Assembly (NCBI GenBank): GCA_028280665.1
Contig: JANQLJ010000063.1
Span: 1 to 39,635 of the forward strand
Source: Alphaproteobacteria bacterium
GTDB lineage: Bacteria > Pseudomonadota > Alphaproteobacteria > JAJFIK01
Direction of reading: 5' to 3'
Length of the DNA: 39,635 nucleotides
The position numbers and the translations under genes were made by a program. This document shows positions 1-39,635 of the stretch, one piece after another (position 1 is the first letter of the stretch; each line of letters opens with the position of its first letter). Below the pieces are notes generated by a model. The model was not told the DNA's origin, searched no databases, and was given only the letters and a program-made list of their open reading frames with translations.

Positions 1-110
1 TCGGCGATCCTCTCCATTTCCGCCTCGCGGCGCCCGGGCGGCGCGCCTTGCCCGCAGGCGGCGAGCGCGACTCCAAATATGGCGAAGATGACGGCACCCC
101 TCACGTGCAT
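1..110 (-). CDS. partial small lipoprotein (C-terminal part outside window)
   Basis: Reverse strand ATG at 110 gives MHVRGAVIFAIFGVALAACGQGAPPGRREAEMERIA...; signal peptide with lipobox LAAC; runs off the window start. Confidence 0.55.
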   Translation of the reverse strand, partial: MHVRGAVIFAIFGVALAACGQGAPPGRREAEMERIA

Positions 111-188
111 GGCCCTCAATCAGGATCGGTGCCGTAAGTTTACCGGGCAGGCCCGCGCCTATGCAAATGCTCTACGGGCGGGCGCTGC

Positions 189-1697
189 TTAAACGTCAAA
201 CGAAACCCCTTGGGCGAGCGGCAACTCGGTTCCGTAGTTCACCGTATTGGTGGCGCGCCGCATATAAGCCTTCCAGGCGTCTGAGCCCGCTTCGCGGCCC
301 CCGCCGGTATCTTTTTCGCCGCCAAAGGCGCCGCCGATTTCGGCTCCCGAAGGTCCGATGTTCACGTTGGCGATGCCGCAATCGGAGCCGACATCAGAGA
401 CAAAGCGTTCGGCCTCTTGCATGTCGCGGGTGAAAATCGACGACGACAGGCCTTGCGCGACACTGTTTTGGAGTGCGATGGCGCCGGAGAGGTCTTTGTA
501 TTTGAGGACATAGAGAATGGGCGCGAAGGTCTCTTTCTCCACGATGGCACTTTGCGACGGCATTTCGGCCAAGGCGGGCCGTATGTAAAAGGCGTCTTCG
601 CCCACGTCCACATTTGCCCGCTCGCCGCCCGTTACCTTGCCGCCTTCGTCGGCGGCTTGGGCGAGAGCCGCTTGTGCGGCGTCAAAGCCTTGGCGGTCGA
701 TCAATGGGCCCACCAGAGTACCGGCATCGAGCGGATTGCCGATTGCGACGGAGCCATAAACCTTCTTCAGCCGCACGAGCAGGTCATCATAGATATCTTC
801 ATGGACAATCAGCCTACGGAGTGTCGTGCAGCGCTGCCCCGCCGTTCCCATGGCGGAAAAGGCGATAGCGCGCACCGCAAGGTCAAGGTCGGCGGAGGGC
901 GCAACGATGGCGGCATTGTTGCCGCCAAGCTCGAGGATCGCGCGGGCAAACCGCTTGGCAAGGCGCGGACCCACCTCGCGGCCCATGCGGCATGAGCCCG
1001 TAGCGGAAACAAGCGGCACGCGCGCATCATCGACAAGCTGCTCGCCCACCTCCCGCTCACCGATAACCACCGACAAAAGTCCCTCCGGTGCTTCGTCGAA
1101 TGTGGCGATCAGCCGCTCGCAAATGGCCTGTACCGCCAGCGCCGTAAGGGGTGTCTTTTCCGACGGTTTCCAAATCACGCTGTCGCCGCAAACAAGCGCG
1201 ATGGCCGCGTTCCAGCACCATACGGCCACCGGAAAGTTAAACGCGGAAATCACGCCGACGGGCCCCAAAGGATGCCAGGTTTCCATCATGCGGTGGTCAG
1301 TGCGCTCGGTGGCGATGGTCTTGCCGTAAAGCTGGCGGGAAAGACCCACGGCGAAGTCGCAAATGTCGATCATCTCCTGCACTTCGCCGAGGCCTTCGGA
1401 ATAGACCTTGCCGCATTCGATGGTCACGAGCCGGCCAAGATCGTCCTTGTGCTTGCGGAGTTCTTCGCCCAGCAGGCGCACAAACTCGCCGCGGCGGGGC
1501 GCCGGTACCGTGCGCCAGTCCAAGAAGGCGGTCTTTGCGCCCGCGATTTTCGCATCAACCGAGGCGCTCGTGTCGGCGGCAACACGGCCGATCACTGCGC
1601 CGTCGATAGGGGACCGTACTTCCAGGTCTCCGCTTGCAAGTTTCTCCGCAAATCCAAGCGCTTTTGCGATCTTAAGGGTCTGGTCGATTGTCGTCAT
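189..1697 (-). CDS. ALDH7-family aldehyde dehydrogenase (aminoadipate-semialdehyde / piperideine-6-carboxylate dehydrogenase)
   Basis: ALDH motifs FNFPVAVWCWN, ELGGNNAAIV, GQRCTTLRR; paired with saccharopine dehydrogenase 1 nt upstream. Confidence 0.9.
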   Translation of the reverse strand: MTTIDQTLKIAKALGFAEKLASGDLEVRSPIDGAVIGRVAADTSASVDAKIAGAKTAFLDWRTVPAPRRGEFVRLLGEELRKHKDDLGRLVTIECGKVYSEGLGEVQEMIDICDFAVGLSRQLYGKTIATERTDHRMMETWHPLGPVGVISAFNFPVAVWCWNAAIALVCGDSVIWKPSEKTPLTALAVQAICERLIATFDEAPEGLLSVVIGEREVGEQLVDDARVPLVSATGSCRMGREVGPRLAKRFARAILELGGNNAAIVAPSADLDLAVRAIAFSAMGTAGQRCTTLRRLIVHEDIYDDLLVRLKKVYGSVAIGNPLDAGTLVGPLIDRQGFDAAQAALAQAADEGGKVTGGERANVDVGEDAFYIRPALAEMPSQSAIVEKETFAPILYVLKYKDLSGAIALQNSVAQGLSSSIFTRDMQEAERFVSDVGSDCGIANVNIGPSGAEIGGAFGGEKDTGGGREAGSDAWKAYMRRATNTVNYGTELPLAQGVSFDV

Positions 1698-1698
1698 G

Positions 1699-2802
1699 TC
1701 AATTCACCATGGCGTTGGGCTGGATGGGCTCGGCATAAACGCGGCCGAAGCGATTGGCAAGGAAATGGTCGAGATTGATATCTTCTTGCTTGATGAAGCC
1801 TGCGTGAGGCAAGTCGCCGCCGGCGAGCATATCAAGAACCGCGCAAATCGCCGAGGCCGTGGTGCTTTGAATGGCGGTGCGAAACGTTCCGTCCACATCT
1901 CCTGCGTAGATTTTCCGCACGAATGTTTCCTGCATAAAGGTCTCATTGCGCCAGCCGGTTACGGTCACGAATATAATCACCACATCTTGTAGTGTCGCAG
2001 GGAGCGCGTGCTCGAAAATGTCATGCAAAACCTCGCGCCGCTGGGCAAGGCGCAAATCGTGAAGCAGCGCTTTCATAAGCGTGCAATGGCCGGGATAGCG
2101 AATGGAGCGGTAGTTGAGCCGCCGCACCTTGCCCGCCAGCGTATGGCAAAATGTTCCAAGGCCCCCTGACGTGTTGAATGCTTCGTAGCGCACGCCATCG
2201 ATGGAAAATTCTTCCCGTTCCTGCAGCGCGGGCACCTCGATCAGCTTGCCTTCGACAATTGCCTCGCAGGGCTCAATATATTCGTTGATTACTCCGTCGG
2301 TCGACCAGGTGAGATTGTAGTTGAGCGCGTTCGACGGGTGCTGCGGCAAGGCGCCCACGCGCATGCGTACTTCATCGAGGCGGTCAAAATCCTTCGCCAG
2401 GTGATTTGCGGCAATGGAGATAAACCCCGGTGCAAGACCGCACTGCGGGACAAAGGCGGTGTCGGCTCCTTTCGCGAGATCCATCACCGATCTTGCGCTT
2501 GCCACATCTTCGGTAAGGTCGAGATAGTGGGTGCGGGTGCGCGCCGCGCTTTCCGCGATAAGCGTCGTGAGCTGAAACGGAAGCGCGTTGAGCGCCGCAT
2601 AGGCATCTTCAAGCACGGCGTCGAGCGCATCTGCGTCTCCGACGTCCACCGCCTTCCACGAAACGCCGCTTTCCTTGGCGACGCCGGCAAGCCGCGCTTC
2701 ATCCCGGTCGTACAGGGTGACCGTGTAGTCGCCGGTTTTGTGGAGCATGTCGGCAATGGCCGAGCCAATGTTGCCCGCCCCCATGACGGCTATGTTCCTC
2801 AT
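1699..2802 (-). CDS. saccharopine dehydrogenase family protein (lysine catabolism)
   Basis: N-terminal Rossmann motif GAGNIGSAIADML; saccharopine dehydrogenase-like sequence (CGLAPGFISIAANHL, GLGTFCHTLAGKV, YPGHCTLMKALLHDL). Confidence 0.88.
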   Translation of the reverse strand: MRNIAVMGAGNIGSAIADMLHKTGDYTVTLYDRDEARLAGVAKESGVSWKAVDVGDADALDAVLEDAYAALNALPFQLTTLIAESAARTRTHYLDLTEDVASARSVMDLAKGADTAFVPQCGLAPGFISIAANHLAKDFDRLDEVRMRVGALPQHPSNALNYNLTWSTDGVINEYIEPCEAIVEGKLIEVPALQEREEFSIDGVRYEAFNTSGGLGTFCHTLAGKVRRLNYRSIRYPGHCTLMKALLHDLRLAQRREVLHDIFEHALPATLQDVVIIFVTVTGWRNETFMQETFVRKIYAGDVDGTFRTAIQSTTASAICAVLDMLAGGDLPHAGFIKQEDINLDHFLANRFGRVYAEPIQPNAMVN

Positions 2803-2908
2803 AAGATGCGTCCTTCAATTCACGTTACGCCCAATCCCACCATTCTTTTTTGGAAGGGAGCGCTGTAAAATTGAAGGTTCAGTTTTCGCGAAATGATGAT
2901 ATGATTTA

Positions 2909-2940
2909 GGCAATTTAACGTATTAAGGTGTTAAATTGCC
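2909..2940. promoter_or_regulatory. perfect inverted repeat, candidate Lrp/AsnC operator overlapping RBS and start codon
   Basis: GGCAATTTAAC-N10-GTTAAATTGCC, 11-nt perfect arms; spacer/right arm contain AAGGTG SD and the TTG start; -10-like TATGAT at 2900-2905. Confidence 0.75.
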
Positions 2941-3367
2941 ACTATCTGTTCAAGACGAGCATCTTCTGGGTTTGCTGCGGGAGAATGCCAGGCTTTCCAC
3001 ATCCGAGCTGGCGCGTCAGATGGGCGTGAGCCGCACCACGGTCCAGAACCGTTTGGAGCGTCTGGAGAGGGAAGGCGTCATCGCGGGCTACACCGTCCGC
3101 ACGGGCGCCGCCTATGAAAGCAGTCTTGTGCGGGCCCAGGTGATGATCACGGTCGCACCCAAAAAGGCGCCTGGCGTTGTCTCCGCCTTGCGCAAGATCG
3201 ACGAGGTGCGCAAGCTCCATTCGGTTGGCGGCTCGTTCGACATGATTGCGGAAGTCGCAGCGCGGGACGTGGGCGCGCTTGATGCGATTATCGACGCGAT
3301 CGGAGCCCTCGACGGGGTCGAACGTACCATGTCGTCGATTATCCTTTCGACACGGATCGATCGCTAA
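2936..3367 (+). CDS. Lrp/AsnC family transcriptional regulator (TTG start)
   Basis: HTH LLRENARLSTSELARQMGVSRTTVQNRLERLEREGVIAGYTV plus RAM-like C-terminal domain; SD AAGGTG 5 nt upstream of TTG. Confidence 0.92.
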   Translation: MPLSVQDEHLLGLLRENARLSTSELARQMGVSRTTVQNRLERLEREGVIAGYTVRTGAAYESSLVRAQVMITVAPKKAPGVVSALRKIDEVRKLHSVGGSFDMIAEVAARDVGALDAIIDAIGALDGVERTMSSIILSTRIDR

Positions 3368-3384
3368 AAGCGCAGTTGCGCCGT

Positions 3385-3996
3385 CTAAAGCTTGAGCGCC
3401 CGCTGGTATGCGGGCCGGCCTTCAAGGCGCGCGAAATAGGCTTTGATGTTGGGAGTGAATTCATCCGCCAAGCCGATGTTGCTCGCAAGTAGAAGCGCAT
3501 ATCCAACGGCAATGTCCGCCATTGTAAAGCGCTCCACACACAAATAGTCGCGCCCCTCAAGCCCGCTTTCCACCGAACGCAGACGCCCTAAAAACCAGGC
3601 GCGGTAATCCTCGACCACTTGCGGGATGCGGCGCTCCTCGGGCTCAAGCATGGAATAGCGCAGCACGAGCGTCTGCGGAAAAGTGAGCGTTGCGTCGCTG
3701 CGGTGCAACCAGTTGAGATAGCTTGCGTAGTCGCTCTCGTCCCGTGTCACGCCGAGCGGCGTGGGACCATAGACCTCCGCAAGGTATTGGCAGATACCCG
3801 CCGACTCCGTCATTTTGACTTCGCCGTCGATCATGCACGGCACGGTACCCAGCGGATTGATCTCTTTATAGTCTTTGTGAAAGACCCGCGGCGGGAACTG
3901 CAAGGCGTGAAGCTCGTACTCAAGCCCCATCTCTTCGAGCGCCCATAAGGGCCGCATGGAACGCGCCTGATTGCAGTGATAAAGCTGGATCGTCAT
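3385..3996 (-). CDS. glutathione S-transferase family protein
   Basis: MTIQLYHCNQARSMRPLWALEEMGLEYE...NPLGTVPCMIDGEVKMTESAGICQYLAE; the longer ORF from 4182 has no plausible N-terminal extension. Confidence 0.88.
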   Translation of the reverse strand: MTIQLYHCNQARSMRPLWALEEMGLEYELHALQFPPRVFHKDYKEINPLGTVPCMIDGEVKMTESAGICQYLAEVYGPTPLGVTRDESDYASYLNWLHRSDATLTFPQTLVLRYSMLEPEERRIPQVVEDYRAWFLGRLRSVESGLEGRDYLCVERFTMADIAVGYALLLASNIGLADEFTPNIKAYFARLEGRPAYQRALKL

Positions 3997-4150
3997 GGGC
4001 ATCCTCCCTAGGGCCGGCTCACTCTTGTGCCGCGCGCCTTGACCCCGGCGAGGGGCTTGCCGATAGTTCAAAAAACTGTCCGGGCGCGCAAGAAGATTCC
4101 AAACCACCGCCCGGGCTGTCGGCGATTTTGGGGAATGGGAAGACAATCGC

Positions 4151-5773
4151 ATGCACCACTTTGCAGATGTCTGGGAAATCATTGCCGATGCGGTTCCCGA
4201 TGCGCCCGCGCTCGTTCACGGCGATACCTGCCACAGCTGGGCCGAATATGACGACCGCGCTGCGCGGTTGGCCAGCGTTTTTACGGCGCACGGCCTCGGC
4301 CCTGACAGCAAGATCGCCATTTGTGCCTACAATTCCAATGAGTATCTCGAGGCCCAGTACGCCGCTTTCAAAATGCGCGGCGTTCCAATCAATGTGAATT
4401 ACCGCTATTTCGAAAACGAGCTTCTTTATCTCTTCGACAACGCAGATGTGGAAGCGGTGGTGTATCAAGCCTACTTCGCAAAGCGCCTCGATGCGGTTCG
4501 CGCGAAACTGCCCAAGCTCAAGCTCTTTATAGAAATCGATGATGGTACCGGCGATCACCTTGAAGGCGCGCTCGCTTACGAAGATGCGATTGCCGGCACG
4601 GACGCCATGGCGCGCATCGGCCGCTCGCCGGATGATATCTATATGCTCTACACGGGCGGGACGACGGGGATGCCCAAGGGCGTCATGTACCGCCAGGGCG
4701 ATTTCACCGAGGGGCTTAAACTTGTTTATGACATTCGCGGCGTGCCAAGGCCCGAGTCCGCTGAGGCGCTGGCTGCGACGGTCAAGCAGATGCGCGAGCT
4801 GGGTGCGAGCCCGCGCGGCTTGCCCGCTTGTCCCTTGATGCATGGCACCGGCATGTGGCTTGGCGCCATGGCCGCGCACAGTTTTGGCGGCTGCGCCGTT
4901 ACGCTTTCCAATCAGCACTTCGACGCGCACGCCCTCTGGCAGAAAGTGGAGGATGAAAAGGTCACTGACATAGCCATCGTTGGCGATGCGTTTGCCAAGC
5001 CAATGTTGCACGCCCTCGAAACGGGCAAGCCCGGTGGCGGCAAGTATGATCTAAGCTCGCTCGTCCTGATGATTTCTTCGGGGGTCATGTTCACGACGGA
5101 GGTCAAGCGCGGGCTTTTGGAATATGGCGACTTCACGATTGTCGACGCCATGGGCTCCACCGAAGGAGGCATGGGGTCGTCCATGATGAACCGGCAAACG
5201 CCGCCTTCGGAAACCGCCAAGTTTGAAATGAACGAAACGACCAAAGTCTTTACCGAAGACGGGCGCGAGGTGGAGCCGGGCTCGGGCGAGATCGGCATGG
5301 TGGCGAACGGCGGTCTGGTCCCTATGGGCTATTTCAAGGACCCGGAAAAAAGCGCCCAGACGTTCCGCGAAATCGGCGGCGTGCGCTACAGCTTTCCCGG
5401 CGATTTTGCCACGGTCGAAGCGGACGGCACGCTGGTGTTGCTGGGGCGCGGCTCGCAATGCATCAACACGGGCGGCGAGAAAGTTTTTCCCGAAGAAGTC
5501 GAAGAAGCGGTCAAGTCGCATCCTTCCGTCTATGATTGTTTGGTGGTCGGGGTGCCCGATGAGCGCTTCGGCGAGCGCGTCACGGCGGTTCTTTCCTTCC
5601 GGCAAAAGGCGGACCACGTCTCCCAATCCGAACTTGTCGAGTGGCTGCACGGCAAAATGGCGGGCTATAAAATTCCGCGCATGATTGTGCCGGTAAAAGA
5701 CGTGCAGCGGGCGGCAAACGGCAAGGCCGATTATGATTGGGCCAAAGAGGTTGCCAAAGACGCCCCCGGCTAG
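4151..5773 (+). CDS. acyl-CoA synthetase (AMP-dependent synthetase/ligase)
   Basis: AMP-binding motif YTGGTTGMPKGVM, GRGSQCINTGGEKVFPEEVEEAV. Confidence 0.92.
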   Translation: MHHFADVWEIIADAVPDAPALVHGDTCHSWAEYDDRAARLASVFTAHGLGPDSKIAICAYNSNEYLEAQYAAFKMRGVPINVNYRYFENELLYLFDNADVEAVVYQAYFAKRLDAVRAKLPKLKLFIEIDDGTGDHLEGALAYEDAIAGTDAMARIGRSPDDIYMLYTGGTTGMPKGVMYRQGDFTEGLKLVYDIRGVPRPESAEALAATVKQMRELGASPRGLPACPLMHGTGMWLGAMAAHSFGGCAVTLSNQHFDAHALWQKVEDEKVTDIAIVGDAFAKPMLHALETGKPGGGKYDLSSLVLMISSGVMFTTEVKRGLLEYGDFTIVDAMGSTEGGMGSSMMNRQTPPSETAKFEMNETTKVFTEDGREVEPGSGEIGMVANGGLVPMGYFKDPEKSAQTFREIGGVRYSFPGDFATVEADGTLVLLGRGSQCINTGGEKVFPEEVEEAVKSHPSVYDCLVVGVPDERFGERVTAVLSFRQKADHVSQSELVEWLHGKMAGYKIPRMIVPVKDVQRAANGKADYDWAKEVAKDAPG

Positions 5774-6585
5774 TCTTTGCCGTCGGGCGTGCGGATCGGC
5801 TGGGTCAGCATGCGGTCGAGCCGAAGCTCGCGCGGTTCGCGGAACTCCTCAAGGCCAACGGACATGCCCCTGTGCCCGTTTGCAGGCTGCGCCTTGTACG
5901 TCCCAAACAGACGGTCCCACCAGGGCATGTTGAACCCGAAATTACTGTCGGTCTCGTTAGGGATCACCGAATGATGCACCCGGTGCATGTCGGGCGTGAC
6001 AACAATCAATCTTAGTATGCGATCGAATCCCGGCGGTATACGCACATTTGAATGGTTGAACATGGAAGTGGCATTGAGCAGCACTTCAAAGACAACAACG
6101 GCCGCGGCGGGCGGGCCGATTGCCGCCACCGCGCCGAGCTTGATCGCCATGGAAAAGATGATTTCGATGGGGTGAAAGCGTATGCCCGTTGTGACATCGA
6201 CATCGAGGTCCGTGTGGTGCATGCGGTGAAAGCGCCAAAAAAGCGGCACCGCGTGAAACATGACGTGCTGCAAGTAGATAATGAAATCGAGCATGAGCAC
6301 GGAAAGCACAAGCGCCAGCCAGAACGGCACGTCTACTTGATTGAAAAGCCCCCAGCCGTTTTCCTCGGCCATGAGCGCGAGGCCCACCATCGCCGTTGGT
6401 ATGAGAACGCGGAGCAAGGCAGTATTCAGAACTGAAATGGCGATGTTGCTGGGCCAGCGCTCAAGGCGCGTGTGGGCTCTCGCCCGGCGCGGCGCCAAAA
6501 CCTCCCACAGTGCCAGCGCAAGGAAAATCCCGGCGAAGACGCCAAGCCGGATCGTGGGCTCATTCCCCAATATGTAGTCGGTCAC
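5770..6585 (-). CDS. sterol desaturase / fatty acid hydroxylase family protein
   Basis: His boxes QHVMFH, HRMHH, HRVHHS; several TM segments. GTG at 6585 with upstream AGAGG preferred over ATG at 6654. Confidence 0.88.
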   Translation of the reverse strand: MTDYILGNEPTIRLGVFAGIFLALALWEVLAPRRARAHTRLERWPSNIAISVLNTALLRVLIPTAMVGLALMAEENGWGLFNQVDVPFWLALVLSVLMLDFIIYLQHVMFHAVPLFWRFHRMHHTDLDVDVTTGIRFHPIEIIFSMAIKLGAVAAIGPPAAAVVVFEVLLNATSMFNHSNVRIPPGFDRILRLIVVTPDMHRVHHSVIPNETDSNFGFNMPWWDRLFGTYKAQPANGHRGMSVGLEEFREPRELRLDRMLTQPIRTPDGKD

Positions 6586-6634
6586 GAGCCACCTCTCATG
6601 CGTGGGCGCGGTGCTGGCAAGCTGCCCTCGGCTC

Positions 6635-6664
6635 CCAAGAAAAAGGGGATGCACTTATTCTTGG
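6635..6664. promoter_or_regulatory. inverted repeat upstream of kbl (candidate operator)
   Basis: CCAAGAA-N16-TTCTTGG, perfect 7-nt arms, in the divergent intergenic region. Confidence 0.4.
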
Positions 6665-6727
6665 AAAATGGTGATATCGCCGCAAAAAGTCCACGGCAAG
6701 ATCAGCCAATGGCAATGAGGAAACCCC

Positions 6728-7939
6728 ATGAGCAGTTCAGCCTTCTATACACGGGTGCGGGACGAACTTGCGGAGATCGACGCCCAAGGCCTTACAAAGC
6801 CCGAGCGCGTGATCGCCTCGCCGCAAGGCGCAGCTATCGAGGTGCGCCTTGCGGATGGCAGCATGCGGTCCGTGCTCAATTTCTGTGCCAACAACTACCT
6901 GGGCCTCGCGGGCCGTGAAGAACTCGTGGAAGCGGGCAAAGCAGCGCTTGACCGGTGGCGTTCGGGGGTGGCTTCAGTGCGGTTTATCTGCGGGACGCTC
7001 GACCTCCACAAAGAACTTGAGCATGCCATTGCGGACTATCTCGGCTATGAAGACGCAATTCTCTTTGCCGCCTGTTTCGATGCCAATGGCGGCGTGTTCG
7101 AACCACTCTTTGGGTCAGAAGACGCGATCATCTCCGACAGTCTCAACCATGCATCGATCATTGACGGTGTGCGCCTTTGCAAGGCCAAGCGCTACCGGTT
7201 CGCCAATTCGGATATGGACGAGCTTGAATCGCGCCTCAAGGAAGCGGACGCGGCGGGCGCGCGGAACAAGATCATTGCGACAGACGGCGTGTTTTCCATG
7301 GACGGGTACATCTCAAACCTGCCCGAGGTGACGTCCCTTGCTGAACGCTATGGCGCGCTTGTCATGGTGGATGATTGCCATGCCACCGGCTTCATGGGCC
7401 CCAAGGGCGCTGGCACCCCGGCTCATTACGGGTTGACGGACAAGGTCGACATCATCACCGGCACGCTGGGCAAAGCCCTTGGTGGGGCCATGGGCGGCTA
7501 TGTCGCCGCGAAGAGAGAAGTTATCGATCTCCTGCGCCAGCGGGCACGGCCTTATCTCTTTTCCAATACGCTTGCGCCGGCGGTGGCGGGCGCCAGCCTG
7601 AAAGCGATCGAAATGGCGAAGGACGGCGATGACTTGCGCACAAAACTCTTCGACAATGCCGCGCGCTTTCGCGCAGGCATGGCGGATGCGGGCTTTGATC
7701 TTCTGCCCGGCGAACATCCCATTATTCCGGTGATGCTCGGCGATGCGAAGCTCGCGCAAGACATGGCGGCGAAGCTCCTGGAAGAAGGCATCTACGTCAT
7801 CGGGTTTTCGTTTCCTGTCGTGCCGCGCGGGCAGGCGCGCATCCGCACGCAGATGTCGGCGGCTCACGAGCCCGAACATGTCGACCGGGCGGTTGCTGCC
7901 TTCACAAAAGTGGGTCGTGAAATGGGAGTGGTGTCATGA
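6728..7939 (+). CDS. kbl: glycine C-acetyltransferase (2-amino-3-ketobutyrate CoA ligase)
   Basis: PLP-dependent AONS family; [41 protein letters not shown]; followed by tdh with ATGA overlap. Confidence 0.96.
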
Positions 7940-8982
7940 GCGGAACCATGAAAGCGCTCATCAAGGCAAAGTCTGAGCCCGGCGTTTGGATGAGCGAGGA
8001 GCCGGTGCCCGAAATCGGCCCCGATGAGGTGTTGATCAAAATTCGCCGCACCGCCATTTGCGGCACCGACATTCATATCTACAACTGGGACAAATGGTCG
8101 GCGGAAACGATCCCGGTGCCTATGATCATCGGCCACGAGTTCGCAGGCGAGATTGCCGAGATTGGCAAGTGGGTGAAGCGCGGCGATATCGAGGTCGGTA
8201 TGCGGGTCTCCGGCGAAGGGCATATCGTCGGCACCAAAAGCCGCGCCGTGCGCGCGGGCCGCTTTCACCTTGACCCCGATACTAAGGGCGTGGGCGTCAA
8301 CCGCCCCGGCGCCTTTGCGGAGTACCTCACGATCCCCGCCTTCAATGTCGTGCCGTTACCGGACGAAGTTGACGACGAAGTCGCGGCCATCCTCGATCCT
8401 TTGGGCAATGCGGTGCACACGGCGCTCGCTTACAATCTTGTGGGCGAAGACGTTCTCATTACCGGCGCGGGGCCCATCGGCATCATGGCGGCGGCTGTGG
8501 CGCGTCACGTTGGCGCCCGGCATGTTGTGATTACCGATATCAACCAGGGCCGGCTCGATTTGGCGGGCAAGGTTGCCGACGTGTTGCCCGTCAATACCGG
8601 CGAAAAGAACCTCCAGGATGTGATCGCCGATCTTAAAATGATCGAAGGCTTCGATGTGGGGTTTGAGATGAGCGGCGCGCCCGCGGCCTTCGATCAAATG
8701 ATTGAGCATATGATCACGGGCGGACGGGTTGCCGTGCTTGGTCTTCCCTCCGAGCCCTTTACGACCAACTGGCCGCGCATCGTGCTCAAGGCGCTGACCA
8801 TCAAAGGGATTTATGGCCGGGAAATGTTCGAGACCTGGTACCGCATGCTCGCCATGCTTCAGTCTGGGCTCGATGTCAGCGGGATCATCACACACCGGTT
8901 TTCCGTCGATGAGTTTGAAAAGGCGTTCGAGACCATGCGCGCAGGAAAATCAGGCAAGGTCATTCTCGATTGGACGAAGTAA
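7936..8982 (+). CDS. tdh: L-threonine 3-dehydrogenase
   Basis: Zinc MDR family; [52 protein letters not shown]. Confidence 0.97.
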
Positions 8983-9010
8983 ACCGGTCAGAACAAACAA
9001 GAGGCAGTGA

Positions 9011-10681
9011 ATGAAGTCCGATATTGAAATCGCCCGCGCGGCAAACCTCGAGCCCATCGCTGATATCGCGGCAAAGCTGGATATCCCCGCGGACCAAATT
9101 CGTCCTTACGGGAACGACAAGGCGAAAATCTCGCTCGACTATATCGATAGCCTCAAAGACCGGCCCGATGGCAAGCTGATCCTTGTTACCGCCATCTCGC
9201 CTACGCCCGCGGGCGAGGGCAAGACCACCACTTCGGTCGGGCTTGGTGACGGGCTCAACCGTATCGGCAAGAAGACGGCGGTTTGCTTGCGCGAGCCCTC
9301 GCTCGGTCCCTGCTTCGGAATGAAGGGCGGCGCGGCGGGCGGCGGCATGGCGCAAGTAGTGCCCATGGAGGACATCAATCTTCACTTCACGGGGGATTTT
9401 CACGCCATTGCGGCGGCCAACAATCTTCTCTCGGCGCTCATCGACAATCATATTCATTGGGGCAATGCGCAGAAGCTCGATAGCCGCCGCATCACCTGGC
9501 GGCGGGTGATGGACATGAACGACCGCGCGCTGAGGGAGATCACCACCGCGCTTGGCGGCGTTGGGAACGGCTATCCCCGGCAAGACGGCTTTGACATTGT
9601 TCCCGCCTCTGAAGTGATGGCGATCTTTTGCCTCTCGGGAGACTTCGACGATCTGACGCGGCGGCTTGCCAATATCATTGTGGGATACACGCGGGAGAAG
9701 GTGCCCGTGCGCGCGGGCGATATCAATGCCCCTGGCGCCATGACCGTTCTGCTCAAAGACGCCATTGCGCCGAACCTTGTGCAAACTCTGGAAGGCAATC
9801 CCGCCTTCGTCCATGGCGGCCCTTTCGGCAACATCGCCCATGGCTGCAACACGGTGATTGCCACCAAGGCGGCACTCAAGATGGCGCCTTACGTGGTGAC
9901 CGAGGCAGGCTTTGGCGCCGATTTGGGGGCGGAGAAGTTTTTCAACATCAAATGCCGCAAGGCGGGATTGAAACCGGACGCCGCGGTGATTGTCGCCACC
10001 ATCCGCGCCCTCAAAATGCATGGCGGCGTGCCCAAGGGCGAGTTGGCTGGGGAAAATGTGGACGCTGTGCGTAAAGGCTGCGCCAACCTCGCGCGCCATA
10101 TTCGCAATGTAAAATCATTTGGCGTTCCCGCTGCTGTGGGGATCAACCGGTTTACGGAAGACACAGCCGCTGAGATCGCGGTGGTGCAAGACGTGGTGGC
10201 CGAGCTTGGGAGCGAGGCCATCCTTTGCGATCACTGGGCGCGGGGCGGCGAGGGGACGGTTGAGTTGGCGGAGCGGGTTGCCGCCATTGCAGACAGCGGC
10301 ACCTCGCAGTTCTCAACGCTCTACGATGATGCCATGCCGCTGTGGGACAAAATCGAAACCGTGGCGACGCGTATCTATGGCGCCAATGAGATCCAAGCCG
10401 ACAAATCCGTCCGTACCAGGATCAAGGATTTTCAAGACGGCGGTTTCGGCCATCTTCCGGTCTGCATGGCCAAGACGCAGTATTCCTTTTCCACCGATCC
10501 GCTTTTAATGGGCGCGCCCAGCAATCACTCAGTCACCGTGCGTGAAGTGCGGCTGTCGGCGGGCGCGGAATTCGTGGTCGCCATCTGCGGGGACATTATG
10601 ACCATGCCGGGCCTGCCGCGGCGGCCCGCGGCGGACAGCATTCACCTCAACGACGCGGGCGATGTGGAAGGGCTTTTCTAG
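9011..10681 (+). CDS. fhs: formate--tetrahydrofolate ligase
   Basis: [48 protein letters not shown], full-length 556 aa. Confidence 0.97.
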
Positions 10682-11016
10682 GCGTTCGCTTGTGTTGCAT
10701 CGCACAACGAAAGACCTTCCGCCGCTCATGTCTGGTTAGGGTTTATGTGAACTTTTTGCGGCGCTCCGCCAATGCCGAAAATTGCTCAAGCGGCGCGGCT
10801 TCGGGAAACAAAAAAACAGTTTCGCGAGAATGATTTTGGCTTTGTGGCAAAGGCTGAATTGCATCTGGCCTCGCCCCCCTGACACCATTATATGCTGGCT
10901 CTATCCTTGCTTTTGAGTCGTCTTGTAAGCCGTTTTGGGGAGCCCGGCCCTGCACGCTTGAGGCCCCCGCGCGGCAAAGAAAAGAGAGCCAAAAAGAAAG
11001 CTATAAAGGGAAGCGA

Positions 11017-12312
11017 ATGGTCCAGCAGCATTACACCGGCGAAGACGAAACCGCTGACGAGGCGAAGGTTGTGCGCATGAAATTCGGCAAAGAAAGCCTG
11101 CACGTGCCCGCGCCGGCGGCGCGGCCGGGCGACAAGCCCGACTTCAGCCGCATTGCCTTCGACGATGCGGGCGCTGTGAGCCGCCCGGACCCGGCTGCTG
11201 CGGCGCGGGAGACTTTCGATCTTTCCTTCGGCCTCGTTCGCGTGCTTGATGACCAGGGCAAGTTGGTGGGCGATTGGGCGCCCAAGATCGACCCTGAAAC
11301 CTTGCGCAAGGGCCTTGGCCACATGATGAAAGTCCGCGCTTACGACGCGCGGATGCTGCGCATGCACCGTCAGGGCAAGATGTCATTCTACATGACCTCG
11401 ACCGGTGAGGAAGCGGTAGCGGTGGCCGCTGCCATGGCGCTGCGCGGCGAAGACATGTTGTTCCCAAGTTACCGCCAGCAGGGGCTTCACCTGGTGCGCG
11501 GTGCGGACCTTGTGGACATGGCAAGCCACTGCATGTCGAACGCGCGCGACAACCTGATGGGGCGTCAGCTTCCGGTTCACTATACGCGCGCCGATCTCAA
11601 CCTCTTTTCCATCTCCGGCAACCTCTGCACCCAGTTCCCGCAGGCGGTGGGCTGGGCCATGGCGAGCGCCTACAAGGGCGAAAGCGCCGTCGCGGCGAGC
11701 TGGATCGGCGAAGGCTCGTCCGCCGAAGGCGATTTCCACGTGGCCTGCACCATGGCGGGCGTTTATCACGCGCCGGTCTTGCTGAATGTAGTGAACAACC
11801 AGTGGGCCATTTCCTGTTACCAAGGCATTGCCGGTGGCGAGGAAACCACATTCGCGTCCAAGGCGATCGGTTATGGCTTCCCCGGCTTGCGGGTCGACGG
11901 AAACGATTTCTTTGCGGTGTGGGCGGCGACCGAATGGGCGGCCGAACGCGCGCGCAAAGGAAAGGGCGCGACGCTGCTTGAGCTTGTGACCTATCGCGCC
12001 GGCGCGCACTCAACCAGCGACGATCCTTCGCGTTACCGGCCCAAGGAAGAGGCGGACGCCTGGCCCTTGGGCGATCCCGTCGAGCGGCTCAAGCTGCACC
12101 TTGTGAGCATTGGCGAATGGTCCGACGACCGCCACGAACAGCTCGGCGCCGAAATCGCCGATGAGGTGCAGAAGAAACTCAAGGAAGCGGAATCCTACGG
12201 CACGCTTTCCGATCACAAGTCGGTTCCGCCGGAAACCCTGTTCGACGACATCTTCAAGGAGATGCCGAAGAACCTGAAGCGTCAGCGTGAAGAATATCTC
12301 AGCCTTCGATAG
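11017..12312 (+). CDS. bkdA1: branched-chain 2-oxoacid dehydrogenase E1 alpha subunit
   Basis: ThDP E1-alpha: SFYMTSTGEEAVAVAAAMAL, GEGSSAEGDFHVACTMAGVYHAPVLLNVVNNQWAIS, YRAGAHSTSDDPSRYR; followed by E1 beta and E2. Confidence 0.94.
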   Translation: MVQQHYTGEDETADEAKVVRMKFGKESLHVPAPAARPGDKPDFSRIAFDDAGAVSRPDPAAAARETFDLSFGLVRVLDDQGKLVGDWAPKIDPETLRKGLGHMMKVRAYDARMLRMHRQGKMSFYMTSTGEEAVAVAAAMALRGEDMLFPSYRQQGLHLVRGADLVDMASHCMSNARDNLMGRQLPVHYTRADLNLFSISGNLCTQFPQAVGWAMASAYKGESAVAASWIGEGSSAEGDFHVACTMAGVYHAPVLLNVVNNQWAISCYQGIAGGEETTFASKAIGYGFPGLRVDGNDFFAVWAATEWAAERARKGKGATLLELVTYRAGAHSTSDDPSRYRPKEEADAWPLGDPVERLKLHLVSIGEWSDDRHEQLGAEIADEVQKKLKEAESYGTLSDHKSVPPETLFDDIFKEMPKNLKRQREEYLSLR

Positions 12313-12331
12313 CTAGCCGGAAACGAGCGAC

Positions 12332-13345
12332 ATGCCTCAGCAAAATATGATTCAGGCCCTCAGGTCTGCCCAGGACGTATTGCTGGAACGCGATCCCAAT
12401 GTGGTGATCTTCGGCGAGGACGTGGGCTATTTCGGCGGCGTCTTCCGCACCACCGACGGGCTTCAGGAAAAATACGGCAAGCACCGTGTGTTCGATGCGC
12501 CCATCACCGAAAGCGGGATTGTTGCCGCAGCATTGGGCATGGGCGTCAATGATTTGCGCCCTATCGCAGAAATTCAGTTTGCGGATTATATCTTCCCGGG
12601 CTTTGATCAGATTATATCCGAGCTATCTCGCCTGCGTTATCGTAGCGCCGGGCAATACTGGGTGCCGGTGACGATCCGCAGCCCCTGGGGCGGTGGCATT
12701 CACGGGGGCCAGACCCACAGTCAAAGCCCGGAGGCCTTCTTCACACACATTCCCGGCGTCAAGGTGGTGGTGCCTTCAACGCCTTATGAGGCGAAAGGGC
12801 TTTTGATCAGCTCGGTGGAAGACGACGACCCGGTGATCTTTTTCGAGCCCAAGCGCCTTTACAACGGGCCTTTCGATGGAGATTGGCAGGGCACGGCCAA
12901 AAGCTGGTCCGCCCATCCGGGCGGCGATGTGCCCGAGGGTCATTACACCATCCCCCTCAGCCAGGCGAAAGTGGTGCGCCCGGGCGCCGCGGCAACCATC
13001 CTTGTTTACGGCACCATGGTGCACGTGGCCCAGGCGGCAGTGGAAGTGAGCGGTATCGACGCGGAAATCATCGACTTGCGCACGCTGGTGCCCCTCGACC
13101 TCGACACCATCGTATGGTCGGTGCAAAAGACCGGCCGCTGCGTGATCATCCACGAAGCGCCGCAGACGAGCGGCTTTGGCGCGGAACTTTCCGCTGCCGT
13201 GCAAGAAGAATGTTTCTGGCACCTGGAAGCGCCCATCCAGCGCGTTGCGGGCTGGGACACCCATTACCCTCATGCGCACGAATGGGATTACTTCCCCAGT
13301 CAGGCGCGTATCACCCGCGCGCTTGAACGGGTCATGGAAGCCTGA
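12332..13345 (+). CDS. bkdA2: branched-chain 2-oxoacid dehydrogenase E1 beta subunit
   Basis: FGEDVGYFGGVFRTTDGLQEKYG, DAPITESGIVAAALGMG; transketolase-like pyrimidine and C-terminal domains. Confidence 0.95.
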   Translation: MPQQNMIQALRSAQDVLLERDPNVVIFGEDVGYFGGVFRTTDGLQEKYGKHRVFDAPITESGIVAAALGMGVNDLRPIAEIQFADYIFPGFDQIISELSRLRYRSAGQYWVPVTIRSPWGGGIHGGQTHSQSPEAFFTHIPGVKVVVPSTPYEAKGLLISSVEDDDPVIFFEPKRLYNGPFDGDWQGTAKSWSAHPGGDVPEGHYTIPLSQAKVVRPGAAATILVYGTMVHVAQAAVEVSGIDAEIIDLRTLVPLDLDTIVWSVQKTGRCVIIHEAPQTSGFGAELSAAVQEECFWHLEAPIQRVAGWDTHYPHAHEWDYFPSQARITRALERVMEA

Positions 13346-13352
13346 GGACGCT

Positions 13353-14639
13353 ATGACAAAACTCGTGTTCAAACTCCCGGACCTTGGGGAAGGCATCGTC
13401 GAAGCCGAGATCGTCGAATGGCACGTCAAGGTGGGCGACATCGTCAAGGAAGACGACAACCTGTGCGACGTGATGACCGACAAGGCGACGGTCGAAATCC
13501 CCGCACCGCAAGACGGCACGGTTCTTTCGATCACCGGCGAACCGGGGGACATCATCTCCGTGGGCGCCGAACTTGTGACCCTTGAGCTTACGGGTGCGGC
13601 GGCGGAACTCGCAGGCAAAGAAACAGAAGAGACCAAAGCCGATCCTCTGCCGGCGGAAGAAAAGCCGGCGCCCGCGCCAATACCTGAGCCTGCGGCGGCG
13701 GCCCCCGAACCAAGCGCTGCACCTGCCGCACCTGCTGTAGCACCTGCACCCAAGCGCGACGGGGTTGTCGCGCCCGTGCGTGCGCTTGCTTCCCCTGCCG
13801 TGCGGCGGCGCGCGGCGGAAGCGGGCGTCGATTTGATCCAAGTACCCGGCACGGGACCTCATGGCCGTGTCACGCGCGATGACTTTGAAGATTTCCTTGC
13901 GGGTGGCGGGCGCGTCTCCGGCGGCAGGGCCAAGACAAAACTCACCGGCACGAACGAAATCAAAGTGATCGGCCTTAGGCGTAAGATCGCCGAGAAAATG
14001 CAAACCGCCAAGCGCCACATTCCGCACTTTACATACGTCGAAGAAGTGGACGTCACCGAGCTTGAGGCGCTCAGGCAGTATCTCAATGAAAACCGCCTGC
14101 CCAATCAGCCTAAACTCACGTTGCTGCCGTTCCTGATGCAGGCGCTTGTGAAAGTGCTGCGGGATTTCCCCGAACTCAACGCCACTTATGACGACGAGGC
14201 GGGGGTCATCACCCGATACGAAGGCGCGCATATGGGCATCGCCACGCAGACCGACAACGGCCTGATGGTGCCGGTGGTGTGGCATACTGAGGTGCTCGAC
14301 ATCTGGGAAAGCGCGGGCGAGGTAGCGCGGGTGAGCCAGGCCGCGCGCGGTAACACCGCCAAGATGGATGAACTTACCGGCTCCTCCATCACCATCACCT
14401 CCCTGGGCGCGCTCGGCGGCATCGTATCAACGCCGGTGATCAATCACCCGGAGGTCGCCATTATCGGCATCAACAAGATGCAGGAAAAACTGGTGATGGA
14501 AGGGGGCGCCGTGGTGCAGCGGCTCGTGATGAATATCTCCACCTCGTGCGATCACCGGGTGGTGGACGGCTTCGTCGCCGCGCAAGCGATCCAAAGCTAC
14601 AAGGCGCTTCTGGAACACCCCGCAACGATTTTTATGTGA
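13353..14639 (+). CDS. bkdB: dihydrolipoamide acyltransferase E2 of branched-chain ketoacid dehydrogenase
   Basis: Lipoyl domain VMTDKATVEIPAP, Ala/Pro linker, E3-binding domain ASPAVRRRAAEAGVDL, catalytic CDHRVVDG; start ATG 13353 (ORF track start 13176 is an over-extension). Confidence 0.93.
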   Translation: MTKLVFKLPDLGEGIVEAEIVEWHVKVGDIVKEDDNLCDVMTDKATVEIPAPQDGTVLSITGEPGDIISVGAELVTLELTGAAAELAGKETEETKADPLPAEEKPAPAPIPEPAAAAPEPSAAPAAPAVAPAPKRDGVVAPVRALASPAVRRRAAEAGVDLIQVPGTGPHGRVTRDDFEDFLAGGGRVSGGRAKTKLTGTNEIKVIGLRRKIAEKMQTAKRHIPHFTYVEEVDVTELEALRQYLNENRLPNQPKLTLLPFLMQALVKVLRDFPELNATYDDEAGVITRYEGAHMGIATQTDNGLMVPVVWHTEVLDIWESAGEVARVSQAARGNTAKMDELTGSSITITSLGALGGIVSTPVINHPEVAIIGINKMQEKLVMEGGAVVQRLVMNISTSCDHRVVDGFVAAQAIQSYKALLEHPATIFM

Positions 14640-14707
14640 ACCGTTGGGTGGTCAACCCGCTCTCGTGAAGACGTTGGGCGCAGTGCGATTGCCGTTAGCG
14701 AAACAAG

Positions 14708-14797
14708 TGGCGGATGGGGTGGGATTCGAACCCACGAGGCGGTTGCCCGCCTACACGCGTTCCAGGCGTGCGCCTTCGACCACTCGGCCACCCATCC
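14708..14797 (-). tRNA. tRNA-Ser (anticodon GGA), CCA encoded
   Basis: GGATGGGTGGCCGAGTGGTCGAAGGCGCACGCCTGGAACGCGTGTAGGCGGGCAACCGCCTCGTGGGTTCGAATCCCACCCCATCCGCCA; class II long variable arm, paired acceptor and T stems. Confidence 0.95.
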
Positions 14798-15008
14798 AGC
14801 GGCGGGAGACCCTCTTGGGGCCCCCGCGAAGGCGCGCACTATAGCCGAGGGGGAGGCCCGCGCAAGGCCGGGAAACCCGCCAAAAACTGCCCCGCCTTGC
14901 CGCTTTTCAAAGCTCGCCGTATTCTTGTTATGTAAGGGCGTATGTGGCGTGGCGCCCAACTTTTAAGAGAGCCCGCTAGGCCGCTTTGCGGGCGAGGGGA
15001 GACCCGGG

Positions 15009-15311
15009 TTGCTCATCGTTCGCGTAATGGCGCAGGTCCTGATTGCAGCCGCCATCATGGTGCTCGGCTACGATGCCCTTAACGCGCTTGAGAGCGGCAC
15101 CGTTGATCCCTTGTCGGCGGGCGAGCTTTCCATACTTCTTACCAACCAAACGGGACTTGCGGCCGGGCTTGAGATGGAAACGGCCCTCGCCGCCGCAGCA
15201 GGGTGGCCGGATGTTTTGGCGCGGGCCTATACTTACGTGCTGATCGCACCGGCCTTCCTCGTGTTGGGCGCAATGGGGCTGTTGATGGCATTGCTGTTCA
15301 GGCGCAGGTAA
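15009..15311 (+). CDS. small membrane protein of unknown function (TTG start)
   Basis: 100 aa, two hydrophobic segments, ends FRRR; GA-rich SD upstream of TTG; alternative ATG at 15027. Confidence 0.65.
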   Translation: MLIVRVMAQVLIAAAIMVLGYDALNALESGTVDPLSAGELSILLTNQTGLAAGLEMETALAAAAGWPDVLARAYTYVLIAPAFLVLGAMGLLMALLFRRR

Positions 15312-15319
15312 TAGGTGAG

Positions 15320-15634
15320 ATGATGGTAGATCACCAAAGATCAATACTCGACTGGGTGGTCACCATTCTGGGGGTTATCCTCATTGCCATCGCCATTCTG
15401 GTGCTCGGTGCGGACGCCCAGTTGAGCTTCGAAGCGTCGGAACCCAGATACAAACCGCTTGGCGAATATTGGTATGAGCTTCACCGGGGAAGTTACAACG
15501 GCATTCAAGTTTTGCTCGAGCGCTACCTCTGGCCGCCGCTTTGGGATCCTCTACTTCTCGGGATTATTCAGTGGCCGGTATGGGCGCTGACGGGCCCCAT
15601 CGGCATATTGATGTTCGCTTATGGGCGACGCTGA
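15320..15634 (+). CDS. small membrane protein of unknown function, paralog-like neighbour of previous ORF
   Basis: 104 aa MMVDHQRSILDWVVTILGVILIAIAILVLGADAQ...; shares layout and C-terminal GRR with the preceding protein. Confidence 0.65.
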   Translation: MMVDHQRSILDWVVTILGVILIAIAILVLGADAQLSFEASEPRYKPLGEYWYELHRGSYNGIQVLLERYLWPPLWDPLLLGIIQWPVWALTGPIGILMFAYGRR

Positions 15635-15638
15635 GGCT

Positions 15639-16859
15639 TCAGCGAACTGCTGCCGCTTCCACCCCGCGCATGACGCGCAGCACGTTATCGCCCCACAGTT
15701 TGGCAATATCCTCGGTGCTGTAACCGCGCACGGCCAGTTCTTCTGTGACCGCCAGTGTTTCCGCGGCATTGTCCCAGCCCAAAACGCCGCCGCCGCCATC
15801 GAAGTCCGATGCAATCCCCACATGATCGATGCCCGCTATTGCCACCGCATGATCCACGTGATCCACAAGGTCTAAAACCGTAACGTCGGGATACTGCACG
15901 CGCAGGGCAAGCACCTCACCCCGGTAGGCGCTGCGCTCCTCGTCCGTAAGGTTGGCAAAGTCACGGGACGACCGGATGCCGTACCGCGCCCGTGTGGCCT
16001 GATACGCGGCCTCGTGCTCCGGCGTGCGCGCACGAAGGTAGCTGCGAAAGGCAACCATCTGGGCAACGCCGCCATTGTCGCGGATCGCGCGCAACTGCTC
16101 GTCATCCAGGTTGCGCGCATTAGCATTGACCCCGTACGCCCCCGAGTGGGAGGCAATCACCGGCGCGCGGGAAAGCGCGACCGCTTCCATCATGCTCGCC
16201 TTGCCCACGTGCGAGACGTCAAGGATGATTCCATAATCATTGAGGGCCTGCACAAGCTCGCGGCCAAGGTCCGAAAGGCCGGGGTCTTCCGGTGCGTCCG
16301 CCAGCGCCTCAACCGGGTTCGAGCTGCCGCCGAACTGGTTATGCCCGAAATGAGTGATCGAGGCGTAACGCACGCCCCGGTCCCGCCATAAGGCGAGGTC
16401 GTCGAGGCTAGGCCCCAACGGGTAAGCGTTTTCCATTCCCATAAGCGCGACCAGTCGCCCGCTTGCGTTGATGGCTTCGATTTCATCGGCGCTGGTGGCA
16501 AGGGCGATCTCGGCGGGGTAGCCGCGCACCATGCGCATAATCTGGTCGTATTTGACCTCGGCCGCTTCCCGCGCCGTCGCGTAGCCTTCGGACGTTAGTG
16601 GGCCTTGCGCCACATAGACGATAAAGAACGCCGCATCAATACCGCCCGCCCGCATCTTCGGCAGGTCCACTTGCGCGGAGGTAAGTCTGCCCGGGTCAAG
16701 CGCCTCGGTGGCATATCCCGCGCCGATGTCAACGTGCGTGTCGATGATCAGCAAGCTGTCGTGGAACGCTTGAATGCTAACGTCCGGCGCGCTTTCTGAC
16801 TCAGGTCTTCCGCAAGCTGCAAGTAAAAGAGCAAAAAGAGAAACCGCGACTTTGCGCAT
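15639..16859 (-). CDS. membrane dipeptidase (peptidase M19), lipoprotein
   Basis: LLIIDTHVDIGAGY, GGIDAAFFIVYV, ILDVSHVG, PVIASHSGAYGV, HVGIASDFDGGGG; lipobox LLAAC. Confidence 0.92.
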   Translation of the reverse strand: MRKVAVSLFALLLAACGRPESESAPDVSIQAFHDSLLIIDTHVDIGAGYATEALDPGRLTSAQVDLPKMRAGGIDAAFFIVYVAQGPLTSEGYATAREAAEVKYDQIMRMVRGYPAEIALATSADEIEAINASGRLVALMGMENAYPLGPSLDDLALWRDRGVRYASITHFGHNQFGGSSNPVEALADAPEDPGLSDLGRELVQALNDYGIILDVSHVGKASMMEAVALSRAPVIASHSGAYGVNANARNLDDEQLRAIRDNGGVAQMVAFRSYLRARTPEHEAAYQATRARYGIRSSRDFANLTDEERSAYRGEVLALRVQYPDVTVLDLVDHVDHAVAIAGIDHVGIASDFDGGGGVLGWDNAAETLAVTEELAVRGYSTEDIAKLWGDNVLRVMRGVEAAAVR

Positions 16860-18661
16860 CAGTTTTCATCCATCTTGAGGGCTTTGATGAAGGCGTCTTG
16901 CGGAATTTCTACTTTGCCGAAGGCCCGCATTTTCTTCTTACCTTCTTTCTGCCTTTCAAGCAGCTTTTTCTTCCGCGTACCGTCGCCGCCATAGCATTTG
17001 GCGGTCACGTCTTTTCTGAGCGCGCGGATGTTTTCCCGCGCGATAATGCGCCCGCCGATGGCTGCTTGCACGGGGATCTGAAAAAGGTGCCGGGGGATCA
17101 GGTCTTTTAGTTTTTCGCACATGGCCCGCCCCCGCATTTCAGCGCGGGACTGGTGCACGATGATCGAAAGTGCATCTACGGGCTCGGCGTTCACAAGAAT
17201 CTGCATTTTGACGAGATCGCCCACCTGGTAGCCGGTAATCTCATAATCAAAACTCGCATAGCCGCGGCTTACGGATTTGAGCCGGTCATAGAAATCGAAC
17301 ACTACCTCGTTGAGCGGCAGTTGGTAAATCACCATGGCGCGGCTGCCCACATAAGTGAGCTCTTGCTGAATGCCGCGCCGGTCTTCGCAAAGTTTAAGCA
17401 CCGCGCCTAAGTAGTCGTCGGGCACCAGGATGGTCGCCTTGATCCAGGGCTCCTCGATTTCCTCGATCTTCACCGGGTCCGGCATGTCAGCCGGGTTGTG
17501 GAGTTCGATCTCCGCGCCGTCCGTTAGCGTAATGCGATAGATGACCGACGGCGCGGTGGTGATGATTTCGATATTGAACTCGCGTTCGATCCGCTCCCGG
17601 ATGATCTCAAGGTGCAAGAGCCCCAGAAAGCCGCAGCGAAACCCGAAACCAAGCGCGGCCGAGGTTTCCATCTCATAGGAAAAGCTTGCATCATTAAGGC
17701 GCAGCTTTGCCATGGCGTCGCGCAAGTCTTCGAACTCGGAAGAATCGACCGGGAAAAATCCGCAAAAAACAACCGGCTGTGCGGGGTTAAAGCCGGGCAG
17801 GGGTTCGGCGGCGGGACGCTTTTCCTCGGTGATGGTGTCGCCCACGGCGGTGTCGGCCACTTGTTTGATGGAGGCGGTTAAAAAGCCGATCTCACCGGGG
17901 CCAAGCGCCTCCACCTCGACACCCTTGGGGGTCATCACGCCCACGCGGTCGACGCTATAGACCGCCCCCGTTTGCATCATCTTGATGCGCTGGCCGCGTT
18001 TTAAATGCCCGCCGATCACGCGCACCAGCACGACGACGCCCAAGTATGCATCGTACCAGCTATCGACGAGCAGCGCCTTCAACGGTGCGTCCGGGTCGCC
18101 CCGGGGCGCGGGCAGGCGCGCGATAATCGCTTCGAGCAGATCATCGATGCCATCGCCGGTCTTGGCGGAAATCTCAAGCGCATCGCCTGCGTCGAGCCCG
18201 ATTACGTCTTCAATCTGCTCCTTGATGCGGTCCGGTTCGGCGGCGGGCAGGTCAATCTTGTTGAGCACGGGAATAATCTCATGATCGTTCTCGATTGCCT
18301 GATAGACATTGGCGAGGGTTTGCGCCTCCACACCCTGGCTTGCGTCCACCACCAGAAGAGAGCCCTCGACGGCAGAAAGGGAGCGCGACACCTCATAAGT
18401 GAAATCCACGTGGCCGGGCGTGTCGATCAAATTGAGCGTGTAAGTCTCACCGTCGCGGGCGTGATAGATTAGCCGCACGGTTTGCGCCTTGATGGTGATA
18501 CCGCGCTCGCGCTCAAGCTCCATGGAATCGAGCACTTGCTCTTTCATCTCACGCGCCGTCAGCCCGCCGCATTTCTGGATGAGGCGGTCGGCGAGGGTCG
18601 ACTTCCCGTGATCAATATGCGCGATGATCGAGAAGTTTCTGATATGCGCGAGGTTAGGCAT
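16859..18661 (-). CDS. lepA: elongation factor 4 (LepA)
   Basis: [29 protein letters not shown]; typical 600 aa LepA ending with [31 protein letters not shown]. Confidence 0.98.
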
Positions 18662-18708
18662 GGCTGGGATGTATCATTCAGGCGCGATGAGGCCAATAGG
18701 CAGCGGTA

Positions 18709-21120
18709 CTATCCGCGCAGCGTACCGCCGGTCGCTTTGCTTACTTGTGCGATCACCTTTTGCGCCACTGCTTCGATTTCATCGTCGGTCAAGGTCTTGT
18801 CGAAGGGCTGCAGCGTCACTTCGATGGCGAGGGATTTCTTGCCCGGCTCTATGCCTTTGCCTTCATAGACATCGAAAAGCACGGCCGCGGTGATCAGCTT
18901 CTTGTCGGCGCCCCTGGCGGCGCGGAGCACTTGTTCGGCGGTCACGTTCACGTCCACCACGAAGGCGAAATCGCGGATGACGGCGGGGAGGTCGCTGGCA
19001 TTAAGGGGACTCCGCGCTTTTGTACCTTTCTTCTTGGGCTCGGGCACATTTGTGGGGATGACTTCGAAGGCGACCATCGGGCCTTTGACGTCCAGCATGT
19101 CGAGAATGCGCGGGTGCACCTCGCCGAAGGTGGCAAGCGCGTTCTTGGGGCCGAGGCGGAGGACGCCGGAACGTCCCGGGTGATACCACGCGGGCGCATC
19201 GCTCGTTACTTGCACGCTTTCAAGGGGGGCGCCCACGGCGGCAAGCACCGCAAGCGCATCGGCCTTGGCGTCGAAAGCGTCCACGCCTCGCGCGGCCGAT
19301 GCCCAATGGCGCGCGCCGGGCGAGCGGCGAATGCCGGAAATCGCGAGCGACTGGTCTTCCGGCGCGTCGCCCGCATATTGGGGCCCGGCCTCGAACAGGG
19401 CCACTTCGTCAAAGCCGCGGTCCATGTTCCGCCCCGCCGCCAGAATGAGCCCCGGCAAGATCGATGGCCGCATGGTATCGAGTTCGGGCGACATGGGGTT
19501 TTCCACGGTCAGCTGCGCAATGTTGTTGGCGGCGCCGAAGGCGCGGGCGTGTTCTTCCGCGATGAACGACCAGGTTACCGCCTCGTCGAGCCCGCGCGCG
19601 GCAAGGGCGCGTTTGGCAAGCCGCATGCGGTTCTGGTTCTCGGTCAAAATGGGCGTCGCCACCGCCACATGGCGCGGCAGCGGCGCTGGCTGCACATGCT
19701 CAAGCCCGTGGATGCGTACGACCTCTTCCACAAGGTCGGCGGGACCTTCCACGTCCGGCCGCCAGCTTGGCACTTCGACCATCAGCTTCTCATCGCCGAA
19801 CCCGGCAACGCCAAAGCCGAGCGCGGCGAGAATCTCCACAATGCGTTGTTCTTCAAGTTTGAGCCCGGTGAGCCGCTCAACGCGGGTGTGATCGAACTCG
19901 ATGGTCTTCTGCCAATGGGGCCCGTCCCCCGCCACCACGGTCTTTGACGCATCGCCCCCGCAAAGATCGAGGATCAGCCGCGTCGCCAGCTCGGCGGCTT
20001 GCGGCAGGTAGGCGGGATCGACGCCGCGCTCAAAGCGGTAGCGGGCATCGGACTGGATGCCGAGCGCGCGGCCCGTGCGCGCGATGCGCAGCGGGTCGAA
20101 ATAGGCGACTTCAAGAAAGACGTTTGTGGTTTCCTCCGTACACCCCGTATTAAGCCCGCCAATGACGCCGCCAATGCCAACAGGCCCGCTGTCATCGGCA
20201 ATCACGCATATGGTCTCGTCAAGTTCATATTCGGCCTCGTCGAGGGCTAGCATCTTTTCGCCCTTCTCGGCGAGGCGCACATGAATATCGCCTTTGAGCT
20301 TGTCCGCATCGAACACATGGAGCGGCCGCCCGCGGTCGTAAGAGACGTAGTTGGTGATGTCCACCAGCGCGGAAATGGGGCGCAGCCCGATGGCCCGCAA
20401 ACGCTTTTGCAGCCAGCCGGGGGAAGGGCCGTTCGTAACACCCTTTACGTAGCGCCCGATGAATTGCGAACAGGCGGCGGCGTTTTCCTTGTCGAACTTG
20501 AGCGAGACACCAATGGGCGACTTGCCGTGCCCCGCCACCGGGTCCACCGCGCCGTCCTTCAATTTCCCAAGCCCCGCCGCGGCAAGATCGCGGGCAATGC
20601 CGTAAACGCCCAGCGCATCGGGCCGGTTGGGCGTGATGGCAATCTCGATCACCGGATCGTCAAGGCCCATCACTTCCGCGAAGGGAACGCCAAGGGGCGT
20701 GTCCTCAGGTAACTCAATAATGCCGTCGTGCTCGTCCGACAGCTCCATCTCGCGCTCGGAAACCAGCATCCCGTTCGATTCCACACCTCTAATCTTGGTG
20801 GGCTTGAGCGTCATTCCCGTGCCAGGGATATAACTTCCCGATGGGGCGAAAACGCCAATCATCCCGGTCCGCGCATTGGGCGCGCCGCAGACCACTTGCA
20901 CTTCGCCTTCGGGCGTCTCCACGCGGCAAAGTCTCAGCTTGTCCGCATCGGGATGGGGTTTTGCCTCGATCACGCGCGCGGTTTTGAAGGCGGCATATTT
21001 CTCCGCCGGGTTGTCGATCTCCTCGACCTCAAGCCCGATCATGGTGAGCTTGCTTGCGATCTCTTCAAGGTTCACGTCGGTTTCCAGATGATCTTTGAGC
21101 CAGTTCAGGGTGAATTTCAT
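18709..21120 (-). CDS. pheT: phenylalanine--tRNA ligase beta subunit
   Basis: [15 protein letters not shown]..., EMAP-like domain, B5 and FDX-ACB domains; start overlaps upstream gene stop (ATGA). Confidence 0.97.
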   Translation of the reverse strand: MKFTLNWLKDHLETDVNLEEIASKLTMIGLEVEEIDNPAEKYAAFKTARVIEAKPHPDADKLRLCRVETPEGEVQVVCGAPNARTGMIGVFAPSGSYIPGTGMTLKPTKIRGVESNGMLVSEREMELSDEHDGIIELPEDTPLGVPFAEVMGLDDPVIEIAITPNRPDALGVYGIARDLAAAGLGKLKDGAVDPVAGHGKSPIGVSLKFDKENAAACSQFIGRYVKGVTNGPSPGWLQKRLRAIGLRPISALVDITNYVSYDRGRPLHVFDADKLKGDIHVRLAEKGEKMLALDEAEYELDETICVIADDSGPVGIGGVIGGLNTGCTEETTNVFLEVAYFDPLRIARTGRALGIQSDARYRFERGVDPAYLPQAAELATRLILDLCGGDASKTVVAGDGPHWQKTIEFDHTRVERLTGLKLEEQRIVEILAALGFGVAGFGDEKLMVEVPSWRPDVEGPADLVEEVVRIHGLEHVQPAPLPRHVAVATPILTENQNRMRLAKRALAARGLDEAVTWSFIAEEHARAFGAANNIAQLTVENPMSPELDTMRPSILPGLILAAGRNMDRGFDEVALFEAGPQYAGDAPEDQSLAISGIRRSPGARHWASAARGVDAFDAKADALAVLAAVGAPLESVQVTSDAPAWYHPGRSGVLRLGPKNALATFGEVHPRILDMLDVKGPMVAFEVIPTNVPEPKKKGTKARSPLNASDLPAVIRDFAFVVDVNVTAEQVLRAARGADKKLITAAVLFDVYEGKGIEPGKKSLAIEVTLQPFDKTLTDDEIEAVAQKVIAQVSKATGGTLRG

Positions 21121-22121
21121 TGGTTCGCCCCCCAATTGAGGTTGGCGAGCCTAACGCCAAGATCGACAATCATCCTTGCTAGGTCTTCGCCGTTTACGAG
21201 ACGAATTGGAGCCGGTGAATTCTCAGCATAATCCTCGGCCTCCTGGCTAAACTCTCCAGCGGTCACAACCCATGCAGCATGCACATGGTCGTGGCGCTCT
21301 ATGCCGCGTTCTACGTCCTGTACTGCGGTCACATCGGTGGGAATGTTCGGATCCCGGTGGTACTTCACCTGCGCTATTACCTTAAGGTCTACTATTGGAA
21401 ATGTGGCGACTACATCGTCACCTGTTTCAACTTGGCGTGCGGGGATCAAAGTGTTTGCGCCCATTGCGGTAAAAACGCTCGCCACCAACCTTTCGAACTC
21501 GCGTTCGTCAATCAAAGTTTCTCCCGCCCGTAGAACGTCCACGGCGCTTGCCACCAGCCGTTCCCGAAGTTGATCTTCAAGTCGTTCACTAGTACCAGAT
21601 GCAGCACGGTCCAATGCGATTTCAATATCGGATACAAGGTCGGTCGCGTCAGCTGCCGATCCTCTGGTCTTCATGCGCGAACGCAGTGCCGATCCCGCGA
21701 CACTTCGCGGAATTGGTTCTGCATGGTTCAGCCATTCAACATTGCGTGAATAAGCGGTATCCGCAATCTCACCTTGGGCATCAGAGGTGTTCTCTTCTTT
21801 GAACTCTGCACAACCGGTTATCTCGCCGACATAAAATGAATCTCCATAGGGTACTACCGCGTAGTCACCGCGTTTGGTGCTGTGAATAAACTGCCATAGA
21901 AAGCCCGCAGCAATACCGGAACGTCGATTACCGGTATCATCCGCGTAATGAGCACTTTTCACGATCTGCCGGAATTGCTCCCAGCTGAGGTCAGGATTGA
22001 GCAAGCCTCGCGCATCAGACCAACCCAAAAAAATGCGCTTTTCTTTTAGTCCTAATTGAAGCCGATCATCACCGCCGGGTGCAAGACGAATAACCAGCGC
22101 CCCTCTTTTCTCCAGGGTCAT
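21117..22121 (-). CDS. Mrr-type restriction endonuclease-like protein with a distinct N-terminal domain
   Basis: C-terminal [47 protein letters not shown]...[19 protein letters not shown] matches the Mrr_cat layout (D...QxK); N-terminal [30 protein letters not shown] looks PUA/EVE-like. Confidence 0.8.
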
Positions 22122-23194
22122 CGACTTAGTCCCGTCGCGAGGTTCGGCATATCAAGGGCGGCGAAGCCGTAATGCTTGAGCCAGCGCAGGTCGGCGGCGA
22201 AGAAATCACGCAAGTCGGGAATGCCGTATTTGAGCATGGCGAGCCGGTCGATCCCCATGCCGAAAGCCCAGCCTTGATAGTCGTCCGGGTCGAGCCCGCC
22301 GAACTTAAGCACATTGGGGTGCACCATGCCGCAGCCGAGAATCTCCATCCAATCCTCGCCCTCGCCGATCTTCACGTTACCACCCGAGCGGTCGCACAAG
22401 ATGTCCACTTCCATGGAGGGTTCGGTGAACGGGAAGTATGAAGGGCGAAAGCGCATGGGCGCCTCGGGCACCTCAAAGAACGCCTTGCAGAACTCGGCCA
22501 GCACCCATTTGAGTTCGCCCAGGGTGGTGGTCTTGTCCACCGCCAAACCTTCGAGCTGGTGGAACATGGGCGTGTGGGTCTGGTCGGAATCGCAGCGATA
22601 AGTGCGGCCCGGGATGATCACCCGCAAGGGCGGCTTTTGCTTTTCCATGGTGCGGATTTGCACAGGAGATGTGTGGGTGCGCAGGACCTTGCGTTCGCCC
22701 TTCTCGTCCGGGACCATATAGAACGTGTCGTGCATCTCGCGCGCGGGGTGGCCTTCGGGAAAATTGAGCGCGGTGAAATTGTAGTAATCGCTTTCGATGT
22801 CCGGACCCTCGGCCACGGCAAAGCCCATGTCGGCGAAGATGGCAACGATCTCGTCGGTCACATGCGTAATGGGGTGGATCGTGCCTTGGGGCATGGGGCG
22901 CGGGGGCAGCGTTACGTCGATTTTTTCTTCCGCAAGCCGCGCATTGAGCGCTGCCTCGTGCAGTTCCGCTTTTTTCGCCGCGATGGCTTCGGTCAGCTCC
23001 GCGCGCAAGCCATTATAGAGCGGGCCTTTTTCTTGGCGCTCCTCCGGGCTCATCTTGCCAAGGGTTTTCATAAGCTCGGAAAGCGCGCTCTTCTTACCCA
23101 GGAATTCCACGCGTGCGGCCTCAAGCTCCGCCTCGTTTGCGGCAGCGGCGATGGCGGTGAGTGCGGACTTTTGTATGTCCTTGATCCCAGGCAT
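22118..23194 (-). CDS. pheS: phenylalanine--tRNA ligase alpha subunit
   Basis: [56 protein letters not shown]; start ATG 23194. Confidence 0.98.
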
Positions 23195-23237
23195 TTTTGC
23201 CCCCTCGGGTAAGTTCTCTCGGTTGCAACGCAATTTG

Positions 23238-23261
23238 CTCCCCCGGTCAAGTCCGGGGGAG
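23238..23261. repeat. perfect 9-bp hairpin CTCCCCCGG-tcaagt-CCGGGGGAG between rplT and pheS
   Basis: Direct reading; resembles CCCGGACTTGA(T)CCGGG-type extragenic palindromes common in alphaproteobacteria. Confidence 0.6.
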
Positions 23262-23290
23262 GGCAGCCCAAAGTCGGGGATAAAGGGTGC

Positions 23291-23647
23291 TTATTTCAGC
23301 GCCGCATTCGCCTGATCGACCAGGGCCTTGAAGGCCTCGGGCTCACGAACGGCAAGATCGGCCAACACCTTGCGGTCGACCTCGATGCCCGCGCGGCCGA
23401 GGCCGTTCATAAATCGGGCGTAGGTGAGGCCGTGCTCGCGGGCCGCCGCATTGATGCGCTGGATCCACAGGGACCGGAAATTGCGCTTGCGCACCTTGCG
23501 GTCGCGATAGGCATATTGACCGGCTTTTTCCACGGCCTGATTGGCCACGCGGAAGGTATTTTTGCGGCGGCCATAATAGCCCTTGGCGGCCTTGATGACT
23601 TTGCGGTGGCGGGCGTGGGTGGTGACACCCCGTTTGACGCGTGACAT
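23291..23647 (-). CDS. rplT: 50S ribosomal protein L20
   Basis: [51 protein letters not shown]. Confidence 0.99.
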
Positions 23648-23694
23648 GTCGCTTCTCTCCTTGAGGCTATGACTTACAGGCTGCCTAGATCGGC

Positions 23695-23895
23695 CTACAG
23701 GCCATAAGGCGCCCAGCCCTTGACCATCTTCGCGTTCTCGTCCTTGAGGGTGGCCGTGCCGCGAAGCTGGCGTACCTGTTTGGGCGAACGCTTGATCATG
23801 CCGTGGCGCTTGCCCACCTGGGCCGCCTTGATCTTGCCTTTAGCCGTTTGTTTGAAGCGCTTTTTTACGCCGCTCTTGGTCTTCAGTTTGGGCAT
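23695..23895 (-). CDS. rpmI: 50S ribosomal protein L35
   Basis: [50 protein letters not shown]; start ATG 23895. Confidence 0.98.
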
Positions 23896-24038
23896 TTGAC
23901 TTGTCTCCTTAAGGGCGGATTTCCGCCGCTTTTTTGCGGGGCCGAAGACCCTTGTCCAGAGGAGGACGGCGGGAAGGCCCCTTGCCTTTGGCGTCGCCAA
24001 GGCATGCCCTGCCCGGCGGCGCTTATTCAGAGGCGCGG

Positions 24039-24067
24039 GTTATAGGGGAGGGGGAAGGGAATGGCAA
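24039..24067 (-). promoter_or_regulatory. candidate sigma70 promoter for rpmI-rplT-pheS-mrr-pheT
   Basis: Minus strand TTGCCA (24067-24062) - 17 bp - TATAAC (24044-24039). Confidence 0.6.
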
Positions 24068-24103
24068 GGGGGGCCGGTGCGCGGGCACCGCCCCCCCTTT
24101 TTT
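24068..24103 (+). terminator. G/C-rich hairpin followed by T6 on the + strand, downstream of TonB receptor gene
   Basis: GGGGGG-C-CGGTGC-gcgg-GCACCG-C-CCCCCC-TTTTTT; one C/C mismatch. T-tract is in the + orientation; in the minus orientation the hairpin is followed only by TT. Confidence 0.55.
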
Positions 24104-24116
24104 CCGTTTTTCCCGA

Positions 24117-26198
24117 TCAGAACCTTGCCCGCACAAAGAGCCGGAAGTTTCGTCCCGGCAAGAGCACTTCGTCCTTTTTGAAGGAGGAGTGATTGCGCAT
24201 CTCTTCGTCAAGAAGATTGGACGCGACGACCCCCACCTCGAACGGTGTGTCGGTATTGGGCATCTGGAAGCGATAGATCAAACGCGCTCTCAAGTCAGTG
24301 TAGCCATCTGTCGGCGTTTCAAAGGCGCCAACATCATCCTGCTCGGTCACATGGAGGAGGCTTGTGCCCACCGTCACGCGCTCGTGCTCATAGGTGACGC
24401 CGCCGCCAACACGGAAGGGCGGAATACGCGGCACGTTGCCGCCGCTGTCGAGCTCGGCCCGAACGTAGTCGGCCATGCCATCAAGCGTAATGACGCCGCC
24501 ATTATCGAGCGTTGCCACATCGAACTCAGCCGAGGCCTCGAAGCCGATAAAATCTGCGTCTTCCTGGGAATAGACAATCTGCGTGAGCTCATCCTCAACG
24601 CCGCAGCTATCAAAGTCCTCGCCACATTCTATGCCGGTAAAATCTTTGTAGATGAAGTCTGCAAAGCTCGTGTAATACGCAGCAAGGCTAAAGCGGACCG
24701 GCCCATCGATACGTTCCAGTGTCGCCTCAAACGAACGCGCCGTTTCAATGTCGAGATCAGGATCGCCAATCTCGAAGGTTTCAGTCGCCTCGTGTGGACC
24801 CTTTGCGAAAAGCTCCAGCACATCCGGTGCGCGCTGGGTGATCTGGACCGTACCGGAGAGGTACATGTCAGACCCCAGGTCAAAGATCAGGCCCGCAGAC
24901 CCGCTGACAGGCGTGAAGTCGCGGGAAGCCGGGAACTCTATCCCCATTCCGATAGGCCGGAAGCCCGTGCCGTCGATCTCAACATGCTCGATGCGGCCCG
25001 CCATTTGGAAAGTGGCGCCATTGCCCACGTCGGCTTCCTCAAAAAGGAAGGCGCCAAGGGCACGTGTTTCGGACGGCGCCAATAGTTCTCCGGCCTCGCC
25101 GGCGGCGGTGAGGTCGCGGGTGCGGCCCTGGATACCTACAGCTCCTGTAAAAGGCCCTATCGCACCATGCAGTGCTTCAAGTCGGCCTTCTAATTCTTCA
25201 TTGTCGAATGTCGCACCAATTTCCCCATCCTCAACTTCAATCTCATCATGGATGTAGTCGGTGAAACCACCAGCAAAGGACACTTCATTGAAGAAGCCGT
25301 TCAATCCGCCAAAGCGGCCGCCGACCTGGTAACGCACTTGCTGCATGTCGATGAAGACGTCGTGCCCTTCTTCTTCATGCTCTTCGTCTCCATCATGATC
25401 TTCGTCATGATCTTCTTCTCCGTGACCATGTCCGCCAGGCAGGCCGTATTCGCTTGCGAAGAAGGAAACGCTTGCCCCAATGTGACCGTTGGGAAAAAGC
25501 GCCGAGCCACCGATGGCACCGCCTGATTGTTCGACATACGTCGATTCCTGCGTGCCCTCGTCTCCAGGGATGTCATAGTCATCCGATTCCCGGATAAAGG
25601 CATCCAGGTGACCGGCAAAACTGTTGCCGCCAAAGTCAGCAACCCCGCTGAACTGGTAGCCATCATCGACGGTGGTGTACATGCCGAACGCTTCGACATC
25701 ATAACCGCCTTCTGGCGCTGCATCCGGAATGCGGTTGTTGATGACATTAACAACGCCGCCGATGGCTTCCGAGCCATAGCGCAAGGTGGCGGGCCCGCGC
25801 ACCACCTCGATGCGCTGGGCGGCGAGCGGGTCAATGGAAACGCCGTGGTCTTCGCTGAGCGCAGAAGCATCATGACTGCCAACGCCATTTTCCTGAACCC
25901 GGACGCGGAAATTATCGAGCCCGCGGATAATGGGGCGGCTTGCCCCCGCCGCGAAGGACGATTGGTGAATGCCGGGCTGTCGGGCCAGCAATTCCCCCAG
26001 CGTTACCGCACCAGCTTCCGTGATCTCATCGCGGTCGACCGTCGCGACGGTTGCCGTTGTTTCAGCGGCGGTCTGCTCAAGGGGCGAACCGGTAATGATG
26101 AAGTATTCAACTTCGTCATCGCCGTTTTCTTGGGAAAAGGCGGAGCTGCAGGTAAACAACCCCGCCGCAATCGCCATCACTACTGTTTTTGAACGCAT
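24117..26198 (-). CDS. TonB-dependent receptor, ZnuD-like (probable zinc uptake)
   Basis: Plug domain RPIIRGLDNFRVRVQENGVGSHDASALSEDHGVSIDPLAAQRIEVVRGPATLRYGSEAIGGVVNVI; His/acid-rich loop GHGHGEEDHDEDHDGDEEHEEEGHD; C-terminal F. Confidence 0.9.
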   Translation of the reverse strand: MRSKTVVMAIAAGLFTCSSAFSQENGDDEVEYFIITGSPLEQTAAETTATVATVDRDEITEAGAVTLGELLARQPGIHQSSFAAGASRPIIRGLDNFRVRVQENGVGSHDASALSEDHGVSIDPLAAQRIEVVRGPATLRYGSEAIGGVVNVINNRIPDAAPEGGYDVEAFGMYTTVDDGYQFSGVADFGGNSFAGHLDAFIRESDDYDIPGDEGTQESTYVEQSGGAIGGSALFPNGHIGASVSFFASEYGLPGGHGHGEEDHDEDHDGDEEHEEEGHDVFIDMQQVRYQVGGRFGGLNGFFNEVSFAGGFTDYIHDEIEVEDGEIGATFDNEELEGRLEALHGAIGPFTGAVGIQGRTRDLTAAGEAGELLAPSETRALGAFLFEEADVGNGATFQMAGRIEHVEIDGTGFRPIGMGIEFPASRDFTPVSGSAGLIFDLGSDMYLSGTVQITQRAPDVLELFAKGPHEATETFEIGDPDLDIETARSFEATLERIDGPVRFSLAAYYTSFADFIYKDFTGIECGEDFDSCGVEDELTQIVYSQEDADFIGFEASAEFDVATLDNGGVITLDGMADYVRAELDSGGNVPRIPPFRVGGGVTYEHERVTVGTSLLHVTEQDDVGAFETPTDGYTDLRARLIYRFQMPNTDTPFEVGVVASNLLDEEMRNHSSFKKDEVLLPGRNFRLFVRARF

Positions 26199-26278
26199 TT
26201 GTACTGTTCCTCGTTTCAAGGCGCACGGTCAGCGCGCCAGTGCAATCGGTTGTGAGCCGCGCTAAAGGCGCGGGCGGT

Positions 26279-26689
26279 TCAAGCCGTTGCAACGAGGCGA
26301 GGGGGCCGGTCGATGTTCGAGAAATGGTTGGAAGGAGGTGCCTCTCTACGCTCAGGCGCATAGGCAACCGATGTTACGTGAAACGCCATGTCAACGGCAG
26401 CGGGCACCGCTGACACATAGACGGAAGAGCCGCTCGATGCATGGCTGTTATCATGCTCGTGATCGAGCACGCATGTATGTTCGGCGTCATGGTGACCGTC
26501 ATGATCAGTGTGGCTGTCATAGCCTGCCAGACCGAAGCCGGTGAAGTCGTGATTGTGCTCATGATCCGCATGGGATGCGTGATAGATGTCGCCCAGCGCG
26601 TGCAAGGAAAGGCCAGGGCCGATGGCAAAGGCAAGCAGCACGGCCAAGACCATGCTGAAAACCGTTCTTTGCCGGCAATGCTGAAACAT
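26279..26689 (-). CDS. His-rich small secreted/membrane protein
   Basis: MFQHCRQRTVFSMVLAVLLAFAIGPGLSLHALGDIYHASHADHEHNHD...HTDHDGHHDAEHTCVLDHEHDNSHA...NIDRPPRLVATA; directly upstream of the ZnuD-like gene. Confidence 0.75.
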   Translation of the reverse strand: MFQHCRQRTVFSMVLAVLLAFAIGPGLSLHALGDIYHASHADHEHNHDFTGFGLAGYDSHTDHDGHHDAEHTCVLDHEHDNSHASSGSSVYVSAVPAAVDMAFHVTSVAYAPERREAPPSNHFSNIDRPPRLVATA

Positions 26690-26795
26690 CTCTGCCCCGT
26701 CTTTACCCTGTCTACCCCCACGAAAGACGGGCCGACAATACTGCCAACCCGCTTGTTTCGTCAATCGGGTGCAGTTTCACAATCCAAGGATGTTC

Positions 26796-27338
26796 TTACT
26801 TTGGCGCCAGCACCATGATCATCTGCCGGCCTTCGAGCTTGGGATAGCTTTCGACCTTGGCGAGGTCCTCGAGTTCCGCTTGGACGCGCTTTAGAAGGTC
26901 GACCCCCAATTCTTGGTGCGCCATCTCGCGGCCGCGGAAGCGGAGTGTGACTTTAACCTTATCGCCTTGTTCGAAGAACTCATGCATCTTCTTCATCTTC
27001 ACCTGATAGTCGTGGGTGTCGATGTTGGGACGCATTTTGATTTCTTTGACGTCCACCGTCTTTTGCTTCTTGCGTGCCTCGGCCGCTTTCTTCTGGGCCT
27101 GGAACTTGTACTTCCCGTAATCGAGAATTTTGCAGACGGGTGGTTTGGCGGTGGGAGAAACCTCGACGAGATCGAGCCCGGCTTCCTCGGCCATGGCGAT
27201 CGCTTCATCGATGGGGATGACCCCTTGTTTCTCTCCTTCTTCGTCGATGAGCAGGACTTCCGGTACGGTGATCTGCTCGTTGGTGCGCGGCCCCTCGTCT
27301 CGCTGAGGCGCCGGTGCGCGGTGTGGTCTACGTGCTAT
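26796..27338 (-). CDS. infC: translation initiation factor IF-3, probable ATA start
   Basis: In-frame extension of ORF 26796..27194: (ATA)[59 protein letters not shown]...; AAGGAG SD 9 nt upstream of ATA. Confidence 0.93.
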
Positions 27339-27486
27339 GTCGATACTCTCCTTGTTGGCGCCGGGCCGAACCTCTTTCCAGTTTCAAGGTCCGGGCGGCG
27401 GGCGTCACGCGCCTTTACTTCTATAGAATATGAAGGGGGCGTGCCCCCCGCAAGACGGCAAAGCCACCTTGCCGGGAGGATTTTGC

Positions 27487-27504
27487 ACAATTGTGATCAA
27501 TTGT
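27487..27504. promoter_or_regulatory. palindrome ACAATTG-TGAT-CAATTGT between thrS and infC
   Basis: 7-nt perfect arms, low-GC island in the intergenic region upstream of infC. Confidence 0.35.
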
Positions 27505-27517
27505 CCCTTGTAGGCGG

Positions 27518-29479
27518 TCATGAGCGCGCCAAATCGGGCGGCGTCGCCTCGGCCTTGAGCGCGGCGATGGCGGCATCAAGGTCCTTCGAGGTCTGGTCTT
27601 GAGAGCCCAGCCGGCGGATCGAAACGGTTGTCTCCGCCGCTTCCTTTTTGCCCACGACAAAAAGCACCGGCACTTTCGCCACCGAATGCTCACGGACTTT
27701 GTAGTTGATCTTCTCATTGCGCGTGTCGGCCACGGCGCGCAGGCCCGCGCGGGTGAGCGCGGCCACCACGTCGCCCGCGTAGTCGTCTGCGTCGGACGTA
27801 ATCGTCGCCACCACTACATGAACGGGCGCGAGCCAAAGCGGGAACTTGCCCGCATAATGCTCGATCAAAACGCCGATAAAGCGCTCGAAGCTGCCCAGGA
27901 TGGCGCGGTGAAGCATAACCGGCGTGTGCCGGGCACTGTCCTCGCCAATGTAAGTGGCTTCAAGCCGCCCAGGGGTTTGGAAATCCACCTGATACGTGCC
28001 GCACTGCCAGGACCGGCCGATCGCGTCTTTGAGCACAAAGTCGAGCTTGGGCCCGTAAAAGGCGCCGTCACCAGGATTGAGCGTATAAGGAAGACCCACA
28101 TGCTTGACGGCGTCTTCCAGCGCCGCCTCCGCCTTATCCCAAATCTCGTCGCTGCCCACGCGCTGCTCGGGGCGCGTTGCCAGCATGACTTCGACGTCGG
28201 TAAACCCAAGATCGGTGTAAACGGTTTGCAGGAAGCGGCAGAAGCGCGAGGTCTCCTCGAGAATCTGATCCTCGGTGCAGAATATGTGCGCGTCGTCCTG
28301 CACGAACCCGCGCACGCGCATCAGCCCGTGCAGCGCGCCAGAGGGTTCGTAACGGTGGCATGAGCCAAACTCGGCAAAGCGCAAGGGAAGGTCGCGATAG
28401 GATTTAAGGCCCTGTTTGAACACCTGCACGTGGGCAGGGCAGTTCATGGGCTTGAGTGCCACGATGCGGTCTTCATCTTCCACATGGGCGATGAACATGT
28501 GCTCGCGGTATTTTTCCCAGTGGCCTGACGCTTCCCACAGTTTCCTGTCCATGAGTTGCGGCGTCTTGATTTCCTTATAGCCTTCCTCGATCAGCCGCCG
28601 CTTCATGTAGTTCTGCAATTCGGTATAAAGCGTCCAACCGTCTGGGTGCCAGAAGACCTGGCCCACCGCTTCTTCCTGAAAATGAAAAAGCGCCATCTCC
28701 TTGCCGAGCTTGCGGTGGTCGCGCTTTTCGGCTTCTTCAAGGCGGTGAAGATAAGCATCAAGCTCCTTCTTGTCGCGCCAGGCGGTGCCGTAAATGCGCT
28801 GAAGCTGCGCGTTCTTCGCATCCCCGCGCCAGTAGGCGCCGGCCAGTTTGGTCAGCTTGAAGGCCTTGCCGATGTGCTTGGTGGTCGGCAAATGCGGCCC
28901 GCGGCAGAGATCGTGCCAGGGCCCGTGGAAATAGATCTTGATCGGCTCGTCTTCCGGCAGGTCGGCGATGATCTCCGCCTTGTACGTCTCGCCCATGGAC
29001 TTGAAGTGTTCGATGGCTTTGCCGCGCGGCCACACTTCCATGCGCGTGGGCCGGGCCTCGTCCACGATTTCCGCCATGCGCTTTTCGATCTTTTTAAGGT
29101 CTTCGGCATGAAAGGGTTCGTTGCGCGCAAAGTCATAAAAGAACCCGTCCTCCACATTGGGGCCGATGGTGACTTGCGTGCCGGGAAACAGCTCCTGCAC
29201 CGCCTGCGCCATCAAGTGCGCGCAGTCATGACGGATAAGGTCGAGCGCTTCGTCCTCGTCTTTTGCGGTGATGAGCCGGACGTTCGCGTCTTTCGAGATC
29301 GGCGTGAAAAGGTCGGTAACCTCCCCATCCACCTCGGTGGCAAGAGCCGCCTTGGCGAGGCCCGGGCCGATGTCGACCGCGATGTCGGCGCCGGTGGTCG
29401 TGCCCGCAAAGGTCCGCTCGCTGCCGTCGGGCAGGGTGATCTTCACAGGTGACACTTGTTTTTCCTTGGCGCTAGACAT
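27518..29479 (-). CDS. thrS: threonine--tRNA ligase
   Basis: TGS domain, [59 protein letters not shown]; start ATG 29479. Confidence 0.98.
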
Positions 29480-29604
29480 GGGGTTCTCTCGCGTTTCCGC
29501 GGGCTCCTTTCCTCGGTTGTCCGAATCAAATACCGCTGCAGTGCAGCAAGTTCCGCACATTATGGGGCCTAAAGGTTAAGTCAAGAAGGGGGAGGGCTTG
29601 GCCT

Positions 29605-30228
29605 TTATCCGGAGATCATGCCGCGGATGACGGTGCGGATGCCGGCGTCCAAAAACGGCTCCAACTCCTTTTTCAGCGGTTTCAGGTAGCCCGCGCGCAA
29701 GACACAGGCGCCGTGAACGTAAGACCAGGCGATGAACGCCCATTCACCGGCTTTTGTGGCCGGATGGCCGTGAGCTTCGGCCAGGTCCGCCATGGTCTCC
29801 ACCAGCAGATGATACGAGGATCCTTCGGCTGGCGCGTCGCTAATATCCTTGTATTGAGTTTCCGAAATGCCGAAGAGAATCTCGAACCGGTCTGCCCTCT
29901 CTTCAAAGAAATCGAGATAGCCGCGCAATATGCTTACCGCCTGTTCAAAGGGGCCGGGGATCGGTGCAATCGCTTCTGCCAGGTGATCGCGCAGCGCCCG
30001 CTCTTCCTGCCGCCGCACATGGGCCAGCAGAACCTCGCGTGAGCTAAAGTGTTCGTAGAGACTTGGCGCCTTCATGTTGAGCGCGCGCGCCAGGTGCCTG
30101 AGGGAAAGGGCCGCGAGCCCGTCTGCTTGAATAAGTTTTCGCGCAGCGCCCAGGATGGCGATCTGCCTTTGGCTCAGGTCTTTATCCACGTCTTGCTCCG
30201 GCTCTTCGTATACGGAGGAAAAAGGCAC
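29605..30228 (-). CDS. TetR family transcriptional regulator
   Basis: N-terminal HTH ILGAARKLIQADGLAALSLRHLARALNMKAPSLYEHFSSREVLLAHV; start could instead be GTG at 30189. Confidence 0.9.
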   Translation of the reverse strand: MPFSSVYEEPEQDVDKDLSQRQIAILGAARKLIQADGLAALSLRHLARALNMKAPSLYEHFSSREVLLAHVRRQEERALRDHLAEAIAPIPGPFEQAVSILRGYLDFFEERADRFEILFGISETQYKDISDAPAEGSSYHLLVETMADLAEAHGHPATKAGEWAFIAWSYVHGACVLRAGYLKPLKKELEPFLDAGIRTVIRGMISG

Positions 30229-31702
30229 GGGCTAAAGCAATGAGCCCAACAAGAACCAGGAGAGCGAGACCGATCCCGGCCCACAACATCGACGTCACCG
30301 CGAGTGGTAAACCAAAAGTGGGCGTCACAGTAAACGCCGGTTGCCGCACTTCTCCTGAAATCAGAAACTCCGCGGCGGCGCTCATGAGTTCAGAGCCGTA
30401 AAGATTGTAGTGCCCTGCGCTCTCGACGATCCAATGCCAGCTCGATGAGCGTTTGGGAAGGATGTGGGATTGGATTTGCTCAAACGGGGCGGAGACGTCC
30501 AATTCGCCGGAAATGAGCAGTGTCGGTAAAGTGGAATGCGCGAGGTTCCGAAAGCGCCCACAGTCGAGATGAATTTGATCACCCGGCATGGCGCACCAGA
30601 ACAATTGAGCGAGGGGCGAACCATAAGGGAAAGACCGTGAGGGGGCGAGGTCCGCGCAGTAATCTCTGTCTGCTTGAAAGTCTGATTGCGCGGCTATCAG
30701 AACAAAATGGCCCCAATGGATGCCGGTGCTTTCGAGGCCCAAGTCATGAGCCAGGGCCAGCAAGTAAAGCCCCGATAGGTCGCCGCGCGATGCACTGAGG
30801 AAGATGTCGGCCACCACCGGCATCATCTCGGCATCGTAAGCAAGTAGAAAACTCATGACGCGCGCGCGTTCGGTGTCCATAAACCGGTCCGCGAAGCCTC
30901 CTTGTGGCACTCGGTAGCGCAAAGCGGAATAGATCTCGTCCGGCGTGCCCCGGCACCAATTGTCTCTGGAACATAGCACCGAAACGCGCTGCCATACCCG
31001 GTCGGTGGCGTCTGGACGCCAGATGGTATGCCCTGGCGGATTGGCGCCGATCAGCACCGCGCGGCCCACCAAATCCGGAAAAGCGTCTTGGTAGATCAGT
31101 CCCAGCCGGGTGCCGAAGCTCCCCGCCAGTATATGCGCATGATCGATCCGCAGGCTCGCCTGCACAAACGCAATGTCATGGATTGTCTGCGACACGGTCA
31201 AAAGGCGCGGGGGGAAAGACCGGCTTTCTATCCCTTCTATGCAGGTTGAGATCGCCTGTTCCAGCCGGGCGATTCCATCTTCAAGGATGCGGCGCGTGCC
31301 AGTGATTGCGGCGGGCACGTTGGGACAAGAGGTCTCCGGCCCGCCGTCGATGCCACGATAACCCACAAGCAATATGTTGAATTCCGATGTAATCGCTTCG
31401 GGCGGCGCGGCGGCAAGATTGCTGAGGCCGGGCCCGCCATTCAAGTAAATTACCGGTGGCCGCGAAGCGGCTTCGGCGTTGGGCGACTCAAGCCATCGAA
31501 TTCCAAGTTCGAAGCTCGCCTGATCGCCCGCGAAGTGATCCCGGGGGACGCGTACGGTCCCGCACAACTCGTTCAATGTGCGGGCGCTGATTCGGTCCGG
31601 ACACGGCACAAGCCCTGGCTCATCGGCAGCTGCCGGCCCCGCGAAGCCAAAGGCGCAGACGGCGGCTGAGACAAAACCCCACAAAATCAGGCGCACGGTC
31701 AC
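30182..31702 (-). CDS. secreted/membrane-anchored alpha/beta hydrolase (S33 / TAP-like)
   Basis: Signal peptide after GTG 31702 (VTVRLILWGFVSAAVCAFGFAGPAAADEPG), YLNGGPGLSN, nucleophile AGSFGT, C-terminal TM segment. Confidence 0.85.
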   Translation of the reverse strand: MTVRLILWGFVSAAVCAFGFAGPAAADEPGLVPCPDRISARTLNELCGTVRVPRDHFAGDQASFELGIRWLESPNAEAASRPPVIYLNGGPGLSNLAAAPPEAITSEFNILLVGYRGIDGGPETSCPNVPAAITGTRRILEDGIARLEQAISTCIEGIESRSFPPRLLTVSQTIHDIAFVQASLRIDHAHILAGSFGTRLGLIYQDAFPDLVGRAVLIGANPPGHTIWRPDATDRVWQRVSVLCSRDNWCRGTPDEIYSALRYRVPQGGFADRFMDTERARVMSFLLAYDAEMMPVVADIFLSASRGDLSGLYLLALAHDLGLESTGIHWGHFVLIAAQSDFQADRDYCADLAPSRSFPYGSPLAQLFWCAMPGDQIHLDCGRFRNLAHSTLPTLLISGELDVSAPFEQIQSHILPKRSSSWHWIVESAGHYNLYGSELMSAAAEFLISGEVRQPAFTVTPTFGLPLAVTSMLWAGIGLALLVLVGLIALARAFFLRIRRAGARRG

Positions 31703-31734
31703 GCTCCCCCGCTTTCCTTCCCTAGATTCCCAAG

Positions 31735-31780
31735 ACCCTAACGACGTTAGGGTAATAGTCACCCAGAAGCGCCGCGTCAA
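31735..31780 (-). promoter_or_regulatory. promoter with overlapping palindromic operator for hydrolase-tetR operon
   Basis: Minus strand TTGACG (31780-31775) - 17 bp - TATTAC (31757-31752); perfect palindrome ACCCTAACG-A-CGTTAGGGT at 31735-31753 overlapping -10/TSS. Confidence 0.75.
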
Positions 31781-31869
31781 GGGCGGGGCTTTGCCGAAAT
31801 TTGATCTGGAAGCGGGCCTGGGCGGGGGCTAAAGTCCGGCGAGCAGGGTTAAGGACCGGAGGGGCAAAA

Positions 31870-32544
31870 GTGAAGTTGAAAGCAACGATCTTGGCCGTGG
31901 TTACGGCTTTCGGCCTTTCGGGCTGCGTCATGCCGGGCTCCCACATCAGTTATCTGCTGACCCATGAATACCCGCGGGAAAACCTCTCGCCGCAAAACTT
32001 CGTGGTTTGCCTCCGCCATGGCTGCAACATGGAAGTTGACGTGTCTCTCACCACGGTGGAATGGCAAAGCGTGCGCGATATCTTCGCCCAGCCGCCTGCC
32101 GTGGGCCGAGCCGGGACGCCTGAGGGTGAACGTGTGCAGATCGCCTTTGCCCTCGCCCGTATCGAACAGCTCGTCGCCGATCAGGCCAACACAGGAAACG
32201 ACGTAGGCGGATCGTTCTCAGGGTTTGGACGGTCGAACCAGCTCGACTGCGTCGATGAGATGGTCAACACCGCGACCTATCTCACGTTGATGCACAATGA
32301 TGGGCTTTTTGAGTTTCACCGCCCCGGCCGCCGCGTGACCGAAGCTCTGAGTCCCCGCGGGTTCTGGCCGCACACGGTTTCGACCGTCATCGATACCACC
32401 GACGATGACCGGCACTACATCATCGACACCTGGATCAAAAACAATGGCGAAGTGCCTTACGTCATGGCGTTAAACGATTGGAAAAACGGCGTCAGTCACC
32501 GCGACATTGTCACCGGCGAAGTTCTGAACCATATGATTTTTTGA
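31870..32544 (+). CDS. lipoprotein of unknown function with transglutaminase/cysteine-peptidase-like residues
   Basis: GTG start, signal peptide with lipobox LSGC; DCVDEMVNTATYL ... WPHTVSTVID ... YIIDTWIKNNG. Confidence 0.75.
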   Translation: MKLKATILAVVTAFGLSGCVMPGSHISYLLTHEYPRENLSPQNFVVCLRHGCNMEVDVSLTTVEWQSVRDIFAQPPAVGRAGTPEGERVQIAFALARIEQLVADQANTGNDVGGSFSGFGRSNQLDCVDEMVNTATYLTLMHNDGLFEFHRPGRRVTEALSPRGFWPHTVSTVIDTTDDDRHYIIDTWIKNNGEVPYVMALNDWKNGVSHRDIVTGEVLNHMIF

Positions 32545-34776
32545 TCATTGCGCGGCGGCGACCGGCGCGCCGGACAAAAGGCCCGTCTCGCCAAGCTTGG
32601 CGATGATCGTTTCGGCGTTCACGGCGGCCAGGTCCTTTGCTTCGAATACATGAACCATGCGGCCACGCGGCGCGCACCGGCGCGGGTCCGACTCTTGCGA
32701 GAAAAGAACAAGTGAGGGACAGCCGGCGGCGGCAATCAGGTGCATGGGTCCCGTGTCATTGCCGATGGCAAGTTGGGCGCGGCCGCCAAGGGCGGCGATC
32801 TGCAGAAAGTCGGTCTTGTCGATCAGGCTCACGGCGCTCACACATGCGCCTAGTATAATCTCGGCCACGTCGCGCTCCGCCGCCGTGCCGATCAAGACCG
32901 GGCGAATACCGCATTCGGCAAGGGCCCTTGCAAGCAAGCCATACTGTTTTGCCGGCCAGCGCTTTGCGGGCCTATGGGCCGACCCGCCCGGGACAAGCAG
33001 CGCAAACGGTTGTCCGCGCGGATTGAACCCCAATTCGGCGATGTTCGACCGCGACGGGGTGAGGGCAAACGAAAGGTCCGCCAGCGGCACGTTGTCGATG
33101 CCGATAATACCGAGCTGTTCGCGCTGGCGTTCGACCGTGTGCATGCCGGCCCGCTCGGGGTTCGCGTGAGGGTGCGAGCAGCCGCGCGCGATCCCCGACC
33201 ACTCCGGGCGGTGTGGGCCCATCAGCGTGTAGAGCGCGCTCGACCGGTCGGAGGTCTGCAAATCATAGACCCGCTCAAACTCGCCCGAGCGGAGGCGGCG
33301 GATCATGCGCAAGTGGCGCCCCAGCGCGCGTTCGCGCCCGTCAATCCAAATGGCGTCAAAGAGGCCCGCTGCCCAAGCGAGAGGTGCAAAGGGCCGCGTC
33401 GTCAGAAGCGTAATGTGCGCGCCGGGATGATGGGCGCGAATGGCTTTCATGGGCCCCAGCGCCTGAACGAAGTCGCCCAACGCGCCTAGCTTGATGACCA
33501 GAATATGCTCAGGGCCCGTGAGCCCGCGCGTTGCCACGATGCGCCGTTTGGCGGCTGACCCGGCCAGACGGCGATAGACCCCTAGGGTGCGCTTGCACAT
33601 CTCCCCGAGCGAGTAGGTTTCGCGCACATGGGCCTGCCCAAGGGCGCCCATGGCGGCGCGCCCGCCTATTCCCTGATCGATAGCCTCGCTAAGGACGTCG
33701 GCAAGCGCATTGGCGTCGCCGGGCGGAATGCGCCATCCGGTCGCGAGACCCTCCGCACCCGGATCGTCCCCCGCCGTTACCACCGTTTCGCGGGCGCCGC
33801 CGTGATCCGCCGCGATGACAGGCCGCCCCATGGCTTGCGCTTCGACCGCGACGCGGCCGAAGGCTTCGGCCTCTACCGATGGCGCGACAATGATGTCGGC
33901 CGCCATGTAGGCAGCGGGCATATCCTCCACATGGCCCGCTAAGCGCACGCGCCCCGCAAGCCCCAGCGCGTCCGCCATGCGGGAAAGTTCATTCGAATAG
34001 GCATCCCGCCCTTGATCGTCGCCAGCCAGGATGAAAACCGCATCATCGCTACGACCCCGTTCTTTTAGGATTGCCGCCGCTTCAATGAGCAAGGTTTGGC
34101 CTTTCCACCGGGTCAGGCGCGCGGGAAGCAGGACCACCGCCCGTTCATCCGCCGAGGGTGAAACCGAAAGGCCCCAGCGTTCGCGCATTTCTTTGACGCG
34201 GGCATGCTCGACCCGGTCAGGGTCGAACTCTTGCATGTTTGTGCCGCGCGGGATGGTGACGATATTGGGTTCCGGAATGCCGTAAGTATCGTGAATGTGC
34301 CGCGCAATGAATCGCGAATTCGCAATCACTAAATCGCCGCGCGCCATGACGGAGTTGTAAAACCGTTTAAGCGGCAGGCGGGCATTGTAAGTGCCGTGAT
34401 AGGTGGTGACGAACGGCTTTCCGGAAAGCCGTGCCGCCATGATCGCGCTCCACGCGGGCGCGCGCGAGCGGGCATGAACGATATCCACGCCGAAATGTTC
34501 GATGATGTGAAGCAGGCGGATGACATTGGCGAGAATGCTGTAGGGGTTCTTTGAATGCGCGGGTATCTTGATCAACTCGCCGCCGGATTCGCGCAATTGG
34601 CGTTCAAGCCGGCCGCCCCGGCTTGCCACAAGCGCCCGCCCCCCCGCATGGGTGATGGCGCGCGCAATATCGACCGTGGTGCGTTCCGCGCCGCCCGTAT
34701 CCAGTTCGGGTATGACCTGCAGGATGGTGAGCCCGGGTCCTGGAACGTCGCGCAAGGTATTGGTAGATTCATTCAC
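32545..34776 (-). CDS. fused glycosyltransferase: N-terminal GT4 + C-terminal GT9 (heptosyltransferase-like)
   Basis: N-terminal ILQVIPELDTGGAERTTVDIARA ... PSVEAEAFGRVAVEAQAMGRPVIAADHGG; C-terminal ILVIKLGALGDFVQALGPMKAIRAHHPGA ... GNDTGPMHLIAAAGCPSLVLFS; probable GTG start 34776. Confidence 0.9.
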   Translation of the reverse strand: MNESTNTLRDVPGPGLTILQVIPELDTGGAERTTVDIARAITHAGGRALVASRGGRLERQLRESGGELIKIPAHSKNPYSILANVIRLLHIIEHFGVDIVHARSRAPAWSAIMAARLSGKPFVTTYHGTYNARLPLKRFYNSVMARGDLVIANSRFIARHIHDTYGIPEPNIVTIPRGTNMQEFDPDRVEHARVKEMRERWGLSVSPSADERAVVLLPARLTRWKGQTLLIEAAAILKERGRSDDAVFILAGDDQGRDAYSNELSRMADALGLAGRVRLAGHVEDMPAAYMAADIIVAPSVEAEAFGRVAVEAQAMGRPVIAADHGGARETVVTAGDDPGAEGLATGWRIPPGDANALADVLSEAIDQGIGGRAAMGALGQAHVRETYSLGEMCKRTLGVYRRLAGSAAKRRIVATRGLTGPEHILVIKLGALGDFVQALGPMKAIRAHHPGAHITLLTTRPFAPLAWAAGLFDAIWIDGRERALGRHLRMIRRLRSGEFERVYDLQTSDRSSALYTLMGPHRPEWSGIARGCSHPHANPERAGMHTVERQREQLGIIGIDNVPLADLSFALTPSRSNIAELGFNPRGQPFALLVPGGSAHRPAKRWPAKQYGLLARALAECGIRPVLIGTAAERDVAEIILGACVSAVSLIDKTDFLQIAALGGRAQLAIGNDTGPMHLIAAAGCPSLVLFSQESDPRRCAPRGRMVHVFEAKDLAAVNAETIIAKLGETGLLSGAPVAAAQ

Positions 34777-34810
34777 CTGTTCTTCGTACCTCAACCGGGG
34801 CCCGCCGCCA

Positions 34811-35602
34811 ATGACCGACCACGCACCGCACGCGAGACCCGCGCCTGAAAGCCTCTCCCGCCCGGACGGTGAGGCCATCGCCTACCACCAAACGAAAGGC
34901 GAAGGAACGGGGCTCCTGTGGCTGGGCGGGTTCATGTCGGACATGGAAGGCTCGAAAGTCCTGGCCTTGGAGAGCTGGGGGCAAGGCTCCGGACGCCCCT
35001 TCACTCGGTTTGATTATTTCGGTCACGGCGCCTCAAGCGGCAATTTCAAAGACGGCACAATTACCCGCTGGCGGGATGACGCGCTCGCCGTGCTGGATGA
35101 GGTCGCGAAGGGCGAACAGATTCTCATCGGCTCGAGCATGGGGGCGTGGATCGCGGCCTTGGTCGCCTTGGCGCGGCCCGAGCGCATCAAGGGAATCGTG
35201 TTTGTCGCGCCCGCGCCGGATTTTACCGAGCGTCTGATGTGGCAAACCTTTTCCGATGAAGCGAAAACGGCAATTGAGGAAAAGGGTGAATGGCTCAGCC
35301 CTTCCGCATACGGATTTGACCCTTACCCGATCACCAAGGCTCTAATTGAAGACGGGCGAAAGAATTGTTTGATGGATAAGACGATCCCCATCGCCTGCCC
35401 CGTTCGTATCTTGCAGGGCATGCGCGATCCGGACGTTCCGTGGCAACACGCCCTTGCCTTCGCTGACCAGTTGGAGACGGACGACGTCTCAATCACGCTG
35501 GTCAAAGACGGCGACCACCGGCTTTCTGATGATCAGAACCTTGCCCGCCTTGTGGACATGGTCGAGACCATGTGCTGGGAGGTCGACCCTCAATCGGCCT
35601 GA
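34811..35602 (+). CDS. alpha/beta hydrolase
   Basis: LLWLGGFMSDMEGSKVLALESW, nucleophile IGSSMGAWIAAL, RILQGMRDPDVPW, DGDHRLS. Confidence 0.88.
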   Translation: MTDHAPHARPAPESLSRPDGEAIAYHQTKGEGTGLLWLGGFMSDMEGSKVLALESWGQGSGRPFTRFDYFGHGASSGNFKDGTITRWRDDALAVLDEVAKGEQILIGSSMGAWIAALVALARPERIKGIVFVAPAPDFTERLMWQTFSDEAKTAIEEKGEWLSPSAYGFDPYPITKALIEDGRKNCLMDKTIPIACPVRILQGMRDPDVPWQHALAFADQLETDDVSITLVKDGDHRLSDDQNLARLVDMVETMCWEVDPQSA

Positions 35603-36495
35603 GTCTTTTCTGTCATCGGCAGGCGCGCATTGGCGAGAGACGTGTAGCCTTCTTTATAGGTGGGAAACAGAAGCTCTATGCCCAGCTCAGATTTCACTCT
35701 TTCGTTCGAGGCGGAGAGATTTTCCGTATAGATCGTTTTTGTCTGCTGCGGGAGTTCGGCCTCGACGCTTTCATATTTCCTTACCGGGGGTTTGGGGTTT
35801 CCGAGTAGCTCATATGCATATTCCACAGGAACCTCGGGGCCTGTCGCCAAGTCATCGACACAGTTATAGACGGCTCCCGGATTTGGGTTCTCCATGGATG
35901 CCTTCAGGATTTGCGCCAAATCTCTTACGTGAATTTGCGTTGTCTTATGACCTTCCTTGTGAATGATCTGGGGTTCGCCCTTCACGGCGCGCTGAATGGC
36001 GCCCCGCCACGGACCGTAAACCGGCGCAACTCTGAATATGTGAAGCGGCAGGCCGAACTTCTTTTGAAGTTGCCTGTGCCGGTTTTCGACGCGGAGATAG
36101 ACTTTGCCTTTCGGTGAAATTGGATTGGGCTCATAGTCCTCGGTTGCTATCGCGCCTTTGGTATCGCCGTACACGGACACGGACGATAGATATCCATACC
36201 ACTTGAGTTGCGGTGCAACTTTCGAAAGCACTTGAAAGTGGTTCTGTAAAACCGCATCGCCTTTAGCGCCCGGCCGGAGGGAATGAAGGATATGGGTTAC
36301 ATGGTTCATAACCCGGAAAGGGGCTTCGAGCGGGCCTTCGCCGGTCCAAACATGCGGTTCCACGCCGTGGTCCCACATTTTCTTGACGTTGTCTTGCGAA
36401 TTCGTGGTACCGGCCATGGACCAGTCATCGTCACGCAAGAGCTGCGCAAGGAACCTCGTTGAATAGCCGTATCCAAAAAAGAAGACGCGCTTCAT
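35590..36495 (-). CDS. NAD(P)-dependent epimerase/dehydratase (extended SDR) family protein
   Basis: MKRVFFFGYGYSTRFLAQLL, YGYLSSVSVYGDTKG, FRVAPVYGPWRGA, IHVRDLAQIL. Confidence 0.85.
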   Translation of the reverse strand: MKRVFFFGYGYSTRFLAQLLRDDDWSMAGTTNSQDNVKKMWDHGVEPHVWTGEGPLEAPFRVMNHVTHILHSLRPGAKGDAVLQNHFQVLSKVAPQLKWYGYLSSVSVYGDTKGAIATEDYEPNPISPKGKVYLRVENRHRQLQKKFGLPLHIFRVAPVYGPWRGAIQRAVKGEPQIIHKEGHKTTQIHVRDLAQILKASMENPNPGAVYNCVDDLATGPEVPVEYAYELLGNPKPPVRKYESVEAELPQQTKTIYTENLSASNERVKSELGIELLFPTYKEGYTSLANARLPMTEKTQAD

Positions 36496-36569
36496 AAGCT
36501 CACGGAATCCTTTTTATTTCATCACTTCATTTTCACTTGCCAAATCGGCTGCGCTTGCCAGACTTGGGT

Positions 36570-37391
36570 ATGATGAACGGACAGTCCTACACATCTTTCC
36601 CATTTGGGTCCACTTTGGCTGCGATTGCGGCAGTTCTTTGGTTAACCGCGCCTACGGCCCTTGCTCAGCCCACGGAAGACGACCGCTGGTTCGGTGGCTC
36701 GGGCGCTTATGACTTCTGCCTTAACGCCATCGAAGAAGACCCGGTCATGGCCTTTGACCGCGCGCTTGCCTGGAATGCCCAAGGCGGCGGGCCGCCCGCC
36801 ATTCATTGTTCGGCATTGGCGCTTATCGAGCTTGCGCAATACGGCGATGCGGCCGACCGGCTCGACGCTTTGGCACAAGACCTCAACAACGGGCTCAGCG
36901 GTCTCATCCGCGCGCAAATCCTTATTCAGGCGGCGAATGCCTGGATCATGGAAGGCTTTCCCGATCAAGGTATTGAATCTCTGGATGCCGCCCTTTCGCT
37001 TAATGTGGAGAGCAGCGGGATATCCGCTCAGATTTATTTTGACCGCGCCCGGGCACACGCGCTTGATCATGAATGGCGTGAGGCGGTGGATGACCTCACG
37101 CGGGCTCTCGATTATGCGCCCGGCGCCAAGGATGCGCTTACTTTACGCGCAACGAGCTACCGCCTTCTCGGTGAAACCGAAAACGCGCAAGAGGATATCG
37201 CAAGGGTTCTTGATGCGGATTCAGACTATGCCCCCGCGCTTTTGGAACGGGGCGTCTTGAATTTACTGGCGGGTGATGAAGAAGCTGCGCGTGAAGATTG
37301 GATCAGCGTGCTTCAAATGGAGGCCGAGGACGACCTGCAACGGGCGGCGCGATCCTATCTTTATGAACTCGACTTTCCCGGCGGGCTTTAA
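36570..37391 (+). CDS. TPR-repeat secreted protein
   Basis: Signal peptide GSTLAAIAAVLWLTAPTALAQ; TPR-like helices (YFDRARAHALDHEWREAVDDLTRALDYAPGAKDALTLRATSYRLLGETENAQEDIARVLDADSDYAPALLERGVLNLLAGDEEAAREDW). Confidence 0.82.
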   Translation: MMNGQSYTSFPFGSTLAAIAAVLWLTAPTALAQPTEDDRWFGGSGAYDFCLNAIEEDPVMAFDRALAWNAQGGGPPAIHCSALALIELAQYGDAADRLDALAQDLNNGLSGLIRAQILIQAANAWIMEGFPDQGIESLDAALSLNVESSGISAQIYFDRARAHALDHEWREAVDDLTRALDYAPGAKDALTLRATSYRLLGETENAQEDIARVLDADSDYAPALLERGVLNLLAGDEEAAREDWISVLQMEAEDDLQRAARSYLYELDFPGGL

Positions 37392-38515
37392 CCGGCCTGC
37401 CATTCCTCACGAACGGCGTCGTCGGTTTCGTTTGCCATGTAATCTTTGCGCAGATGCGCGAACTTCTCAGCGCTCAAGATTTGCGAAAGCGCCCAAACCG
37501 CCATGGCGCGCACGAGGGGCGATTGATCCTCCAAAAGCGCCTCAGCTTGGGCCGCGTAACGCGTATCCTCTGAATTGCCAATCGCAATCAGAACATTGCG
37601 CACAAACCGGTCGCGGCCGGTGCGCTTGATGGGTGAGCCCGCGAACACCTCGCGGAAGGCGGTGTCCGTTAGACCCGCGAGATCGGCAAGCTGAGGCGTC
37701 TTGAGTTCCAGCCGGGCGTGATACGCGGCTTCGCGCGCGGTTTCCGCAAACTTGTTCCAGGGACACACCGCCAGACAATCATCGCAGCCATAAATGCGGT
37801 TGCCCATGGCTTTTCGGAATTCGCGGGCGATGTGTCCTTTGTGTTCAATCGTCAGGTAGGAAATGCAGCGCCGCGCATCGAGCTGGTAAGGTGCGGGGAA
37901 CGCATCCGTCGGACAAATGTCGAGACAGGCGCGGCAGGTGCCGCATCTATCATCGTGAAGTTGGTCCGGCTCAATGGTGAGCGTTGAAAAAATGGCGCCC
38001 AGAAAAAGCCAGGAGCCAAGTTCAGTGGAAACGAGGTTGGTGTGCTTGCCCTGCCAGCCGAGCCCGGCGGCGGCGGCAAGGGGCTTTTCCATAACCGGCG
38101 CCGTGTCGACAAAGACCTTGACCTCGCCGCCATGTGTTTCCACGAGCCAGCGCGCCATTTGCTTGAGGCGCTTTTTAAGAACGTCGTGATAGTCACGGCC
38201 CCGCGCATAGACGGAAATCATGCCGCGGTTGGGGAATGCGAGATCATCCATGGGATCATGGTCCGGCCCGTAATTGTGCCCAACCACCAGGATCGAGCGC
38301 ACCTCGGGCCAAAGCGTTTTAGGGTCGGCGCGCTGCTCGCCGCGGGTTTCCATCCAGCTCATGGTGCCTTGGCGGCCTTCGCCGAGAAACTCCAGCAACC
38401 GCGTGCCCGCTTGGCCGATCGCAGGTGGCGCGAAGCCCGCCGCGTCAAAGCCCAATGAAAGTGCCTTGGCGCGAATGGCGTCTTTCGCGCCTGTTTCAGA
38501 AATCGAGGTTTTCAT
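37388..38515 (-). CDS. queG: epoxyqueuosine reductase
   Basis: CGTCRACLDICPTDAFPAPYQLDARRCISYLTIEHKG, CDDCLAVCPWNKF (two 4Fe-4S motifs), C-terminal HEAT-like repeat. Confidence 0.95.
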   Translation of the reverse strand: MKTSISETGAKDAIRAKALSLGFDAAGFAPPAIGQAGTRLLEFLGEGRQGTMSWMETRGEQRADPKTLWPEVRSILVVGHNYGPDHDPMDDLAFPNRGMISVYARGRDYHDVLKKRLKQMARWLVETHGGEVKVFVDTAPVMEKPLAAAAGLGWQGKHTNLVSTELGSWLFLGAIFSTLTIEPDQLHDDRCGTCRACLDICPTDAFPAPYQLDARRCISYLTIEHKGHIAREFRKAMGNRIYGCDDCLAVCPWNKFAETAREAAYHARLELKTPQLADLAGLTDTAFREVFAGSPIKRTGRDRFVRNVLIAIGNSEDTRYAAQAEALLEDQSPLVRAMAVWALSQILSAEKFAHLRKDYMANETDDAVREEWQAG

Positions 38516-39167
38516 AATGATCGGCCGGCCCCATCCCCGGCACGCGGTCCGCGAGCAGCGGGCGAAATGACGGCCGCGACTTAAGGCGCATGTACCAATC
38601 CTTGGCGATGGGATAGTCATCCCACGGAACATCGCCGCAATAATCCACCGCTGAGATGTGCCCGGCGGCCGCGAGATCCGCGTAGGTCAGGTCATCGCCC
38701 GCGAGCCAGCGCCGCCGGTCGGCCAGGTAACTCACGTAGTCGAGATGAATACGCAAATTGTGAAACCCCGCCCGCATACGGGACATGTCGGGATGGCCCG
38801 TCTGCTTCAGCCGTTTGTAGACCCGCTCATAAAGCGTGAGTTCGGTGACTTCGCGGTGAAACTTCTCATCGAACCAGGCGGCAAGACGGCGCGCCTCGGC
38901 ACGGTCCATGGGATTTTCCGGCCAAAGCGGCGCGCCTTGCTTCGTCTCTTCAAGGAATTCGCAAATAGCGGGCGAGGGACAGATCACCGTCTCGCCATCC
39001 ACTTCCAGGACCGGCAGGGTCCCGGCGGGGTTCATGGCGGTGAGCTCAGCGCCCATCTGCCAAGGCTCGGCCTCTTCGATCTCCGCCTGCAGCTCCTTTT
39101 CAGAAAGGGCGATGCGCAACTTGCGGCCAAAGGGGGAAAGAGGGAAATGAATCAAACGCAGCTTCAT
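38496..39167 (-). CDS. glutathione S-transferase family protein
   Basis: MKLRLIHFPLSPFGRKLRIALSEKELQAEIEEAEPW...NPAGTLPVLEVDGETVICPSPAICEFLEE. Confidence 0.9.
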   Translation of the reverse strand: MKLRLIHFPLSPFGRKLRIALSEKELQAEIEEAEPWQMGAELTAMNPAGTLPVLEVDGETVICPSPAICEFLEETKQGAPLWPENPMDRAEARRLAAWFDEKFHREVTELTLYERVYKRLKQTGHPDMSRMRAGFHNLRIHLDYVSYLADRRRWLAGDDLTYADLAAAGHISAVDYCGDVPWDDYPIAKDWYMRLKSRPSFRPLLADRVPGMGPADHYENLDF

Positions 39168-39195
39168 GGGCGCGCAGTCTAGCGGCGGCTTGGCG

Positions 39196-39239
39196 GGCTG
39201 ACCATAGGCTGGCCGTGAGTTGGCCATAGACTAGCCATA
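39196..39239. repeat. degenerate 11-bp tandem repeat, about 4 units
   Basis: GGCTGACCATA / GGCTGGCCGTG / AGTTGGCCATA / GACTAGCCATA. Confidence 0.55.
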
Positions 39240-39262
39240 GGGCTGATGGAATGGGCCCGGAG

Positions 39263-39635
39263 CTATTCCGCCGCGCGTCCTGCGGGGGCGTCAGCAGACG
39301 TGACGTCGAGCTGCGCCAACAGCTCCTTGGGGCATACCTGGACGAAGCGTGATTTCGCGCGATCCCAGTTGCCAAGAATGTCACGGGCCCGTGCCGACCC
39401 GGTCCTCTCGGCGTGTTCTTCGATCAAGGCCTTGAGCTGTTCCTCCCAATAGCCCGGACGCAGCGCAACCGCGACGACGCTGTCGGGGTTAAGGTGAGAT
39501 GGCAATAGTTTCTCAGGGTCGAACACGAACGCCATGCCACCGGTCATGCCCGCGGCGAAATTATCGCCCACCTCGCCCAGTATCGCGACTGTGCCTCCGG
39601 TCATGTATTCGCAGCCATTGGCGCCGCAGCCTTCC
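39263..39635 (-). CDS. gltB: glutamate synthase large subunit, C-terminal part (runs off the window)
   Basis: EGCGANGCEYMTGGTVAILGEVGDNFAAGMTGGMAFVFDP...; GXGXG domain C-terminus. Confidence 0.92.
   Translation of the reverse strand, partial: EGCGANGCEYMTGGTVAILGEVGDNFAAGMTGGMAFVFDPEKLLPSHLNPDSVVAVALRPGYWEEQLKALIEEHAERTGSARARDILGNWDRAKSRFVQVCPKELLAQLDVTSADAPAGRAAE

Follow-up and report, generated by a model that had tools for sequence, protein, structure and literature searches.

The window (the whole stretch of DNA analysed, 39,635 nucleotides of an alphaproteobacterial contig) carries pheS and pheT, the genes of the two PheRS subunits, on its minus strand, and an Mrr-type nuclease ORF is situated between them. 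The features of the locus are as follows.

22118..23194 (-), pheS; conserved ATG start at 23194, ORF opening at 23233; PF01409, PF02912
22118..22121 (-), ATGA overlap of the pheS stop (TGA) with the nuclease start (ATG)
21117..22121 (-), Mrr-type nuclease ORF, 334 aa, ATG start; PDC-S02-like candidate modification-dependent restriction enzyme, from Pfam and PADLOC matches and GC3
21597..22121 (-), N-terminal domain, aa 1-175; its fold resembles the YTH/EVE modified-base readers of the PUA superfamily
21165..21512 (-), C-terminal Mrr catalytic domain, aa 204-319, with D236...Q251-x-K253; PF04471
21117..21120 (-), ATGA overlap of the nuclease stop (TGA) with the pheT start (ATG); SD-like GGGGGG upstream, in the 3' end of the insert
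18709..21120 (-), pheT; Pfam B3_4, B5, FDX-ACB and tRNA_bind

Both flanking genes are true PheRS subunit genes according to Pfam, and the ATGA overlaps described in the initial annotation are exact on both sides, placing the three ORFs contiguously in a pheS-pheT operon; no terminator-like site was found on the coding (minus) strand in the stretch from pheS to pheT. An intact, homologous ORF of 334 codons that overlaps its neighbours at both ends is beyond chance. The ATGA overlap alone is unremarkable, since it is the normal pheS-pheT junction in Alphaproteobacteria (62 of 118 genomes), and an argument for the placement from unusual overlaps was dropped for this reason.

The HMM search proposed in the initial annotation gives a significant match to Mrr_cat at residues 204-318 [PF04471, 58.1 bits (cut-off 21), E = 1.1e-15], and the catalytic residues thought there to be intact are so: in a 10-sequence alignment of the ORF and nine relatives the D...QxK (PD-QxK) site is kept at D236, Q251 and K253, in invariant or nearly invariant columns. 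The PADLOC candidate family PDC-S02 (PDLC04819) covers residues 22-320 of 334 (E = 3.6e-20). When the PDB is searched with a sequence profile of the nuclease family, MspJI and AspBHI are recovered, and the same two enzymes (E = 2.8e-7 and 1.7e-5 respectively) are matched by the fold of the full-length AlphaFold2 model (pLDDT 85), all of which bears out the identification as an Mrr-type nuclease. Searches with the nuclease of NCBIfam, and of the PDB with the single sequence, gave no match; gasdermins came up in the profile search of the PDB, but their matches span a helical linker and were set aside.

The N-terminal 175 residues were also modelled alone (AlphaFold2, pLDDT 90, pTM 0.86). YTH domains are the top PDB matches to this model, followed by archaeal PUA-type proteins (E about 1e-3), and the EVE-HNH enzyme VcaM4I is among the fold matches of the full-length model. 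The domain thus resembles a YTH/EVE-like modified-base reader, with TM-scores that are modest (about 0.45-0.59); its fold matches are of the YTH/PUA type and do not place it in the EcoKMrr subfamily, whose N-domain is a winged helix. Fusions of YTH-like domains to PD-(D/E)XK nucleases are already on record (PMC7641849).

No methyltransferase adjoins the nuclease, whose neighbours are pheS and pheT. A search of the 91%-complete genome with two Pfam methyltransferase families found no C5-cytosine methyltransferase and a single N6/N4 methyltransferase, which matches CcrM (E = 1.7e-157). These results favour the type IV-like assignment of the initial annotation over type II, and a putative stand-alone modification-dependent (type IV-like) restriction enzyme is the best reading of the protein and its likeliest function. 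Were the reader to see N6-methyladenine, CcrM sites would have to escape.

The GC content of the nuclease ORF is 52.7% and its GC3 is 0.487, the lowest among the large ORFs when composition is compared within the window; pheS and pheT both have a GC3 of 0.76. The whole-ORF values point in the same direction as the two lines of sequence counted by hand for the initial annotation, which had proposed a foreign origin. The closest relatives found are 33-42% identical and belong to Nitrosomonadaceae, Pseudomonas, Nitrospirota, Bipolaricaulota and a Thermus plasmid; others occur in Pyrinomonadaceae, as a split ORF, and on a Leptospira plasmid, so that two of the lineages are plasmid-borne. None of the relatives found adjoins pheS or pheT. 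Searching the genomes of 41 relatives gave four weak matches besides the window's own nuclease, 299 genomes of the phylum gave eleven matches (strongest E = 4.6e-19), and Mrr_cat has no match in the two congeneric genomes G001 and G002. Viral contigs, searched with two peptide patterns only, yielded no confirmed relative. The nuclease gene was acquired horizontally, given that its GC3 differs from that of its neighbours (0.49 versus 0.76) and that its closest relatives are dispersed among unrelated phyla and plasmids. The Pyrinomonadaceae relative (L033 1615-2579) consists of two overlapping ORFs, probably through a frameshift, and the match to the Leptospira plasmid is also in two pieces.

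The neighbourhood search across Alphaproteobacteria suggested in the initial annotation was carried out in 118 genomes with pheS and pheT matches listed on one contig and strand; it rests on the best matches listed, so the sample leans to genomes close to that of the window. Apart from the ATGA-type overlaps, the two genes are separated by more than 150 bp in eight genomes and lie far apart in G278. When two samples are combined, more than 300 bp of unrelated cargo lies between pheS and pheT in 15 of 138 evaluable genomes, a rate measured at pheS-pheT alone, from which no enrichment over other tight essential gene pairs is claimed; most genomes carry none. The three congeneric genomes have three different cargos: the nuclease in the window, a 239-aa protein with no Pfam match in G002, and in G001 an ASCH-domain ORF interrupted by contig ends, of which both halves are present (L007 1-201, L008 1-231). 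The ASCH domain belongs to the PUA superfamily, as does the reader domain of the window nuclease.

Elsewhere in the class, a HEPN-like ORF with a 109-aa partner (G071, L049) or a similar pair (G282, L009) lies between pheS and pheT; this pair, found in two genera of one family, is possibly a toxin-antitoxin system. Further cargo comprises DUF559 (G315), DUF4160-DUF2442 (G380) and non-defence genes (GFA, LysE, cupin, GATase, pentapeptide-like and esterase-like ORFs, the last label being read from sequence). A single cargo gene with double NTGA overlaps around it is seen at three loci, those of the window, G334 (GFA) and G315, and the anatomy of the double-overlapped insert is thus a recurring pattern; in several genomes with an insert, the cargo and pheT do not overlap. 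Judged as a cDHS would be, the cargo varies between relatives, yet genes other than defence genes make up most of it. Passenger genes, antiviral defence genes among them, seem to have settled at the junction repeatedly; a purely defence island was rejected, much of the cargo being metabolic or unclassified.

Outside the class, about 80 genomes of the phylum are evaluable, and cargo of more than 300 bp occurs in two, from one genus (G320, G374). In G320 (L050) an AAA ATPase between pheS and pheT has PtuA1 as its best PADLOC match (5.8e-32; AriA 1e-24) and is followed by a DUF4435/AriB-like ORF (1.7e-5); ATGA overlaps join the AAA ORF to pheS and the two ORFs to each other. By these matches the AAA and DUF4435 genes are a PARIS-like defence pair, intact in this genome, after which comes a nucleotidyltransferase matching PDC-S09. 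In G374 (L051) the second ORF of the PARIS-like pair is broken while pheS and pheT persist.

The window nuclease is, in our judgement, probably a horizontally acquired, stand-alone type IV-like restriction enzyme that was seamlessly inserted at a permissive junction within an operon. The N-terminal YTH/EVE-like domain would probably flip out and read a modified base in incoming DNA, and the C-terminal Mrr PD-QxK domain would cut the modified DNA; a cognate methyltransferase would not be needed, and the adenine methylation by the host CcrM is presumably outside the specificity of the nuclease. On insertion, the ATG of the insert would have taken the ancestral pheT start position (pheS ...ATGA) and its stop would have re-created an ATGA with pheT. 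Such a seamless insertion suggests that the nuclease is expressed from the pheS operon. The junction would be a permissive in-operon site that has accepted different cargo repeatedly, with defence genes as one cargo class. A broader proposal, which we put forward tentatively, is that pheS|pheT serves as an in-operon landing site: with an ATGA-type overlap as the ancestral state, any whole ORF that has NTGA at its start and its end could slot in and leave translation unbroken, and defence genes at this position might be steadily expressed and, having essential genes on either side, be less easily lost.

The initial annotation went further and saw the nuclease as translationally locked between the PheRS subunits, which would stabilise it and tie its dosage to PheRS. 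Under such a lock pheT could not initiate unless the insert was translated, and the essential gene would thereby keep a costly nuclease from being readily lost (operon hitch-hiking). The overlaps on both sides of the nuclease favour such a lock, as do the double overlaps around the unrelated GFA and DUF559 cargo. The start of the insert, which sits at the would-be ancestral pheT start, has a weak SD-like match (-4.0 kcal/mol); pheT, however, has a strong one of its own inside the 3' end of the insert (-9.3 kcal/mol; background 5th percentile -7.1), and may initiate partly on its own. The PARIS-like insert in G374 has lost its second gene with both flanks still in place, and several other inserts do not overlap pheT. 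The SD-like match and the decayed insert weaken the case for a strict lock, which we regard as unlikely.

A role in translation or in connection with PheRS, for the protein as a housekeeping factor or as a nuclease not used in restriction, would account for the position between the two subunit genes, but is very improbable: the gene is absent from G001 and G002, which hold other cargo there, and its relatives elsewhere are unlinked to pheST, two lineages being on plasmids. A universally conserved partner of PheRS, an option left in the initial annotation, is excluded, as congeners have unrelated genes at this position and most alphaproteobacteria have none. Equally improbable is an assembly or binning artefact, by which the nuclease was wrongly joined into the operon; the genome is a MAG-like draft in 182 contigs and the composition of the nuclease differs, but exact in-frame ATGA junctions at both ends and the inserts of the congeners at the same junction make a chimeric join unlikely.

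The preferred reading, a stand-alone restriction enzyme acquired from elsewhere, describes an enzyme of a known kind. MspJI and AspBHI, the best PDB matches, likewise combine a modified-base reader with a C-terminal Mrr-like nuclease; they are about 15% identical to the window nuclease and their reader is SRA-like. E. coli Mrr (EcoKMrr) shares the Mrr-cat domain, the PD-QxK site and the lack of a partner methyltransferase, but reads DNA through a winged helix (PMC12707154), whereas the reader of the window nuclease is YTH/EVE-like by fold. PUA-superfamily readers serve modification-dependent restriction in EVE-HNH enzymes (VcaM4I) and YTH-McrB (PMC7897488, PMC7641849), which differ in their nuclease or motor domain. 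The profile match to PDC-S02 is full-length; PADLOC PDC systems are termed putative (PMC10855318), PDC-S02 being itself a candidate defence family, and we found no report of its placement inside an essential operon. The combination of a YTH/EVE-like reader with an Mrr domain is worth assaying.

By location the nearest known case is the core defence hotspot cDHS1 of P. aeruginosa, which was found because nine immune systems have pheS, pheT and rplT as neighbours (PMC10250203). There, too, defence genes adjoin rplT-pheS-pheT, but as an island that has merR and a DUF4011 gene as its borders and lies outside pheST, whereas the window has a single overlapping ORF inside; in the open-access literature no report was found of a gene between pheS and pheT. 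What is new is the seat in an essential two-subunit operon and the recurrent unrelated cargo at its junction, and it is the location, more than the enzyme, that is of importance. Descriptions of defence genes usually place them on mobile elements or in islands between operons; if the reading is right, single defence genes in an essential operon represent another way of housing, expressing and keeping them. The pheS-pheT gap is a simple comparative marker by which cargo can be found, the HEPN pairs and other conflict genes not yet classified among it, and the junction is worth a systematic survey.

Other features were seen around these genes. A further insertion in this cluster of translation genes, consisting of a TonB-receptor-like gene and a small ORF between infC and rpmI, is shared by the three genomes of the genus (window 24117-26764; L037/L006; L007/L038). 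Between pheT and lepA, G001 has three extra ORFs (L039 356-2110) that neither the window nor G002 contains. In G343 (genus g288, family f180) pheS and pheT occupy separate contigs, neither of them near a contig end (L056, L057), and the operon seems to be split.
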